A stretch of 64,000 nt of DNA, from assembly GCA_035645145.1 (NCBI GenBank), contig DASQNC010000071.1, forward strand, positions 1 to 64,000. Direction: 5' to 3'. A program made the position numbers and the translations under genes. Source of the stretch: Azospirillaceae bacterium (GTDB taxonomy: Bacteria > Pseudomonadota > Alphaproteobacteria > Azospirillales > Azospirillaceae). Below are positions 1 through 64,000 of this stretch, piece by piece. Position 1 is the stretch's first letter, and every line of letters begins with the position of its first letter. Below the pieces are notes generated by a model that was not told the DNA's origin, did not search any database, and was given only the letters and a program-made list of their open reading frames with translations.

Positions 1-1
1 G

Positions 2-481
2 GGTCTGCTGGCGCGGGCCGGCATGGCGCGCTTCCGGGCCGGCGAGGTTTCGCAGGCGGAACGGCTTTACGGGGCCGCCCTGTCCCTGGACCCGGACGAT
101 CCCGAGCTTTGGATCGATCGCGCCCTGATCCGGACCGGCGCCGAGCGCTATTGGGATGCCGTCGCCGACCTGGGCGAGGTGCTGCGCCGGGCGCCGGACC
201 GGGTGGACGCCCTGCTCTACCGCGCGCGGGCCTACGCCGCGCTGGCGCTGCACGATCTCGCCCTGGCCGATGCCCAGGCGGCATTGCGGCTGGCCCCCAA
301 CGATCCCGAGGCACTGCTGATCCGCGGCAATGCGCGCCTGCGCCGGGGCGATGCCGCCGGTGCCGAGGCGGATTGGCAGGAGGTCGTGCGCCGCGCCCCC
401 CGCACGGCTTCGGCCGAGGCGGCCGCCGACAATCTCAAGCGCTTGCAGGCCGGTGCCGCGCCGCAGCCGCCCCGACCGTGA
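2..481 (+). CDS. TPR repeat protein, C-terminal part (cut by window edge)
   Basis: The reading frame is open to the left edge, so the true start probably lies outside the window; an internal ATG at 23 is possible. The 152 or more residues are alanine-, leucine- and arginine-rich. They show tandem 34-residue TPR-like helical hairpins, with repeated patterns such as A-x-x-LY-x-A-L-x-L-x-P-x-D-P and L-RLAPNDPEAL. TPR units mediate protein-protein contacts, and no partner can be named. The gene ends 3 bases before the frameshifted DUF4214 remnant. No signal peptide can be judged because the N-terminus is missing. Confidence 0.75.
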   Translation, partial: GLLARAGMARFRAGEVSQAERLYGAALSLDPDDPELWIDRALIRTGAERYWDAVADLGEVLRRAPDRVDALLYRARAYAALALHDLALADAQAALRLAPNDPEALLIRGNARLRRGDAAGAEADWQEVVRRAPRTASAEAAADNLKRLQAGAAPQPPRP

Positions 482-484
482 ACC

Positions 485-2242
485 TTGAGGATACCGGACG
501 CGGAACGGGCCAAGCGGCACGCCCCGGCCCAGGTCGTCAACCAGCTCTACCGCAACCTGTTCGGCCGCGACGGCGAGGACGCGGGCCTGGCATTCTGGGG
601 CGACGCGCTGGCCAAGGGCACGATCGACGTCGGCAGCATCGCGCTGGCGAACTCAACGGCGCCCAGAACGACGATGCCCGGGTGGTCGAAAACAAGCTCG
701 CCGTCGCCGAGGCGTTCACCGCCCAGATCGACACCCGGCCGAGATCGGCAGCTACACCGGCGATGTCGCCGCCAAGGCCGCCCGCGACTTCCTGGGCACC
801 GTCGGCGCCTCCGCCGCCTCGCTCGCCACCGCCAAGGCCGCGGTGCCCGCCAAGGTCGCGGCCACCGTCACCGCCGATCCGGCCGGGCAGACCTATACGC
901 TGACCACCGGGATCGACACGGTCACCGGCACCGGGAACCGCGACACCATCCACGCCACCCAGGCCACGCTGACGGCCGACCTGACCGGCTGGACCGGCGT
1001 GCAGACCGTCAGGGTCGCCAACACCGGCGCCGCCGTCCCGGTCACGGTGACCACCGCTTCGGCCAGCAACGTCGTCGTCAAGGGCGGCACCCGGGTCAAG
1101 GTCACCGACACCGACGGCGCATTGAAGAGCGTGTCGCTGGATGGCCTGACCGGCGAGGCGCGGCTGGTCGGCGACGGGCTGACCAAGGTGGCCCTCGCCA
1201 ACAGCCGCGGCCCCGGCGCCTACATCATGATCGACAACCGAACGATGGACCACGCGATCGAACTGGCGCTGCACAACGCCACCGGCCGCAGCCTCGTCTG
1301 GGACCCCGAGGCAACGGCGTTCACGATGACGGTGACCGGTGCCTCCGACATCACCCCGGACTTCCCGATCGCCGAGACGCTGGCGGTGAAGGGCACGGCG
1401 GTGGCCGCCTTCGATGCCACCCGGCTGAGCACGCTGCGGACGGTCACGGTGTCCGAGGCGGCGGGCATCAATACGGACCTCAGCAGCCTGTCCACGCTGA
1501 CGTCGGTGGACACCTTGGCGTCCACCGGCACCAGCACGGTGCGCACCCATGCCGACGTCGCCTACACCGGCGGCGCGGGCCGGGACAGCGTGACGGTGGT
1601 GGGCGCGCCGACGCAGGCGATCGGCCTGGGCGGCGGCGACGACACGGTGGTGCTCGCGGACGGGGTTGGTGCCGGCGGCTCCGTCGAGGGTGGTGCGGGC
1701 ACCGATACGCTGTCGGTGAGCGCGGTCCAGGCGGTGGCGCTTGCTGGCAGTGCGGGCGTCAGTGGCTTCGAGCGGCTGGCCATCCGCGGGGTAACCGTGC
1801 CCATGACCCTCGATCTGGCCCGGCTGGGCAACATCCGCCACTTGGCTGTGGCCGACGTGACCGATAGGGACGCGGGCCGCCTGACCGTGACCAAGTCAAC
1901 GTGCCCACGTCGGGTACGCTGCACGACACCATCATGGATGCAGCCGCTGGCGATCGGATCCGGTTCGCCATCTACAGCGGCACCGAGACCTTCGTGGCGG
2001 CCAAGGTCACCCCGGATGCCGGGGTGGGGTACCAGGATTACCTGAACGCCGCGGCGGCCGGCGGCAAGGGAACCGTCACGTGGTTCCAGTTCAACGGCAA
2101 CACCTACACGGTCCAGGACCGCAGCGGGGCCTCGGGCTTCGTGAACGGGACCGACGTGGTGGTCGAACTGGCCGGCCTGGTCAATCTCGGCACCGCCACG
2201 CTCACCGGCACCCTCTGGGGACCCGAACTGGTCCTGGGGTGA
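485..2242 (+). pseudogene. DUF4214-type surface protein, broken by three frameshifts
   Basis: One protein can be followed through three reading frames. The first part (about 485-655) carries the DUF4214-like motif VNQLYRNLFGRDGEDAGLAFW. It continues in another frame (about 655-738) with NGAQNDDARVVENKLAVAEAF, then in the third frame (about 738-1890) with a long threonine- and valine-rich beta-repeat region. The first frame returns (about 1890-2242) with a glycine-rich C-terminal domain containing WFQFNGNTYTVQDRSG and FVNGTDVVVELAGL. DUF4214 and this kind of C-terminus occur in large secreted or surface proteins, by memory of the family. All three shifts are equivalent to losing one base, so the frame is restored at the end. 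The N-terminal start (TTG 485) is also poor. It is either a decaying gene or one with sequencing errors. Confidence 0.75.
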
Positions 2243-2249
2243 CCGGGGC

Positions 2250-2269
2250 GGGGCCGCTTCGGCGGCCCC
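2250..2269 (+). terminator. Hairpin after the DUF4214 remnant
   Basis: A perfect 8-bp GC-rich stem (GGGGCCGC / GCGGCCCC) closes on a UUCG tetraloop, 7 bases after the stop codon. There is no T-run after it, so it is a weak or Rho-assisted terminator. It lies between convergent genes and could serve both. Confidence 0.5.
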
Positions 2270-2284
2270 GATTGCCGAGGGGGT

Positions 2285-2956
2285 TTAGAAATCCAGATCG
2301 GCGTAGTGGGGCGGCGGGCTGATGCCCGGCACCGTGTCGGCCAGGATCGCGCGGAAGCTGGGGCGCGACTTGATGCGCGCGTACCAGACCTTCGCTTCCC
2401 CGTGCTCGTCCCAGGGAACGTCGCCCATGTAGTCCACCGTGGACAGATGGGCGGCGGCCATGATGTCGGCGGCCGAGATCCGGTCGCCGGCCAGCCAGCT
2501 CCGCCGGTCGGCGAGCCACGCGATGTAGTCGAGGTGGTAGTGGATGTTGGCGAGTCCCGCGCGGATGGACTGCGGGTGCGGATAGCCGGAGCCCGACAGC
2601 CGCTTCCACGCCTTTTCGCCCACCAGGTTCTCGGTCACCTCCAGTCCGAACTTGGCATCGAACCAGCACACCAGCCGGCGCACCTCGGCCCGCTGCACCA
2701 CGTCGCCGGGGTAGAGCGGGTCCGCCGTCGGATAGCGTTCGTCCAGATATTCCAGGATGACCGACGCGCCGGCCACGACGGTGCCGTCCTCGTCCACGAG
2801 GACGGGGACATCGCCCGACGGGTTCAGCACCAGGAACTCCTCGCGCCGCTCCCACGGTTTTTCCAGCAGGGGGTCGAAAGGCAGGTTCTTTTCCGCCAGT
2901 GCGAAGCGCACGGCGCGCGAAGGTGCCGAAAGCCAGTGGTGATGGAGTGTCCGCAT
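2285..2956 (-). CDS. fzlA: FzlA-like glutathione S-transferase family protein
   Basis: A 223-residue GST-fold protein. The thioredoxin-like N-terminal half has HHHWLSAPSR, the cis-proline region GDVPVLV and the E/S-type region AGASVILEYLDERYP. The helical C-terminal half ends in a conserved-looking tail, PGISPPPHYADLDF. This tail and the KPWERREEFLVLNP segment match my memory of FzlA, the FtsZ-binding GST homologue that is needed for constriction in Caulobacter and whose C-terminal tail is important. It may therefore be a division factor rather than a detoxifying enzyme. ATG 2956 was chosen over an upstream GTG at 2968 because it gives the family-like start MRTLHHH. A generic GST is the alternative. 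Confidence 0.75.
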   Translation of the reverse strand: MRTLHHHWLSAPSRAVRFALAEKNLPFDPLLEKPWERREEFLVLNPSGDVPVLVDEDGTVVAGASVILEYLDERYPTADPLYPGDVVQRAEVRRLVCWFDAKFGLEVTENLVGEKAWKRLSGSGYPHPQSIRAGLANIHYHLDYIAWLADRRSWLAGDRISAADIMAAAHLSTVDYMGDVPWDEHGEAKVWYARIKSRPSFRAILADTVPGISPPPHYADLDF

Positions 2957-3112
2957 AGCCGGGCGCACTGTAGCTCAGCCTCCCCCAATCCCCAACCGCC
3001 GTGGCAGGCGGCGGTCCGGGCATCGACGCCGCACCCGGGGGCGGCGTAATTGACCGTCAATGACTCTGCGCGCACATTGGTTGTGCGCCTTTCCCGTCGC
3101 CGTTCCCAATCC

Positions 3113-3655
3113 ATGCCCGCCGCCAGCCATTCCCGCACCGCCCACAGCGACGGTGCGCATCCCGTGGACGAGAAGACCCGCTCCGGGGACACCGGGGCCG
3201 GGACCAACGGCGCGCGGGACGGCGACCCGGGCGAGCCGTGGACACCGGCCGAGCTGCATGCCGAGCTGATGGTCCTCCTGTCCCGCACGCAGGCGGATCT
3301 GGCCGACGCCCAAATCCGTCTGCGCGAAAACGAGGACGAGGTGAAGGTCCTGCGCCACCGGCTGGCCGAGTTGGCGGACCGCTATCTGAAGGACACGGTT
3401 GCCCTGCGCAAGAGGGCAAAGGAGGCAGAGGACTGGGCGCTGGACGCGCAGTCCCGTTTGCAGGAGGCCGAACAGATCGCCCAACGGCGCATGGCGGACT
3501 CCCTGTGGCCGGACCGGAAGTTCCGCGCCGCCAAGCGCGCCTTCGCCCGCTTGTACCACCCGGACAACATTCCCCGGGGTGCCGGGGACCGCGATGCCCG
3601 GATCGAGGTGTTCAAAGCGTTCTGGGAAGAGCTGGAGAAGATCGAGCGGGGGTGA
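3113..3655 (+). CDS. Coiled-coil protein with C-terminal J-domain-like segment
   Basis: The protein has about 180 residues. A low-complexity N-terminus (to about residue 45) is followed by a long charged coiled coil (LMVLLSRTQADLADAQIRL through RLQEAEQIAQRR). The C-terminal 50 residues resemble helices II-III of a DnaJ domain, with the HPD signature in ARLYHPDN and a following FKAFWEELEKI helix. J-domains stimulate the DnaK ATPase. No zinc or peptide-binding region is present, so it would be a specialised co-chaperone at most. ATG 3113 is preferred; a TTG at 3050 would extend it. The gene is convergent with dnaQ, and the gap to dnaQ's stop is 19 bases. Confidence 0.7.
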   Translation: MPAASHSRTAHSDGAHPVDEKTRSGDTGAGTNGARDGDPGEPWTPAELHAELMVLLSRTQADLADAQIRLRENEDEVKVLRHRLAELADRYLKDTVALRKRAKEAEDWALDAQSRLQEAEQIAQRRMADSLWPDRKFRAAKRAFARLYHPDNIPRGAGDRDARIEVFKAFWEELEKIERG

Positions 3656-3674
3656 GGGTCAACATCCGGCGGTT

Positions 3675-4376
3675 TCAGGCCGTCCCCTCCGCCTCCTCCA
3701 GCCAGACCGGGTTCTTCAGCGACTTCAGCAGTGCCGTGTGGGCTTCCAGCTCCTCGGCACTCGGCGCATGGGGGCGTGGCGGACGGACCTCGCGCACGCG
3801 GCGCGCGGGCCCGGCCGATCCCTTGGTGCCGGACGCGGTGAGGCCAAGCCCCTGCTGCCGGCCGCCCAGAAGCTCGATGTAGACCTCGGCCAGAAGCTGG
3901 GAGTCCAGCAGCGCGCCGTGCAGGATGCGGTTCGCGTTGTCGATGCCGAAGCGTTTGCACAGCGCGTCCAGGCTGGCCTGGGCTCCCGGGAAGCGCTCGC
4001 GCGCAAGGCGAAGCGTGTCCACCACCTTGCGGCCCTTGTCGATCGGCGGCAGGCCGAGGCGCCCCAGCTCCATATTCAGGAAGCCGATGTCGAACTGGGC
4101 GTTGTGGATGATCAGGTCGGCGTCGCCGATGTACTCCAGGAATTCGCCCGCAATCTGGGCGAACACCGGCTTGTCCGCCAGGAACTGGTCGGTCAGCCCG
4201 TGGACGGCGACGGCGTCCGCGGGGACGAAGCGTTCGGGGTTGATGTACCAGCGGCGGTGGCCCTGCGGGCCCGTGGGCAGGTGGTTGACCAGCTCGACGC
4301 AGCCGATTTCCACGATGCGGTCGCCCTTGGCGGGGTCAACGCCCGTGGTTTCGGTGTCCAAAACGATTTCCCGCAT
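3675..4376 (-). CDS. dnaQ: DNA polymerase III epsilon subunit (3'-5' proofreading exonuclease)
   Basis: A 233-residue DEDD-type exonuclease. The Exo I motif LDTETTG is at residues 6-12, with catalytic Asp7 and Glu9. Exo II is IIHNAQFDIGFLN around residue 90, and the Exo III region LDALCKRFGIDNANR...GALLDSQLLAEVY contains the late Asp. The subunit proofreads inside the replicative polymerase core. The C-terminal tail (about residue 185 on) is proline- and arginine-rich with a short motif that would bind the alpha subunit or clamp. It is the last gene of a leftward block leading away from the candidate origin. Its first 41 bases overlap the end of coaE. Confidence 0.93.
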   Translation of the reverse strand: MREIVLDTETTGVDPAKGDRIVEIGCVELVNHLPTGPQGHRRWYINPERFVPADAVAVHGLTDQFLADKPVFAQIAGEFLEYIGDADLIIHNAQFDIGFLNMELGRLGLPPIDKGRKVVDTLRLARERFPGAQASLDALCKRFGIDNANRILHGALLDSQLLAEVYIELLGGRQQGLGLTASGTKGSAGPARRVREVRPPRPHAPSAEELEAHTALLKSLKNPVWLEEAEGTA

Positions 4377-5019
4377 GCCGCCCCAGCCGTGATCCCGGAA
4401 AATGCCGGCGCGGCGGCCAGTGCCGCCCGTCCAGCCCCTTCGCCAGTCTGACGACCCGGACCAGCGCCTTCAAGGTGAAGCGTCGTCCCAGTCCGGTCGG
4501 CACCACGAAATCCGCCCGCCGGCGCTTTTCCACATCGGGCATCTGCCGGGCCAGGATGGCGGCCAGCTTGGCCTCGGTCATGCCGGACCGGGCCAGGACC
4601 CGCGCCCGCTGCACGAACCGGGGCGCGGTCACCACCACCGTCCGGTCGGTGCGGCGGTCGCCGCCGGTCTCGAACAGAAGCGGCACGTCCAGCACCACCA
4701 CCTTCATGCGCCGGCGCGCGGCGTCCGCCAGGAACCGGCGCAGCGACGCCTGCACCCGCGGATGCACGATCGACTCCAGCCAGCGCAGCTTGTCCGGGTT
4801 GTCGAACACCTGCGCACCCAGCGCCTGCCGGTCCACGGCCCCGTCGCGCACCACGCCGGGGAATGCCGCGGCGATCGGCGCCACCGCCCCGCCGCCCTTG
4901 GCCAGCAGGCGGTGCACCACCGCATCGGCATCGTGCACGGGAATGCCCAGCCGGCGCAGCATGCGCGCCGCCGTGCTTTTCCCCATGCCGATCGATCCGG
5001 TCAGGCCCAGGATGACCAT
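4336..5019 (-). CDS. coaE: Dephospho-CoA kinase
   Basis: It catalyses the last step of coenzyme A synthesis, phosphorylating the 3'-hydroxyl of dephospho-CoA. The P-loop GLTGSIGMGKST is at residues 5-16. It is followed by the CoA-binding pattern VHDADAVVHRL, the DxPLLFE motif (LDVPLLFETGGDR) and the lid arginines in RSGMTEAKLAAILARQM. ATG 5019 shares one base with the aroE stop (TGATG), which indicates translational coupling. At 227 residues it is about 25 longer than typical CoaE. The extra tail after VRLAKGL is arginine-, histidine- and glycine-rich and runs 41 bases into dnaQ in another frame. Confidence 0.92.
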   Translation of the reverse strand: MVILGLTGSIGMGKSTAARMLRRLGIPVHDADAVVHRLLAKGGGAVAPIAAAFPGVVRDGAVDRQALGAQVFDNPDKLRWLESIVHPRVQASLRRFLADAARRRMKVVVLDVPLLFETGGDRRTDRTVVVTAPRFVQRARVLARSGMTEAKLAAILARQMPDVEKRRRADFVVPTGLGRRFTLKALVRVVRLAKGLDGRHWPPRRHFPGSRLGRHAGNRFGHRNHGR

Positions 5020-5867
5020 CACAGGCTCGCCAGCACGAAATCCCGCAACGCGGGCGTGACCTCGGGCGCCACCCCGAACCAGGCCTCGAACCCGGGCCGC
5101 GCCTGATGCAGCAACATGCCGAGCCCGTCCACGACCGCGTTCCCGCGCGCCCGTGCGGCCGCCAGCAGGGCCGTTTCCAACGGCGTGTACACGATGTCGG
5201 TCACCACGGCGCCCGGCGGAAGCCCGTCCAGGCGCAGGTCGAGGGGCGGTTGCCCGTCCATGCCGAGCTGCGTGGTGTTGACCAGCAGCGCCGCCCCGCC
5301 CAACGCATCCTCGCGCGCATCCCAGCCCAGCACCCGGACCGGTCCGCCCAGGTCGAGCGCCAGCCGTTCGGCGCGCTCGAGCGACCGGTTGACCAGCCGC
5401 ACCTCCGGCACGTCCGCCTCCAGCAGGGCCGCCACGACCGCCCGTGCCCCGCCGCCCGCGCCCAGCACCACGGCCGGACCGGCGCTCCCGTGCCAGTCCG
5501 GGGCGCCCACGCGCAGGTTCGCGAGGAAGCCGAAGGCGTCGGTGTTGCTCCCCCGCAGCCGGCCGTCGGCCTGGACCACCACCGTGTTCACCGCCCCGAT
5601 CCGGCGGGCGGCGGGATCCACCTCGTCCAGCACGGCCAGCGCGGCCTCCTTGTGCGGCAGGGTCAGATTGCACCCCCGCATCCCCAGGGCCGGCAGGGCG
5701 CGCAGCGCCTCGGCCAGCCGGTCCGGCGGGACGGGCATCGGGATGTAGGCGGCGTCCAAACCGTGCCGCCGGATCCACCAGTTGTGCAGCCGGGGCGAGC
5801 GGGAGTGGGCGACCGGCCAGCCCATGACCCCGGCCACCCGCGCCTTGCCCGAGATCGCGTCGCTCAT
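5019..5867 (-). CDS. aroE: Shikimate dehydrogenase (NADP+)
   Basis: It reduces 3-dehydroshikimate to shikimate in the aromatic amino-acid pathway. The protein has 282 residues. The substrate-binding N-terminus has GWPVAHSRSPRLHNWW, the catalytic lysine is in NLTLPHKEAAL, and N and D follow in GAVNTVV and SNTDAFGF. The glycine-rich NADP loop VLGAGGGARAVVAAL and the phosphate-binding VNRSLERAERL are both present. The C-terminal helix LLHQARPGFEAWFG is typical. Start ATG 5867 overlaps the maf stop by ATGA. It is part of the tightly coupled ppsR-maf-aroE-coaE-dnaQ run. Confidence 0.95.
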   Translation of the reverse strand: MSDAISGKARVAGVMGWPVAHSRSPRLHNWWIRRHGLDAAYIPMPVPPDRLAEALRALPALGMRGCNLTLPHKEAALAVLDEVDPAARRIGAVNTVVVQADGRLRGSNTDAFGFLANLRVGAPDWHGSAGPAVVLGAGGGARAVVAALLEADVPEVRLVNRSLERAERLALDLGGPVRVLGWDAREDALGGAALLVNTTQLGMDGQPPLDLRLDGLPPGAVVTDIVYTPLETALLAAARARGNAVVDGLGMLLHQARPGFEAWFGVAPEVTPALRDFVLASL

Positions 5868-6478
5868 GACGGCAGGACCCCGCGGGTGCGCAGGAAGTCC
5901 AGCAACGGCAGCAGCGGCATCCCCAGGATGGTCGCGTGGGCGCCGTCGATCCGGGCGAAAAGCTGCGCGCCCAATCCTTCGGCCTGATACGCGCCGACGG
6001 ATGTGCACACGGCGTCGCCCGCGGCCTCCAGGTAGCGGTCCAGGAAGGCGTCGGACAGCGGGCGCATGGTCAGCCTGGCCGTGTCGGTCCGGTGCCAGAT
6101 GCGGGCACCGTCCAGGCAGACGACCGCGCAGGACACCAACCGGTGCGTCCGGCCGGCCAGCGTCTTGAGCTGCGCCTTCGCGGCATCGCGGCCCGTGGGC
6201 TTGTCGAACCAGACGCCTTCGCATTCCAGCATCTGGTCGGCGCCGACGACCAGCAGGCCGGGGCGCCGCGCGCTGATCCGCTGCGCCTTGAGTTCGGCCA
6301 GCGCCTCCGCCACGTCCTCGGCCCGCGCGCCGGCCGCCTTCAGCGACAGCTTCACCTCGTCCTCGTCCACCGACGCCGGATCGACGACGACCTCCAGCCC
6401 GGCCGCCCGCAGCATGGCCGCCCGCGTGGCCGACCCCGACGCGAGCACGATGGGCGCATCGGCAAGCATTGCGGCCAT
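5864..6478 (-). CDS. maf: Maf-family nucleotide pyrophosphatase
   Basis: A Maf/HAM1-fold hydrolase that removes pyrophosphate from dTTP, UTP or modified nucleotides. Diagnostic motifs are IVLASGSATRAAML at the N-terminus, LLVVGADQMLECEG with the catalytic Asp, and CTSVGAYQAEGLGAQLFARIDG near the C-terminus. Typical Maf proteins have SxSPRR at the start; here the sequence is SGSATRAA. This departs from the classical YhdE-type motif and could shift substrate preference. ATG 6478 leaves 2 bases to the ppsR stop; a later ATG at 6469 is also possible. Length is 204 residues. Confidence 0.9.
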   Translation of the reverse strand: MAAMLADAPIVLASGSATRAAMLRAAGLEVVVDPASVDEDEVKLSLKAAGARAEDVAEALAELKAQRISARRPGLLVVGADQMLECEGVWFDKPTGRDAAKAQLKTLAGRTHRLVSCAVVCLDGARIWHRTDTARLTMRPLSDAFLDRYLEAAGDAVCTSVGAYQAEGLGAQLFARIDGAHATILGMPLLPLLDFLRTRGVLPS

Positions 6479-6480
6479 GG

Positions 6481-7320
6481 CTAGACGGACTCCCCGGTGT
6501 GCAGGCCCGGGCGGCGGCGGGCCAGCAGCATCAGGATCTCGGCCGCCGTCTCCTCGATCGAGCGGCGCGACACGTCGATCACCGGCCACCCCTGCTGGGC
6601 GTAGAAGCGCCGCGCGGCCTGGAGTTCGGCGCGCACGGCCTCCGGGTCCACATAGCTGGTGTCCTCGCTCTGGTTCAGAAGGCGCAAGCGGTTGCGCCGG
6701 ATCTGGACCAGCCGGTCGGGGTCCTTGGTCAGGCCGACCACCAGCGGTCGCGTCAGCACGGTCAGTTCGGGGGGCAGCGGCACGCCGGGGACGAAGGGGA
6801 CGTTCGCCGCCTTCACCCCGCGGTTCGCCAGATAGATGCAGGTCGGCGTCTTGGACGTGCGCGACACGCCCACCAGGATGACATCGGCCTCGTGCAGGTT
6901 CTTCTGGGACTGGCCGTCGTCGTGGGCGATGGCGAAGTCCATCGCATCCATGCGCCCGAAATACTGGGCGTCCAGCATGTGCTGGCGGCCGGGCTGGCTT
7001 TTGGACTCCATGCCCAGATAGGCGCCCAGTGCCGCGATCAGGCTGTCCAGCACGGGGATGCAGGGGACCGCCAGCTCGTTGCAGACGTCCTGCAGGCGTC
7101 GGCGGAGCTTGTCGTCCACCAGCGTGAACATGACCAGACCCGGATTGTCGCGGACCCCCTCGATGACGAGGTCCAACTGGCGCTGGGTCCGCACCAGGTT
7201 CCAGAAATGCTCGACCGGTTCGACCCCGTCGAACTGGGCCACGCAGGCGCGCGCCACGCTGTTGATGGTTTCGCCCGTCGAGTCCGACACAAGGTGGAGA
7301 TGGAAACGCTTCATGTTCAT
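6481..7320 (-). CDS. ppsR: Pyruvate phosphate dikinase / PEP synthase regulatory protein (bifunctional kinase-pyrophosphorylase)
   Basis: A DUF299 family member of 279 residues. It phosphorylates PPDK or PEP synthase with ADP and removes the phosphate with phosphate, switching gluconeogenic PEP formation. The start MKRFHLHLVSDSTGET and the P-loop-like GVSRTSKTPTCIYLA (about residues 155-170) are family signatures, as is PFVPGVPLPPEL. An AGGATGG Shine-Dalgarno lies about 5 bases before ATG 7320; ATG 7314 is an alternative. It is the first gene leftward from the candidate oriC. As I recall, Caulobacter also begins its chromosome with this gene followed by maf, aroE, coaE and dnaQ. Confidence 0.92.
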   Translation of the reverse strand: MNMKRFHLHLVSDSTGETINSVARACVAQFDGVEPVEHFWNLVRTQRQLDLVIEGVRDNPGLVMFTLVDDKLRRRLQDVCNELAVPCIPVLDSLIAALGAYLGMESKSQPGRQHMLDAQYFGRMDAMDFAIAHDDGQSQKNLHEADVILVGVSRTSKTPTCIYLANRGVKAANVPFVPGVPLPPELTVLTRPLVVGLTKDPDRLVQIRRNRLRLLNQSEDTSYVDPEAVRAELQAARRFYAQQGWPVIDVSRRSIEETAAEILMLLARRRPGLHTGESV

Positions 7321-7671
7321 GGATGCCATCCTATCCACGGCCCGGCTGGGGATGAAAGGTGGATAACCGGCCCGTTTCCGCGATCCGGCCATTCCGCCCA
7401 CCGACGGTGGACTCCCCATGCCACCCGTCGCACGCCTGTCGAAAACGTTCCGGCACCCTGGGGGAATCCGGGACAAACGGACTGTCCACACGAATTTTGC
7501 ACATGCTTCTACGCCAATAGGCGTGCGGCTTTCCGCTGAGTCCTCCACGGGGTTTTCCACAGCGCCTCGCGCCGGTGCTCCGGACTGTGTATGAAATTGC
7601 GGTCAGCGGGGATCACCGTTACCCACAGGCCCAACGACCACTCCCACCTAGATTCAAACTCTTTCTTTAGG
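7321..7671. other. Candidate chromosomal replication origin (oriC), ppsR-hemE intergenic region
   Basis: The 351-bp gap lies between divergent ppsR and hemE. DnaA-box-like nonamers against TTATCCACA are: 7358-7366 (reverse strand, one mismatch), 7553-7561 TTTTCCACA (one mismatch), 7619-7627 TTACCCACA (one mismatch), 7331-7339 and 7482-7490 (two mismatches each). Positions 7651-7670 are about 70% AT in a roughly 70% GC sequence, which suits a DNA unwinding element. Three GANTC (CcrM-type) sites are at 7410, 7538 and 7651. Genes on both sides point away from it. In Caulobacter and Sinorhizobium the origin adjoins hemE, which is established knowledge. Origin function here is inferred. The hemE and ppsR promoters must also lie here. 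Confidence 0.75.
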
Positions 7672-8757
7672 ATGGATGTCCCCGTGCCAGCCGTTCGCCA
7701 GACCTCCCAGCCGGACACCCGGTCCAAACCGTTCCTGCGCGCCTTGGCCGGCGAAACCGTCGGCCCGGTGCCGTTCTGGCTCATGCGCCAGGCCGGCCGG
7801 TATCTGCCCGAGTACCGCGAGGTGCGGGCGCGGGCGGGCGGGTTCCTGGACCTCTGCTACACGCCGGATCTGGCGGCCGAGGTGACGTTGCAGCCGTTGC
7901 GCCGGTACGGGATGGACGCGGCGATCATCTTCTCCGACATCCTGGTCGTGCCGCACGGCCTGGGCCAAAAGGTCTGGTTCGCGGAAGGCGAAGGGCCGCG
8001 GCTGGAACCGGTGCGCGATGCGGCCGGGCTCGGCCGGTTGAGCCGGGCGGACCTGCCCGGGCGTCTGGCGCCGGTGTACGAGGCGGTGCGCCGGGTCAAG
8101 GCGCAGCTTCCCGACGGGACGGCCCTGATCGGCTTTGCGGGAGCGCCCTGGACGGTGGCGTGCTACATGGTCGAAGGGGCGGGATCGAAGGAATACCGGG
8201 ACGTCAAAGGCTGGGCCTACGGCGATCCCGACGGTTTCCAGGCCCTGATCGATCTGCTGGTCGACGCGACGGTCGATCACCTCTCGCTGCAGGTCGAGGC
8301 GGGCGCCGAGGCGTTGCAGCTCTTCGACAGCTGGGCCGGCGTGCTGCCCGAGACGGCGTTCCGGCGATGGGTGGTCCGGCCGACCGCGAAAATCGCGGCC
8401 GCCCTGAGGGCCCGGCACCCGGATGTGCCGCTGATCGGCTTTCCGCGTGCGGCCGGGCACCACTACGAGACCTATGCCGACGAGGCGGGCGTGACGGCCC
8501 TGGGGTTGGACACGACGGTGCCGGTGGAATGGGCGGCGCAGCGGTTGCAGACCCGGCTTCCGGTGCAGGGCAACCTGGATCCCGTGATGTTGGCCGTCGG
8601 CGGGGCCGCAATGGAGGCCGAGGTCGTGCGCATCCTGGAAGCGCTGGGCCGTGGTCCCTTCGTCTTCAACCTGGGCCACGGCATTCTGCAGCACACGCCG
8701 CCGCAGAATGTCGCGCATCTGGCGCGCATTCTGCGGGAGTGGCGCCCGGCGGCTTGA
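7672..8757 (+). CDS. hemE: Uroporphyrinogen decarboxylase
   Basis: It decarboxylates the four acetates of uroporphyrinogen III to give coproporphyrinogen III in haem and (if present) bacteriochlorophyll synthesis. The family signature PFWLMRQAGRYLPEYR is at about residues 30-45, the catalytic aspartate is in IIFSDILVVPHGLG, and the second signature is IGFAGAPWTVACYMVEG. The C-terminus has GNLDP and FNLGHGILQHTPP. Length is 361 residues. ATG 7672 was taken; GTG 7684 has a better-spaced AGGATGG upstream and is a serious alternative. No hemH lies beside it, and hemJ is the next gene. Confidence 0.95.
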   Translation: MDVPVPAVRQTSQPDTRSKPFLRALAGETVGPVPFWLMRQAGRYLPEYREVRARAGGFLDLCYTPDLAAEVTLQPLRRYGMDAAIIFSDILVVPHGLGQKVWFAEGEGPRLEPVRDAAGLGRLSRADLPGRLAPVYEAVRRVKAQLPDGTALIGFAGAPWTVACYMVEGAGSKEYRDVKGWAYGDPDGFQALIDLLVDATVDHLSLQVEAGAEALQLFDSWAGVLPETAFRRWVVRPTAKIAAALRARHPDVPLIGFPRAAGHHYETYADEAGVTALGLDTTVPVEWAAQRLQTRLPVQGNLDPVMLAVGGAAMEAEVVRILEALGRGPFVFNLGHGILQHTPPQNVAHLARILREWRPAA

Positions 8758-8859
8758 TACCGTCGGGGGGAAGTCGGAACTTCCGCCCGGCGGCCCGAGC
8801 GGTTAGGCTCGCCCCCGATTCAACCCCGAGGGGCAATCGACCGGCGGGAGGCCGCGGGC

Positions 8860-9285
8860 ATGTACGAGTGGGTCAAGGCGCTGCACGTGATCAGCATCAT
8901 CGCCTGGATGGCGGGGATGCTCTACCTGCCGCGTCTGTTCGTCTACCACACCCAGGCCCCGGCCGGCTCCATCCAGTCCGAGACGTTCAAGATCATGGAA
9001 CGCCGGTTGATGAAGGCGATCATCAACCCGGCGATGGTCGCGACCTTCGTTTTCGGGATCTGGCTGATCGCGCTCAACCCCGGCTGGCTGTCCCAGGGCT
9101 GGCTGCACGGCAAGCTTCTGCTGGTGTTGGGCCTGGCCGCCATGCACGGCATGATGTCGCGCTGGCGCAAGGACTTCGAGGCCGACCGGAACGCGAAGTC
9201 CGAGCGCTTCTTCCGCATCGCCAACGAGGTGCCGACCCTGTTGATGATCGGCATCGTCATCCTGGTGGTGGTCAAGCCGTTTTGA
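8860..9285 (+). CDS. hemJ: Protoporphyrinogen IX oxidase, HemJ type
   Basis: A 141-residue membrane protein with four hydrophobic helices that oxidises protoporphyrinogen IX to protoporphyrin IX. The family markers are WVKALHVISIIAWMAGMLYLPRLFVYH at the N-terminus (conserved His within the first helix), MKAIINPAM, the WLHGKLLLV helix, and NEVPTLLMIGIVILVVVKPF at the C-terminus. It stands 102 bases after hemE in the same direction and before rho, the usual alphaproteobacterial order, so it supplies the next haem step but one. The spacer begins with a degenerate relative of the 3' element described elsewhere in the window. Confidence 0.93.
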   Translation: MYEWVKALHVISIIAWMAGMLYLPRLFVYHTQAPAGSIQSETFKIMERRLMKAIINPAMVATFVFGIWLIALNPGWLSQGWLHGKLLLVLGLAAMHGMMSRWRKDFEADRNAKSERFFRIANEVPTLLMIGIVILVVVKPF

Positions 9286-9312
9286 GGCTTCGGGGGATCT
9301 CCACGGGGACGT

Positions 9313-9341
9313 TTGACTTGCGGCCGGGGTTCGGCTACCCA
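9313..9341 (+). promoter_or_regulatory. Possible sigma-70 promoter of rho
   Basis: TTGACT (9313-9318) is followed after 17 bases by TACCCA (9336-9341). The -35 match is good and the -10 match is poor. It sits about 150 bases upstream of rho, which would leave a long leader where Rho could autoregulate by premature termination, as known in other bacteria. Prediction by eye only. Confidence 0.3.
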
Positions 9342-9490
9342 TTTAACCCATAGGCCTGCGCGCCTTTTGTGTCGCGCGTAAGCGGAATGGCGCCATCCCT
9401 CCTGTTCGGGCGCCAAGGCAGGCCAATCCCCCCTGACCATAGCCCCTGCCCCGGGTTGGCGGCATGGGCGATCCCGAGATCACAGACCCC

Positions 9491-10747
9491 ATGCACCTTC
9501 AGGAACTCAAGGTCAAATCGCCCGCCGAACTGCTCGCGTTCGCGGAGGAGCTGCAGATCGAGAACGCATCCAGCCTGCGCAAGCAGGACATGATGTTCGC
9601 GATCCTGAAGCAGCTTGCCGAAAACGACGTGCCGATCTACGGCGACGGCGTGCTGGAGGTGCTGCCGGACGGGTTCGGGTTCCTGCGCTCGCCCGAGGCG
9701 AACTATCTGCCGGGCCCGGACGACATCTACGTCAGCCCGACCCAGGTGCGCCGCTTCAACCTGCGCACCGGCGACACGGTGGAAGGGCAGATCCGGTCGC
9801 CCAAGGACGGCGAGCGGTACTTCGCCCTGCTCAAGGTCAACACGATCAACTACGACACGCCGGACAAGCTCCGGCACCGGATCAACTTCGACAACCTGAC
9901 GCCGCTCTATCCGGACGAGCGGCTGAAGATGGAGGTCGAGGATCCGACGAAGAAGAACTTCACGGGCCGGATCATCGATCTGGTGGCGCCGCTGGGCAAG
10001 GGTCAGCGCGCGCTGGTGGTGGCGCCGCCGCGCACCGGCAAGACCGTGATGCTGCAGAACATCGCGCACTCGATCAGCGCCAACCACCCCGAGGTCTACC
10101 TGATCGTGCTGCTCATCGACGAGCGGCCCGAGGAAGTGACCGACATGGCGCGCAGCGTGCGCGGCGAGGTCATCAGCTCGACCTTCGACGAGCCGGCGGC
10201 CCGCCACGTGCAGGTGGCCGAAATGGTCATCGAGAAGGCCAAGCGTCTGGTCGAGCACAAGCGCGACGTGGTGATCCTGCTGGATTCGATCACCCGCTTG
10301 GCACGCGCCTACAACACCGTGGTGCCGTCATCGGGCAAGGTGCTGACCGGCGGTGTGGACGCGAACGCGCTCCAGCGGCCCAAGCGCTTCTTCGGCGCGG
10401 CCCGCAACATCGAGGAAGGCGGCTCGCTGACCATCATCGCGACCGCGCTGATCGACACCGGCAGCCGCATGGACGAGGTGATCTTCGAGGAGTTCAAGGG
10501 CACCGGCAACTCCGAGCTGGTCCTCGACCGCAAGATCTCGGACAAGCGCACCTTCCCGGCCATCGACATCCAGAAGTCGGGCACCCGTAAGGAAGAGCTG
10601 CTGGTCGACCGTGCCAACCTGTCGAAGATGTGGGTCCTGCGCCGCATCCTGACGCCCATGGGCACCGTGGATGCGATCGAGTTCCTGCTGGACAAGCTGC
10701 GGCACTCGAAGACCAACCAGGACTTCTTCGAGAGCATGAACCAGTAG
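9491..10747 (+). CDS. rho: Transcription termination factor Rho
   Basis: A hexameric RNA-dependent ATPase that terminates transcription. The N-terminal Rho domain has [19 protein letters not shown] and [10 protein letters not shown]. The RNA-binding cold-shock-like domain includes [21 protein letters not shown]. Walker A APPRTGKT is at about residues 176-184, Walker B is [18 protein letters not shown], and the Q/R-loops include [15 protein letters not shown]. The C-terminus is [17 protein letters not shown] 9491 (MHLQELK) matches family starts; ATG 9464 would add nine residues. A strong intrinsic terminator hairpin follows the gene, inside the 10783-10889 element. Confidence 0.96.
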
Positions 10748-10782
10748 GGTTCGGTCCCGGCGCCGACCGGGACGCCCGTCTC

Positions 10783-10889
10783 ATACCCGCCGAGCGCATG
10801 GGGACATGCGCTCGGCTTTTTCTTTCCTGGGCGCCGGGTGCGGTCGCACCCTCCGCGGTGCGAAGATCTGGACTCCTGCGCGGCGGTCT
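10783..10889 (-). repeat. Convergent-gene 3' element, copy 3 (between rho and mug)
   Basis: This 107-bp element is in reverse orientation relative to copies at 24882 and 54265. Its ATACCCGCCGAGCGCATG end, read on the + strand, matches the reverse complement of their right ends. Its other end (GGCGGTCT then CA) lies on the mug stop codon, as their left ends lie on hrpB and tag stops. The core palindrome on the minus strand is GGGTGCG-ac-CGCACCC. In the other copies it is GGGCGCG-ac-CGCGCCC, so both stem arms changed together. It contains the rho terminator hairpin. Confidence 0.7.
10789..10824 (+). terminator. Intrinsic terminator of rho
   Basis: A perfect 12-bp stem (GCCGAGCGCATG at 10789-10800 pairs with 10805-10816) closes on a GGGA loop. 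It is followed directly by TTTTTCTTT. This is a strong Rho-independent terminator, 41 bases after the rho stop. It forms the right-hand half of the convergent-gene element. Confidence 0.9.
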
Positions 10890-11437
10890 CAGATTCCAAG
10901 CCGCGCGCGGGCTTCGGCCAGCGCGCGGTAATGCTTCAGCTTTTCGGCGAAGGGCAACCGCGCCAAGCCGCTGGGCGACGGCAGGACGAAGTCCACGGCG
11001 CCTTCGAACAGGCCTTCCGACTGCTCGCCCCAGGGCGCGTCCGACCGGCCGCCGGCGCCCACGTACACCCCTTTGCCCGCATAGGCCACGAACCGCGGCC
11101 GGTGGTGACGGACGAGTTGCCCGATCCGGGGAGCGCCCGCGCGCAGTTCCGCCGGGTCGAGGTCGGCCGTCCCCGGCGTGGCACGGGCCACCAGGTTCGT
11201 CAGCCCGAGGCCGATTTCGGCGCAAAGCGTGTCTTCGTGGGGGGCGAACAGGCGGGGCGTCAGGCCCGCGGCCGCCATCAGGCGCCAGAACTGGTTGCCG
11301 CGCCCGGCATAGTGATGGCCGGTCTCGGCCGACCGCATGCCCGGATTGAAGCCGACGATCAGGATGACCATGCCCGGCCCGAGCACATCGGCCAGGGGTC
11401 CGGGAGCGGGGTCGGGAGCGGCACCGGCCGGCATCAT
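10889..11437 (-). CDS. mug: G/U mismatch-specific DNA glycosylase
   Basis: A uracil-DNA glycosylase superfamily member of 182 residues that removes uracil or ethenocytosine opposite guanine. Motif 1 is ILIVGFNPGMRSAETGHHYAGRGNQFWRL (the NPG motif), as in E. coli Mug. Motif 2 is the LPSPSGLARLPFAEKL loop that intercalates at the lesion. The N-terminal MMPAGAAPDPAPG is a loose tail, so a start a few codons later is possible. The stop codon coincides with the end of the structured 3' element. It is convergent with rho and sits 70 bases from the secB stop on the upstream side. Confidence 0.9.
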   Translation of the reverse strand: MMPAGAAPDPAPGPLADVLGPGMVILIVGFNPGMRSAETGHHYAGRGNQFWRLMAAAGLTPRLFAPHEDTLCAEIGLGLTNLVARATPGTADLDPAELRAGAPRIGQLVRHHRPRFVAYAGKGVYVGAGGRSDAPWGEQSEGLFEGAVDFVLPSPSGLARLPFAEKLKHYRALAEARARLGI

Positions 11438-11507
11438 CGCCGCCGTCCCGCCACCCCGGACCCTATCGGGGCACGTGCCTTGACCCGGACGTGCCCCGGA
11501 GCCGGGT

Positions 11508-11996
11508 TCAGGCCTGCGCGCCCTGCTGCTGGGCGGCCGCCATCTGCTGCTGGTACAGCATCGAGAAGTCGATCATCGGCAGCAGCATGGGCGCGAAGCC
11601 GCCCTCGCGCGTGGCGTTGGCGACGATCTGCCGGGCGAAGGGGAACAGCAGGCGCGGCCCCTCGATCATCAGGACGGGGTGGACGTGCTCCTGCGGGATC
11701 CCGGCCAGGGTGATGATGCCGGCATAGTCCAGTTCGACGATGAAGGCGGTGGCGCCTTCGATCTTCGCCTCGCTGCGGACGGACAGCACCACTTCGTAGC
11801 TGTTCTCGGCCACACCCCGCGCCGAAACGTTGACCTGCAGCTCGCCATGGGGCTGTTCGGTCGCCGCCAGGCTCTTCAGCGGGTTCGGGTTCTCGAAGGA
11901 GAGATCCTTGATGTACTGGGCGTTGACCATGATGCCGGGCAACGCGGGACGCTCCTGGTCCTGGCCTTGGCCTTGGCCGTTCGGCGGATTGGTCAT
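11508..11996 (-). CDS. secB: Protein-export chaperone SecB
   Basis: A cytosolic tetrameric chaperone that keeps preproteins unfolded and hands them to SecA. The protein has 162 residues. Family markers are VNAQYIKDLSFENPNPLKSL, VELDYAGIITLAGIPQE and EGPRLLFPFARQIVANATREGGFAPMLLPMIDFSMLYQQQ. The N-terminus is glutamine- and glycine-rich (GQGQGQDQ) and the C-terminus is QQMAAAQQQGAQA. ATG 11996 has a GAGGAG about 10 bases upstream. SecB near dnaQ and the origin is common in alphaproteobacteria, by memory. Confidence 0.95.
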   Translation of the reverse strand: MTNPPNGQGQGQDQERPALPGIMVNAQYIKDLSFENPNPLKSLAATEQPHGELQVNVSARGVAENSYEVVLSVRSEAKIEGATAFIVELDYAGIITLAGIPQEHVHPVLMIEGPRLLFPFARQIVANATREGGFAPMLLPMIDFSMLYQQQMAAAQQQGAQA

Positions 11997-12102
11997 CGCT
12001 TGGGTACTCCTCAAGAAACCGCTGGAAAATCAGGGGAAGCGCAGCGCTTAGCACGCCCGCGGGCGGCCAAGCAACCGGCCCTGGGCGTGCCGTCCCGCAC
12101 CC

Positions 12103-12648
12103 TCAGTCCCCCGGGGGGTCCCACGGGGCCGCGGGATCGAAGGGAACGATGGCGCAGTTGTGCGCTTCCTGGCCGGTCAGTGTCCGGATCACGCCCCAAT
12201 GGCACACCAACGCCAATCCCGGCCGATCGTCGCGGGCGGCCAGGGCGGCCCGTAATTCGCCGAGCCGCAGGTGCAGGCGCGACCGCGGCTCGTCCAGGTC
12301 CGGCCACCAGATTTCCGGAAGGCGCGACAGGTCCAGCCCGGGGAACAGGGCCTCCAGCTCCGTCCGCGGCGTGCCGACGTCGCACGAGAAGGCGGCATGC
12401 TCGCCCGCCAGCGGTTCGACCTCGACCGGGACGTCCAGCAGGTCCGCGATGATGGTCGCGGTTTCCAGGGCCCGCCGGTAGGGGCTGGCCAAAATCCGTT
12501 GCACGCCCCGGCGGCGCAGCTCGACCGTGGCGGCGGCCGCCTGTTCGCGTCCGGTGTCGGTCAGGCGGGGATCGCGGATGCCGGGATCGCGGCGGGTCTT
12601 GGAGAAAAGGCGGTTCCACTCGGACTCGCCATGGCGCACGAGAAGCAT
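12103..12648 (-). CDS. Histidine phosphatase family protein (phosphoglycerate-mutase fold)
   Basis: The sequence begins MLLVRHGESEWN, the RHG motif whose His becomes phosphorylated. It also has TDTGREQAAAA, the second arginine in ILASPYRRALETA, and LALVCHWGVIRTLTG with the second catalytic His. Length is 181 residues. This shape is that of small phosphatases such as SixA- or PhoE-like enzymes. The substrate is unknown. The ATG shares one base with the fxsA stop (TGATG), so the two genes are translationally coupled. Confidence 0.85.
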   Translation of the reverse strand: MLLVRHGESEWNRLFSKTRRDPGIRDPRLTDTGREQAAAATVELRRRGVQRILASPYRRALETATIIADLLDVPVEVEPLAGEHAAFSCDVGTPRTELEALFPGLDLSRLPEIWWPDLDEPRSRLHLRLGELRAALAARDDRPGLALVCHWGVIRTLTGQEAHNCAIVPFDPAAPWDPPGD

Positions 12649-13157
12649 CAGGACCTGTACTTCGAATTGGGGGAGCCCCAGTGCGAGGAGGAGGGGGGCA
12701 ACGAGGAGGTGGGCGGCTGCGGCGGTTCGTCCCCGTCCAGTTCGCGCCATTCCGCCTCGATGACGCGCGGGCGGGCGGCCTGGTCCCGGGCGGCGGCCGG
12801 CCCGGCACCGCCGGCGATCCGCCGGTGCAGCCAACGATACACCAGCTCGCGGACGGGCGGGGCCAGCAGGAGCAGGGCGAACAGGTCGCCCACGAATCCC
12901 GGCACGATCAGCAACACCCCCGCGATCACGCGGCAGACCGCGTCGAACAGCGGGCGGACCGGCGCCTCCCCGCGGGCCGAAGCCGTCCGCAGTTCCGTCA
13001 CCACCTGGAAGGGCTGGGCGCGCAGCAGGACGGTACCGGCCAGGGCCGCCAACAGGACCAGTGCCAGGGTCGCCAACAGGCCGATGCGGTCGCCGACAAC
13101 GACGAAACCGGCGATTTCCAGAAGCGGTGCGGCGATCAATGCGACCAGAACGGCCAT
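12648..13157 (-). CDS. fxsA: FxsA family membrane protein
   Basis: The protein has 169 residues. Two N-terminal hydrophobic helices (VLVALIAAPLLEIAGFVVVGDRIGLLATLALVLLAALAG region) are followed by LLRAQPFQVV and a third and fourth hydrophobic stretch in VIAGVLLIVPGFVGDLFALLLL. This is the FxsA pattern (E. coli FxsA is linked to phage exclusion, but the role in alphaproteobacteria is unknown). The C-terminal 50 residues are charged and cytosolic. It diverges from the timA-mltA pair; the 196-bp gap (13158-13353) between them must hold both promoters and shows no other feature. Confidence 0.85.
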   Translation of the reverse strand: MAVLVALIAAPLLEIAGFVVVGDRIGLLATLALVLLAALAGTVLLRAQPFQVVTELRTASARGEAPVRPLFDAVCRVIAGVLLIVPGFVGDLFALLLLAPPVRELVYRWLHRRIAGGAGPAAARDQAARPRVIEAEWRELDGDEPPQPPTSSLPPSSSHWGSPNSKYRS

Positions 13158-13353
13158 GCCCGTCCTTGCCTCCCTGGGAGCAGCCGCCTATCTAGCGGGA
13201 AAGGGATGCGCCCGGCGTGCCCCGACAAGGCCACCGGCAGGCGTCCCGTGTTCAAGGTAGGGTGCAACCGGTTACGGGTCCAGTGCGTCGGACGGGCGGA
13301 ACCTCCGCTGCAACGATTGGACCGGCCGAGCAGGCCGGGGCAACGAACAGACG

Positions 13354-14031
13354 ATGGGTGGTGGCTTGGAATTCATCGACATCCTCATCTTCGCGATGAT
13401 TGCGGCCTTCCTGGTGTACCGGCTGCGCAGCGTGCTCGGCCGCCGCCACGGGGAGGAGCGCCAGCGCCCCAATCCCTTCTCGCCGCCCTCGCCGCAGCCG
13501 GTGGGCGACAGCAACGTGGTCACCCTGCCGCAGCGTGCCGGCTTGTCCGTGCCGCAGCCGGCGCCGGGCGAACCCGTGTCGCTCGCCCAGGGGCTGGCCC
13601 TGATCCGGCAGGCCGACCCCGCCTTCGACGAAAAGCATTTCCTGGACGGCGCCCGCGGCGCGTTCGAGATGATCGTGGGCGCGTTCGCCCAGGGCGACCC
13701 CGCCACCCTGCGGCCCCTGCTGGCGGACGAGGTCTACGGCAACTTCGTCCAGGCCATCGAGGCGCGCCGGGCCGCCGGCGAGACGCTGGAGACGCGGATC
13801 GTCAAGTTCGACGACGTCGACATTTCCGCGGCGCGCATGGACGGCCCGATCGCGCTGGTCACCCTGCGCTTCGCCACGCAGCAGACGTCGGTGTTGCGGG
13901 ACCACGCCGGCAACATCCTCGATGGCGACTCCGAGCGCCCGGCCGAGGTCATCGACATCTGGACCTTCGCGCGCGACACGCGCACGCAGGACCCGAATTG
14001 GCAGCTCATCGAAACGCGCATCCCGGGGTGA
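13354..14031 (+). CDS. timA: Tim44-like / TimA family membrane protein
   Basis: The protein has 225 residues. One N-terminal membrane anchor (FIDILIFAMIAAFLVYRLRSVLG) is followed by a proline-rich linker. The C-terminal Tim44-like domain (from about residue 85) contains FDEKHFLDGARGAFEMIVGAFAQGDPATLRPLLADEVYGNF and ends VIDIWTFARDTRTQDPNWQLIETR. Alphaproteobacterial TimA is a homologue of the mitochondrial import component Tim44. It is thought to sit at the inner membrane, but its function is not settled. It is followed 7 bases later by mltA, a common pairing. Confidence 0.9.
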   Translation: MGGGLEFIDILIFAMIAAFLVYRLRSVLGRRHGEERQRPNPFSPPSPQPVGDSNVVTLPQRAGLSVPQPAPGEPVSLAQGLALIRQADPAFDEKHFLDGARGAFEMIVGAFAQGDPATLRPLLADEVYGNFVQAIEARRAAGETLETRIVKFDDVDISAARMDGPIALVTLRFATQQTSVLRDHAGNILDGDSERPAEVIDIWTFARDTRTQDPNWQLIETRIPG

Positions 14032-14038
14032 GCCAGGG

Positions 14039-15235
<1,197 letters not shown>

Positions 15236-15297
15236 GGTGGCCGGACCGCGTCCCTTGCGGGGCGCCCGCTGCCACCGCGCCCCGGATAGGGCGCCCG

Positions 15298-15360
15298 TTG
15301 CCGGTGTGGGGCTGACCCCCTATTGTCTTATTGCGGCCGGGCGGATGTGCCCGTCCGCCC
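15298..15360 (+). promoter_or_regulatory. Putative lut operon promoter with downstream inverted repeat
   Basis: TTGCCG (15298-15303), a 17-base spacer and TATTGT (15321-15326) form a plausible sigma-70 promoter. Shortly downstream of the expected start is an inverted repeat, GGGCGGA (15339-15345) with TCCGCCC (15354-15360), in an operator-like position. Upstream, a 14-bp direct repeat GGGCGCCCG(C/T)TGCC occurs at 15260 and 15289. No lut regulator gene is adjacent except the HTH gene at the operon end. Confidence 0.45.
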
Positions 15361-15419
15361 GCTTCCGGAACCGGGCCGCAGGTCCGGGCGGTGGACATCA
15401 GGGGTGCCCAGGAATGGAA

Positions 15420-16199
15420 ATGGCCGCCGACCGGAAACCGCGTGTCGCCCTGTTCGTCACCTGCCTGGTGGACCTGTACCGCCCGACCGTGGGCTTCGCC
15501 GCGGTGAAGCTGATCGAGGACACGGGGTGCGAGGTGGTTGTCCCACGCGGGCAGACCTGTTGCGGGCAACCGGCCTACAATTCGGGCGACCGGGCCACGG
15601 CGAAGGATCTGGCCCGGCAGACCATCCGCGTCTTGGAGGATTTCGACCACGTGGTGGTGCCCTCCGGCTCGTGCGGGGGCATGATCGCCCATCACTATCC
15701 CGAGCTGTTCGCCGACGATCCGGACTGGGGGCCGCGCGCCCGGGCCCTGAGGCACCGCACCCACGAGCTGGTCCAGTTCCTGGTGGACGTGCGGGGCATG
15801 AAGGGCGTGGGGGCCCGCTACGACGGCACGGTGACCTACCACGACAGTTGTTCCGGCCTGCGGGAGCTGGGGGTCAAGGACCAGCCGCGGCGCCTGCTGG
15901 GCTCGGTGGCGGGTCTGGAACTGAAGGAGCTTCCGGGGGCCGAGGTGTGCTGCGGGTTCGGCGGCACCTTCTGCGTCAAGTACCCCGAGATTTCCGACCG
16001 CATGGTTTCGGACAAGGCGGCCGACGTCGAAGCCACCGGGGCCGGCACGCTCCTGGCCGGCGACATGGGGTGCCTTTTGAACATGGCCGGCAAGCTGACC
16101 CGCCGGGGTGCCCGCGTGCAGGTGCGCCACGTGGCCGAGGTGCTGGCCGGGATGACGGACGAGGCGCCGCCGATCGGCATGACGCGCGACGAGGCTTGA
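15420..16199 (+). CDS. lutA: Lactate utilisation protein LutA (CCG-domain Fe-S oxidoreductase)
   Basis: One subunit of the LutABC L-lactate-oxidising iron-sulfur complex. It has two cysteine-rich CCG domains, one with GQTCCGQPAYNSG and VVPSGSCGGMI, and one with YHDSCSGLRELG, AEVCCGFGGTFCVKYPEIS and AGDMGCLLN. CCG domains bind non-cubane Fe-S clusters or haem-type cofactors, as in heterodisulfide reductase HdrB. Length is about 259 residues. AGGA at 15410-15413 is well spaced from ATG 15420, so that start is preferred over ATG 15414. It is the first gene of the operon. Confidence 0.92.
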   Translation: MAADRKPRVALFVTCLVDLYRPTVGFAAVKLIEDTGCEVVVPRGQTCCGQPAYNSGDRATAKDLARQTIRVLEDFDHVVVPSGSCGGMIAHHYPELFADDPDWGPRARALRHRTHELVQFLVDVRGMKGVGARYDGTVTYHDSCSGLRELGVKDQPRRLLGSVAGLELKELPGAEVCCGFGGTFCVKYPEISDRMVSDKAADVEATGAGTLLAGDMGCLLNMAGKLTRRGARVQVRHVAEVLAGMTDEAPPIGMTRDEA

Positions 16200-16218
16200 G
16201 GTCCGGGGGAACGGCGAG

Positions 16219-17661
16219 ATGCAGGCGACCAGCCATGCGTTCGAGGAGAACGCCCGCAAGGCGTTGAACGACCCCGGGTTGCAGAAGGCCTTGGGCCGGT
16301 TCAAGCTCGGCTTCACGTCCCGGCGGGCCGCCGCCATGGCCCGGCTGCCGGAGTTCGAGGCCCTGCGCGACGAAGCCAAGGCCATCAAGGACCACACGCT
16401 GGCGAACCTGGACCTGTACCTGGAACGCTACGAGGCCGCGGTCAAAGCCACCGGCGGGCACGTCCACTGGGCCAGCACCCCGGCGCAAGCGCGCCAAATC
16501 ATCCTGGACATCTGCCGTTCGGTCGGTGCGAAGACGGTCACCAAGGGCAAATCCATGGTGGCCGAGGAGATCGGCCTGAACGACCATCTGGAGGAGAACG
16601 GCGTCGCGCCCATCGAGACGGACCTGGGCGAATACATCATCCAGCTTCGGCGCGAGGGCCCGTCGCACATCATCGCGCCGGCCATCCACCTGAACAAGGA
16701 GGATGTGGCCGAGGCGTTCCGCGAGAAGCACACCACCCGCGATCCCGCACGGCCGCTCGATGATCCGGGCGTGCTGGTGGCCGAGGCGCGGGCGGAACTG
16801 CGCGAAAAGTACCTGATGGCGGACGTGGGCATCACGGGCGCCAACTTCCTGGTGGCGGAGACGGGCAGTTCCATCATCGTCACCAACGAGGGGAACGGCG
16901 ACCTGACGCAGATCCTGCCCAAGGTCCACATCGTGCTGGCGAGCCTGGAAAAGCTCGTCCCGACGCTGGAGGACGCAAGCACGATCCTCCGCCTGCTGGC
17001 ACGTTCGGCGACCGGCCAGGAGTTCTCGGTCTACACCACCGTGTCCACCGGCCCCCGCCGGGCCGCCGATCCGGACGGGCCGGAACAGTACCACGTGGTG
17101 CTTCTGGACAACGGCCGCAGCGCCATGCTGGGAACCGAGTTCCAGGACATGCTCCGGTGCATCCGGTGCAGCGCCTGCATCAATCATTGCCCGGTGTACG
17201 CCGCCGTCGGCGGGCACGCGTACGGTTGGGTCTACCCGGGTCCGATGGGTTCCGTGCTGACGCCGTCGTTGATCGGAATGGACGAGGCCGGGCACCTGCC
17301 ACACGCCAGCACCTTCTGCGGCAAGTGCGAAAGCGTCTGCCCGATGAAGATCCCGCTGCCCGGGATGATGCGGCGCCTGCGGGAGCAACAGTTCGAGGCG
17401 CGCAAGGCCCCGGCGGCGGTCCGCTACGGCCTGGATGCCTGGGCGTTTTTCGCCAAGCGGCCGGGCCTGTACCATCTCGCCGCCCGGGCCGCCATGGGCG
17501 CGCTGGGTGCGGCGGGGCGGCGCAGGGGCCGCTTCCGGTCGCTGCCGCTCGCGGCGGGCTGGACGGGGGTGCGCGACATGCCGGCGCCCCAAGGCAAGAC
17601 CTTCCAGCAGCTCTGGGCGGAGCGGCAGGGCCGGAATGGAACCGGGCGGGGGCGGCCATGA
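16219..17661 (+). CDS. lutB: Lactate utilisation protein LutB (4Fe-4S protein)
   Basis: A 480-residue central subunit of the LutABC lactate dehydrogenase complex. The N-terminal two thirds is a LUD domain with VTKGKSMVAEEIGLN and TGANFLVAETGSSIIVTNEGN. Two ferredoxin-type 4Fe-4S motifs follow: CIRCSACINHCPVY at about residue 314, and CGKCESVCPMKIPLP at about residue 370. The C-terminal DUF3390-like region ends FQQLWAERQ. It starts 19 bases after lutA and overlaps lutC by ATGA. It could also be read as an L-lactate dehydrogenase-associated ykgF homologue, the same family. Confidence 0.93.
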   Translation: MQATSHAFEENARKALNDPGLQKALGRFKLGFTSRRAAAMARLPEFEALRDEAKAIKDHTLANLDLYLERYEAAVKATGGHVHWASTPAQARQIILDICRSVGAKTVTKGKSMVAEEIGLNDHLEENGVAPIETDLGEYIIQLRREGPSHIIAPAIHLNKEDVAEAFREKHTTRDPARPLDDPGVLVAEARAELREKYLMADVGITGANFLVAETGSSIIVTNEGNGDLTQILPKVHIVLASLEKLVPTLEDASTILRLLARSATGQEFSVYTTVSTGPRRAADPDGPEQYHVVLLDNGRSAMLGTEFQDMLRCIRCSACINHCPVYAAVGGHAYGWVYPGPMGSVLTPSLIGMDEAGHLPHASTFCGKCESVCPMKIPLPGMMRRLREQQFEARKAPAAVRYGLDAWAFFAKRPGLYHLAARAAMGALGAAGRRRGRFRSLPLAAGWTGVRDMPAPQGKTFQQLWAERQGRNGTGRGRP

Positions 17662-18356
17662 CCGGCGCCCGCGACGAAATCCTGGGCTGCCTGCGCGGCG
17701 CTTTGCGGCGGAACCCGGGCGACGGGGAAACCGTGGACCGGCGCTTGGCCACGCACCCGCGCAACCTGGTGCCCAAACGCGCCCAACTGCCCCACGCCGA
17801 GCAGGTGGACCTGTTCCTGAAAATGGCCGCGGAGGCCGCCGGCACGGTGGAGCGGGTGCCCGATCTGACGGCGGTGCCGGATGCGGTCGCGGCCTATCTG
17901 GCGGCGCAGAACCTGCCGGCGGAGATCCGTGTCGCGCCCGACCCCGAACTGTCCGGGATCCCCTGGGGTGAACGGCCGACCCTGGACGTGCGGACCGGCA
18001 AGGCCGACCCCATGGACGTGGTCGGTGTCACCGGTGCGTTTGCCGGTGTGGCGGAGACCGGGACGCTGATGATGGTGTCCGGTCCGGCGCATCCCACCAC
18101 CCTGAATTTCCTTCCCGAAACCCAGATCGTCGTGCTCCGGGCGGAGCGGGTCGTGGGCTCGTACGAGGACGGATGGGACCGGCTCCGCGCCGAGCGGGGG
18201 GAGATGCCGCGGACGGTGAACTTCATCACCGGTCCCAGCCGGACGGCGGATATCGAAATGACCCTCTACATGGGTGCCCACGGGCCCCGGCGCCTGCACA
18301 TCGTCCTGGTGGACGGCGCAGAGGGCGGCACGGTGGATGGCGGCGTGTCGGCGTGA
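17658..18356 (+). CDS. lutC: Lactate utilisation protein LutC
   Basis: A 232-residue LUD-domain protein, third member of LutABC. The LUD core shows DVVGVTGAFAGVAETGTLMMVSGPAHPTTLNFLPETQIVVLRAERVVGSYEDGW and FITGPSRTADIEMTLYMGAHGPRRLHIVLVDG in separate stretches; the GPSRTADIE motif is the family hallmark. The N-terminus is a linker with ARDEILGCLRGALRR. Its start overlaps the lutB stop (ATGA) and its stop overlaps the smr start (GTGA), so translation is coupled through the whole run. Confidence 0.92.
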   Translation: MTGARDEILGCLRGALRRNPGDGETVDRRLATHPRNLVPKRAQLPHAEQVDLFLKMAAEAAGTVERVPDLTAVPDAVAAYLAAQNLPAEIRVAPDPELSGIPWGERPTLDVRTGKADPMDVVGVTGAFAGVAETGTLMMVSGPAHPTTLNFLPETQIVVLRAERVVGSYEDGWDRLRAERGEMPRTVNFITGPSRTADIEMTLYMGAHGPRRLHIVLVDGAEGGTVDGGVSA

Positions 18357-18976
18357 ACCCGCCGATCCGCCCATCGTCCCGCCGCCAGCGCCAGCCAACC
18401 CCGGAAGAGTTGAAGCTGTGGCACGAGGCCATGCGGGATGCCGTGCCGTTGGAGCGTGCGCGTCCGCGGCCCAAGGCGCCCGTCCCTCCCGATCCACCCG
18501 CTCCCAGTCCTGGGCCGGTCGCCAAGCCGGTTTCCATCCCTGCACCCGCGGACGCCGCAGCCCGCATCACGCGGATGCCCCCGCTGCCCGACCTGGATCC
18601 CGCGGGTGTGCCGGGGCTCGACCGGCGGACGGCCGACCGGCTGCGCAAGGGAAAGGTGGAGCTGCGCGGGCGCATCGACCTGCACGGCATGACCCAGGCG
18701 CAGGCCCATGCGGCGCTGGTCTCGTTCATCCTGCGCTGCTGGAACGAGGACCGCCGGACGGTGCTGGTGATCACGGGCAAGGGATCCGTCGGCGAGGGCG
18801 GCGGCGTGCTGCGCCGGGCGGTCCCCCGCTGGCTGAACGAGCCGCCCTTGCGCGAACGCATCCTCGGTATCAACGAGGCCGCCCAGAGGGACGGTGGTGT
18901 CGGCGCGCTCTACGTCCTGCTGAAGCGGCGCCGGGATGCTGGCGGACCCCGGAACGGACCGGGGGGACGGTTATGA
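18353..18976 (+). CDS. smr: Smr/MutS2-type endonuclease domain protein
   Basis: The protein has 207 residues. A basic, proline-rich N-terminal half (PPIRPSSRRQRQPTPEELKLW through PVPPDPPAPSPGP) is followed by a C-terminal Smr domain from about residue 95. The domain has the LDLHGMT-type motif as RIDLHGMTQAQAHAAL, the VLVITGKG motif, and LRRAVPRWLNEP with QRDGGVGALYVLLKR. Smr domains bind or nick structured nucleic acids. GTG 18353 overlaps the lutC stop. Usual context is directly after mltA; here it has been placed behind lutABC. Confidence 0.88.
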   Translation: MNPPIRPSSRRQRQPTPEELKLWHEAMRDAVPLERARPRPKAPVPPDPPAPSPGPVAKPVSIPAPADAAARITRMPPLPDLDPAGVPGLDRRTADRLRKGKVELRGRIDLHGMTQAQAHAALVSFILRCWNEDRRTVLVITGKGSVGEGGGVLRRAVPRWLNEPPLRERILGINEAAQRDGGVGALYVLLKRRRDAGGPRNGPGGRL

Positions 18977-19344
18977 CCCCGTTCGGGGCACGGGTGCGCG
19001 AACTTCGCGCCCGCAAGGGCGTGACGCTGAAGGAAATGGCGGAGACCCTTCAGATCTCCGCCGCCTACCTTTCGGCGCTGGAGCATGGCAAGCGGGGCGT
19101 GCCTTCGCCGATGCTGGTCCGCCAGATCTGCGGCTATTTCCACATCATCTGGGATGAGGCGGAGGAAATGGAGGCGCTGGCCCGGCTGTCCCACCCGCGG
19201 ATCACGGTGGACACCTCGGGCCTCGGCCCCAAGGCGACGCTGTTGGCCAACCGGCTTGCGCAGAGCATCGACCGGTTGGACGAGCCGACGCTGGACCGGC
19301 TTCTGGCCGTGATGGATGCCGCAGCCGTGGATCCCGTCCGCTGA
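18973..19344 (+). CDS. XRE-family helix-turn-helix regulator
   Basis: The protein has 123 residues. The N-terminal HTH has VRELRARKGVTLKEMAETLQISAAYLSALEHGKRGVPSP, a clear HTH_3/XRE fold. The C-terminal 60 residues (GLGPKATLLANRLAQSIDRLDEPTLDRLLAVM) form helices, perhaps for dimerisation. Its ATG overlaps the smr stop (ATGA). As the last gene of the lut-smr run it could be a local regulator. In relatives this gene follows smr without lut, as I recall, so a lut-specific role is not implied. Confidence 0.85.
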   Translation: MTPFGARVRELRARKGVTLKEMAETLQISAAYLSALEHGKRGVPSPMLVRQICGYFHIIWDEAEEMEALARLSHPRITVDTSGLGPKATLLANRLAQSIDRLDEPTLDRLLAVMDAAAVDPVR

Positions 19345-19389
19345 AGGCCGCCTGCTGAAGGTTTGATCCGGCATCGCGGCGGGCAAAGA

Positions 19390-19415
19390 AAAAGCGCCGC
19401 AATCGCGGCGCTTTT
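19390..19415. terminator. Bidirectional intrinsic terminator
   Basis: A perfect 11-bp stem (AAAAGCGCCGC / GCGGCGCTTTT) closes on an AATC loop. It has A-runs on one side and T-runs on the other, so it works in both directions. It separates the rightward lut-smr-HTH operon from the convergent DJ-1-like gene. Confidence 0.9.
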
Positions 19416-19509
19416 CGGTGTCCCGCACTCCGTTAAGCCGCAATCCGGTCGGACTGCGGTCCTCGACGGATGAAATGGGGGATTGGATCGGACGCGGAAC
19501 CGGGTCCGA

Positions 19510-20070
19510 TCAGGCCGCGCGCTTCATCTGCGCGGCTTCGGTGAAGACGCGAACCACTTCCTGGGTGAACTGCTCAAGCGCGTCGTGGCCCTTGGCGGTG
19601 ACCAGCACGTCGTCGATGACCACGGACTCGTCCTGCCACTGGGCGCCGTTGGCCTCCAGGTCGCCCTTCACGGCTTCCGACGAGGTGACGCGGCGGCCCT
19701 TCAGCTTCGGTGCCAGCAGCAGCACGCCGTCGTCGATCGCGGCCACCGGCTTGGCCCCGTCCATGAAGCTGTTGACGATCCGCCGGGTGTGCGGGTTGTC
19801 CTTCAGCTTGTTGACGTGCCGGGCGCCGCCGGGGATCAGCAGCATGTCGTAGTCGGCCGCCAGCATGGAACCGATGGACACGTCGATGGGGAAATAGTGC
19901 CCCCAGGACTGCCCGTGCCAGCCGTTGACCAGACCGGGGTCGGGGGAAACAATCTTGAGCGATGCGCCGAGCTTCAGCAGCGCACGCTGCGGCTCGGTCA
20001 TCTCCAGCTCCTCGAACCCGCTGGAAACGAGGATGGCGATGGCCTTGCCGGCGAGCGGTTGATCCGTCAT
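19510..20070 (-). CDS. DJ-1/PfpI-fold protein lacking the nucleophilic cysteine
   Basis: A 186-residue class I glutamine-amidotransferase-like fold. It has AIAILVSSGFEELEMTEPQRAL with the conserved Glu after the first strand, then DYDMLLIPGGARHVNKL. The nucleophile elbow, normally AAICHGP or similar, reads VAAIDDGVLLLAP, with Asp-Asp in place of Cys-His. The C-terminal VTAKGHDALEQFTQEVVRVF is family-like. It therefore probably lacks classical protease, glyoxalase or deglycase chemistry. The role is unknown. A 382-bp non-coding leader lies upstream. Confidence 0.82.
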   Translation of the reverse strand: MTDQPLAGKAIAILVSSGFEELEMTEPQRALLKLGASLKIVSPDPGLVNGWHGQSWGHYFPIDVSIGSMLAADYDMLLIPGGARHVNKLKDNPHTRRIVNSFMDGAKPVAAIDDGVLLLAPKLKGRRVTSSEAVKGDLEANGAQWQDESVVIDDVLVTAKGHDALEQFTQEVVRVFTEAAQMKRAA

Positions 20071-20452
20071 AGAGCTCCTCCTCTACATGTTCCGTTGGCG
20101 CGGCCTGTGAAGGCCGCTCCCGCCCGCGTCCAACGCGCCCGCACGCCGAAAGCGCGCAGTCGCCGTCATGGGCTGATTGAGGGATCAGGCGCGCCAGACC
20201 GTGTCCGCCGCGTTCGGGCGCCGCGGCCGGCGCCATGTCACCTGAGGTCGTGTACGGTCACCTAGGTGGCTGCTGCGGCCGGCCAAGTCAATGCTTGATC
20301 CCGCGACGCAACAACAATGCTCACCGGCATTCGGCGCAGGGCTTGTATTGACTCCAGCGGATACCGACCGACGGTGGAGGGCCGGATGCCCCTTGCGTAC
20401 CCGCGCGGTGCAAAATAGTCCCGGCCCCTCCCGCGGGGCTGGCTTGACCGCC
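20071..20452. other. Intergenic region with repeated ACCT-AGGT motifs
   Basis: No gene is supported in these 382 bp. Two GTCACCT repeats at 20237 and 20257 are exactly 20 bp apart. Each begins a small dyad (ACCT-G-AGGT and CACCTAGGTG), which resembles a two-turn operator, about 170 bp upstream of the DJ-1-like gene. The rest shows no recognisable RNA, repeat or strong promoter. Confidence 0.4.
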
Positions 20453-21613
20453 TCAGGTGGAGGCCCAGGCGGCCAAAGCCTTCATGAACCGGTCGCCCTT
20501 GGCCACCTGGTCGAGCGAGATGAACTCGTCCGGCTGGTGGGCCTGGTCGATGGATCCGGGGCCGCAGACGACGGCCGGAATGCCCGCCGCCTGGAAGGTG
20601 CCGGCTTCGGTCCCGAACGAGACCACGCCCGTCGAATTGGCTCCGGTCAGGCGGCGAACCACCTGTTCGGCTTCGGAGTCCGGCTCGGGCACCAGCGGCA
20701 TCACGTCGTACAGCTTGACCATGCGGATGTCGCCGTCCGGCGTTTCCGCCTTCAGCCGGGGCAGCAGCTCGGTCCGCACATAGTCCTCGACCCGCCGGAC
20801 GATCTCGGCCGGATCGGTGCCGGGCATGGCGCGGAATTCCCAGTTCAGCGCGCATTCCGGGGCGACCACGTTGTTCGCCACCCCGCCCTGGATGGTGCCC
20901 ACATTGAAGCTGGTGAAGGGCGTGGAAAACCCGCTGGCCGGATCCGCCTTGGCCTTGAACTCCTCCTGCAGGTCGCGGATGAAGCGCACGATGTCCGCGG
21001 CATAGTAGATCGCATTGGCCCCCAGCTGCGGGGAGCTTGCGTGCGCCGCATGGCCCTTCACGGTGCAGCGCAGGACGCAACCGCCCTTGTGGGCGGCGAT
21101 GATCCGCATCTCGGTCGGTTCGCCGATGATGGCGAGGCGCGGCAGCGGCAGGTTCTTCACCACGTCCGCCACCAGCCGCTGCACGCCGAAGCAGCCCACC
21201 TCCTCGTCATAGGAGAAGGCGAAGTGGATGGGCGTCTTCAGATTGCGGGCCAGGAAATCCGGCGCATTGGCAAGGCAAAGCGCGATGAACGCCTTCATGT
21301 CGGCGGTGCCGCGGCCGAACAGCTTGCCGTCCCGCTCCACCATCTTGAACGGGTCGGATGTCCAGACCTGCTGCTCCACGGGCACCACATCGGTGTGCCC
21401 GGACAGGACCACGCCGCCCTTGTCCTCGGGTCCGATGGTCGCCCACAGGTTGGCTTTCCGCCCCTCGTCGTCGTGGGTAAGGCGCACCGGCACGCCCAGC
21501 CCGTCCAGGTGGTCCGCGACCCAGGCGATGAGATCGAGGTTCGAGCGCGAAGACACCGTGTCGAAGGCGATCAGGCGGTCGAGGATTTCGATGGCGGAGG
21601 TCGGTGCGGTCAT
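20453..21613 (-). CDS. argE: Acetylornithine deacetylase
   Basis: An M20 metallohydrolase of 386 residues that releases ornithine from N-acetylornithine in arginine synthesis. The first zinc motif is VVLSGHTDVVPVE. GRGTADMKAFIAL carries the bridging Asp, YDEEVGCFG the catalytic Glu pair and GEPTEMRIIAAHKG another metal site. The dimerisation domain is around residues 185-290 (GHAAHASSPQLGANAI), and GPGSIDQAHQPDEFI carries the last zinc His. N-acyl-amino-acid deacylase or DapE-like specificity is possible, but motif wording and length favour ArgE. Confidence 0.9.
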   Translation of the reverse strand: MTAPTSAIEILDRLIAFDTVSSRSNLDLIAWVADHLDGLGVPVRLTHDDEGRKANLWATIGPEDKGGVVLSGHTDVVPVEQQVWTSDPFKMVERDGKLFGRGTADMKAFIALCLANAPDFLARNLKTPIHFAFSYDEEVGCFGVQRLVADVVKNLPLPRLAIIGEPTEMRIIAAHKGGCVLRCTVKGHAAHASSPQLGANAIYYAADIVRFIRDLQEEFKAKADPASGFSTPFTSFNVGTIQGGVANNVVAPECALNWEFRAMPGTDPAEIVRRVEDYVRTELLPRLKAETPDGDIRMVKLYDVMPLVPEPDSEAEQVVRRLTGANSTGVVSFGTEAGTFQAAGIPAVVCGPGSIDQAHQPDEFISLDQVAKGDRFMKALAAWAST

Positions 21614-21745
21614 CAGGGTGTCGGTGGTTCGGGGGCGGGCGTTCGCGCGGTGAGCCTACCCCGTCCGCAAGCGCCAGAGGAAGGGCGTTGGACCATGATG
21701 CAACCACACCACGCCGCGGGGGGCCGTGCACCCGGTGCTGCCGAC

Positions 21746-21774
21746 TTGCGGGACGTCCTGTCCGCCGCTATAGG
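21746..21774 (+). promoter_or_regulatory. Putative sigma-70 promoter of yqhA
   Basis: TTGCGG (21746-21751), a 17-base spacer and TATAGG (21769-21774) lie about 46 bases before the TTG start of the YqhA-family gene. Both hexamers match consensus at four or more positions including the key bases. Confidence 0.45.
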
Positions 21775-21819
21775 CGGGCGCCCGAAGCCCAGTGGTGGAC
21801 CTCGCGGTGGGGTTGAGCC

Positions 21820-22323
21820 TTGAAGCAGTTCGAGCTTTTCATTGAGCGCACGCTCCTGGCGAGCCGGTGGCTGCTCGTCGTCTTCTACGCCGGTCTTGGG
21901 GCCGCCCTTGGGGTCTACGCCCTGTCGTTCGTGGGCAAGCTCCTGAAGGTGGCATCCGGCGTGTTCGGGATGACCGACGCGGACGTGATCCTGTCCATGC
22001 TCGGCCTGATCGACGCCGCGCTCGTTGCCAGCCTGCTCGTCATGGTCATGGTCAGCGGCTACGAGAATTTCGTCAGCCGGTTCGACGAGGACAGGGGCGA
22101 GCTGTCCTGGCTGGGAAAGCTCGACGCGGGCAGCCTGAAGATCAAGATCGCCTCGTCCATCGTCGCGATCTCCTCCATCCACCTGCTCCAGGTCTTCATG
22201 AACCTGCCGAGCTACGACGACATGGATGTGCTCTGGTCCACGGTTCTGCACATGACGTTCGTGGCCTCGGCCCTCCTGCTCGGCGTTCTCGACCGCATGT
22301 CCTCGAAGGCCAAGGGCCATTGA
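21820..22323 (+). CDS. yqhA: YqhA / UPF0114 family membrane protein
   Basis: The protein has 167 residues with four hydrophobic segments: the first at about 14-40 (RWLLVVFYAGLGAALGVYAL), the second near 55-85, the third near 110-130 (SIVAISSIHLLQVFM) and the last at 140-160. Family motifs are FIERTLLASRWL, SGYENFVSRFD and LKIKIASSIVAISSIHLLQ. Function in the inner membrane is unknown. The start is TTG 21820, which gives the family-like MKQFELFIERTLLASRW; no better ATG is in frame. Confidence 0.88.
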   Translation: MKQFELFIERTLLASRWLLVVFYAGLGAALGVYALSFVGKLLKVASGVFGMTDADVILSMLGLIDAALVASLLVMVMVSGYENFVSRFDEDRGELSWLGKLDAGSLKIKIASSIVAISSIHLLQVFMNLPSYDDMDVLWSTVLHMTFVASALLLGVLDRMSSKAKGH

Positions 22324-22386
22324 CGCGGCAACCCCGGTTCTGGGCCTGATCCAGGGCCGGGGTCCGGTCCGCCGCACGTGAGTCCC

Positions 22387-24882
22387 ATGCCCGCCTTTCC
22401 ACCGCTGCCGATCGACCCCGTTCTTCCCGACCTGCTGGCGGCGCTCGACGCGCGGACCGAGGCCGTGCTGGAAGCGCCGCCCGGCGCCGGCAAGACCACC
22501 CGTGTGCCCCTGGCCCTGCTGGACGCGCCATGGATGGCCGGGCGGTCCGTGATCGTGCTGGAACCCCGCCGGCTGGCGGCACGGGCCGCCGCCAAGCGCA
22601 TGGCCGAGCTGCTGGGCGAGCCGGTCGGCGCCACCGCGGGCTACCGGGTGCGCCTGGACAGCCGGGTGGGTCCGGGCACCCGGATCGAGGTGGTGACCGA
22701 GGGGCTGTTCCTGCGTCGGCTGCAGGACGATCCCGCCTTGGAGGGTGTGGGCGCCGTCCTGTTCGACGAGTTCCACGAACGCAACCTGGACGCCGACCTG
22801 GCCCTAGCGCTGACCCTGGAGGCCCGCGCCGCGCTGCGGCCGGACCTGCGCCTGCTCGCCATGTCGGCGACGCTGGACGGCGCGGCGGTGGCGAAGCTGC
22901 TGGCCGACGCCCCGGTGGTGACGAGCCAGGGCCGCGCCTTTCCGGTGGAGGTCCGGTACATCGACCCCGGATCCGGCCGCATCGAGGACGCGGTGGCGGC
23001 CGCCGTGCGCCGGGCCCTGCGCGAGGAGGAGGGCAGCGTTCTGGTCTTCCTGCCCGGCGTGCGCGAAATCCGGCGCGTGCAGGGGCTGCTGGAGGACGCA
23101 CCGCCGCCCGGCGTGCGCGTGGCGCCGCTGTACGGCGACCTGCCCCTGGAACACCAGGACGAGGCGGTGCGGCCGGCCCCGGACGGGTGGCGCAAGGTGG
23201 TGCTGGCGACGTCCATTGCGGAAACCAGCCTGACCATCGAAGGCGTGCGCGTCGTCATCGACAGCGGCCTGATGCGCGTCCCCCGCTTCGATCCCCGGTC
23301 GGGCATGGGCCGGCTTGAGACCGTGCGCGTCAGTCTGGCCGCGGCCGAGCAGCGCCGTGGCCGCGCCGGGCGCCTGGCCCCCGGCGTGTGCTGGCGGTTG
23401 TGGCCCGAGCCGGAGACCCGCGCGCTCAAGCCTTACACCGAGCCCGAGATCCGTATGGCCGATCTGGCGCCGATGGCGTTGGAGCTGGCCGTTTGGGGGG
23501 CCGATCCGGCGGACCTCGCGTGGATGGATCCACCGCCCGCCCCCGGCCTCGCCCAGGCCCGCGATCTGCTGTACCGGCTGGGGGCCTTGGACGCCGGAGG
23601 GCGGGTCACGCCCCATGGCCGCGCCATGGCCGCCCTCGGCGTCCATCCCCGTCTGGCGCACATGCTGGTGCGCGGCAAGGCGGTGGGCCAGGGAGCACTG
23701 GCCTGCGACGTGGCCGCGCTGCTGGATGCCCGCGACATCGTCCGGGGCGAAGGCGCGCGCGAGGCCGACCTCCGCGTTCGACTGGACATCCTGCGCGGGC
23801 GCGAGCGGGCAGCCGGCGACCGGGGCGCCGACCGGGGAGCCGTGCAGCAGGTCCGGGAGGCCGCCCGCCAGCTCCGCCGCCAGTTGGGGGTTCCCGGCGA
23901 TGCGGGCGCGGACGGCGAAGGTGCCGGTCTTCTGCTGGCCCTGGCCTATCCCGACCGGGTGGCGCAGCGCCGTGGGCCGCCCGGTTCGTTCCGTCTCGCC
24001 AACGGCCGCGGCGCGTCGCTTCCGCCCACCGATCCGTTGTGCACCGCCGATTGGCTGGCAGTGGCGGATCTGGACGGCGATGCCGCGAACGCCCGCATCT
24101 TCCGCTGCGCGCCGGTGACCCAGGCCGAGCTGGAACAGGCCTTCGGCGACGACATGGCCGAGCGTGCCTTCGTGGAATGGGATGCCCGCGAGCAGGCGGT
24201 GGCCGCGCGGCGGCAGCGGCGGCTGGGCGCCCTGGTGCTGGCGGACGCCGTCCTGGCCGATCCACCGATGGACGCCGTCGTGGCGGCGCTCCTTCAAGGC
24301 ATCCGGCAGGGCTGGCCGCACATCCTGCCCTGGACCGACGCGGCGACCGCGCTGCGGGCCCGCATGGCCTTCTGCGCCCGGCTGGAGCCCGGAAGTTGGC
24401 CGGACTGGTCGGATGCGGGCCTGTTGGCGACGCTGGAGGATTGGCTGGCGCCCCACCTGTCCGGCATGAGCCGTGCCCCGCACCTGAAGCGGCTGGACAT
24501 GGCGGACATCCTGCTGGGCTCGTTGGACTGGCCCCGGCGCCAGCGCTTCGATGCCCTGGCCCCGACCCATGTCACGGTGCCGACCGGAAACCGGCGGGAG
24601 ATCGACTATTCGGGGCCGGAGCCGGTGCTGGCGGTCAAATTGCAGGAGATGTTCGGCGCCCGCACCGGCCCGGCGGTGGGTGACGGCAAGGTGCCGGTGC
24701 TGCTCCACCTCTTGTCGCCGGCCGGACGGCCGGTGCAGGTGACCCGCGATCTGGCCGGATTTTGGGCCGGCAGCTACGCCGCGGTGCGCGCCGACCTCAG
24801 GGGGCGCTACCCCAAGCACCCCTGGCCGGAGGACCCCCAGAACGCAACCCCGACCGCCCGCGCCAAGCCGCGCGGGACCTGA
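22387..24882 (+). CDS. hrpB: ATP-dependent helicase HrpB
   Basis: A DEAH-box-type RNA helicase of about 831 residues. Walker A is EAPPGAGKTTRVPLAL near residue 31. Motif II reads LFDEFHERN (DEFH, typical for HrpB) near residue 127. Motif III is MSATLDG, motif V is ATSIAETSLTIEGV and motif VI is EQRRGRAGRLAPG. The C-terminal HrpB-specific domain has LPTH-like LAPTHVTVPTGNRREIDYS and LQEMFGARTGPAVGDG. The physiological role is unclear; it is often found in proteobacteria. A GTG at 22378 would add three residues. The stop codon TGA merges with the start of the structured 3' element. Confidence 0.92.
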   Translation: MPAFPPLPIDPVLPDLLAALDARTEAVLEAPPGAGKTTRVPLALLDAPWMAGRSVIVLEPRRLAARAAAKRMAELLGEPVGATAGYRVRLDSRVGPGTRIEVVTEGLFLRRLQDDPALEGVGAVLFDEFHERNLDADLALALTLEARAALRPDLRLLAMSATLDGAAVAKLLADAPVVTSQGRAFPVEVRYIDPGSGRIEDAVAAAVRRALREEEGSVLVFLPGVREIRRVQGLLEDAPPPGVRVAPLYGDLPLEHQDEAVRPAPDGWRKVVLATSIAETSLTIEGVRVVIDSGLMRVPRFDPRSGMGRLETVRVSLAAAEQRRGRAGRLAPGVCWRLWPEPETRALKPYTEPEIRMADLAPMALELAVWGADPADLAWMDPPPAPGLAQARDLLYRLGALDAGGRVTPHGRAMAALGVHPRLAHMLVRGKAVGQGALACDVAALLDARDIVRGEGAREADLRVRLDILRGRERAAGDRGADRGAVQQVREAARQLRRQLGVPGDAGADGEGAGLLLALAYPDRVAQRRGPPGSFRLANGRGASLPPTDPLCTADWLAVADLDGDAANARIFRCAPVTQAELEQAFGDDMAERAFVEWDAREQAVAARRQRRLGALVLADAVLADPPMDAVVAALLQGIRQGWPHILPWTDAATALRARMAFCARLEPGSWPDWSDAGLLATLEDWLAPHLSGMSRAPHLKRLDMADILLGSLDWPRRQRFDALAPTHVTVPTGNRREIDYSGPEPVLAVKLQEMFGARTGPAVGDGKVPVLLHLLSPAGRPVQVTRDLAGFWAGSYAAVRADLRGRYPKHPWPEDPQNATPTARAKPRGT

Positions 24883-25031
24883 TACCGCCCAGCGAACGTT
24901 TTGACATCCGCCGGGCGGCGGGCGCGACCGCGCCCCGCGCCGCCAATGTTTCAACAGGGCGCGCGCAAGCCGAGCGGAGCGCCGGCGATTGAGGAAAAGC
25001 CGGGTGCCTGGAGACATGCGCTCGGCGGTAT
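24882..25031 (+). repeat. Convergent-gene 3' element, copy 1 (between hrpB and a histidine kinase)
   Basis: This 150-bp element starts with ATACCGCCCAGCG, its first base being the last base of the hrpB stop, and ends with CGCTCGGCGGTAT. The ends are imperfect 13-bp inverted repeats. Inside is the palindrome GGGCGCG-ac-CGCGCCC, flanked by GGCGGC and GCCGCC. Read on the minus strand, the right end forms a hairpin (GCCGAGCGCATG with CACCCGGC, wobble pairs) followed by TTTTCC. That is a terminator for the convergent kinase gene, whose stop is 20 bases away. It is strongly similar to the element at 54265-54401. Confidence 0.85.
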
Positions 25032-25051
25032 GACGCCGGGTCGCGCGTCCT

Positions 25052-27244
25052 TCAGGCGGCCGGTGCGCGGCTCGTCTGCGCCAACGGCAGGATGGGCAGG
25101 CTCACGGCGAAGCGCTTGCCCTGGGGCAGCGTCTCGGTGGTGAGCCGGCCGCCAAGCTGCTGCGCCAGGATCAAGACCAGCTTCAGCCCCAGGCTCTCCG
25201 ACCGTTGGGGGTCGAAGCCTTCGGGAAGTCTTTCACCGTCGTCCTCCACCGTAAGGCGCACCGTGCCGTCTTCGGCCGTGGCGCGGACGGCGATGGTTCC
25301 ACCGGGCCCGCCCTTGTGGGCATGGCGGAAGGCGTTGGTCAGAAGCTCGTTCAGGATCAGCGCAAAGGGCACAAGATGGTCGGACGGCAGCAGGATGTCG
25401 CCCGCCTCCACCGACAGGTGCACGCGGCCGGCGCTCCCCGATTGGTGCGCCGAGGCGATCTGCTGGGCCAGGGTCGAGACGTAGGTGCCGATATTGGCAC
25501 GGGTCAGGTCCCGGCCATGGTAGAGCGCCTGGTGCACGGCGGCGATGGCGTGGATGCGTGCGATCGCCTGCTCGAACTGGGCCCGCATGGCGGGGTCGGC
25601 GATGCGGCGGGCCTGCAGGTTCATGACGCTGGAAACGGTCTGCAGGCTGTTCTTGACCCGGTGGTGAACCTCCTGCAAGGCCGATTCCCGCTGCGTCAGC
25701 GCCGCCTTCAGTTCGGTCTCCATACGCTTGCGGTCGCTGATGTCGACCGTGCTGCCGACCGTGCGGACCACCCGTCCTTCGTCGTCGCGGAGCAGAAGGC
25801 TGCGGTCCCACACATCCACCCAGTGCCCGTCCTTGTGGCGCACCCGGTATTCGCAGGCGATGTGGGTTTCGGTCCCGCTCAGGGCTTCGCCCCAGAACCT
25901 GTCCCAACGGGACAGGTCCTCGGGGTGGATGCGGGACCGCCATGCCTCGGGACCGCCGCCGAACTCCTCGGGCGTCAGGCCGATGATCTCCTTCAGCCCT
26001 TCGGACCGGAAGATGCGGTTGGTCCGGACATCCCAATCGTACACCATGCCCGCCACGGCCTGTGCGGCCAGGCGGAAACGTTCCTCGTTCTCGCGCATGA
26101 CCGCTTCGGAACGGTGGCTCAGGGTGACGTCGTGGAAGAAGTGGGCGACGCGGTTGTCGCCAACGCGGAACGCGTACACCTCGAACCAGCGGTCGAGCGA
26201 CCCGGAATAGCTCTGGAAGCGGACCGCCTCACCGGATTCGGCCGCACGGGTGTACGCCTCGATCCAATGCGGAGCCAGGTCCGGCAGGAGTTCCCGGGCG
26301 GTACGGCCGCGCGTGGCGTTGGGCGGAAGCCCCGTCAGGCGGCCGAAGGCGGGGTTGACCTCCAGGAACCGGTAGTCCACGGGTTGCCCATCCGCATCAC
26401 GGATGATTTCGTAGAACCCGAAGCCCTCGGACATCGACGTGAAGAGGGTGCGGTACCGCTCCTCCGACCATGTCAACTGGGCTTCCGCGTCCTTCTGCGC
26501 GGTGACATCCAGGTTGATCCCGACGAAACGCACGGGCTGGCCGTCGGCGTCGCGCTCCACCTCGCCGCGCGAGGCCAGCCATCGCACCGATCCATCGGGC
26601 CGAACGATCCGGAAGCGCGCGTCGAAGGGGCTTTCCCCGCGGATGGCGGCTTCGACCTGGGCGCGGGCGAACGCTCGGTCTTCGGGGTGCACCAGTTCCA
26701 AAATCCCCTCGGCCGTCGGCGTGAAGCGGTCCCGCTCCAGTCCCAGCAACCGATAGAGGCTGGACGACCAGCCGATCTCACCGGTGACGAGATTCCATTC
26801 CCAGTCGCCGACGCCGCCGGCATCCTGCGCGCGGTGCAGGCGGGCGCGGCTTTCCTTCAGCTCGGCCGTGGTGTCGCTCAGCGCCTTCAGTGAGCGTCGG
26901 AGCATGACCACCGGGATGCAGGCGAATATCGCCGCGACCGGGAACGCGGCAAGGCTCCAAACCTCCGGCCATTCCAACCCGAAGGCGCCGTACGGCGGCA
27001 GGAAGAAATAGACCGCGGCGACGGTCGCCAGCAGGATCGCCACGACGGTCGGCCCCACGCCGCCGAGGTAGCAAGCCAGCACGACGGCCGGCAGCAGCGT
27101 GACGTAGGCCAGACCGGCGCCCATCGGCGCGATGGAAAGGCGCACACCCACCGCCACAAGCACGAGCAGCACCGCGGCGCCATATGCGAAGACAGGCGTT
27201 CCGTACGGGCTGTGGCGTTCGATCCCGTCCTGGATTCCGACCAT
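25052..27244 (-). CDS. DUF4118/PAS sensor histidine kinase (HisKA_2 type)
   Basis: The protein has 730 residues. An N-terminal DUF4118-like membrane region (about 20-115) has four hydrophobic helices, including FFLPPYGAFGLEWPEVW. Three PAS domains follow, with PAS/PAC marks such as WEWNLVTGEIGWSSSLYRLLG, FRIVRPDGSVRWLASRGEV, and VYDWDVRTNRIFRSEGL with DGHWVDVWDRSLLL. The kinase part has EVHHRVKNSLQTVSSVMNLQ (HisKA_2, phospho-His near residue 527) and an ATPase with LILNELLTNAFRHA near residue 635. Such kinases often feed PhyR-type general stress or orphan regulators, but no response regulator is adjacent. AAGGGATGG precedes ATG 27244. Confidence 0.88.
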   Translation of the reverse strand: MVGIQDGIERHSPYGTPVFAYGAAVLLVLVAVGVRLSIAPMGAGLAYVTLLPAVVLACYLGGVGPTVVAILLATVAAVYFFLPPYGAFGLEWPEVWSLAAFPVAAIFACIPVVMLRRSLKALSDTTAELKESRARLHRAQDAGGVGDWEWNLVTGEIGWSSSLYRLLGLERDRFTPTAEGILELVHPEDRAFARAQVEAAIRGESPFDARFRIVRPDGSVRWLASRGEVERDADGQPVRFVGINLDVTAQKDAEAQLTWSEERYRTLFTSMSEGFGFYEIIRDADGQPVDYRFLEVNPAFGRLTGLPPNATRGRTARELLPDLAPHWIEAYTRAAESGEAVRFQSYSGSLDRWFEVYAFRVGDNRVAHFFHDVTLSHRSEAVMRENEERFRLAAQAVAGMVYDWDVRTNRIFRSEGLKEIIGLTPEEFGGGPEAWRSRIHPEDLSRWDRFWGEALSGTETHIACEYRVRHKDGHWVDVWDRSLLLRDDEGRVVRTVGSTVDISDRKRMETELKAALTQRESALQEVHHRVKNSLQTVSSVMNLQARRIADPAMRAQFEQAIARIHAIAAVHQALYHGRDLTRANIGTYVSTLAQQIASAHQSGSAGRVHLSVEAGDILLPSDHLVPFALILNELLTNAFRHAHKGGPGGTIAVRATAEDGTVRLTVEDDGERLPEGFDPQRSESLGLKLVLILAQQLGGRLTTETLPQGKRFAVSLPILPLAQTSRAPAA

Positions 27245-27342
27245 GAACCATCCCTTGCCTGCCCGACCGCGCACAGGCGTACCTCCATCCGTGGAGCGCG
27301 CCCGGTCCAGAGGGTCGTACTCCATCCGTCCGTTCCATGAAG

Positions 27343-27382
27343 CAAATTGACGGGCCAGTCGGTTCCACTCGATCGGAATTTG
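27343..27382. repeat. AAATT hairpin element, copy 1
   Basis: A 40-base sequence begins CAAATT and ends AATTTG, with GGTTCC at the centre. It is about 75% identical to 43551-43590, with identical ends and centre. The ends pair as a 6-bp stem and the centre forms a short second stem. It lies between folE and the kinase gene, both leftward. AT-rich ends in GC-rich DNA are unusual. Confidence 0.55.
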
Positions 27383-27438
27383 CCTCACCATGGCCGTCTT
27401 ACGGGATCGGCCCCTGTCCGCCAAGCGGGTCCACGGGT

Positions 27439-28107
27439 TCAGGCCGTCTCGCGGCTGTGGGGGTTGCCGATCATGGCCAGGAACTCGCGCCGGGTGCTGG
27501 GATCGTCCCGGAACGCGCCCAGCATGCGGCTGGTCACCATGATCACGCCCGGCTTGTGAACCCCGCGTGTGGTCATGCATTGGTGCGTCGCCTCGATCAC
27601 CACCGCCACGCCCTTGGGCTGCAAGACCTCGTCGAAGGTGTTGGCGATCTGCGCCGTCATCTTCTCCTGGATCTGCATGCGCTTTGCGAAGGCTTCGACC
27701 ACGCGTGCCAGCTTGGAAATGCCGACGACGCGGCTGCGCGGCAGGTACGCCACATGCGCCTTGCCGATGATCGGGGCCAGATGGTGCTCGCAATAGCTTT
27801 CGAACCGGATGTCCCGCAGCACGACCATCTCGTCGTAGCCGTCGGTTTCCTCGAAGGTCCGCTGCAGCAGGTCGACCGGATCCTGCGCATAGCCCTGGAA
27901 CCATTCCTCGTAGGCCTTCGCCACCCGTTTCGGCGTGTCCCGCAGGCCTTCGCGCGACGGGTCGTCGCCCGCCCAGCGGATCAGGGTACGGACCGCCTCC
28001 TCGGCCTCCGCCCGGGTCGGCCGGACCACGGCCTCGACCGTCCGGCGACCGTGCGTCGGACCGGGGACCACATTCTCGGTCGATGCTTGCGGCTTGGTTG
28101 GGGTCAC
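27439..28107 (-). CDS. folE: GTP cyclohydrolase I
   Basis: The protein has 222 residues. It converts GTP to 7,8-dihydroneopterin triphosphate for folate and queuosine-type pathways. Signatures are [18 protein letters not shown], the zinc and catalytic motif [20 protein letters not shown] near residue 102, [20 protein letters not shown], and the second zinc Cys in [13 protein letters not shown]. The C-terminus is [12 protein letters not shown] 28107 was chosen because GGAAGGAAGGAA lies about 7 bases upstream and the N-terminus is then short and variable. It diverges from a small charged protein gene. Confidence 0.95.
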
Positions 28108-28282
28108 AGGGTGGTTCCTTCCTTCCGAACACGTCTCACAAACTGGAATGCCCTGCCACCGGTTCAAGGCCGCCGCGCGACCCTTCACCCGTCCGGGTTG
28201 CGCGGTGCCGAAAGCCGGGAACCGGCCGCCGCGGCGCCGGTTGCCGGCATCGGAGCATCCGATCCGATGGAGAGCATCGCAC

Positions 28283-28504
28283 ATGGCCGACAAGCATCAA
28301 CAATCCCCCGAGCACCAGCGTGCCCACGATCTGGCGGAACAGGCGCTCGACAAGGCCGAGAAGGGCAACACCGCCGCCGCCCGCAAACTCCTCGACCAGG
28401 CCAAGGGCATCGACCCGAAAATCGGCGAGGAAATGACGCGCGAAATCGAGGAGGAGCGCCGGCAGGCGGAGTCGTTCCAGGGGAAAGGGACGTCGAAGGG
28501 CTGA
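28283..28504 (+). CDS. Small charged hypothetical protein
   Basis: The product has 73 residues: [20 protein letters not shown] at the start, then [20 protein letters not shown] in a TPR-like helical pair, then a glutamate-rich tail. It looks soluble and all-helical, like a single TPR or antiparallel helix hairpin. The family is not recognised with certainty. A GGAG lies upstream of ATG 28283. It diverges from folE and ends 16 bases before the stop of the convergent EVE gene. Confidence 0.7.
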
Positions 28505-28520
28505 GGGCGGCGCCCGCGCA

Positions 28521-28937
28521 TCAGGCCGGAATGCCCGCCAGCTCGCACGCCCGCGCCCACTGCTCGGGCGTGACCGGGCAGACCGACAGGCGCGACTGGC
28601 GGATCAGCTGCATCCCCGAAAGGACCGGGTCGTCCTTCATCTGCTTCAACGTCACCGGCGTTCGCACGGGTGCCACCGGGGTCACGTCCACCATGACGAA
28701 CCGGCCGGCCGGGTCGGACGGGTCCGGATAGGCCTCGCGGGCGATCTCGCACACGCCCACGATCTCCGTCCCCTCGTTGGAGTGGTAGAAGAACGCCCGG
28801 TCGCCGACCCTCATGGCCTTCAGGTTGTTGGCGGCCTGATGATTGCGCACGCCGTCCCAATGGGTGCGGCCGTCCCGCACCAACTGGGACCAGGCATACT
28901 TGAACGGCTCGGACTTCAGCAGCCAATAGGCCGGCAT
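28521..28937 (-). CDS. EVE domain protein
   Basis: The protein has 138 residues and belongs to the PUA-like EVE (thymocyte nuclear protein 1) family, which binds modified bases in DNA or RNA. Motifs are AYWLLKSEPFKYAWSQLV at the start, WDGVRNHQAANNLKAMRVGDRAFFYHSNEG in parts, VGVCEIAREAYPDP, and LKQMKDDPVLSGMQLIRQSRLSVCPVT. It follows the YCII gene by 2 bases. The pair EVE-YCII next to gpsA-tsaD is common in alphaproteobacteria by memory. Its role here is unknown. Confidence 0.9.
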   Translation of the reverse strand: MPAYWLLKSEPFKYAWSQLVRDGRTHWDGVRNHQAANNLKAMRVGDRAFFYHSNEGTEIVGVCEIAREAYPDPSDPAGRFVMVDVTPVAPVRTPVTLKQMKDDPVLSGMQLIRQSRLSVCPVTPEQWARACELAGIPA

Positions 28938-28939
28938 GT

Positions 28940-29224
28940 TCAGGCCTTCGGGAACACTTGCCGCCACGGGCGGATGGTGGTCCGCTCGAACAGCCCCGCC
29001 TTGGCGTAGGGGTCCGTCGCGCAGAAACGTTCGATGTCGGCGCGGTCCTCGGCCTGGATAACCAGCAGGCTGCCGATCGCGCTGGCGCCGTCGTCGGTCA
29101 GCAGCGGGCCGGCGAAGACGACCCGGTCGACGTTCCGTTCCAGGTACTCGAGATGGGCCTGCCGGGTCTCGGCGCGCAATGCGCCATGATCCGGCTTGTC
29201 CAGGCATTCGACCGCGAACAGCAT
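28940..29224 (-). CDS. YCII-related domain protein
   Basis: The protein has 94 residues of YciI family: MLFAVECLDKPDHGALR, EYLERNVDRVVFAGPLLTDDG, GSLLVIQAEDRADIERFCATDPYAKAGLFERTTIRPW. The His and Asp pair typical of YciI-like dimeric alpha-beta barrels is visible. Biochemical function is unknown. GGGAGG precedes ATG 29224. It lies 83 bases after the gpsA stop and 2 bases before the EVE start. Confidence 0.9.
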   Translation of the reverse strand: MLFAVECLDKPDHGALRAETRQAHLEYLERNVDRVVFAGPLLTDDGASAIGSLLVIQAEDRADIERFCATDPYAKAGLFERTTIRPWRQVFPKA

Positions 29225-29307
29225 GTTTCCTCCCAGGGCCATCGGTGCGCGCGACGGTAGCGCACGGCTCGCCGGTGATCCAGGGCCGCCGGGAGGTCTT
29301 CGGGCCT

Positions 29308-30333
29308 TCAAACCGTTTCCGCCTTGAACGGCCGGTCCAACAGGGCGGCGATGGTGGCGTCCAGCTCGGCACCCCGGTTCAGGATCGCATCCACGGCGGC
29401 GCAGATGGGCATCTCCACGCCCGCCCGCGCGGCCCGCGCCACCACGGCCGGGGCCGACGCGACGCCCTCGGCCACCGAGGCCTTGCCGGCCAGGGCCTGC
29501 GCCAGGGTCCTGCCCTCGCCCAGGGCCAGTCCCACCGACATGTTGCGCGACTGCGGACTGGAGCAGGTCAGCACCAGATCGCCCAGGCCGGACAGGCCGG
29601 CCAGCGTTCCGGCCCGGCCGCCCAGGCGCACGGCCAGACGGGTCACCTCGGCCATGCCGCGGGTGATCAGCGCCGCGCGCGCATTGTCGCCCATGCGCCG
29701 GCCCGTCACGATGCCGCAGGCGATGGCCAGCACGTTCTTGACCGCCCCGCCCACCTCGACCCCCACCGGATCGTCGGAGCTGTAGGGACGGAAGGTCCGG
29801 CTGCCGAGCGCGGCCGCCAGCCTGTCCGCCAGGCCCGGATCCGACGCCGCCAGCGTCACCGCCGCGGGCAGGCCACGGGCCACCTCGGCGGCGAAGGTGG
29901 GGCCGGACAGCACGGCCAACGGGTTCGCGGCCGGCAGCACGGCGGCCGCCACCTCGCTCATCAGGCGGCCGGTTCCCTGCTCGATGCCCTTGGCGCACAG
30001 CACCACCGGCACACCCGGCCGCAGGTGCGGCGCAAGGCCGGCCGCGACACCGCCCAGATGCTGGGCCGGAACGACCAGCAGCACGGCATCCGAGTCGGCC
30101 GCCGCGGACAGGTCGCCGGTGGCACGGATGGCGGGGTCGATGGGCACACCGGGCAGATAGACCGGATTGCCGCGGCCGGAGTTGACGGCCTCCGCCAGCC
30201 CGGGATCGCGCACCCACAGGGCCGTCCGCCGCCCGGCCCGGTGCGCCTGCACCGCCAGCGCCGTGCCCCAGGCGCCGCCGCCCACGACCAGGACGCGGTC
30301 CAATGCGTCGGCGCGAAGACCGGCCGCCGTCAC
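29308..30333 (-). CDS. gpsA: Glycerol-3-phosphate dehydrogenase [NAD(P)+]
   Basis: It reduces dihydroxyacetone phosphate to sn-glycerol-3-phosphate for phospholipid synthesis. The protein has 341 residues. The Rossmann motif [15 protein letters not shown] is near residue 15. [19 protein letters not shown] and [15 protein letters not shown] follow, and the catalytic lysine is in [35 protein letters not shown] is also typical. GTG 30333 overlaps the tsaD stop (GTGA), so the pair is coupled. It links functionally with the distant ugp and glpK genes through the G3P pool. Confidence 0.94.
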
Positions 30334-31403
30334 GCCTTCACCCCCGCGCCGCGGGCGGGTGCGGCGTCCGGGTCCAGCGGCCAGCGCGGACGCGGGGCGA
30401 AGTCCAGCCCATCGACCAGGCCAAGGCCCAGCCGCTCCACCCCGGCCCAGGCCACCATGGCGGCATTGTCGGTGCACAGGCGCAGCGGCGGTGCGGCGAA
30501 ACCCACCCCGGCCTTCGCGGCCGCCCCGGCCAGCGCCGCGCGCACCGTGCGGTTCGCCGCCACGCCCCCGGCCACCACCAGATGACCGCCATCCGGGAAC
30601 TCGTCCTTGAAGCGCGCCAGCGCGCGGGCCGTGCGGTCCACCAGCACGTCGGCGATGGCCTGCTGGACGGCGGCCGCCAGATCCGCCCGGTCCTGCGGGT
30701 CGAGGGGGCCGGCGGGAAGCCTGTCCAACTGCTGCCGCACGGCCGTCTTGAGGCCCGAGAACGAGAAGTCGCACCCCGGACGGCCCAGCATCGGCCGCGG
30801 CAGGGGGAACCGGCCGGGATCACGGGCCTGCGTGGCCGCGCGCTCCAGCGCCGGGCCGCCGGGATAGCCCAGGCCCATCAGCTTCGCGGTCTTGTCGAAG
30901 GCCTCGCCCACCGCATCGTCGATCGTGGTGCCATAGCGCCGGTACCGGCCCACCCCGGCCACCGCCAGAAGCTGGCAATGTCCGCCCGAAACCAGGAGCA
31001 GCAGGTAGGGAAAGGGCACGTTGTCGGTCAGCCGCGCCGTCAGGGCATGCGCTTCCAGATGGTTCACCGCCAGGAACGGGATGCGCCGGGCGGATGCGAT
31101 CGCCTTGGCCGTCATCACGCCGACCATCACGCCGCCGATCAGGCCCGGCCCGCCCGTGGCCGCCACCCCGTCCAGATCGTCCAGCCCCAGCCCGGCTTCG
31201 GCCAGGGCGCGGGCGATGAGCCCGTCCAGGTGATCCAGGTGCGCCCGCGCCGCGATCTCCGGCACCACGCCGCCATAAGGGGCATGCTCGTCCAATTGCG
31301 AGAGGACGAGGTTGGCGCGGACCGTGCGCCCGCCGTCGACGATGGCGGCGGCCGTTTCGTCGCAGCTGGTTTCGATCCCCAGGACAATAGGCTTAACACT
31401 CAT
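30330..31403 (-). CDS. tsaD: tRNA N6-adenosine threonylcarbamoyltransferase
   Basis: The Kae1/Gcp/YgjD-family subunit of the t6A machinery that modifies A37 of ANN-decoding tRNAs. The protein has 357 residues. ASKHA signatures are [28 protein letters not shown] with the iron-binding His pair, [36 protein letters not shown] and [16 protein letters not shown] 31403 gives [16 protein letters not shown]. It overlaps gpsA at its end. In relatives it diverges from hemC; here a lipoprotein hydrolase gene lies between. Confidence 0.95.
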
Positions 31404-31429
31404 AAGAGATTTTTTACCTCGTTTGCTTA

Positions 31430-31460
31430 GGCTCTGTCCCGAAATTCCGGGACCGGAGCC
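31430..31460 (+). promoter_or_regulatory. 5' leader hairpin covering the ribosome-binding site
   Basis: GGCTC-T-GTCCCG (31430-31441) pairs with CGGGAC-CG-GAGCC (31448-31460), an 11-bp interrupted stem. The right arm contains GGAG (31455-31458), the only Shine-Dalgarno-like motif, 8 bases before ATG 31467. The fold would hide the ribosome-binding site of the lipoprotein hydrolase. Confidence 0.45.
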
Positions 31461-31466
31461 ACGCAC

Positions 31467-32405
31467 ATGCTGTCCAGATGGTCACTGCCTCGGACTTGGC
31501 TGCGCCCTTCGGGGTTGCGCCGGCTGACGGCAATGGCCGCCTCCCTGGCATGGCTGTCGGCCTGTGCGGCGTCCGGCGGTTCCGGCTCGCCCGTCGCACG
31601 GCCTGCCATTGTCCCACCGCAGGACGGTCCGTCCGGCGCCTTCGTCGTTCCGCCCGGCGGGCCGGTGCCCGGCGTCGGCGAGACGCTGATCGACCCGGAC
31701 CGGTCCATCGTGCTGATCTTCAACCACGGGTCGGTCAGCGAGTTCTCGCCCGATCCCTGCCAGCCCGACCTCGCCCGGCCCCTGAGCACGACGCCCGAGA
31801 TGATGCTCGATCTCGCCGGAAGCCGGGTCGGGCCCTACACGCTGGTCGTCTACGCCTACTGCACCCCTTCGAAACTCGGTGACTACCGGTACACCAGCGG
31901 CACCGGTGAGTTGAAGGTGGAACGTCGCACGCGGGAGATCGCGGCCCTGACCGCCCGCTTCCGCGCCCAGGGTGTTCCGGCCGAGCGGATCTTCCTGTCC
32001 GGCCAGTCCGCCGGCGGGTGGGCGTCGCTGCTGCTTGCGCGCCGCCAGCCCCACGCGTTCAACGCCGCGATCGCCTTTGCACCGGCGTTCGCCGGCGAGT
32101 GGCGCAAGCGGCCTGCCGCCTGGCAGTCGCAGCACGACCGTCTATTCGCCGAGATCGCCGGCGGCGCGCCGTTGCCGTCGCTGGTCTTCGCGTTCGAGGG
32201 CGACACCTACAACACCCCCGACGCCCTGGCCCCCTTGACGGCGGTGCCCGGTGTCGATCTGCGGGCATTGCCGGGCGACGCCATCGGCGGCATTTCCTGC
32301 CAACCCTATTTCCCGCACGTGAACGCGCACCTGGACTGCTTCCGCCGGACGCAGGCGGGCGAAATCCTGCGCTTCATCGCCGCGCGGGTGGGCCCGTCCG
32401 TCTGA
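31467..32405 (+). CDS. Putative lipoprotein alpha/beta hydrolase
   Basis: The protein has 312 residues. A basic N-terminus and hydrophobic stretch end in LSAC, a lipobox, which predicts export and lipid attachment. The mature part has a nucleophile elbow [17 protein letters not shown] (GxSxG) near residue 172, and late FVFEGD-type and NAHLDCF regions that could give the acid and His. The substrate is unknown; the fold resembles serine esterases. It sits between tsaD and hemC, which usually adjoin. A hairpin covers its ribosome-binding site. Confidence 0.75.
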
Positions 32406-32447
32406 CGGGCGTTGCGGAGGCCGCGCGGGCGCCCTAAACCCGTGCCC

Positions 32448-33383
32448 ATGGTCCCCCTTCTTCGTATCGGCACCCGTGGCAGCCCCCTCGCCCTTGCGCA
32501 GGCGCGCGAGGTGCGCGACCGGCTGGCCGCGGCCCACCCTGAGCTGGCATCCGCCGATGCCATTGCCATCGTCCCCATCAAGACCACCGGCGACCGCATC
32601 CAGGACCGGACGCTGGCGGAAGCCGGGGGCAAGGGCCTGTTCACCAAGGAGATCGAGGACGCGCTGATCGCCGGGGCGGTGGATCTGGCCGTCCACTCCA
32701 TGAAGGATATGCCGACCTGGCTGCCGGACGGGCTGGAGATGGCGTGCTATCTCCCCCGCGAGGACCCGCGCGACGCCTTCTTCGCGCGCGGTCCCGCCAC
32801 GGGCCTGTCCGACCTGCCGGCGGGTGCGGTGGTGGGCACCGCCAGCCTGCGCCGCCAAGCCCAGGTGCTGCTGCGCCGTCCGGATGTGCGCGTCGTTCCG
32901 ATCCGCGGCAATGTGGACACGCGGATCCGTAAGCTGAACGAGGGCGAGGTGGACGCCACGCTGTTGGCGCTCGCCGGCCTCAAGCGGCTGGGGCTGGCCG
33001 ACCGTGCCACCTGCGTGCTGTCCACCGACGAAATGCTGCCGGCCGTCGCCCAGGGGTGCATCGGGATCGAGATCCGGACCGGGGATGACGCCACCCGCCG
33101 GTACCTCGCGCCGCTGGACTGCCCGGCGACCCGCAGCCGGGTGACCGCGGAACGGGCCCTGTTGGCGGTTCTGGACGGATCCTGCCGGACGCCGATCGCC
33201 GCCCTGGCCGAAATCGGGGCCGCCGGCACCCTGTCGCTGCGCGGCCTGGTCGCGGATCCCGCCGGCACCCGGGTGGTCCATGTGGGGACGGATGGGCCGG
33301 TGGCGGATGCGGAACGGCTGGGCCGCGACGCGGGCGCGGAGCTGAAGGCCAAGCTGCCGCCGGACTTCTTCGCCTCGGGGTGA
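32448..33383 (+). CDS. hemC: Hydroxymethylbilane synthase (porphobilinogen deaminase)
   Basis: The protein has 311 residues. It condenses four porphobilinogen molecules. Motifs are RIGTRGSPLALAQA at the N-terminus, IKTTGDRIQDRTL, GKGLFTKEIEDALI, AVHSMKDMPTWLPDGL, GTASLRRQAQVLLRRPD and RGNVDTRIRKL. The dipyrromethane cofactor cysteine is in LDGSCRTPIAALA. ATG 32448 is preferred; a GTG two codons upstream is possible. It begins the run hemC-hemD-mitofilin-hemY. Confidence 0.95.
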   Translation: MVPLLRIGTRGSPLALAQAREVRDRLAAAHPELASADAIAIVPIKTTGDRIQDRTLAEAGGKGLFTKEIEDALIAGAVDLAVHSMKDMPTWLPDGLEMACYLPREDPRDAFFARGPATGLSDLPAGAVVGTASLRRQAQVLLRRPDVRVVPIRGNVDTRIRKLNEGEVDATLLALAGLKRLGLADRATCVLSTDEMLPAVAQGCIGIEIRTGDDATRRYLAPLDCPATRSRVTAERALLAVLDGSCRTPIAALAEIGAAGTLSLRGLVADPAGTRVVHVGTDGPVADAERLGRDAGAELKAKLPPDFFASG

Positions 33384-33393
33384 GGTCCGCCGG

Positions 33394-34155
33394 ATGAGGG
33401 CCGCGGCGGCACGTAGCATCCTGCTCACCCGGCCACGGGTGGACGCCGACGCCCTTGGCGCACGCCTCCGCCAAGCCGCCACGACCGCCGGCATTGGAAC
33501 AGGGTTCGACATCATCGCGGCCCCCATGCTCGAAATCGTTCCGCGTCCGGGGCCGGCGCTGGATCTCGACGGCGTACAGGCGGTCCTTGCGACCAGCCGG
33601 AACGGTGTACGGGCCCTGGCGGCCCGCACCGCACGACGCGACCTGCCCCTGTACGCGGTTGGCGACGGCACCGCGGCCGAGGCGCACGCCGCCGGCTTCA
33701 CGGCCGTGGAGAGTGCGTCCGGCGACGTCGCGGCCCTGGCGGCCCTGGCCGCCCGGCGGCTGCGTCCGCAGGACGGGGTGCTGGTCCATGCGGCGGGGGC
33801 GGAACGGGCCGGCGCATTGGCCGGAACCCTTGCCGGCATAGGGTTCCACACCCGGGTCGAGGTTTTGTACGAAGCCCGGCCGGCGGCCAGCCTGCCCGAT
33901 GCGGCCGCGTCCGCGCTTCTGGGGCAATCCATTGGTATTGTGGCGTTTTTCTCTCCCCGCACCGCGCGTACCTTTGCTACGGTCGCCGTACGGTCGGGCC
34001 TCGTCGACGGCTGTCGCAGCGCCGTCGCCGTGTGTTTGAGCGACGCTGTCGCGAATACCGTGCGTACATTGCCTTGGCGCGATGTACGCATCGCGGCCCG
34101 GCCCGATCAGGACTCCCTGGTCGCCCTTATCCTCGCCACGATGGATCGCCCATGA
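33394..34155 (+). CDS. hemD: Uroporphyrinogen-III synthase
   Basis: The protein has 253 residues. HemD closes and inverts ring D of hydroxymethylbilane. Sequence conservation in this family is low. Supporting marks are ILLTRPRVDADALGARL at the start, VLATSRNGVRALAAR, LYAVGDGTAAEAHAAGF, the hinge region with VLVHAAGAERAGAL, VEVLYEARPA and FFSPRTARTFATV. Start and position, 10 bases after hemC and overlapping the next gene by ATGA, support the call. Confidence 0.92.
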   Translation: MRAAAARSILLTRPRVDADALGARLRQAATTAGIGTGFDIIAAPMLEIVPRPGPALDLDGVQAVLATSRNGVRALAARTARRDLPLYAVGDGTAAEAHAAGFTAVESASGDVAALAALAARRLRPQDGVLVHAAGAERAGALAGTLAGIGFHTRVEVLYEARPAASLPDAAASALLGQSIGIVAFFSPRTARTFATVAVRSGLVDGCRSAVAVCLSDAVANTVRTLPWRDVRIAARPDQDSLVALILATMDRP

Positions 34156-35864
34156 ACGCGCGCGGCGGTGGCTCCCCGTCCGATCCACACCCGAAACCCT
34201 CGTCCGACGGTGTGGACGGCACCGAGAACGGGAGCGACGGCACGGCCTCACCCGCTTCGGTCATCATCGAGAGGTTCGGCGGCATCCGTCCGATGGCCGG
34301 CAAGCTGGATGTGCCCGTCACCACCGTCCAGGGATGGAAGAAACGCGGCCACATTCCGGTTGCCCGGCATGCGGAGCTGAAGGCGGCGGCCGACCGCCTG
34401 GGCATCCCCCTGAGCGACACGGAACTCGCCGCTGCCGCCCCGGTCGAGGATGCGGGGGATCCGCAGATGGTCCACGTTCCCCACGCCCCCGGGGAGCCCG
34501 TTCCCGGCAGCGTCCCGACCACCCTATCCGCGCCGCCCGACCCAGAGCAGCCCCGCATGTCCGACACCTTCCCCACCCCGTCGCCCCGCCCGGACTCCGA
34601 ACCCGTCACGGGACCGGCCCCTGGATCGGCCACAGCGTCGGAGGCGGTGCGGCCCCCGCGGACCGGCCGCGGACTCGCGAAAGCCGCCCTTGCCGGGTCG
34701 GCCATCGCGATCGTCACCGCCCTTGCCGTGCCCTATTATTTCTGGTCGTCGAACGGCCCGTCCGGGTCTTCGGTCGATCCGGCGGTTCCCGACCGGCTGG
34801 CCGAGTTGGAGCGTCGGCTGGATCAGACGGCGGCCGGCCCGGCGGCGGACCCCGGCGAAATCCGGCGGCTGGGCGAGCGGCTGGCGGCCATCGAGCAGCG
34901 CCCCGCGCCGGCGTCACCGGATCTGGCGCCGATTCAGCAGCGGTTGGCGGCGCTCGAGCAACGGCCCGCGGAACAGGGCGGGGCACCCGACCTTTCGGCC
35001 ATCGAACAGCGCTTGGGCCAATTGGAGGCGCAAGACCGCCGGGACGACCAGGAGACGGCTTCGGCGTCCGATGCCGGGATCGACCCTGTGGCGCTTGACC
35101 GGCGGCTTGCCGAACTGACGCAGCAGGTGCAGGACACGGCCGGCCGCCTCCAGCGGATGGAGCAGCAGGTCCAGGGTTTGCAGCAGCAGGCGCAAGGGGT
35201 TCAGCAGCAGGCCGGTCAACTGGCCGCGCTCCAGCAATCCTTGCAGCGCCTGGAACAGGCGATGGCAGCGGCGGCGCAGCGCACCGATGCCCTGGCGCGC
35301 ACGGTCGAGCAGCGGGCCGAAGCGGGGGGGGCGGCGCAGGCCCTGGTGCTGGCCACGGCGCAGCTCCGGTCGGTTCTGGGCGACGGACGACCCTTCCAAC
35401 CGGAATTGCAGGCCGTCCAGCAATTGGCCGGCGGCCAGGGACCGCTGGCGCAGGTCGTGGAGCCGCTGGCCCCCCATGCCGCGACGGGCATTCCGACCCG
35501 GGCCGCCTTGACCGAACGGTTCCGCACGCTCGCCGGCGAGATCATCCGTGCCGATCAGGAGAACGGGAACGGCGGCGACTGGACGGACCGGGCGCTGGGC
35601 CGCCTGGGCACGCTGGTGACAATCCGCCGCCAGGGTGACGTCGAGGGCACCGGGACCGAGGCGGTGGTCGCGCGGGCGCAGGCCAAGCTCGGCCGGGGCG
35701 ATCTGGCGGGCGCGGTGGACGAGCTGGCCCGGCTGGAAAGTGCGGAAGGCCGCACCGCGGCCGCATGGCTGGCCGATGCGCGGGCCCGCCTTGCCGCCGA
35801 CCGCGCGGCCGAGGTCATGACACAGGCGGCCGTGGGCCGTCTGGCCGGGAGTGCCCAGCGATGA
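34152..35864 (+). CDS. Mitofilin-like inner-membrane protein with N-terminal HTH-like domain
   Basis: The protein has 570 residues. The N-terminus (about 37-95) has a small helix-turn-helix-like domain, VIIERFGGIRPMAGKLDVPV then VQGWKKRGHIPVARHAEL. I recall this as the carph-isopro-type domain in Rhodospirillales. A proline-rich linker is followed by one membrane helix (about residues 178-200, AIAIVTALAVPYYFW). A long coiled coil rich in Q, L, A and E comes next. The C-terminus resembles COG4223/Mic60-like proteins, with LGRLGTLVTIRRQGD. Alphaproteobacterial Mic60 homologues sit in the hem operon and shape intracytoplasmic membranes. Translation is coupled to hemD and hemY. Confidence 0.85.
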   Translation: MNARGGGSPSDPHPKPSSDGVDGTENGSDGTASPASVIIERFGGIRPMAGKLDVPVTTVQGWKKRGHIPVARHAELKAAADRLGIPLSDTELAAAAPVEDAGDPQMVHVPHAPGEPVPGSVPTTLSAPPDPEQPRMSDTFPTPSPRPDSEPVTGPAPGSATASEAVRPPRTGRGLAKAALAGSAIAIVTALAVPYYFWSSNGPSGSSVDPAVPDRLAELERRLDQTAAGPAADPGEIRRLGERLAAIEQRPAPASPDLAPIQQRLAALEQRPAEQGGAPDLSAIEQRLGQLEAQDRRDDQETASASDAGIDPVALDRRLAELTQQVQDTAGRLQRMEQQVQGLQQQAQGVQQQAGQLAALQQSLQRLEQAMAAAAQRTDALARTVEQRAEAGGAAQALVLATAQLRSVLGDGRPFQPELQAVQQLAGGQGPLAQVVEPLAPHAATGIPTRAALTERFRTLAGEIIRADQENGNGGDWTDRALGRLGTLVTIRRQGDVEGTGTEAVVARAQAKLGRGDLAGAVDELARLESAEGRTAAAWLADARARLAADRAAEVMTQAAVGRLAGSAQR

Positions 35865-37285
35865 TGGCCCGCGCGCTGATCTTCATCGTCAAGCTCGCGA
35901 TCCTGGTCGGGATTGCGCTTTGGATCGCGGACCGCCCGGGCTGGGTGACCATCGAGTGGCAGGGCTACGTGGTCGAGACCTCGGTGGCCCTGCTGGGGCT
36001 GGCGGTGCTGGCACTCGTCGTGCTGGCGGCCCTGGTCTACCGGTTCTGGCGCTCGCTGGTGGCGGCCCCACGGGCGTTCTCGCGCTGGCGCAAGGCCCGG
36101 CGGCGGGAGCGCGGATACCAGGCGCTGACCCAGGGTCTGGTCGCGGTGGCGGCGGGCGATCCGGAGTCCGCCCGGCGGGCCGCCCGGCGGGCGGACGTGC
36201 TGCTCGACGAGCCGCCGTTGACCATGCTGCTGTCGGCGCAGGCGGCGCAGTTGAGCGGCGACGAGCGGGCGGCCGAGCGTTATTTCCAGGACATGCTGGA
36301 GCGCCCGGACATGGCCTTCCTGGGGGTGCGCGGGCTCCTGATGCAGGCCCTCAAGGGCCGGCGGTACGACGAGGCGCTGCGGCTCGCCCGCAAGGCGCAC
36401 GAGCTGCGCCCCGGCACGCCCTGGGTGCTGGCCACCCGCTACGATCTGGAGGCGCGCTCCGGGAATTGGACGCTGGCGGAGACCGCATTGACCGACGCCG
36501 TCAGGGTCGGGGCGGTTCCGGCCGAAGCCGGCAAGCGTCATCGCGCGGCGCTTCTGACGGAGCAAAGCGTGTCCGCCGAGACCGAGGGCCGCAAGGACGT
36601 TGCCCTGACGGCGGTGCAGCGGGCGCATGACATCGACCAGACCTTCGTGCCCGCCGCCATCCGATTGGCCCGGCTGCTGGCCGATGGCGGGCGGCTGAAG
36701 CCGGCCATGCGGGCATTGGAACGGTCGTGGAAGGCCAACCCTCACCCGTTGCTGGCGGAAGCCTACCGCCTGCTGATGGAGCCCAACACCGATCCGCTGG
36801 CACGGTTGAAGCGGATGCAGGGCTTCGCCGCCATGGCGCCGCGCAACGGCGAAGGCAATCTGGCCGTTGCCGCGGCGGCCCTGGACGCCCGCTTGTGGGG
36901 CGAGGCCCGCAAGAACCTGACCCCGTTGGTGGAGGGGGACCGCACATCGGCATCGGCGGCCCTGCGGCGGGCCTGCCGGATGATGGCGCGGCTGGAGGAG
37001 GCGGAGCACGGCGACCGCGAGGCGGCCCGCCGCTGGCTGGCCCGCGCCGCGGAAGCCCCCGCGGATCCGGCCTGGACCTGCGGCGCATGTGGCGCCCAGA
37101 CCGCGGAATGGCACGGCCGTTGCGGCACATGCGGCGGCTTTGACACGCTGGAATGGCGGGCGGTGGACGGTCCGGCCCTGCTGGCGCAGCAGGCCGGCGG
37201 CCACGGCGTGCCGGAAGCCGATACGCTGGGGCCGGAACCCCGCGGGCTGCTGGAATTGCGCCCGCAGCACACGGCGGCGGGTTAG
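35861..37285 (+). CDS. hemY: HemY family TPR protein with C-terminal zinc ribbon
   Basis: The protein has 474 residues. Two N-terminal membrane helices (LIFIVKLAILVGIALWIADRPG region and SVALLGLAVLALVVLAALVYRFW region) start the HemY_N domain, followed by RGYQALTQGLVAVAAGD and TPR repeats. A C-terminal four-cysteine module, CGACG-(x8)-GRCGTCG, near residues 406-425, resembles the rubredoxin-like ribbon of LapB. Bacterial HemY of this type is not an oxidase; its function is unclear. ATG 35861 overlaps the preceding gene's stop. It is the last gene of the haem run. Confidence 0.88.
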   Translation: MMARALIFIVKLAILVGIALWIADRPGWVTIEWQGYVVETSVALLGLAVLALVVLAALVYRFWRSLVAAPRAFSRWRKARRRERGYQALTQGLVAVAAGDPESARRAARRADVLLDEPPLTMLLSAQAAQLSGDERAAERYFQDMLERPDMAFLGVRGLLMQALKGRRYDEALRLARKAHELRPGTPWVLATRYDLEARSGNWTLAETALTDAVRVGAVPAEAGKRHRAALLTEQSVSAETEGRKDVALTAVQRAHDIDQTFVPAAIRLARLLADGGRLKPAMRALERSWKANPHPLLAEAYRLLMEPNTDPLARLKRMQGFAAMAPRNGEGNLAVAAAALDARLWGEARKNLTPLVEGDRTSASAALRRACRMMARLEEAEHGDREAARRWLARAAEAPADPAWTCGACGAQTAEWHGRCGTCGGFDTLEWRAVDGPALLAQQAGGHGVPEADTLGPEPRGLLELRPQHTAAG

Positions 37286-37319
37286 GGGCGGCGGGTCAGG
37301 GTCCGTTCGGCGGCCCATG

Positions 37320-37356
37320 CCCCTCTTCCTGCGCGCCGCGTGGGAAGAGGGGTTTT
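37320..37356 (+). terminator. Intrinsic terminator of the hem operon
   Basis: A 10-bp perfect stem (CCCCTCTTCC at 37320-37329 with 37343-37352) is followed by TTTTC. It lies 35 bases after the hemY stop and ends rightward transcription before the convergent sdhAF4 gene. Confidence 0.85.
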
Positions 37357-37366
37357 CAAAAGAGGC

Positions 37367-37543
37367 TCAGAAGTCCGTGCAGCGGCCCTTGCTTTCCCAA
37401 TCGCCGTAGCGGGTGGGTTCCGGACCGGCGGGCCCGCCGATCTCGCGCTGGGGCTGCGACGGGGCCGTTGGCTGGGGAGTGGTGTCGGCTTTGGCCTTGT
37501 CGGCCGGGGCCGTGGGCTTGGGGGTGGCCGGATGCGTGCTCAT
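37367..37543 (-). CDS. sdhAF4: DUF1674 protein, SDHAF4-like succinate dehydrogenase assembly factor
   Basis: The protein has only 58 residues. The proline- and alanine-rich N-terminus leads to the family signature EIGGPAGPEPTRYGDWE, then SKGRCTDF at the very C-terminus. SDHAF4 proteins bind the flavinated SdhA subunit and help it join SdhB; bacterial DUF1674 members are homologues. ATG 37543 is the only suitable start. It diverges from htpX, with which it is often neighbour in alphaproteobacteria. The gene is easily missed because of its size. Confidence 0.88.
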   Translation of the reverse strand: MSTHPATPKPTAPADKAKADTTPQPTAPSQPQREIGGPAGPEPTRYGDWESKGRCTDF

Positions 37544-37653
37544 GAAGCACGATATGGCCCGCACCGGGTCCGGCGCCAAGACTTCAAACAACAGCCCGAC
37601 GCGGCCATATCCCGGGTGTTGTCCCGATCGCCTCCATTGCGCGGACACCACGG

Positions 37654-38619
37654 ATGACGAGCTATTTCAAGACGACGGTCCTGATGGCGGCGCTGACGGC
37701 GCTGTTCATGGGGCTGGGATTCCTGATCGGCGGCCAGGGCGGGATGCTGGCGGCGCTGCTGCTGGCGTTCGCCATGAACGCCTTCGCCTATTGGAATTCC
37801 GACAAGATGGTCCTGCGCATGCACAATGCGCACGAGGTCGGACCGGCCGAGGCACCGGAGTTCCACCGCATGGTGCAGGACCTGAGCCAGCGCGCCGGCC
37901 TGCCGATGCCACGGGTCTACCTGATCGAGTCGGACCAGCCCAACGCGTTCGCCACCGGCCGCAATCCGGAGAACGCCGCCGTGGCTGCCACCACCGGGCT
38001 GTTGCGCATGCTGCCCTACGAGGAGGTGGCCGGCGTGATGGCACACGAGTTGGCGCATGTGAAGAACCGCGACACGCTGATCATGACGATCACCGCGACG
38101 TTCGCGGGCGCCATTTCCATGCTGGCCAATTTCGCCTTCTTCTTCGGCGGCAACCAGGACAGCCGGAACAATCCGCTGGGCATCGTGGGGGTCGTCCTGA
38201 CGGCCCTGCTGGCGCCGCTCGCCGCCATGCTGGTGCAGATGGCCATCAGCCGCACCCGCGAGTACGAGGCCGACCGCATCGGGGCCGAAATCTGTGGCCG
38301 TCCGGACTGGCTGGCGAACGCCCTGGTCAACATCCAGCACGCGGCGCAGCGGATCGACTACCACCGCGCCGAGAACAGTCCCGCCACCGCCCACATGTTC
38401 ATCATCAACCCGCTGCATGCGCGCGCCATCGACGGGCTCTTCTCCACCCACCCGCCCACCGGGGAACGGGTGCGCCGACTGCAGGCCATGGCAGGTGGTT
38501 CCATGGGGGTGGCCGCACCCGGTGGCATCACCGGCGGCTCTGCCGGAACGCGGGGCCCCTGGGGTGGCGGCGCCCGGCGGGCGCAGTGGCCGGAACGGCG
38601 CCGCGGGCCCTGGGGCTGA
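37654..38619 (+). CDS. htpX: Zinc metalloprotease HtpX
   Basis: An M48 inner-membrane protease of 321 residues that degrades damaged membrane proteins. Two N-terminal helices ([20 protein letters not shown] and [15 protein letters not shown]) come first. The zinc motif [14 protein letters not shown] is near residue 130, two further helices follow, and the third ligand Glu is in [27 protein letters not shown] is typical of the end. The C-terminal 35 residues are glycine- and arginine-rich. Function relates to membrane-protein quality control with FtsH. Confidence 0.95.
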
Positions 38620-38650
38620 CCGGGGGCTCGTCCTCCTGCGGCTCGCAGGC

Positions 38651-38899
38651 TCAGGCTTGGCCGGGCGGCGGCGGAACCGGATCGGAGACGGAAATCCGGA
38701 CCCCGGTGCCTTCGATCAAGGGCGGGGCCGCCCGTCCCGGAATGGCGTCCCCCGGCCCTTCCTTGCCGGCGGCAAACCCGTCCCGGAACTTGCGGATGCC
38801 TTTTCCCAGATCGCGCATGACCGTCGGGATCCGGCCGCTGCCAAAGATCAGCCCGATGCCGACCAGCAGAAACGCCGCCTCCCAGAATCCGATGCCCAT
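38651..38899 (-). CDS. tatA: TatA/TatE-like twin-arginine translocase protein
   Basis: The protein has 82 residues. A short N-terminal hydrophobic helix MGIGFWEAAFLLVGIGLIFGSG is followed by the TatA hinge (FGSGRIP) and an amphipathic helix VMRDLGKGIRKFRDGF. This is the TatA/E plan. The FG motif is as in TatA, but no tatB or tatC is near, so it may be a second paralogue. ATG 38899 was taken. A decayed copy of its beginning and its upstream region is found at 41386-41478, with the LysR/decarboxylase pair between. Confidence 0.82.
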   Translation of the reverse strand: MGIGFWEAAFLLVGIGLIFGSGRIPTVMRDLGKGIRKFRDGFAAGKEGPGDAIPGRAAPPLIEGTGVRISVSDPVPPPPGQA

Positions 38900-38980
38900 G
38901 ATGACGTATCCCTGCCGCCTGCCCTTTCGCTTGCACATGGGGTGCCAGTCGGCCCCGGAACAGTCTATGGAACCGCCCAC

Positions 38981-39856
38981 CTAAGCCGGTGCGGTGTGGA
39001 GGATTTGCTCGGCCAGCCACTCCCGGAAGGCGGAGATCGCTTCCAGACGCGGACTGTCCGGCCGGTGCACCACATAGTAGGCGCTGCGGTCGCGTACGCT
39101 CAGGGCGAACGGCCTGACCAGTCGGCCCGAGCGGATTTCGTCCCGCACGAGGATGCCGCGCCCGAGGGCCACGCCCTCGCCGGCCGCCGCGGCATGGAGC
39201 AGCAACAGGCTGTCCGGATAGGACGGCCCTCCGGCGGGAATGGTCAATCCCGCTTCCCGCAGCCAGAGGTCCCAAGGGTGCCAGCTCGTGTGAAGCAGGG
39301 TGGCGCGCACCAGATCGGCCGGTTCGGCGAGGCCGAGGCGGTCGCGGTAGGCCGGACTGCACACCGGGAAGAGCCACTCGTCCGTCAACTTGGTGATGGC
39401 CAACCCCGGCCAACCGCCCTCCCCGTAGCGGACCGCGGCGTCCACCTCGCCGAGGTCCGCCAACCCCACCGACGAATGCAGCTCGAGCTCCAGCCCGGGA
39501 TGGGCCGCGCGGAGTGCGTGGAGCCGCGGCACCAACCACAGGGCCGCGAAGGCGGGCAGCACGCTGACCCGGAGTCCCTGGGACCCGACCTTCCGGGGCG
39601 CGGACTGGAAGGCCCGTTCCAACAGGCCGAGGCCGTGACGGACGCTGAAGAGCAGTTCCTGCCCCGCCGGGGTCAGCAGCATGGCGTTGGCGCTGCGCCG
39701 GAACAGCCGGGTGCCCAGCCGCGCCTCCAGTTCCCGGATGCGGTGGCTGATGGCCCCATGGGTCACGCCCAGCTCCTCGGCCGCGCGGGAATAGCTCTGA
39801 TGCCGGCCAGCGGCCTCGAAGGCCTGCAGCGTTTGGATGGAGGGAAGACGTCCCAT
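38981..39856 (-). CDS. LysR-type transcriptional regulator (GcvA-like)
   Basis: The protein has 291 residues. The N-terminal winged HTH has LPSIQTLQAFEAAGRHQSYSRAAEELGVTHGAISHRI and LFRRSANAMLLTPAGQELL. The effector domain has LRVSVLPAFAALWLVPRL and VDAAVRYGEGGWPG, which is the GcvA-like subclass. It diverges from the PLP decarboxylase gene across 116 bp, so it probably controls that gene. The inducer is unknown. The closeness of TGA-N12-TCA at 39861-39878 to its own start suggests autoregulation. Confidence 0.92.
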   Translation of the reverse strand: MGRLPSIQTLQAFEAAGRHQSYSRAAEELGVTHGAISHRIRELEARLGTRLFRRSANAMLLTPAGQELLFSVRHGLGLLERAFQSAPRKVGSQGLRVSVLPAFAALWLVPRLHALRAAHPGLELELHSSVGLADLGEVDAAVRYGEGGWPGLAITKLTDEWLFPVCSPAYRDRLGLAEPADLVRATLLHTSWHPWDLWLREAGLTIPAGGPSYPDSLLLLHAAAAGEGVALGRGILVRDEIRSGRLVRPFALSVRDRSAYYVVHRPDSPRLEAISAFREWLAEQILHTAPA

Positions 39857-39860
39857 CGGC

Positions 39861-39878
39861 TGATGTTATTTTCGCTCA
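39861..39878. promoter_or_regulatory. Possible LysR operator
   Basis: TGA-N12-TCA (39861-39878) is a short dyad with an AT-rich centre, in the gap between the divergent LysR gene and the decarboxylase. LysR proteins bind such interrupted dyads (T-N11-A type). Found by eye only. Confidence 0.3.
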
Positions 39879-39972
39879 CACTGCGGTCCAAGGCTTTTCA
39901 TTCGTGGGAAGCCCGGAACCGGCCTAGTTCAGGGTTGAGTCCCCGCAGCGGGGTTTTGGCGGAAGAGTGGAC

Positions 39973-41352
39973 ATGGGAACGATGGACGAAGCCAACCGGC
40001 GTTTGTACGCGGATGCCCATCGGCGGGCGCTGGCCTATATGGAAGGGATCGCGGCGCGCCGCGTCTATCCCGACGGGAACGCCCTGGCCGGCCTCTCGGC
40101 TTTCGACGAAGCCCTGCCCGAGCAGCCGCTCCCGCCGGAGGACACCCTGCGCCTCCTGGACGAGGTCGGCGGGCCGGCGACCGTGGCCTCGACCGGTGGG
40201 CGGTACTTCGGTTTCGTGGTCGGCGGCAGCCTGCCGGTGGCCCTGGCGGCGGATTGGCTGGTTTCCGCCTGGGACCAGTGCGCGACCATGCCCGTCAGTT
40301 CCCCTGTCTCGGCCAAGGTGGAGCAGGTGGCCGGACGCTGGATGACGGAAATCCTCGGTTTGCCCACGTCGTCGGCCGTCGCCTTCGTGACCGGGGCGAG
40401 CATGGGCAACCTGCTGGGCCTGGCCGCGGCCCGGCACCACCTGCTGCGTCGGCTCGGATACGACGTGGAGTCGCAGGGCCTGTTCGGTGCCCCGCGCCTG
40501 CGCGTGGTGGCCAGCGCGGAAATCCACTCCACCCTGGTCAAGGACCTGGGCATCCTCGGCTTCGGCCGCGACTGCGTGGAACGGGTCCCGACGGATGCGC
40601 AGGGGCGCCTCATACCCGAGGAACTGCCCGAGCTGGACGACCGCACCATTGTCTGCGTCCAAGCCGGGAACGTGAACTCCGGGTCGTTCGACCCGTTCCG
40701 GGCGGTGGTCGCCAAGGCCAGGGCGGCGGGAGCGTGGGTGCACGTGGACGGCGCCTTCGGCCTGTGGGCCGCCGCGTCGCCCCGGCTGCGGGCCCTCGTC
40801 GACGGTATCGAGGGTGCGGACAGCTGGGTGACGGACGGGCACAAGTGGCTGAACGTGCCCTACGACTGCGGCGTGGTCGTTTGCCGGCATCCGGACGCGC
40901 TGCGCGGCGCCATGGGGTTGAGCGCCGCCTACATGCCGACCGGCGAAGCCGTGCCGGCCAAGGATCTGCTGGCCGAGTTCTCCCGCCGGGCCCGTGGCAT
41001 CCCGGTCTGGGCGGCGCTGCGCACCTTGGGGCGCCAGGGCGTGGCCGACATGGTGGAGCGCAACTGCGCCCAAGCGCAGCGGATGGCGGCGGGCCTGCGT
41101 GCGCTGGGTGCCGAAATCCTCAACGACGTCGTGTTGAACCAGATCGTCGTCTCCTTCGGGGATGCGGAGCGGACGGCGCATGTCCAGCGGGCCGTGGAGC
41201 AGGACGGGGCCTGCTGGTTCGGACCGACGCAGTGGCAGGGTCGCGCCGCCGTGCGCATCAGCATCTCCTCCTGGGCGACGACCGACGAGGACATCGACGG
41301 TGCGTTGGCCGCCATCGGCCGTATCCTTGGAGAAGGTCGGGTTCCGGCGTAG
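39973..41352 (+). CDS. PLP-dependent group II decarboxylase / aspartate aminotransferase-fold enzyme
   Basis: The protein has about 459 residues. The PLP lysine is in SWVTDGHKWLNVPYDCG, near residue 296. Other family marks are GGRYFGFVVGGSLPVALAADWLVSAWDQ, FVTGASMGNLLGLAAARH and VCVQAGNVNSGSFDPF, with the PLP-phosphate Asp in WVHVDGAFGLWAA. This is the fold of glutamate, aromatic-amino-acid and diaminobutyrate decarboxylases. The substrate cannot be read from the sequence. GGAAGAG precedes ATG 39973. The divergent LysR regulator is its likely controller. Confidence 0.88.
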   Translation: MGTMDEANRRLYADAHRRALAYMEGIAARRVYPDGNALAGLSAFDEALPEQPLPPEDTLRLLDEVGGPATVASTGGRYFGFVVGGSLPVALAADWLVSAWDQCATMPVSSPVSAKVEQVAGRWMTEILGLPTSSAVAFVTGASMGNLLGLAAARHHLLRRLGYDVESQGLFGAPRLRVVASAEIHSTLVKDLGILGFGRDCVERVPTDAQGRLIPEELPELDDRTIVCVQAGNVNSGSFDPFRAVVAKARAAGAWVHVDGAFGLWAAASPRLRALVDGIEGADSWVTDGHKWLNVPYDCGVVVCRHPDALRGAMGLSAAYMPTGEAVPAKDLLAEFSRRARGIPVWAALRTLGRQGVADMVERNCAQAQRMAAGLRALGAEILNDVVLNQIVVSFGDAERTAHVQRAVEQDGACWFGPTQWQGRAAVRISISSWATTDEDIDGALAAIGRILGEGRVPA

Positions 41353-41385
41353 AACACCGCCGGTATGGGCAGGCTGGACTTGACG

Positions 41386-41478
41386 GTGCCCACGCGTTGC
41401 CGTTGAGATCCAGCCGCTGCTCAAGACCGGTACGGTGGCGACCAGCGGAAACGCCACCTTCCAGAACCCGATGCCCAT
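41386..41478 (-). pseudogene. Decayed duplicate of the tatA-like gene
   Basis: The minus strand reads MGIGFWKVAFPLVATVPVLS from ATG 41478, matching the first 20 residues of the intact tatA-like protein at about half the positions. The DNA match to 38845-38899 continues upstream of the start (GGGGTGCC-G-CGGC), so the promoter region was also copied. After about 30 codons the similarity ends, and no amphipathic TatA helix follows. It is a remnant, not a working gene. Confidence 0.6.
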
Positions 41479-41553
41479 GACCAAGCGTCCTCGTCCCCTG
41501 TTCTCACACCGGCACACGGGGTGCCGGCCGGCACCGCTTTGGGGCGACGGACA

Positions 41554-42888
41554 ATGAAGGCCGGGGGAAACAGGCGGCGCCAGACCCACCCACCCGCGCA
41601 GGATCCCGGATTGCGGGCCAGGGCCGCGGCCCTGGATCTGGTTGCGGCGGTGGTGCGCCGCCGGATGCCGTTGGACGATGCGCTGGAACAGCAACCCGAC
41701 CTGGACGGGCTGGAACCGCGCGACCGGGGGTTCACCCGTCTGCTGGCGGCGACGATCCTGCGGCGGCTCGGCCAATTGGACGCGGTGGTCCTTGCGTTCC
41801 TCGACCGGCCGCAATTGCCGAAGGCCGACGTGCTGGACGTGCTGCGGCTGGGCGCGGCGCAGATCCTGTTCCTGGGCACCCCGTCCCATGCGGCGGTGGA
41901 CACCTCGGTCGATCTGGTGGCGGCACGCGGCCATGCCCACGCCAAGGGCATGGTGAACGCCGTCCTGCGGAAGGTCGTGCGGGACGGGCCGGGCCTCGTG
42001 GCCGGCCAGGATGCCGGCCGGCTGAACACGCCGGACTGGCTGTGGCTGTCGTGGCGCCAAGCCTATGGCACCGGCCGCGCCCGCGGCATCGTCGACGCGC
42101 ACCTGTCGGAGCCGCCACTGGACCTGACCGTCCGGTCCGAACCGGAGGCGTGGGCCGGACGGCTCGAGGCCGAGATCCTGCCGACCGGAAGCCTGCGTCG
42201 GGCCGCTGCCGGCGGCCTCACCGAGCTTCCCGGCTTCGCCGAGGGCGCGTGGTGGGTGCAGGACGCCGCCGCGGCGATCCCTGCCCGTCTGTTCGGCGAC
42301 CTGGATGGCAAGCTGGTTTACGACCTGTGTGCGGCCCCCGGCGGCAAGACGTTGCAACTGGCGGCCCAGGCCGGTGCGCGGGTTGTGGCCGTGGACCGGT
42401 CGGCCGGGCGCATCGCGCGCGTGCGCGCAAACCTTGCCCGCACGGGTCTTGCGGCCGAGACCGTGGTGGCCGACGCCGCGAAATGGAGTCCGGAGGAGCC
42501 GGCGGACGCGATCCTGCTGGATGCGCCGTGCAGCGCCACCGGGGCGGCCCGCCGCCATCCCGACATCCTGCACCTGAAGACGAAGGCGGATGTGGAAAAG
42601 CTTGCGGCGGCGCAGGCCAAGCTGCTGCGCGCCGCCGGTCGGTTGCTGAAGCCCGGGGGGCTGCTGGTCTATTGCACCTGCTCGCTGGAGCCGGAGGAAG
42701 GCGAACAGCGGATCGCCGCCTTTCTGGAGGGCGGCGCGCCGTTCGCCCGCGTGCCCATCGACCCGGCGGAAGTCGGCGGTTGCGATGCGTTCGTCAATGC
42801 GGACGGCGAGGTTCGCACCTTGCCCGGGCATTGGCCCGAGCGGGGCGGCATCGACGGGTTCTTCGTGGCGCGGCTCCGGCGGATCTGA
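41554..42888 (+). CDS. rsmB: 16S rRNA (cytosine-967 C5)-methyltransferase family protein
   Basis: The protein has 444 residues. The N-terminal NusB-like domain (to about 140) has RGFTRLLAATILRRLGQLDAV. The SAM domain has LVYDLCAAPGGKTLQLAAQ near residue 260, the proline-cysteine motif LDAPCSATG near 325, and the catalytic cysteine in VYCTCSLEPEEGEQ near 375. RsmB methylates C967 in 16S rRNA. The adjoining htpX and sdhAF4 are the usual companions, now separated from it by the inserted block 38651-41478. ATG 41554 is preferred. Confidence 0.92.
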   Translation: MKAGGNRRRQTHPPAQDPGLRARAAALDLVAAVVRRRMPLDDALEQQPDLDGLEPRDRGFTRLLAATILRRLGQLDAVVLAFLDRPQLPKADVLDVLRLGAAQILFLGTPSHAAVDTSVDLVAARGHAHAKGMVNAVLRKVVRDGPGLVAGQDAGRLNTPDWLWLSWRQAYGTGRARGIVDAHLSEPPLDLTVRSEPEAWAGRLEAEILPTGSLRRAAAGGLTELPGFAEGAWWVQDAAAAIPARLFGDLDGKLVYDLCAAPGGKTLQLAAQAGARVVAVDRSAGRIARVRANLARTGLAAETVVADAAKWSPEEPADAILLDAPCSATGAARRHPDILHLKTKADVEKLAAAQAKLLRAAGRLLKPGGLLVYCTCSLEPEEGEQRIAAFLEGGAPFARVPIDPAEVGGCDAFVNADGEVRTLPGHWPERGGIDGFFVARLRRI

Positions 42889-43082
42889 TCGGCGCGGGGG
42901 TTGCCCGCGGTCGCGTAACGGTCCGGACTGCCGTTCGGTGGCCGGACCGGAGCTGATCCCCGTGCCCGGATGGCCAATGGTCTTGTGCGCAATTGCGGCC
43001 GACCCGGCGTGGGCCAACGCTTGCCTTTCCGGTATGCGCCAGGGATGGCGCGTCCGGCCCTGCAACGCGGGAAGGGGCCGGC

Positions 43083-43496
43083 ATGCCACGCGTCGCCTGT
43101 ACGGTTCTGGTCATGCTTGCGATATCGGCGGCAAGCTCGGCGCCAGCGGGCGAGGAGGGGCCTGAGAGCCGCTTCGATATCCGGACCGTTTCGGATCTCG
43201 TCCGCCTTTGCGAGACGGTGCCGGAGCATATGGACGGCAACGCCGCCCCGGACACCCTGTTCGACATGGTGGCGTGCCTCGCCTACCTGCGCGGTGCACT
43301 TGCCGTGTACCAGTCCTATCAGCACTGGAACCATGTGCGGGTGATCTGCATCCCGGACGCCTCCACCCATGGCGACCAGGTTACGGCACTGTTGTCGTGG
43401 GCGGCACAGGACGAGCGGCGGCGCGGGGAAGAGGCGGCCCTGGGCCTGCTCAACGCCATGCGCTACCGCTTCGGCTGCGATCAGCGGGCCAACTAG
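43083..43496 (+). CDS. Secreted Rap1a/Tai-like small protein
   Basis: The protein has 137 residues. A signal peptide (VACTVLVMLAISAASSAPA) is followed by a helical domain with VSDLVRLCETVPEH, MVACLAYLRGALAVYQSYQH, VRVICIPDASTHGDQV and ALGLLNAMRYRFGC. This spacing of cysteines and helices resembles the Rap1a/Tai family, whose known members are T6SS immunity proteins; many relatives have no effector nearby. No effector gene is adjacent here. GGGAAGGGG lies before ATG 43083. Confidence 0.7.
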   Translation: MPRVACTVLVMLAISAASSAPAGEEGPESRFDIRTVSDLVRLCETVPEHMDGNAAPDTLFDMVACLAYLRGALAVYQSYQHWNHVRVICIPDASTHGDQVTALLSWAAQDERRRGEEAALGLLNAMRYRFGCDQRAN

Positions 43497-43531
43497 AGCC
43501 CGGCTCGATCCCATGGGTCGAGCCGGGCTCT
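43495..43531. terminator. Long perfect hairpin after the Rap1a-like gene
   Basis: A 14-bp perfect stem, AGAGCCCGGCTCGA (43495-43508) with 43518-43531, overlaps the stop codon of the preceding gene. The 9-base loop is itself a CCCATGGG palindrome. No T-run follows. It could be a terminator helped by Rho or a 3' stabiliser between convergent genes. Confidence 0.6.
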
Positions 43532-43550
43532 ACCTGCATGTTTGATGGAC

Positions 43551-43590
43551 CAAATTGGCCGCTCAGGCGGTTCCGCCTGAGTGGAATTTG
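43551..43590. repeat. AAATT hairpin element, copy 2
   Basis: A 40-base copy of the element at 27343. The ends CAAATT / AATTTG pair, and the centre CTCAGGCGG-TT-CCGCCTGAG forms a perfect 9-bp stem. Together they make a long near-continuous hairpin, 2 bases before the ykgJ stop (43593), so it may also end that gene's transcript. About 75% identity with copy 1 and identical ends. Confidence 0.65.
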
Positions 43591-43592
43591 CT

Positions 43593-44246
43593 CTAGGCGA
43601 CTGCCGGCTCACGGGCGGTTGCGCCGGCGGTCTTGGTGTAAGCGGCCGCCAGCAGGGTGTGCAGTTCCCAGGCCCCCCGCACGCCTGTTGCCAGTTGGTA
43701 TCCGGATGCCGTCCCGGAAAGGACCTGCTTGATGTGCTGGATGGGGGGATCCCACGTCCGCTCGGCCCCGGTCACGCCCTCCATGAAGGCGCTACGGCAG
43801 CCGCCGGCGTCGGTGGCGGCAACCGCACGGCACATCATCGGCCGCACCTGGTAGATTTGGCATCTGCCGTTGTCCCCAAGGAAAGCGCAGGGCACCGCGG
43901 CGCGCGGACGCTCGGTCGCGCTCATGCCCTTGGTTCGCTCGGCGACGTCCACCACCCGCGCGGCGAAGTGCGCCTGCTCGCTTGGCGTGAAACGCGTGGC
44001 GATATGCACGAAGATGGTGCGGGCCTCGGGGACCGTGACCTCCACCCCCCGGTGGCAGCACGATGTGCAACGTGATTTGCAGGCCAACGGACAGGCTGGC
44101 GGGTTCTTCCGCCGCATCATCTCGACCACCCGGTCGGCCTCGGCCATCAGGCGGCGTCCGATCGCATCGTCCGTGATGCCGGCTGTAATATCGGCAAGGA
44201 TCGCGATCTGGGCGTCCTTGATGATGGGGGTGGCAGGCTTCGTCAT
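43593..44246 (-). CDS. YkgJ family cysteine-cluster protein
   Basis: The protein has 217 residues. A metal or Fe-S site is suggested by ACPLACKSRCTSCCHRGVEV near residue 52 and by CAFLGDNGRCQIYQVRPMMCR, about residues 118-138, as in YkgJ/UPF0153 proteins. The remaining C-terminus has WDPPIQHIKQVLSG and is helical. Function is unknown; such proteins are thought to bind zinc or iron. Upstream on the minus strand is a TATGAT -10-like box without a good -35. The 212-bp gap (44247-44458) otherwise holds only the ugpC terminator. Confidence 0.85.
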   Translation of the reverse strand: MTKPATPIIKDAQIAILADITAGITDDAIGRRLMAEADRVVEMMRRKNPPACPLACKSRCTSCCHRGVEVTVPEARTIFVHIATRFTPSEQAHFAARVVDVAERTKGMSATERPRAAVPCAFLGDNGRCQIYQVRPMMCRAVAATDAGGCRSAFMEGVTGAERTWDPPIQHIKQVLSGTASGYQLATGVRGAWELHTLLAAAYTKTAGATAREPAVA

Positions 44247-44421
44247 TCAGAGGCAGGTGGTGGCGATGGCCGGTACGGTCCGCGCCATCATACCTCTTCC
44301 TGCCTACCGAACAGGAATTAAAAACCGATCGGCACCTTCTGCCCGGCAGCCTGTGCCATATCCGCCAGGATTGCGCGGGGTTCGGCACCGATCCGGGCGC
44401 CCGCGCGGGGTGCCGCCCTTC

Positions 44422-44456
44422 GGAACGGGGCGGACCGGAAGGCCCGCCCCGCTTCC
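44422..44456 (-). terminator. Hairpin after ugpC
   Basis: GGAACGGGGCGG (44422-44433) pairs with CCGCCCCG-C-TTCC (44444-44456), a 12-bp stem with one bulge. It starts 2 bases after the ugpC stop on the minus strand. There is no clear T-run. It likely marks the ugp operon end. Confidence 0.6.
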
Positions 44457-44458
44457 GT

Positions 44459-45547
<1,089 letters not shown>

Positions 45548-45559
45548 TGAACCTTCTTC

Positions 45560-46411
45560 CTATTTGTCCCCATCCACGAGGCCGCGGACGAAGGTCCGCA
45601 TCATCACCAGCACCACCGCCACGGGAGGCAGCAGGGCCAGGACCGTCGTGGTCATGATCAAATGCCAATCCACCTGCGCGTCCCCGGTGCCCATCATCTT
45701 CGTGATGCCGATGACGACGGTTTCCATCTCCCGCGAGGAGGTGATCAGGAGTGGCCAGAGGTACTGGTTCCAGCCGTAAATGAAAAGGATTACGAACAGG
45801 GCCGCGATGTTGGTGCGCGACAGCGGCAGCACGACATCCCGGAAGAACCGCATCGGCCCGGCGCCGTCGATCTTTGCGGCCTCCACCAGCTCGTCTGGAA
45901 TGGTCAGGAAGAACTGCCGGAACAGCAGCGTGGCCGTGGCCGAGGCGATGAGGGGAACGGTGAGGCCGGCGTAGGTGTCGACCATGCCGAGGTTCGAGAC
46001 GACCTCGTAGGTCGGAACCATGCGCACTTCCACCGGCAGCATCAGGGTGATGAAGATCATCCAGAAGAACAGCATCCGGCCGGGGAAGCGGAAGAACGCC
46101 ACCGCGTAGGCCGAGATGATGGAGATGGAGATCTTGCCGATGGTGATGGCCAGCGCCACGATGAGACTGTTCATCATCATGCGCGACACGGGCGTGTAGC
46201 TCAGCCGCAGGCCTTGGCCGCCGAACAGCGCCTGGGAGTAGTTGTCCCACCCCTCCGGGCCGGGATAGAGCGGAAGCTGGCCGCGCCCGATGGTGCCGAT
46301 ATCCCAGGTGGAGCCGATGACGGCCACGTAGATCGGGAAGGCGAAGATCGCCACGCCCAGGATCAGGACGAGATGGGGGACCACGTCGGTCCAGTTGCGG
46401 GACGTGATCAT
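45560..46411 (-). CDS. ugpE: sn-Glycerol-3-phosphate ABC transporter permease UgpE
   Basis: The protein has 283 residues with six hydrophobic helices. The EAA loop is EAAKIDGAGPMRFFRDVVLPLSR, which contacts the ATPase. The N-terminus HLVLILGVAIFAFPIYVAVIGSTW and the C-terminal LVDGDK are typical of UgpE. The start ATG overlaps the ugpA stop (ATGA). Gene order B-A-E-C agrees with the family. Confidence 0.92.
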   Translation of the reverse strand: MITSRNWTDVVPHLVLILGVAIFAFPIYVAVIGSTWDIGTIGRGQLPLYPGPEGWDNYSQALFGGQGLRLSYTPVSRMMMNSLIVALAITIGKISISIISAYAVAFFRFPGRMLFFWMIFITLMLPVEVRMVPTYEVVSNLGMVDTYAGLTVPLIASATATLLFRQFFLTIPDELVEAAKIDGAGPMRFFRDVVLPLSRTNIAALFVILFIYGWNQYLWPLLITSSREMETVVIGITKMMGTGDAQVDWHLIMTTTVLALLPPVAVVLVMMRTFVRGLVDGDK

Positions 46412-47292
46412 CCGTAGTGGACCTTGCGCTCGATGAAGCGGAACTGCACGACCGTCAGCGCGATCACGGCGATCATCAGGATCACGGACTGCGCCGCCGA
46501 CGCACCCAGGTTGTGGTTCACCGCGCCCTCCACGTAGACCTTGTAGATCAGCGTGGACGTCGCGGTGCCCGGGCCGCCCTTGGTCAGCGCATGGATCACG
46601 CCGAAGGTCTCGAAGAACGAGTAGACCAGATTGACCACCAGCAGGAAGAAGGTGGTGGGCGTGATCAGCGGGAAGACGATGGTGGCGAACCGGCGGACCG
46701 GGCCGGCACCGTCGATGGCCGAGGCTTCGATCACCGATTTCGGGATCGACTGCAGCGCCGCCAGGAAGAAGATGAAGTTGTAGCTGACCTGCTTCCACGC
46801 GGCCGCCAGGATCACCAGCAGAAGCGCCTGCCCGTCCACCAGCTTGTAGTCCCAGTGCAGGCCGATGTCGTTCAACTTGCGACCGACGATCCCGATGTTC
46901 GGGTGGAAGATGAACACCCAAAGCAACGCGGACACGGCCGGTGCCACGGCATAGGGCCAGATCAACAGGGCCTGGTACGCGGTCTTGCCCTTGATCTGCG
47001 CATCGGCCATCGCGGCGAACAGCAGCGCCAGCGTCATGGACAGGCCGGTGACCGACAGCGCGAAGACCACCGTCGTGCGGGCGGAGTTGAAATAGTCCGG
47101 GTCCGCCAGGACGATCTCGTAATTCTCGAACCAGACGAACACGGTCGACAGGCCGAAGGCGTCCTGGAGCTGGGTGGACTGCCAGATCGCCTGCGCGGCG
47201 GGCCATATGAAAAAGACCAGGGTGACCGCCACCTGCGGAAACAGCAGCAGGTAGGGCAGCAGTTTTTGGTCGAAGATGACGCGGCGGTTCAT
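46408..47292 (-). CDS. ugpA: sn-Glycerol-3-phosphate ABC transporter permease UgpA
   Basis: The protein has 294 residues with six hydrophobic helices. The EAA loop is EASAIDGAGPVRRFATIVFPLITPT. The N-terminus FDQKLLPYLLLFPQVAVTLVFFIWPA and FGVIHALTKGGPGTATSTLIYKVY are characteristic of UgpA. The mature start is ATG 47292. A large hairpin separates it from ugpB. Confidence 0.92.
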   Translation of the reverse strand: MNRRVIFDQKLLPYLLLFPQVAVTLVFFIWPAAQAIWQSTQLQDAFGLSTVFVWFENYEIVLADPDYFNSARTTVVFALSVTGLSMTLALLFAAMADAQIKGKTAYQALLIWPYAVAPAVSALLWVFIFHPNIGIVGRKLNDIGLHWDYKLVDGQALLLVILAAAWKQVSYNFIFFLAALQSIPKSVIEASAIDGAGPVRRFATIVFPLITPTTFFLLVVNLVYSFFETFGVIHALTKGGPGTATSTLIYKVYVEGAVNHNLGASAAQSVILMIAVIALTVVQFRFIERKVHYG

Positions 47293-47310
47293 GGGGATCC
47301 GGGGTGTCGC

Positions 47311-47361
47311 CTCACCCGAACGGCCCCGCATGCCGGGGGCTCGCGGGGCCGTTCGGGTGAG
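47311..47361 (-). other. Large intergenic hairpin between ugpB and ugpA
   Basis: A perfect 19-bp inverted repeat (47311-47329 with 47343-47361) has a 13-base loop. No T-run follows. Such hairpins after binding-protein genes usually protect the upstream message and reduce downstream expression, as known for malE-malF. That would give more UgpB than permease. Confidence 0.85.
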
Positions 47362-47410
47362 GGCCCGCCCCGCACCGTGTCCGGCGGGGGCGGGTCTCGG
47401 CATCAGATGG

Positions 47411-48751
47411 TTACGAGCGGCGGTTCGCGCGCTCGAAGTTGCGCAGGACGGTGTTGCCCCGCTGCGCGGCGTTCTGCATCGCCTGCTCGGGCGTCTGCTG
47501 GCCCTGCAGGGCGCGCTCCATCTCCTCCTGGATGATGTTGCGGATTTCCGGGAACCCGCCCAGGCGGATGCCCATGGAGTTTTCCGTCATCTTGTCGCCG
47601 CGCAGGAGCTGCTGGATGGGGATCTCGGCGCCCGCGTTCTTCTGGTAGTAGTCGGCCTTCTTGGCCATCTCGTAGGCCGTGCGGGTGAGCGGCAGGTAGC
47701 CGGTCTGCATGTGCCAGCGGGCCGCCTGGTCCGGCGCCGACAGGAACTTGAAGAACTCGGCCACGCCGCGCAGCTCGTCGGCGTTGCGGGGGATGCCCGG
47801 ACCCTTGTTCATGACCCAGAAGCTGGCGCCGCCGATGATGGAGTTGATCGGCGCGTTCGGGGCGTCCGGGTAGTACGGCAGCATGGCGACGCCCCAGGCG
47901 AACTTCGCCTCGCGCTCGACCCGGCCGCGGAAGCCGGACGAGGTCGTGATCATCGCGCACTCGGCCGACGGGAACAGGGCCTCGGCGGCGTTGTCGCGGC
48001 CGCCGTACTTGAAGGTGCCGTCCTTCTGCGCCTGCACCAGGTTCGCCAAGTGGCGGACCTGGAGCGGGTTGTTGATGCGCAGTTCGGCGTCAAGCCCCTG
48101 GAAGCCGTTGCCCTTGGTGGCCAACGGGATGTTGTGGACCGCGCTGAACTGCTCGACCTGCAGCCAGGTCGGCCAAGCGGTGGTGTACGGGCAGGCGACG
48201 CCACCGTCCTTCAGCTTCTTGGCGGTCTCGAAAAGCTCCGGCCAGGTCTTGGGCGGGTTTTCGGGGTCCAGGCCGGCCTTCTTGAAGGCGTCCTTGTTGT
48301 ACCAGAGGACCGCGGTCGAGCTGTTGAACGGCATCGACACCGGGCGGCCGTCCGACAGGCTGTAGTAGCCGCGGACCGCGGGGAGGTAGTCGTCGAAGTC
48401 GATCTGGACGCCGGTTTCCTTCAGCAGCTCGTGCAGCGGCTTCACGGCGGCCCCGGCGGCCATCATGGTGCCGGTGCCGACCTCGAACATCTGCACGATG
48501 TGCGGCGCGGTGCCCGAGCGGAAGGCCGCGATGGCGGCCTGCATCGTGTCGGGGTACGAACCCTTGTAGCCGGCGTTGATCTGGTACTTCGGCTGGGACT
48601 CGTTGAAGTCCTTCACGAAGGTTTCCAGGATCGGGCCCAGCGGGGCGGCGAGCCCGTGCCAGAAGTCGATCTGCACCTTCTGCTGCGCGGCGGCGGGCAG
48701 CGATACGCCCGCGGCGACGACCGCGCCGACCAGAACCTTGCGGATGTCCAT
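47411..48751 (-). CDS. ugpB: sn-Glycerol-3-phosphate-binding periplasmic protein
   Basis: The protein has 446 residues. A signal peptide (VLVGAVVAAGVSLPAAAQ) precedes a family-1 binding protein. Marks are IDFWHGLAAPLGPILETFVKDFNESQPKYQI, VQMFEVGTGTMMAAG, PFNSSTAVLWYNKDAFKKAGLDP, TTSSGFRGRVE and GGASFWVMNKGP. GGGAGGGAACAGGGAA sits before ATG 48751. UgpB binds G3P and glycerophosphocholine-like diesters. It is the first gene of the operon, so the 177-bp region 48752-48928 should hold the promoter; only a GATAAT -10-like box is visible. Confidence 0.93.
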   Translation of the reverse strand: MDIRKVLVGAVVAAGVSLPAAAQQKVQIDFWHGLAAPLGPILETFVKDFNESQPKYQINAGYKGSYPDTMQAAIAAFRSGTAPHIVQMFEVGTGTMMAAGAAVKPLHELLKETGVQIDFDDYLPAVRGYYSLSDGRPVSMPFNSSTAVLWYNKDAFKKAGLDPENPPKTWPELFETAKKLKDGGVACPYTTAWPTWLQVEQFSAVHNIPLATKGNGFQGLDAELRINNPLQVRHLANLVQAQKDGTFKYGGRDNAAEALFPSAECAMITTSSGFRGRVEREAKFAWGVAMLPYYPDAPNAPINSIIGGASFWVMNKGPGIPRNADELRGVAEFFKFLSAPDQAARWHMQTGYLPLTRTAYEMAKKADYYQKNAGAEIPIQQLLRGDKMTENSMGIRLGGFPEIRNIIQEEMERALQGQQTPEQAMQNAAQRGNTVLRNFERANRRS

Positions 48752-48928
48752 TTCCCTGTTCCCTCCCCGGGATGGAGCGGAGCCCTTATGGGGTGTTGGT
48801 GGTGAAACCAGGGTTACCAAATTATCGCGTATTTGTGAAAGCGTGCAGGTGCCCGATACGACGGTACGGGTACACTTTTCCCACGGTCGCGGCGCGAGGG
48901 GCCGGTCCTTCCGATCCGTTGGGGGAGT

Positions 48929-49720
48929 CTACTCGGCCTGCTTCGACCGCTCCAGTATGCCGTCGGCCAGCAGTTCGGCGATGCACTGGTAGCCGGCACC
49001 GTTCATGTGGAGCCCGTCCCCGGACAGCACCGGCATGTCACGGGGCTGCGACGCCCAGTGCCGCATGATCCGGTACCTGGGCAGCAACGGGACCCCGGTT
49101 TCCGCCACGATGTGTCCGATGGCGTCCACGAAGGCGGTGTAGACATCCTCGTGCGGGACGTCGGGATAGTACTGTGGATCCATCAGGACGATGTCGACGC
49201 CGCGGTCGCCCGTCCACTGCACGCCGCGGCGCACGGTGTCGGCGAAATCGTCGAGCGGCACGTCGTTCAGCGCATCGTTCGTGCCCACCTGCCAGATGAC
49301 CAGGTCCGGCTCCCAGTCGACGACATCGCGCTTCAAGCGCTTGAGGGTGGCGGCCGCGGCTTCGCCGACGATCCCGTCGTTGCGGACGGTGAAATCGATA
49401 TCGGGGAAGCGGGCTTCCAGGGCCGTTTCGAGGCGCGGAGGATACGCGCGGGTGGGCGTGGAGGCGCCGACCCCGACCGTGGAAGAGGAGCCGATGGCCA
49501 GGATGCGCACGGCCCGACCCGCCCGGATCCGCTCCAAGGTCCGGGGCAGCGCGCCGGGAAGCCCCTGCATCTCGGGCGGGACGGCGCAAGGGGCGGGGAC
49601 CTCCTGCGCGTGCGGCGGCGCCCCCGTTCCCGGCAGCGTACCGTCCGGGACCAGGGTGGCCAAAAGCATCGCGCCGAACACCGCCCCCGCCATCCGGGCT
49701 CCGGTGCCCGGTCGTTTCAC
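48929..49720 (-). CDS. SGNH/GDSL-type hydrolase, secreted
   Basis: The protein has 263 residues from GTG 49720, or 254 from ATG 49693, with an export signal (MAGAVFGAMLLATLVPDG). Block I, normally GDSL, reads AIGSSSTVGVGAS. Block III has VIWQVGTNDA, and block V has GDGLHMNGAG with the Asp-x-x-His pair. Thus a Ser-His-Asp site is present although the Asp of GDSL is replaced by Ser. The GTG overlaps the opgC stop (GTGA), so the two genes are coupled. A periplasmic deacetylase or acyltransferase role on a glycan is likely. Confidence 0.8.
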   Translation of the reverse strand: MKRPGTGARMAGAVFGAMLLATLVPDGTLPGTGAPPHAQEVPAPCAVPPEMQGLPGALPRTLERIRAGRAVRILAIGSSSTVGVGASTPTRAYPPRLETALEARFPDIDFTVRNDGIVGEAAAATLKRLKRDVVDWEPDLVIWQVGTNDALNDVPLDDFADTVRRGVQWTGDRGVDIVLMDPQYYPDVPHEDVYTAFVDAIGHIVAETGVPLLPRYRIMRHWASQPRDMPVLSGDGLHMNGAGYQCIAELLADGILERSKQAE

Positions 49721-50895
49721 GCCCGGCGCACCGAGCCGCGGTCCCGCACGGTTCGTGTCCCGGCCACTTGGGTACCGGGCGCCAGCGTTCCAGGAGCGGG
49801 CGAGGGTGCGCCCTGTCGTGCGAGGAGCCATGCCAGACACATTTGAGCGGCGATGCCGACGGCCAGGAACAGGACGTCGAAGAGGACACCGTATTCCTTG
49901 GTGACCTTGAGCGTGAGCCCCCACAGGCTCAAGATCAACCCCAGGCAGAACACGGGCAGCGACTGCCGTCCCATCAGCACGACCGGGTTGCCGCTTCCCA
50001 ACGATTTGACCCACCGGTGCAAGGGCAGGTTGACGACCACATAGGCCAGGGCCAGGACGTGCAGCAGCCGCGGCAGCGAAAGGTTCTGCTTGTCCAGGTC
50101 CCATAGGAACCGCGGCAGGGGCAAGGCGTCGGGATCGGGCGCAATGCCGCTGCGCACCCAGACCAGCGCCCCGACCAGATAGGCCACGGCGGTCCAGAAC
50201 AGGACCCGCGAACATCCGATCCCCACCCCCTGCAGGCGCAGGGCGCCGATCGTGAAGCCGATCACGAACAGGAACTGCCAGGCGAAGGGGTTGAAGAACC
50301 ATCCGCCGGACAGCGGATGGTTCGGCAGGTTCCACCCCGCCAGATTGGCGGCGGCATAGAGCCCGCAGGATGCGGCGACCGTCCCGGCCAAGCTCCGCGC
50401 GGCCCCCAGCAGCAGCAGCGGCATGGCCGCGAGCAGGACGGTGTAGAGGGGCAGGATGTTGAGGAAGCCGGGTTGGTAGCGCAGCGTCGCCGCCCCCACG
50501 AGGCTGGCCGCCGGATCCACGATCAGCGGCGTCAGGGCGACGAGTTCGAACAGGCGGCCGTCGCCGGTGCGCAGCACGGCATGGGCGAAGATCGCGGCGC
50601 CGGCCAGGAACGTGGCCGCGTGGGCCGCATAGAGCAGGGCGGCCCGGCGGATCGCCTTGTCCACGGCGTCCTGCCAGCATCCCTGCCGGACCCGGCTGAA
50701 ATAGGCGAAGGCCGCCGCGTACCCCGCGAGCAGGACGAAGAGTTCCGCCGCGTCCGAGAAGCCGAAGTTCCTGTGCGTCAGGTTTTCGAAGATGTTGCCG
50801 GCCAGGTGGTTCACAAAGATCGTGACCAGGGCCACGCCGCGCCAGAAGTCGGCGGCGGTGTCGCGTTCCACGCGGATGTGCCCCGACCCGGCCAT
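49717..50895 (-). CDS. opgC: OpgC-domain acyltransferase-like membrane protein
   Basis: The protein has 392 residues with about ten hydrophobic helices. The N-terminal motif RDTAADFWRGVALVTIFVNHLAGN and FGFSDAAELFVLLAGYAAAFAYF are hallmarks of OpgC, an acyltransferase-3-like protein that succinylates osmoregulated periplasmic glucans. GWFFNPFAWQFLFVIGF and the MGRQSLPVFCLG helix are further marks. The last 30 residues are cytosolic and proline-rich. ATG 50895 gives MAGSGHIRVE. It is coupled to an SGNH hydrolase gene, as in AT3-SGNH systems. Confidence 0.85.
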   Translation of the reverse strand: MAGSGHIRVERDTAADFWRGVALVTIFVNHLAGNIFENLTHRNFGFSDAAELFVLLAGYAAAFAYFSRVRQGCWQDAVDKAIRRAALLYAAHAATFLAGAAIFAHAVLRTGDGRLFELVALTPLIVDPAASLVGAATLRYQPGFLNILPLYTVLLAAMPLLLLGAARSLAGTVAASCGLYAAANLAGWNLPNHPLSGGWFFNPFAWQFLFVIGFTIGALRLQGVGIGCSRVLFWTAVAYLVGALVWVRSGIAPDPDALPLPRFLWDLDKQNLSLPRLLHVLALAYVVVNLPLHRWVKSLGSGNPVVLMGRQSLPVFCLGLILSLWGLTLKVTKEYGVLFDVLFLAVGIAAQMCLAWLLARQGAPSPAPGTLAPGTQVAGTRTVRDRGSVRRA

Positions 50896-50986
50896 GTCAT
50901 ACCCAGCGCATTTCCCGGATCGTTTCAACCATCGGATAGGGACGGGGTGTCGAACGGCAAAGGTGCGTACGCCTTGCGACCAGGGC

Positions 50987-51850
50987 TCAGTCCGCCAAAC
51001 CCTCGAAGAAGGTCATGGCGATTTCGCCCGCTTCGGCCGGCCAGGTGTGGGGATAGGGGCGCGCACCCGGCCGGCGCCCGCCGGTTCCATCCTCGTCGTG
51101 CTGGCACCAGAGCACCGGGTTGCCATTGGGGTCCGACCCGTAGCGCCGACAGGCGAGCCCCGCGATGTCCACCGGGTCCGGCCGTTCCTCCGCAAGGCCG
51201 TTCTGGGCCAGGAAGGCGGCCAGCGCCCGGCGGCCTTCGGCGATGGGCACCAGCGCGTCCTTCGGATTGTGGATGAGGACGGCCCCGACCTGGCCGACGC
51301 ACCTCGAGGGCACGATGCCGCCGGCCACGGCCACCACGCCGCGGATCCTGTCGCCCCGTGCACAGGCGAGACTGCTGGCGAAGCTGGCGCCCAGCGAATG
51401 GCCCGCCACGAAGACGGCGGCGGGATCGATGCAGAAGGACGCGGCCATCCGGTCCAGCAACGCGTCGAAGACGGCGTAGTCGCGCAATCGTCCCGGCGGG
51501 TCGCGCGGGTCCGACCATGCGAAGCGCCCGTCCGCCGCCCGCAGGGCCTCGGGGTAGACGAAGATTGTCGGTGCCTGGGCCGCCGGTTCCAGTCGGAAGT
51601 ACTGCCGGGCCTGGGCGGCCGTGTTGGTCCGGCCGTGGAACGCGAACACCAGGTGGTGCGGGATGGCAGGGTCGTAGCCCCGCGGCGCCGCGACCAGGGC
51701 ATGGCGTCGGGTCCCCGCCACCTCGACCTCCAGCCTCTCCGGCAGGGCGGCCGTCCCGCCGCAACCGGCGGAGCGGCCCGGTGGGGTTTCGGCGCGGACC
51801 TGCGCGGGCAAGGCCAGGACGGACGCGGCGGCCAGCACGATCCACAGCAT
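50987..51850 (-). CDS. Secreted PHB-depolymerase/feruloyl-esterase-like hydrolase
   Basis: The protein has 287 residues with a signal peptide MLWIVLAAASVLALPAQVRA. The nucleophile is in VFVAGHSLGASFASSLAC (GHSLG) near residue 145. The Asp region is GAVLIHNPKDALVPIAEG and a late His is in HTWPAEAGEIAM. This resembles LpqC/PHB-depolymerase-family esterases, where the substrate may be polyester or feruloyl ester. The start ATG 51850 diverges from the CBS gene across 130 bp. Confidence 0.82.
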   Translation of the reverse strand: MLWIVLAAASVLALPAQVRAETPPGRSAGCGGTAALPERLEVEVAGTRRHALVAAPRGYDPAIPHHLVFAFHGRTNTAAQARQYFRLEPAAQAPTIFVYPEALRAADGRFAWSDPRDPPGRLRDYAVFDALLDRMAASFCIDPAAVFVAGHSLGASFASSLACARGDRIRGVVAVAGGIVPSRCVGQVGAVLIHNPKDALVPIAEGRRALAAFLAQNGLAEERPDPVDIAGLACRRYGSDPNGNPVLWCQHDEDGTGGRRPGARPYPHTWPAEAGEIAMTFFEGLAD

Positions 51851-51980
51851 CGGTCCGGCTCCTTGGTATGAGGACCTCAACCGAAGGGCCTGCCGGCGGG
51901 TTCCTGTCCCGGGGTCGGTTCCGCGGCGCGGGTCCCGCCGGCCCCACCCGATCCGGCACCCGCGCATCGAGGTGAGGACC

Positions 51981-52427
51981 ATGACCAACGCCCAGCAGAG
52001 GCTCATCCGGGACGTGATGACCCGGGATGCGCAATCCATCGGCCCCAATGACAGCATCCAGCGTGCGGCACAGCTCATGGACCAGCTGAACGTCGGCGCG
52101 CTTCCCGTGTGCGAGGGCGAGCGCCTGATCGGCATGGTGACCGACCGCGACATCACCGTCCGCGCCACCGCCGCCGGCCATTCGCCGACCGAAACGAGGG
52201 TGGATGCGGTGATGAGCGGCGACGTCCGGTCGGTTGGCGAGGACGACACCTTGGAGACCGCCGCCCGCATCATGCGGAAGACCCAGATCCGGCGCCTGCC
52301 CGTGGTGGGTGCGGACAACCGGCTGGTGGGCATCGTGGCGCTGGGCGACATCGCCACCGACGCTCCGGACATGGCGGAGGAAACCCTGCGCCAGGTCTCC
52401 GAGCCGTCCGAACCCGATCGCAGCTGA
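51981..52427 (+). CDS. CBS-domain-pair protein
   Basis: The protein has 148 residues, made of two CBS motifs: IRDVMTRDAQSIGPNDSIQRAAQLM with IGMVTDRDITVRATAAG, and VDAVMSGDVRSVGEDDTLETAARIM with LVGIVALGDIAT. A CBS pair binds adenosine nucleotides and senses energy state, often in hypoxia or stress proteins. It has no fused effector domain. GAGG precedes ATG 51981. The end is convergent with the broken EamA gene. Confidence 0.9.
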   Translation: MTNAQQRLIRDVMTRDAQSIGPNDSIQRAAQLMDQLNVGALPVCEGERLIGMVTDRDITVRATAAGHSPTETRVDAVMSGDVRSVGEDDTLETAARIMRKTQIRRLPVVGADNRLVGIVALGDIATDAPDMAEETLRQVSEPSEPDRS

Positions 52428-52439
52428 GGGACTGCCTCC

Positions 52440-53410
52440 ATCCGGCCGCCTCCGCGGGACGCGGCCTCGGGCGGTTCGGGTCCGGTCGGGGCGGCGCAGC
52501 GGCCATCCCGTCAGCGCGACCGCATTGCCGACGATGGCGCAGGCGATGCCGGCGATCGTCCAAGGCGTGGGGTCCAATCCCTTGAGCACGACGGAAACGC
52601 CGATGCCCACTGCCGGGAACAGGGCCGCCATGTGGCCCGAGCGCGCCGGGCCGATGCGACCGACGAGTTCCAGATGGAACAGCCACGCCAGCACCGAGGC
52701 CATCACCACGAGATCGGCGAGCGAGCCGATACAGGTGGGCGACCCGTCCCACCCGAAGTCCTTGCCCTGGGCCAACAGGACCAGCAGCAGGAAGGCGGAT
52801 CCGTACAGGAAGCCGAAGGCGTTGGCCTGCAACGCGGGAATTCCGGCGGCACTGTTGCGCGCGGAAAAGACATCACCCGACGAGGTTACGGCGGTGCCGG
52901 CCAATGCGAGCGCGAGCCCGATCCAAACGCCGTCGTCGACCGCCTGCAACTCGGGGAGGAAGATCAGCGCCACGCCGAGGATCCCCAGCGCCCCGCCGGC
53001 CAGCACCTGCCGTTCCAGGGGCCGACCGAGGAACAGTGCCGTGTTGACGGTGGTGAGCAGCACCTTGGTCGAGAAAACCACCGACACGAGGCCGGAGGCC
53101 ATGTGGGCCGTGGCGGCGTGCAACAGGCCGTAGCTGCCGGCGAAGTTGTGCCCAGGCCGAATGCGGCCCGTGCCAAGTGGTTGCGCCAGCCGTGCACCAG
53201 GGGCTGGCCGGCAAGGCGCACCAGGGCGAAGAAGACCAGATCGGCCGGCAGCAGCCTGTGGATCAGCGAGGCTTCCGGCACGACCGTACCGAGCTGCAAC
53301 CGCACGGCATGGAAATTCGCGCCCCAGACCAGGACACAGAACCGGTACATCGCCGCCGTCGACAGGGTCCGGAATCCACTGGGACCGGCATCGGTCTCGC
53401 CTAAAGTCAT
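52440..53410 (-). pseudogene. EamA-family transporter broken by a one-base deletion
   Basis: The N-terminal half (from ATG 53410) has YRFCVLVWGANFHAVRLQLG and LADLVFFALVRLAGQ-like helices in one frame, ending at HLARAAFGLG. At about 53150 the frame is lost; adding one base restores HNFAGSYGLLHAATAHMASG. The second frame then gives further EamA helices (VVFSTKVLLTTVNTALFLGR to IAGIACAIVGNAVALTGWPL). The frame after that has no nearby stop. An EamA permease would have about 10 helices. It may be a recent pseudogene or a sequencing error. Confidence 0.8.
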
Positions 53411-53644
53411 GATTGCCCGATCCCTGTCATTGGCGTCCGTTTGGGGCCGGCGGCAGCGTGGGGAGTCCCGCAGGTTGCGCCAACGAGCCCCGGCATACCG
53501 TTTTGCCTGCTCCCAAGGTGGGTCCCGTCTCATTGCGGGAATATTGTTGCGGTTTTGTTCTCGTAAATGGATCATGCGCCGTCCATGATGGGTGCACGGA
53601 CACTCCATGCCGCCCACGGTTTCGCCGCACCGGAAAGGATCCGC

Positions 53645-54265
53645 ATGACCGCAGCCGCCGAAAGCCTGTTCATCGGCCCCGATGGCGGGGCGAGGTGCCG
53701 CTGGACGGGTGGCGCGCCGGAGTTCCTGGCCTACCATGACACCGAATGGGGCTTCCCCGTCGGCGACGACCGGCGGCTGTTCGAGAAGATCTGCCTCGAG
53801 GGGTTCCAGTCCGGCCTGAGCTGGCGAACCATCCTGAACAAGCGCGGGGCGTTCCGGGCCGCGTTCGCGGGCTTCGACTTCGAAAAGGTCGCCCGTTTCG
53901 GCACCGCCGATGTTGAACGGTTGTTAGCCGACGCGGGTATCGTCCGCCACCGCGGCAAGATCGAGTCCACCATCAACAACGCCAAGCGTGCGCTCGAACT
54001 GCGCGACAGGGCCGGTTCGCTGGCGGCCTACTTCTGGAGGCACGAGCCGGATCCCGTGGTCCATGCCGCCCGCGGCACGGTCACGACGACGCCGGAGTCC
54101 GTCGCCCTGTCCAAGGATCTGAAGAAGCAGGGGTGGAGCTTCGTCGGGCCGACGACGGTCTATGCCTTCATGCAGGCCATGGGACTGGTCAACGACCACA
54201 GCCCCGGCTGCGCCGTCCGCGAGAAGGCGGAGGCGGCCCGCCGGGCGTTCCAGCGGCCGGTGTAA
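53645..54265 (+). CDS. tag: DNA-3-methyladenine glycosylase I
   Basis: The protein has 206 residues. Tag removes 3-methyladenine from DNA. Marks are CRWTGGAPEFLAYHDTEWGFPV (zinc ligands Cys and His), ICLEGFQSGLSWRTILNKRGAFR, and LKKQGWSFVGPTTVYAFMQAMGLVNDHSPGC with the other His and Cys. AGGA precedes ATG 53645. Its stop codon TAA shares its last A with the first base of the structured 3' element. It is convergent with glpK. Confidence 0.94.
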   Translation: MTAAAESLFIGPDGGARCRWTGGAPEFLAYHDTEWGFPVGDDRRLFEKICLEGFQSGLSWRTILNKRGAFRAAFAGFDFEKVARFGTADVERLLADAGIVRHRGKIESTINNAKRALELRDRAGSLAAYFWRHEPDPVVHAARGTVTTTPESVALSKDLKKQGWSFVGPTTVYAFMQAMGLVNDHSPGCAVREKAEAARRAFQRPV

Positions 54266-54401
54266 TACCGCCCAGCGGACGTTCCGACTTTCGCCGGGCG
54301 GCGGGCGCGACCGCGCCCCGCGCCCCCTGGCGCGTAAGCCCAGCGGAGCGCCGGCGTTTGAGGAACGAGCCGAGTGCACGGAGACATGCGCTCGGCGGTA
54401 T
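54265..54401 (+). repeat. Convergent-gene 3' element, copy 2 (between tag and glpK)
   Basis: The element is 137 bp, with left end ATACCGCCCAGCG on the tag stop codon and right end CGCTCGGCGGTAT 8 bases from the glpK stop. It shares long stretches with the 24882 copy (GCGGAGCGCCGGCG, TTGAGGAA, GAGACATGCGCTCGGCGG). The same core palindrome GGGCGCG-ac-CGCGCCC is kept. The right hairpin is GCCGAGTGCA with TGCGCTCGGC (a T-G wobble). Read on the minus strand it would end glpK transcripts. Confidence 0.85.
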
Positions 54402-54409
54402 AAGGTGGT

Positions 54410-55891
54410 TCAAGCGGTCCGCACCCGTGCCACGGCCTTCCGCCAGCCCTCCAGAAGGGCTTTCCGCCGGACCCGGTCCATCCGCGGCTCGAACCGCTTG
54501 TCGCTGTGCCACGCCTTGGCGATGGCTTCGGTCGATGTGAAGACGCCGGCTTCGAGGCCCGCCAGGAAGGCCGCGCCGAGCGCCGTGGTCTCGGTCACGA
54601 CCGGTCGCTCCACGGGCAGGTGGAGGATGTCGGCAAGGAATTGGCACATCCAATCGTTGGCGACCATGCCGCCGTCCACCCGCAACGCCGCGGGCGGGCC
54701 GCCGACGTCCGCCGCCATCGCATCCAGAAGATCGCCCGTCTGGTAGGCGACGGCTTCCAGCGCGGCCCGGACGATCTGGCTGACGGTGGTGTCGCGGGTC
54801 AGGCCCAGGATGGCGCCGCGGGCGTCGGGGTCCCAATGGGGCGCGCCGAGGCCGGTGAAGGCCGGGACCATGTAGACCCCGCCGGTGTCCTGCGCCTCGC
54901 GGGCGTGGAATTCCGAGGTGGGGGCGTCGGGGATCACCCGCAGCCCGTCGCGCAGCCATTGCACGGCCGCGCCCGCGACGAAGATCGACCCCTCCAACGC
55001 GTAGGTCGTCCGGTTGCCCAGGCGGTAGGCCACGGTCGTCAGAAGCCGGTTGTTCGACATGACCGGCCGGTTGCCGGTGTTCAGCAGCATGAAGCAGCCG
55101 GTGCCGTACGTGCTCTTGACCATGCCGGGTTCCAGGCAGGCCTGCCCGATGGTGGCCGCCTGCTGGTCGCCGGCCATGCCCATGACGGGGATCGGCGTGC
55201 CGAACAGGTCGGCCTTGGTGGTGCCGAACAGGCAGGCGTTGTCCAGGACCCGGGGCAGCACCGCTTCCGGCACCCCGAACAGCCGCAGCATGTCGGGGTC
55301 CCACTCCTGGCGGTGGATGTCGAACAGCAGCGTCCGCGCGGCATTGGTGGCGTCGGTGGCATGCACGCCGCCGGTCAGCCGCCACAGCAGGAACGAGTCC
55401 ACCGTGCCGAAGGCAAGCTGGCCGCGTTCGGCCTGGGCACGGGCGCCGGGCACATGGTCCAGGATCCAGGCCAGCTTGGTGGCGGAAAAGTAGGAGTCCA
55501 GAAGCAGGCCGGTGCGCTCGCGGACCAGCGGCTCGGCCCCCTCCCCGGCCAGCCGGCGGCACTCGCCGGCGGTGCGGCGGTCCTGCCAGACGATGGCGTT
55601 GTGCACGGGGCGGCCGGTGGCACGGTCCCACAGAACCGTGGTTTCGCGCTGGTTGGTGATGCCGATCGCCGCCACCCGCGCCGCCGGGATCCTGGCCTTG
55701 CCCAGGACCTCCCGGCACACGGCCAGGGTGTCGTTCCAGATCTCTTCCGGATCGTGCTCGACCCAGCCGTCGGCCGGATAGAATTGGCGCAGCTCGCGCT
55801 GGGCGGTGGCGACGGGTGCGCCCTTGGCGTCGAACAGGATGGCCCGGCTGGACGTGGTGCCCTGGTCGATGGCCAGCACGAACGGACCCAT
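54410..55891 (-). CDS. glpK: Glycerol kinase
   Basis: The protein has 493 residues of FGGY family. It phosphorylates glycerol to sn-glycerol-3-phosphate. Marks are [71 protein letters not shown], and [19 protein letters not shown] with [17 protein letters not shown]. The usual signature GTTSSR is intact. GGGAGG precedes the ATG. No glpF or glpD is adjacent; it is a single gene, near ugp (6 kb). Confidence 0.95.
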
Positions 55892-56088
55892 GGCGCGCCT
55901 CCCGATGCGTGTTCCGCCTCTTACTTGTACCGGAGGTTTGGGCCCGGGCGGGTTCGGCTGTCAACCGGTCGTGCTCCGGTTCCACTTGCCATCCGGCGAT
56001 CTCATTCGAGGTGGTCGAGGCGTGGATATCCGCGTCGGCCCCGATGCCGGGGTTGGTCGCACGGGCCGCGGGGCCTATAAGGGTTCGC

Positions 56089-57333
56089 ATGAGCGTTCGT
56101 GCCCCCGATCCCCCGAATTGGGGCCCCTTGATTTGGCTGCTCACCGCGCTGACCGCTTTGGGCCAGCTCAGCATCTCCATGTACGCGCCGTCCCTGCCGG
56201 CCATCGCCGCCGGCTTGGGCACCACGGCCGGCATGGTGCAGCTGACGCTCAGCATGTTCCTGATTTCGTTCGCGGTGTCGCAGCTCGTGCTCGGGCCGCT
56301 GTCGGACCGGTACGGCCGGCGGCGCGTCCTGCTGGGCGGCCTGGCCGTGTTCGTGGCCGGGTCCTTGGCCTGCGGTCTGGCGAGCGGGATCGAGGCGCTT
56401 GTCGCCGCCCGCGCGGTGCAGGCGTTCGGTGCCTGCGCCGGGGCCTCGGTGGGCCGGGCCGTGGTCCGCGACCTGTTCGAGCGGGACGAGGCGGCGCGTG
56501 TCATGGCCGTCATGGGCATGGCGTTCGCCGCGGCGCCCGCGGCGGGCCCGATCGTCGGCGGCTATCTGCAGGCCGCGTTCGGTTGGCCGGCCGTGTTCCT
56601 GTTCCTGGCCGCCCTGGGCGGGGTGCTTTTGATGCTGTCCGCATGGCGGCTGCCGGAAACGAACCGGCAGCGCGACCCGGATGCGATGCGTCTGGCACGG
56701 ATGGTCGCCACCTACCGCACCCTTGCGCGCAACCGCGTTTTCCTGGGTTACTCGCTGCCGGCCATGGCGTGGGTCGGTGGCATGCTGGCCATGCACGCGT
56801 GCATGCCGTTCCTGCTGATCCAGAGCCTGGGCGTTTCCCCGACCGTTTACGGCTGGCTGACGCTGTCCACCGTGGTCGCCTTCTTCATGGCTTCGCTGTT
56901 CGCGTCGCGCATGGGGCCGCGGCTGGGGTTGGACCGGTTGATCCACCTGTCCCTGGGCATCCAGGCGGTGGCCGTCGTGCTGGCCCTCGGGTCCGCGTTG
57001 CTGGCGCCGCTGAGCGTCGTGGGCGTGCTGGGCCCGATGATGCTTTGGGTGTTCGCCATGGGCAGCGCGTTTCCCGCCTGCATGGCGGGTGCCATGGCAC
57101 CGTTTCCACGGGCCGCCGGGTCCGCATCCGCCCTGATGGGGTTCTTCCAGATGGTGGCGGGTGCCTTCGGAAGCATGTTCATCGCCAGGGTCCAGGACGG
57201 CACACTGTTGCCGCCCGCACTGATGCTGGCCGGCTTCGCCGCGATCGGCATCCTCGGTTATCGGCATCTGGCCACCGCCCGGCACCTGCCGGGGGCTGGG
57301 GATGTCCGTCCCGCACCCCGGCCCGGGGAATGA
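56089..57333 (+). CDS. Bcr/CflA-type multidrug efflux MFS transporter
   Basis: The protein has 414 residues with 12 hydrophobic helices. MFS signatures include MYAPSLPAIAAGLGTTAGMVQLTLSMFL, LGPLSDRYGRRRVLLGGL (motif A) and RAVQAFGACAGASVGRAVVRDLF (motif C-like), as in Bcr/CflA. It is likely a proton-driven drug or metabolite exporter; the substrate is not clear. ATG 56089 follows a purine-rich stretch (AAGGG). Its end overlaps an alternative start of the next gene. Confidence 0.88.
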   Translation: MSVRAPDPPNWGPLIWLLTALTALGQLSISMYAPSLPAIAAGLGTTAGMVQLTLSMFLISFAVSQLVLGPLSDRYGRRRVLLGGLAVFVAGSLACGLASGIEALVAARAVQAFGACAGASVGRAVVRDLFERDEAARVMAVMGMAFAAAPAAGPIVGGYLQAAFGWPAVFLFLAALGGVLLMLSAWRLPETNRQRDPDAMRLARMVATYRTLARNRVFLGYSLPAMAWVGGMLAMHACMPFLLIQSLGVSPTVYGWLTLSTVVAFFMASLFASRMGPRLGLDRLIHLSLGIQAVAVVLALGSALLAPLSVVGVLGPMMLWVFAMGSAFPACMAGAMAPFPRAAGSASALMGFFQMVAGAFGSMFIARVQDGTLLPPALMLAGFAAIGILGYRHLATARHLPGAGDVRPAPRPGE

Positions 57334-57373
57334 ACGGGCACGGATCCGGGACGGTGCGGAGGACCGCGCGGCA

Positions 57374-58117
57374 ATGATGCGCAAGCTGATCGCCCGCCTG
57401 GGCCGGGGCGGGAGCGGCGGGACCGTGACCGCCCGGCCGTTGGCCGTCGAGGGCCTGCCGCCGGTCACGGTGCGGGCCAGCCCGCGGGCCAAGCGCCTGT
57501 CCATGCGTCTCGACCGGGCGGGGGGCGGGCTGGTGGTGACGGTGCCGTCCTGGGTGCCGGAGGCCGAGATCCGTCGGTTCGTGGAACGGCACGCCGGCTG
57601 GGCACGCCGGCGCCTGGCCGCCCTGCCGCCCCCCTGCCCGTTCGCGGACGGCACCGTGGTTCCGGTCCTGGGCCGCGACCGTGTGATCCGGCACGACCCC
57701 GGCCACACCGGCCGTCCGGTCCTGACCGACGACGAGATCCGCGTCGGCGGCGGGGCGGAGTTCCTGGCCCGCCGGGTACGCGACTTCCTGAAGGCCGAGG
57801 CGCGGGAGCGGCTGGCCGCCCTCAGCCGCGAAAAGTCCGCCGCGGTGGACCGCCGGGTGGCGGCGGTGTCGGTGCGCGACACCACCAGCCGGTGGGGATC
57901 GTGCTCCTCCACCGGGCGGCTCAGCTATTCGTGGCGACTGATCCTCGCTCCCCCGTTCGTCCTGGACTATGTGGTGGCGCACGAGGTCGCGCATCTGGTG
58001 GAGCTGAACCACTCGCACCGGTTCTGGCGCGTGGTGGACACCCTGACCCCCCATGCCGTGGAGGCACGGGCCTGGCTGAAGGCCAACGGCGCCGGTCTGC
58101 TGCGGATCGGGTCCTGA
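57374..58117 (+). CDS. YgjP-like M48/DUF45 metallopeptidase
   Basis: The protein has about 247 residues. The zinc motif VVAHEVAHLVELNHSHRFW (HExxH plus a downstream His) is near residue 195, and VSVRDTTSRWGSCSSTGRLSYSWRLILAP precedes it, as in SprT/YgjP proteins. The N-terminal part has SPRAKRLSMRLDRAGGGLVVTVP. Function is unknown; a protease role is possible. GGAGGA lies about 11 bases before ATG 57374; an ATG at 57302 would extend it by 24 residues and overlap the MFS gene. Confidence 0.85.
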   Translation: MMRKLIARLGRGGSGGTVTARPLAVEGLPPVTVRASPRAKRLSMRLDRAGGGLVVTVPSWVPEAEIRRFVERHAGWARRRLAALPPPCPFADGTVVPVLGRDRVIRHDPGHTGRPVLTDDEIRVGGGAEFLARRVRDFLKAEARERLAALSREKSAAVDRRVAAVSVRDTTSRWGSCSSTGRLSYSWRLILAPPFVLDYVVAHEVAHLVELNHSHRFWRVVDTLTPHAVEARAWLKANGAGLLRIGS

Positions 58118-58270
58118 TCGGCTCGCCCGGTCGGATCGGTTGCGCCGGCCCGCCTGTTCTTCCCCTGCCGGATCGGATGGGCGGCACGCGGCTTGACCCC
58201 GGGCGCGGGTGCCCCAACTCCCTTTCCCGCGGGACGGGGTGGCTCCGGCCTGCCGCAGCTTCGAGGACCG

Positions 58271-58855
58271 ATGGACGGATCACCCTACGATGCCCACCCC
58301 TCCGCCGTGGACGGCATGCGCCCGCCGCGCCTGGATGTGGATCGGCTACCCCCGTCCATCGTCCGGGAGCTGCGGGCGAGCCATGTGGGCGAAACCGTTG
58401 CCATCGGCATCTACGACGGGGTCGTGGCCGCGACCGATGATCCCGGCATGCGCGCCTTCGCCCGTGGGCACCGGGATGTCGAGGCGCACCACCTCGCCCT
58501 GTTCGAAGCCCTGTTGCCCCCGGTTCGCCGCAGCCGCCTGATGGGGTTCTGGCGCCTGTCCGGCCGGTTCATGGGCTGGCTTCCCGCGCGGGTCGGCCCG
58601 GCGGCGTTCTACGCCGTTGTTTCCGATGTGGAACGGTGGGTGGACGGGCACTACGCCCGCCAGATCGATCTGGTGCGGCGTGTGGCGCCGCATCCCGAGT
58701 TGTTGGATCTGCTGGACGCCTGCCGCGCGGACGAGCTGCAGCACAGCCGGGATGCCGAGGCCTTGCTGCCCCATCGTCCCCTGGTGGCCCGCGTTCTGGC
58801 GTGGATCGCGGTTGCGGGCTCGAAGACGGGTGTCGCCGTGGCCCGCCGCATCTGA
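58271..58855 (+). CDS. COQ7-like ferritin-superfamily di-iron protein
   Basis: The protein has 194 residues. Helix-bundle metal ligands are visible in the order Glu (SHVGETVAIGIYDG), ExxH (RDVEAHHLALFEALLP), Glu (DVERWVDGHY) and ExxH (ADELQHSRDAEALLP). That is the di-iron ligand plan of COQ7 demethoxyubiquinone hydroxylase. The C-terminus has VARVLAWIAVAGSKTGVAVARRI, a membrane-associated helix. COQ7 adds the C6 hydroxyl of ubiquinone. Whether this is the functional COQ7 or a related protein is not certain. A GAGG is before ATG 58271. Confidence 0.7.
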   Translation: MDGSPYDAHPSAVDGMRPPRLDVDRLPPSIVRELRASHVGETVAIGIYDGVVAATDDPGMRAFARGHRDVEAHHLALFEALLPPVRRSRLMGFWRLSGRFMGWLPARVGPAAFYAVVSDVERWVDGHYARQIDLVRRVAPHPELLDLLDACRADELQHSRDAEALLPHRPLVARVLAWIAVAGSKTGVAVARRI

Positions 58856-58898
58856 AGGCGCTTTGACGGCGGGCGGCGCTTGCGTGTACAGCGTCGCC

Positions 58899-59540
58899 AT
58901 GACCACCGACCCCGCCGCCGCCAATCCCTTCGTCGTCGAGACCCTGTTCCCGACGCGCCTCTACCGAGCCCAACCTGCCGAGGCCCTCGCCCTCAACGAC
59001 GAGCTGGCCGCCTGCTGCCGGGCCGCCGCCCTGGACGATGCCGCCGGGCAGGCCTGGTCCGAGCGGCACGGTTATCCCGGCTACACGTCCTACGCCTCGC
59101 TCGACGATCTGCGCTGGCGCTATCCCGCGATGAAGGCGTTGGCGCGGCTGCTCGACCGCCACGCCAAGGCGTTCGCGAAGATCCTGGAATGGGATCTCGG
59201 CGGGCGGAAGCTGGAGCTGGACTCGCTGTGGATCAACGTGCTGGAGCCCGGCGGCTTCCACAGCGGCCACATCCATCCCAACAGCGTGCTGAGCGGCACC
59301 TATTACGTCGAGGTGCCGGCGGATGCGGGCGCCATCCGGTTCGAGGACCCGCGCCTGGGCCTGATGATGGGCGCCCCGCCGCGCAAGGCGAAGGCCTCGC
59401 GCGAGGCGCAGGCGTTCGTCCCGGTCGCACCCGAACCCGGGACCCTGCTGTTGTGGGAAAGCTGGCTGCGCCACGAGGTGCCGCTGAACCGCGCCGACAG
59501 CGAGCGGATCTCCATCAGCTTCAACTACGCCTGGCGCTAA
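58899..59540 (+). CDS. 2OG-Fe(II) oxygenase family protein (TIGR02466-like)
   Basis: The protein has 213 residues. The double-stranded beta-helix core has INVLEPGGFHSGHIHPNSVLSGTYYVEVP, with likely iron-binding His residues in HIHPNS, then IRFEDPRLGLMMG and the distal His in ESWLRHEVPLN. The terminal Arg is in ERISISFNYAWR. This fits the TIGR02466 group, typically putative 2-oxoglutarate-dependent dioxygenases with unknown substrate. ATG 58899; GTG 58884 is an alternative. Confidence 0.8.
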   Translation: MTTDPAAANPFVVETLFPTRLYRAQPAEALALNDELAACCRAAALDDAAGQAWSERHGYPGYTSYASLDDLRWRYPAMKALARLLDRHAKAFAKILEWDLGGRKLELDSLWINVLEPGGFHSGHIHPNSVLSGTYYVEVPADAGAIRFEDPRLGLMMGAPPRKAKASREAQAFVPVAPEPGTLLLWESWLRHEVPLNRADSERISISFNYAWR

Positions 59541-59587
59541 GCCGCCGGGGACATTCGAAACCGTCGTCGCCACGGGAGGAACAAGAG

Positions 59588-60601
59588 ATGCGCCGTACGT
59601 CCGCCCCGCCGGGGACCGTGCACCGCCTGGTCTTCGAAAGCCGCCGTTTGGCCGGCAACCCGCTGGGCGACCCGACCCGCCGCGCGGTGGACGTCTGGGT
59701 GCCGGCCGGACGGGATCCCAAGGGCCTGCCGTTGCTGGTGGATCTGGCCGGCTACACCGGCAGCGGCCTGTCCCACACGAACTGGAAGAACTTCGGCGAG
59801 AACGTGCCGGAGCGGTTGGATCGGCTGACGCACGAGGGCCGGCTGCCGCCGTGCGTGGTCGCGTTCCCGGATTGTTTCACCCGCCTGGGCGGCAACCAGT
59901 ACATCAACTCCGCGGCCATGGGCCCGTGGATGGATGTCGTCTGCGACGAGATCGTGCCCTGGCTGGAGGGTCGGCTGGGTTGCGGCGGCACCGGCCGGCG
60001 CGGCGTGTTCGGCAAGAGTTCGGGCGGATACGGGGCCATCGTGCATGCCATGCTGCGGCCCGACGTGTGGGCTGCGGCGGCCTGCCATTCCGGGGACATG
60101 GGGTTCGAGTGGGTGTACCTGCCCGACATGCCGAACACCCTGCGCGCCCTGTCCCGGCACGACATGTCGGTCGAAAGGTTCATGGCCCACCTGGAGGCGA
60201 GCGCCGCCAGGAAGGTGGATGGCAAGGACACGCACACCCTGATGATCCTGGCCATGGCCGCCACCTACGACCCGGACTCCTCGCAGCCCTTCGGCGTGCG
60301 CCTGCCGGTGACGCTGGACACGTGCGAGGTGATCCCCGACCGCTGGGCCAACTGGATGGCGTGGGACCCGCTGGTCCTGGCGCCGCAGAAACTCGACGCG
60401 CTGAAGTCGATGAAGGCCCTGTTCATCGATTGCGGCGACCGCGACCAGTACAATCTGGTCTATGGGGCCCGGCGCCTGCACGCCATCCTGGGGCGCGGCG
60501 GCGTCGCGCACCGGTACGAGGAATTCCCCGACGACCACTCGTCCATCGACTACCGCCTGGACGAAAGCCTGCCGTTCCTGGCCGCGGCCCTCGCGGCCTG
60601 A
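59588..60601 (+). CDS. Putative esterase (alpha/beta hydrolase, esterase D-like)
   Basis: The protein has 337 residues. The nucleophile elbow GRRGVFGKSSGGYGAIVHAM (GxSxG as GKSSGG) is near residue 145. The Asp is in KALFIDCGDRDQYNLVYGARRL, and His in EEFPDDHSSIDYRLDESLPFL. This is the enterochelin-esterase/esterase-D fold. No export signal is seen, so it is cytosolic. The substrate is unknown. GGGAGGAACAAGAG precedes ATG 59588. Confidence 0.85.
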   Translation: MRRTSAPPGTVHRLVFESRRLAGNPLGDPTRRAVDVWVPAGRDPKGLPLLVDLAGYTGSGLSHTNWKNFGENVPERLDRLTHEGRLPPCVVAFPDCFTRLGGNQYINSAAMGPWMDVVCDEIVPWLEGRLGCGGTGRRGVFGKSSGGYGAIVHAMLRPDVWAAAACHSGDMGFEWVYLPDMPNTLRALSRHDMSVERFMAHLEASAARKVDGKDTHTLMILAMAATYDPDSSQPFGVRLPVTLDTCEVIPDRWANWMAWDPLVLAPQKLDALKSMKALFIDCGDRDQYNLVYGARRLHAILGRGGVAHRYEEFPDDHSSIDYRLDESLPFLAAALAA

Positions 60602-60615
60602 GCGATCCCGCCGGA

Positions 60616-60647
60616 CCGGGTGCGGCGGCCTGCCGCCGCGCACCCGG
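60616..60647. terminator. Convergent terminator-like hairpin
   Basis: CCGGGTGC-GGCGGC pairs with GCCGCC-gc-GCACCCGG, a 14-bp stem with a two-base bulge and a short loop. It lies between the convergent esterase and JmjC genes, without T-runs. Confidence 0.6.
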
Positions 60648-60671
60648 CCCTCCCGTTGGGCTCCGGCGGGC

Positions 60672-61865
60672 TCAGGCCAACCCGATGACGCTCATCCGGG
60701 CGAGGTCGTTGAGAAGCCTGTCGCACCCGGCCTCGCCCATGGCCGGGAATGCCTTCTTGAAGTCGGCCTCGGCGAATTCCGGCCGGGCGAGGATCCATTT
60801 GATGGGTTCGGCCGTGCCGGGCGGGATGGGGGCGCCGGCGGTGCCATTGGTCAGCACCTTCTGGCCCTTCATGTCCACCAGCCGGATGTTGTCCGCGCGC
60901 TTCCTCCAGATCCGCACCAGCCCGTCGTCGGGCAGCGTGAGGCCGCCGCGCCGTTGCCGCCGCCCGGCCATGGCCGCCAGCACTTGGTCCAGGGCAGCCG
61001 GTTCGCGCACGACCTTGGCCAAGCGGTCGCCGAGTTGGGTCAGATGGGCGGCCACGGCCTCGCGGTCGCCGGCGGGCGGAAGGGCACGCCGGAACAGCGG
61101 GTCCTGAACCGCGCCCTCGAACAGCAACGACATCACGTCCAGCCCGATGAAGGGCGTGACGCTGAACGTCACGTGGAACGTCGCCGCCGAGGAGGCCAGG
61201 GCGTCGTGGTACCAGCCGCGGGGGAAGTACAGCACGTCCCCCGGCTTGAGCGTCACTTCCATGCTGACCCGGCCCTTGTGCCGGTCGTGGAAGTCCTTGC
61301 CCAACCCCTTGAACGCCGGGTGCTCGATCGGATCCTCGATGTGGCGCTGGTACAGGCGCCAGGTCTTCTCGCCGGCGATGTGCAGGGCGAACACGTCGTG
61401 GGTGTCGAAATGGGTGTCGAAGGCCGGATGGGCCTTCCACGAGCAGTACAGGTTCGCCTCGACCTTGCCGCCGGTCGCCACCTCCAGCGTGTCGGACACC
61501 GCCCGCAGGCCGGGGGTCAGCGTGTCGATGTCGTTCAGGACCATGGACGCGCCCCGGCGCAGCCACAGCTTCACCCGCTCGGGATCGGCCATGTACGCCT
61601 GCGCGCCGTTGCGCCCGACGTCGAGGCGGCAATATTCCTGGGGCGGCACGGTCTTGTGGTCGAGCACCAGCACCAGCTCGGACGAGCTCCAGATCCGCGT
61701 CTGGTTGACGAGGTCCGACAGGACGTCCCATCCCATGACGCCGGCCAGCTTGTCCGGCGAGGCCGCCTTGATGTGCAGCGGCTTCTTGCCGTGGTACTCG
61801 GCGAAGAATTCCTCGGGCGTGATCGGGGCGATGAGTTCGGCGAAGTCGGTGATCGGCTTGGTCAT
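60672..61865 (-). CDS. JmjC/cupin ribosomal oxygenase-like protein (RoxA/YcfD-type)
   Basis: The protein has 397 residues. The JmjC core has AHPAFDTHFDTHDVFALHIAGEKTWRLY with the HxD iron ligands and lysine for 2-oxoglutarate. The third His is in YFPRGWYHDALAS. RoxA/YcfD hydroxylate arginine in ribosomal protein uL16. The C-terminal helical domain (about residues 240-397) fits the family, but the specific substrate cannot be assigned. No RNA or ribosomal gene is adjacent. It is the only leftward gene near the rightward esterase. Confidence 0.78.
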   Translation of the reverse strand: MTKPITDFAELIAPITPEEFFAEYHGKKPLHIKAASPDKLAGVMGWDVLSDLVNQTRIWSSSELVLVLDHKTVPPQEYCRLDVGRNGAQAYMADPERVKLWLRRGASMVLNDIDTLTPGLRAVSDTLEVATGGKVEANLYCSWKAHPAFDTHFDTHDVFALHIAGEKTWRLYQRHIEDPIEHPAFKGLGKDFHDRHKGRVSMEVTLKPGDVLYFPRGWYHDALASSAATFHVTFSVTPFIGLDVMSLLFEGAVQDPLFRRALPPAGDREAVAAHLTQLGDRLAKVVREPAALDQVLAAMAGRRQRRGGLTLPDDGLVRIWRKRADNIRLVDMKGQKVLTNGTAGAPIPPGTAEPIKWILARPEFAEADFKKAFPAMGEAGCDRLLNDLARMSVIGLA

Positions 61866-61960
61866 GGCGGGTCCGGGCGTGGCGGTGCGGGCGGATACTA
61901 CGTCGTGCGGGGAAACCCGATCCAGAAGGATACGCGTCGGAACGGCGGCCCGTGCCGCAT

Positions 61961-62485
61961 TCAGCGGCGCCGTGCCCGCCACTCCGCGGGGTCGAGCCGA
62001 TAGGCGGCGAGGAGCTTGTCGTAATGGCGTTCCAGTCCGACGCTCGTCATTCCAAGGCGCTGCATCACGCGGGTGGAGGCGGTGTTCGCGGGGTCGGCCA
62101 CGGCGAAGACGACCGGTGCCCCGACGGTGTCGAAGGCGAAGTCGACGATCGCCGTCGCGGCCTCGGTTGCAAATCCCCGGCCCCAGTCGGCGGGACGTAG
62201 CCGCCAGCCGATCTCGTGGGGCTTGGACGCATCCCTGTCCAGATGCTGAAGGCAACCCGCCCCGACGACCTCGTCCGTCGTGCGGTCGAGGAAGGTCCAC
62301 CAGGAATAGCCCCACTCCGCCCAGCGCGCCTGCACGCGCGCAATGACGGCGCGGGTTTCCTCCAGCGTCTCCGTCCCTCCGATGTAGCGCATGACGACCG
62401 GATCGCTGTTGAGCACGTTCAGGCCGTCCAGGTGTCGCTCGTGGAACGGTTCGAGACGAAGGCGGGGCGTGTGAAGGACAACCAT
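61961..62485 (-). CDS. GNAT N-acetyltransferase (RimJ/RimL-like)
   Basis: The protein has 174 residues. Acetyltransferase marks are LHTPRLRLEPFHERHLDGL, EVVGAGCLQHLD, EIGWRLRPADWGRGFATEAATAIVDFAF with the acetyl-CoA pyrophosphate loop RGFATEA, and VADPANTASTRVMQRLGM. The fold resembles RimJ/RimL and phosphinothricin-type acetyltransferases. The acceptor is unknown. ATG 62485 gives a family-like start; GTG 62524 overlaps the thioesterase stop (GTGA) and would add 13 residues. Confidence 0.88.
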   Translation of the reverse strand: MVVLHTPRLRLEPFHERHLDGLNVLNSDPVVMRYIGGTETLEETRAVIARVQARWAEWGYSWWTFLDRTTDEVVGAGCLQHLDRDASKPHEIGWRLRPADWGRGFATEAATAIVDFAFDTVGAPVVFAVADPANTASTRVMQRLGMTSVGLERHYDKLLAAYRLDPAEWRARRR

Positions 62486-62520
62486 GCGCGATGCCTTGTC
62501 GATCGGGTCCGGCGGCGCAA

Positions 62521-62976
62521 TCACGAGGCCGGGGATGGCGGGTCGCGGACCGTCAGCGTCGCCAGATGCGCGCGGGCCTTGTCCGGCAGCGGTGTGGATT
62601 TGCGGGTGTCCTCGTCCATCAGCACGACCACCGTCTCGGCCGTCGCGACGCAGCGGCCGTCCTGGTAAAGCGCCTGGGCGATGGTGACCGAGCTGCGGCC
62701 CACCGCCTTCACGCCGGTTCCGATCTCCACGTCGCCGGGCCAGTTGATTTCGGCCCGGTAATCCAGAGCCAAGCGCGCCAGGACGAACTCGCACCCGGAC
62801 GGCGCCAGCCGGTCCGGCCGGTAGAGCACGTGCACACGGCCGGTTTCGCAGAAGGTGGCGAACACGGCGTTGTTCACATGACCCTGCCGGTCGGTATCGG
62901 CATAGCGCACGCTATCCCGCGCCCAGGCGGGATAGCGGGACCGGTCGGTGGGGTCTGGATCTGCCGGTTCGGGCAT
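62521..62976 (-). CDS. Acyl-CoA thioesterase, hotdog fold
   Basis: The protein has 151 residues. The 4HBT-type motif RYADTDRQGHVNNAVFATFCETGRV has the usual Asp and His, and LDYRAEINWPGDVEIGTGV and SVTIAQALYQDGRCVATAETVVVLMD are typical of hotdog thioesterases such as YbgC-like enzymes. Substrate class is unknown. It is separated by 8 bases from the GST gene and may overlap the GNAT start. Confidence 0.88.
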   Translation of the reverse strand: MPEPADPDPTDRSRYPAWARDSVRYADTDRQGHVNNAVFATFCETGRVHVLYRPDRLAPSGCEFVLARLALDYRAEINWPGDVEIGTGVKAVGRSSVTIAQALYQDGRCVATAETVVVLMDEDTRKSTPLPDKARAHLATLTVRDPPSPAS

Positions 62977-62984
62977 GCGCCGTC

Positions 62985-63692
62985 CTAGCCCTTGTTGGAA
63001 AGGCTCGAGGCGGTTTGGTCGAACAGGATCCTTCGGGCCTCGTCGTCGGGGATGGGAGGCTGGGTGTTGATGGTGTCGGCCAGGGCATAGGCCCGTTCCG
63101 TAGCCGGCCGCACCTTGATCGCATGGAACCAGCGCTTCAGGTGCGGGAAGTCATCCAGGTTCTGCCCCTGGCGCTCGTGCGGAACGATCCACGGGTAGCA
63201 GGCCATGTCGGCAATGGAATAGTCGCCGGCCACGAACTCCCGATCCGCCAAACGCGTGTTCAGCACGCCGTACAACCGGTTCGTCTCGTTCCGGTAGCGG
63301 TTGATCGCGTACTCGATCTTTTCCGGCGCGTAGACGGCGAAATGGTGGTTCTGACCGGCCATCGGGCCCAGACCGGCCATCTGCCAGAACAGCCACTGCA
63401 TGACCTCGGTCCGGCCGCGCAGGTCCGCGGGCAGGAACCGGCCGGTCTTTTCCGCGAGGTATTGCAGGATGGCGCCGGACTCGAAGATCGAGACCGGCTC
63501 GCCACCGCCGGCAGGCGCGCGGTCGACGATCGCCGGAATGCGGTTGTTGGGGGCGTGCTTCAGGAATTCGGGTTTGAACTGTTCGCCCTTGCCGATATTG
63601 ACGGGCAGAACCCGGTACGGGAGGCCGACCTCCTCCAGGAACATCGTGATCTTGTGGCCATTCGGGGTCGTCCAGTAGTAGAGGTCGATCAT
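62985..63692 (-). CDS. yfcG: Glutathione S-transferase, YfcG-like disulfide reductase
   Basis: The protein has 235 residues and begins MIDLYYWTTPNGHKITMFLEE. The TPNGHK and GGEPVSIFESGAILQYLAEKTG motifs, with WLFWQMAGLGPMAGQNHHFA, are those of the Nu-class YfcG/YghU GSTs, which bind GSSG and reduce small disulfides. The C-terminus is FPHLKRWFHAIKVRPATERAY. It is the first gene of a leftward run of three that includes the thioesterase and GNAT genes. Confidence 0.88.
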   Translation of the reverse strand: MIDLYYWTTPNGHKITMFLEEVGLPYRVLPVNIGKGEQFKPEFLKHAPNNRIPAIVDRAPAGGGEPVSIFESGAILQYLAEKTGRFLPADLRGRTEVMQWLFWQMAGLGPMAGQNHHFAVYAPEKIEYAINRYRNETNRLYGVLNTRLADREFVAGDYSIADMACYPWIVPHERQGQNLDDFPHLKRWFHAIKVRPATERAYALADTINTQPPIPDDEARRILFDQTASSLSNKG

Positions 63693-63802
63693 AGCCGGGT
63701 CCGGGCCCTATTGATTTTGAATGTTGAGGGGCATAGTCCCGGCGGGGGCCAGGACTGTCAACCAGCTGGGGCACCGGTCCTCCGCCCATCGGCCCGTGAC
63801 CG

Positions 63803-64000
63803 TCAGGACCCGTCCAAAAGCTTTCCCAGCGCCTCGGCCGATGCGACCGGCGGCGAGCAGGTCGTCCCGCGGCAGACGTACGTCGCCGGGCGCCCTTCGA
63901 TCGGCCCTTTCCCGAACGCCGGATGGCCGGGCGGAAGTGCGGCACCCGGCGGAACCATGGTCAGGATGCGGTTCGGCAGGGAGCGGTCGAGCACGACCCG
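63803..64000 (-). CDS. DUF255/thioredoxin-domain protein, C-terminal end (cut by window edge)
   Basis: The reading frame is open to the right edge and ends at 63803. The visible C-terminus reads LDRSLPNRILTMVPPGAALP, GHPAFGKGPIEGRPATYVCR and GTTCSPPVASAEALGKLLDG. This is the C-terminal pattern of DUF255/YyaL (SSP411-type) thioredoxin-domain proteins with a final CxGxTCSxPV motif. The N-terminal thioredoxin domain lies outside the window. Confidence 0.7.
   Translation of the reverse strand, partial: RVVLDRSLPNRILTMVPPGAALPPGHPAFGKGPIEGRPATYVCRGTTCSPPVASAEALGKLLDGS

What the first reader, a model, noticed from the sequence alone, without database searches (positions are those of the whole stretch)
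7321..7671. Candidate oriC between ppsR and hemE
The gap has five DnaA-box-like nonamers (three with a single mismatch), a 70% AT stretch at 7651-7670, and three GANTC sites. Genes diverge on both sides. The hemE-side location and the ppsR-maf-aroE-coaE-dnaQ order match the known Caulobacter-type origin region.
Basis: partly seen in the sequence, partly recalled or inferred. Interest (0 to 1): 0.7.

Follow-up and report, generated by a model that had tools for sequence, protein, structure and literature searches.

The report
Chromosome replication origin beside hemE
The gap between the genes ppsR and hemE is very probably where this bacterium starts copying its chromosome, an ordinary example of a known kind of origin, though the chase turned up a possible second DNA switch for the same initiator protein elsewhere in the genome.

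Summary
The 351-bp ppsR-hemE gap has three DnaA boxes with one mismatch and six with two (9 against a window mean of 0.31 per 351 bp). GANTC sites number four, not three. All 30 family gaps read (this one included) hold four or more boxes at <=2 mismatches; at <=1 mismatch, 8.4/kb against 0.09/kb in flanks. A core profile finds one place in this genome, window 7585-7659; in 31 of 35 family genomes its match lies beside hemE. The contig's cumulative GC skew is lowest at 7,809. GC skew changes sign at the gap in 3 of 4 relatives sampled around it; a fifth was mixed. The dnaA locus has no near-consensus box; gidA/parB lie 61-65 kb away on rising skew.

Verdict: an alphaproteobacterial hemE/COG1806-type oriC, a new member of a known kind. 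Unlike Caulobacter, it has no CtrA site above chance, and it fails the published DnaA-trio rule.

By-product: the genome's only three perfect TTATCCACA lie upstream of uvrC, dcd and dnaB, not in oriC. The uvrC element matches the E. coli DARS1 core and recurs across Alphaproteobacteria.

The parts
7321..7671 (.). oriC: intergenic gap between divergent ppsR and hemE
7585..7659 (+). conserved oriC core (inverted box, R1-like box, C-rich stretch, start of AT-rich stretch); the only match of the family profile in this genome, E 1.5e-13
   Evidence: the window is in the training set of the profile
7619..7627 (+). R1-like DnaA box next to the AT-rich stretch, TTACCCACA (TTATCCACA in many relatives)
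7586..7594 (-). core DnaA box TCATACACA (2 mismatches), 33 bp before the R1-like box as in relatives
7553..7561 (+). core DnaA box TTTTCCACA, 33 bp before the inverted box (42-43 bp in several genera)
7358..7366 (-). ppsR-side DnaA box TTATCCACC
7331..7339 (+). weak DnaA box CTATCCACG
7347..7355 (-). weak DnaA box TCATCCCCA
7437..7445 (-). weak DnaA box TTTTCGACA
7482..7490 (+). weak DnaA box CTGTCCACA
7495..7503 (+). weak DnaA box TTTTGCACA
7650..7669 (.). AT-rich stretch (75%), probable unwinding element, touching the hemE start
   Evidence: function inferred
7410..7414 (.). GANTC (CcrM-type methylation site)
7464..7468 (.). GANTC
7538..7542 (.). GANTC
7651..7655 (.). GANTC inside the AT-rich stretch
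6481..7320 (-). ppsR (COG1806), pyruvate phosphate dikinase/PEP synthase regulator
7672..8757 (+). hemE; start codon uncertain, homology to relatives mostly begins at residue 3-19
8860..9285 (+). hemJ
9464..10747 (+). rho
5864..6589 (-). maf-like (start uncertain)
   Evidence: below the models' cut-offs
5019..5999 (-). aroE (start uncertain)
4336..4989 (-). coaE (start uncertain)
3675..4376 (-). dnaQ

Best explanation
The gap is the chromosomal origin, oriC. DnaA binds a cluster of mostly weak boxes. A core of three boxes (+, -, +; 33-bp steps) ends in an R1-like box pointing at a short AT-rich stretch beside hemE, where the helix is opened and the helicase is loaded; forks leave in both directions, ppsR-maf-aroE-coaE-dnaQ on one side and hemE-hemJ-rho on the other. 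GANTC sites in and around the core may let CcrM-type methylation mark replicated origins. Shown: box cluster, conserved core, one core match in the genome, strand-composition change at the gap in relatives. Inferred: DnaA binding, unwinding, initiation, methylation role.
For: Nine boxes (<=2 mismatches) in 351 bp against a mean of 0.31. In the 30 ppsR-hemE gaps of the family that I read (29 relatives and this one): 119 boxes (<=1 mismatch) in 14.1 kb against 10 in 107.3 kb of flank, every gap with at least one; GANTC 10.1/kb against 1.4/kb. In 61 scored gaps of 80 named loci (19 not scored; partly the same genomes): 5.4/kb against 0.10/kb. Core aligned in 23 of the 30, with 12 invariant columns. 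The profile has one match in this genome; 56 of 59 family genomes match at E <= 0.1, among them all 24 (G059-G082) that gave no training sequence; in 31 of the 35 genomes G000-G034 the best match lies just upstream of hemE (searches compared by me). GC skew changes sign at the gap in G012, G019 and G043 (p 0.004, 0.0008, 0.0002); GGGNAGGG polarity differs between sides in G007, G012, G019 and G043 (Fisher p 3e-8 to 0.007), reversing in three of them. Own contig: skew minimum at 7,809; 11 of 12 successive 20-kb stretches to the right are positive. gidA, parB and two perfect parS sites lie 60-65 kb away on the same contig. GcrA and a RAMA-domain (CcrM-like) protein are encoded. dnaA locus: no box at <=1 mismatch in 20 kb. 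The genome's own DnaA keeps the usual C-terminal motif RDHTTVMHA (that this motif reads the box is recalled).
Against: No experiment. The genome is a draft of 74 contigs and only 7.3 kb lies left of the gap; the skew has a second dip, -115 at 34,763 against -169 at 7,809, so the own minimum is weakly constrained. GGGNAGGG shows no clear bias on the own contig (35 forward, 26 reverse right of the gap; none in the 7.3 kb left). G003, sampled on another plan, is mixed: the 20 kb on either side of the gap have the wrong sign, though GGGNAGGG in the wider arms fits, as after a local inversion. G007 GC skew is flat (p 0.52), and in G012 the hemE side is even for GGGNAGGG (30 to 33). Three of 59 family genomes lack the core and G008's weak match is not beside hemE. 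Published DnaA-trio rule not met. GANTC count alone is not unique on the contig. Eleven of 61 scored gaps have no box at <=1 mismatch.
Confidence: 0.94

Rival explanations
1. The box cluster is a DnaA-controlled divergent promoter or DnaA-titrating site for ppsR and hemE, and replication starts elsewhere.
For: Other box clusters of this genome do sit upstream of genes (uvrC, dcd, dnaB, radA).
Against: Those have 1-3 boxes at <=1 mismatch and at most 6 at <=2 within 350 bp against 3 and 9 here; strand composition changes at this gap in relatives; the R1-like box faces an AT-rich stretch.
Confidence: 0.04
2. The origin is at dnaA or at parAB/gidA, as in many other bacteria.
For: The families' usual association with origins (established knowledge); parS sites, gidA and parB lie on this contig.
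Against: No box at <=1 mismatch in 20 kb around dnaA; no more than 3 boxes (<=2 mismatches) within 400 bp elsewhere on C71, and skew keeps rising through 68-72 kb.
Confidence: 0.02
3. The cluster is a chance gathering of nonamers.
For: No box is perfect.
Against: P about 5e-7 per stretch and clusters in all 30 family gaps read.
Confidence: 0.002

Closest known systems
Caulobacter crescentus Cori and Rickettsia prowazekii origin (hemE/COG1806-flanked oriC)
   Same: Same two flanking genes, DnaA boxes, higher AT than the surroundings (PMC1914354, passages).
   Different: No CtrA site within 2 mismatches and no excess over shuffles in the family; no IHF site within 1 mismatch. secB, fxsA, Tim44 and mltA genes lie on the hemE-rho side; from recall they follow dnaQ in Caulobacter.
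E. coli oriC
   Same: R1-type box followed by GG and then the AT-rich stretch, in the same orientation (E. coli side recalled).
   Different: R1 is TTACCCACA here; no IHF site within 1 mismatch; GANTC is enriched in the family; GATC was not tested.
Basal unwinding system (DnaA-trio origins)
   Same: Box, GC-rich spacer, AT-rich stretch.
   Different: The published rule (three or more NAN trios within 16 bp) is met by 5 of 30 family gaps, not above shuffles (24%), and not by the window.

Membership tests
Alphaproteobacterial hemE/COG1806-flanked oriC | Gap between divergent ppsR (COG1806) and hemE | tested here: met
   definition from PMC1914354 passages
Alphaproteobacterial hemE/COG1806-flanked oriC | DnaA-box cluster above chance | tested here: met
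Alphaproteobacterial hemE/COG1806-flanked oriC | AT content above surroundings | tested here: met
   39% AT against 32% in flanks
Alphaproteobacterial hemE/COG1806-flanked oriC | Shift in strand composition at the site | tested here: met
   one of five relatives mixed, one with flat GC skew, own left arm only 7.3 kb
Alphaproteobacterial hemE/COG1806-flanked oriC | Initiation of replication in cells or autonomous replication | not testable with these tools
   needs experiment
CtrA-controlled Cori (Caulobacter subtype) | CtrA sites TTAA-N7-TTAA in the origin | tested here: not met
   none in the window gap at <=2 mismatches; 46 in 30 gaps against 46 in shuffles
CtrA-controlled Cori (Caulobacter subtype) | IHF site | tested here: inconclusive
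   none in the window gap at <=1 mismatch, 3 at 2; family 4 against 2.6 shuffled at <=1 (consensus recalled)
DnaA-trio (BUS) origin | Three or more NAN trios within 16 bp of a DnaA box | tested here: not met
   rule from PMC8287927 passages
DARS (for the uvrC-upstream element, not the window) | Three DnaA boxes, I and II head-to-head, III beside II | tested here: met
   12-bp and 14-bp steps equal those of E. coli DARS1; in the own genome the outer two boxes have 2 mismatches each; definition from PMC10380432 passages
DARS (for the uvrC-upstream element, not the window) | Promotes ADP release from DnaA | not testable with these tools
   needs biochemistry

The most novel reading that the evidence does not exclude
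Origin control in this class works as a pair: an oriC of weak, non-consensus DnaA boxes between ppsR and hemE, and a DARS-type DnaA-reactivating site upstream of uvrC that holds the strong box. The latter would be the alphaproteobacterial counterpart of E. coli DARS1, which lies upstream of uvrB.
Probability: 0.35. Interest if true: 0.6.

Novelty: new member of a known kind. Interest (0 to 1): 0.3.

Why it matters
Placing oriC lets the draft genome be oriented and gives a compact family-wide alignment of an Azospirillaceae-type origin, useful for building replicating plasmids and for timing studies. The uvrC-upstream element would, if it works like DARS, extend a DnaA-reactivation site to Alphaproteobacteria and tie it to excision-repair genes in two classes.

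Tried and rejected
CtrA and IHF site searches: no excess for CtrA, 4 against 2.6 for IHF. DnaA-trio rule: not met. Origin at dnaA: no near-consensus boxes. Origin at parAB/gidA: skew and boxes against. G003 at 20 places over the genome: GC skew too weak to read, signs beside the gap opposite to expectation. dcd-upstream boxes as a conserved element: of 10 genomes with the gene, only the two of the own genus have a box at <=1 mismatch. Genome-wide ranking of box clusters is incomplete: one search listed 100 of 158 places; C71 was read in full, the other places from the rest of C36 on were not seen. Rows dropped: the core alignment used 23 of 30 gaps; I left out four near-copies (L011, L013, L019, L020) and the three diverged g5 gaps (L028, L030, L033), whose genomes G024, G005 and G029 are the three without a core match. 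Of 80 named loci, 19 were not scored because ppsR was absent, distant or otherwise placed.

Literature, listings only: no paper on an Azospirillaceae oriC among 20 listed of 915; none tying DARS to uvrC or to Alphaproteobacteria by title or abstract start among 12 of 44, 10 of 21, 1 of 1 and 15 of 73 listed. Passages: PMC3193534 on Caulobacter DnaA has no 'DARS' and no 'uvrC'; PMC6090056 mentions DARS-like sequences in Vibrio cholerae; PMC10380432 says DARS-like sequences occur in many proteobacteria, citing a paper I did not read; PMC6015884 places DARS1 on the uvrB promoter.

The script prints '11 of 30' for uvrC adjacency; that tally subtracts a wrong offset. Its rows show uvrC downstream on the same strand in 25 of 30. 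The first script on ppsR used a wrong frame and missed loci on the minus strand; one search replaces it.

Full report
The window is the first 64 kb of contig C71 (251,850 bp) of a 74-contig, 3.89-Mb draft. Its family is probably Azospirillaceae: contigs of several family genomes have the same lengths as named contigs of Nitrospirillum, Skermanella, Oleisolibacter and Niveispirillum (inference from equal lengths). The genus has no name here; the closest named hemE found is 71% identical (Azospirillum sp. SYSU D00513, which may leave out very near records).

Observation. The gap 7321-7671 lies between divergent ppsR and hemE. Three boxes are one mismatch from TTATCCACA and six more are two away; the window mean is 0.31 boxes (<=2 mismatches) per 351 bp. 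GANTC sites are four, not three. The AT-rich stretch is real but short: 75% over 20 bp, 54% over the best 50 bp.

Comparison. I read 30 family gaps, the best 30 of 53 hemE-bearing genomes, this one included. Boxes at <=1 mismatch number 119 in 14.1 kb of gap (8.4 per kb; 1 to 7 per gap) and 10 in 107.3 kb of flank (0.09 per kb); GANTC 10.1 against 1.4 per kb, though some gaps have only one. The alignment shows a core: a forward box, an inverted box, and 33-34 bp after that a forward box, usually followed by GG and a C-rich run, then A/T-rich DNA. This last box faces the AT-rich stretch as R1 does in E. coli (recalled). The first step is 42-43 bp in several genera and 33 bp in the window, in its genus mate G001 and in G006, a difference of about one helical turn. 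In the own genus the R1-like box has drifted to TTACCCACA (window) and ATTCCCACA (G001), although the genome's DnaA keeps a usual-looking DNA-reading end.

Uniqueness. A sequence-only profile of the core, built from 23 of the 30 gaps, has one match in this genome, at 7585-7659; 56 of 59 family genomes match at E <= 0.1, including all 24 (G059-G082) that gave no training sequence (run with strict filters). Of the 35 genomes G000-G034, whose hemE positions are known, 31 have their best match just upstream of hemE, one (G008) has a weak match elsewhere and three have none. Since 23 of these 35 trained the profile, their matches are partly by construction.

Skew. The contig's cumulative GC skew is lowest at 7,809 (-169), dips again to -115 at 34,763 and ends at +2,203; 11 of 12 successive 20-kb stretches to the right are positive. 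Left of the gap there are only 7.3 kb. Around the same gap in four relatives (ten 20-kb samples per side; G007 and G043 were wrapped over the record end on the assumption of a circle; G043 is of another family), GC skew changes sign in three (G012, G019, G043) and is flat in G007. GGGNAGGG polarity differs between sides in all four and reverses in three; in G012 the hemE side is even. On the own contig it is not clearly biased (35 to 26). G003, sampled evenly over the genome instead, is mixed: the two stretches touching the gap have the opposite sign, while GGGNAGGG in the wider arms fits, which a local inversion would explain.

Rivals. dnaA lies on contig C73 without any box at <=1 mismatch in 20 kb. 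gidA, parB and two perfect parS sites lie at 68-72 kb of C71, on rising skew and without a box cluster.

Type. The neighbours are those of the Caulobacter and Rickettsia origins (PMC1914354, passages). CtrA sites do not exceed shuffled controls; IHF sites are inconclusive; the published DnaA-trio rule is not met. GcrA and a RAMA-domain protein of CcrM type are encoded, so GANTC-based marking is plausible but untested.

By-product. The genome has only three perfect TTATCCACA (13 for the reversed control). They lie upstream of uvrC (C2), dcd (C11) and dnaB (C15) (genes confirmed by family models); a weaker cluster lies upstream of radA. Upstream of uvrC, 24 of 30 genomes examined (of 34 with a match; own included; three of the loci are cut short) have a perfect box; of these 24, 23 have a box-like nonamer (<=3 mismatches) 12 bp before and 23 an inverted one 14 bp after. 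E. coli DARS1, upstream of uvrB (PMC6015884, passages), has the same two steps and fits the string TTATCCACAG-N5-GTGGA. That string occurs in 110 of 385 genomes of the class, with no reversed-control match in the rows I read; of 30 loci taken from these, 25 have uvrC downstream on the same strand. The uvrC and class samples overlap. That this element reactivates DnaA is inference; regulation of uvrC by DnaA is the simpler reading, and both can hold at once.

Verdict. oriC, confidence 0.94; a new member of a known kind, interest 0.3. The bolder reading, a DARS-type partner site upstream of uvrC, I hold at 0.35.

Noticed in passing
G000:C2:81157-81191 (in L073, L246, L297); relatives L247-L275, L289-L318: Three-box element upstream of uvrC with the geometry and core string of E. 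coli DARS1; the string is in 110 of 385 class genomes, and uvrC follows in 25 of 30 loci looked at.
   Followed up: partly
L071 (C11:78150-78220), L072 (C15:120684-120713 and 116274-116400), L073 (C2:81069-81180): All three perfect TTATCCACA of the genome lie upstream of DNA-metabolism genes (uvrC, dcd, dnaB), and a further cluster upstream of radA; none is in oriC.
   Followed up: partly
L183, L188, L190, L192, L194, L196, L199, L211: Eight ppsR-hemE gaps (three records named Reyranella, the others Rhodospirillales, Rhodospirillaceae or Alphaproteobacteria MAGs) lack any DnaA box at <=1 mismatch, but seven carry CTACTACTGCTAC(T/A)ACC and L211 a similar run, very regular DnaA-trio-like repeats.
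   Followed up: partly
window 11508-15235: secB, fxsA, Tim44 and mltA genes stand on the hemE-rho side, whereas from recall they follow dnaQ in Caulobacter; perhaps a rearrangement around the origin.
   Followed up: no
L051-L052 (G003:C1:2862001-2902000): Strand composition just beside the gap is opposite to that of the wider arms, as after a recent inversion that includes the origin.
   Followed up: no
G000:C71:68011, 70411 and 120731: Two perfect parS sites (TGTTTCACGTGAAACA) on either side of gidA, shortly before parB, and a third with one mismatch at 120,731.
   Followed up: no
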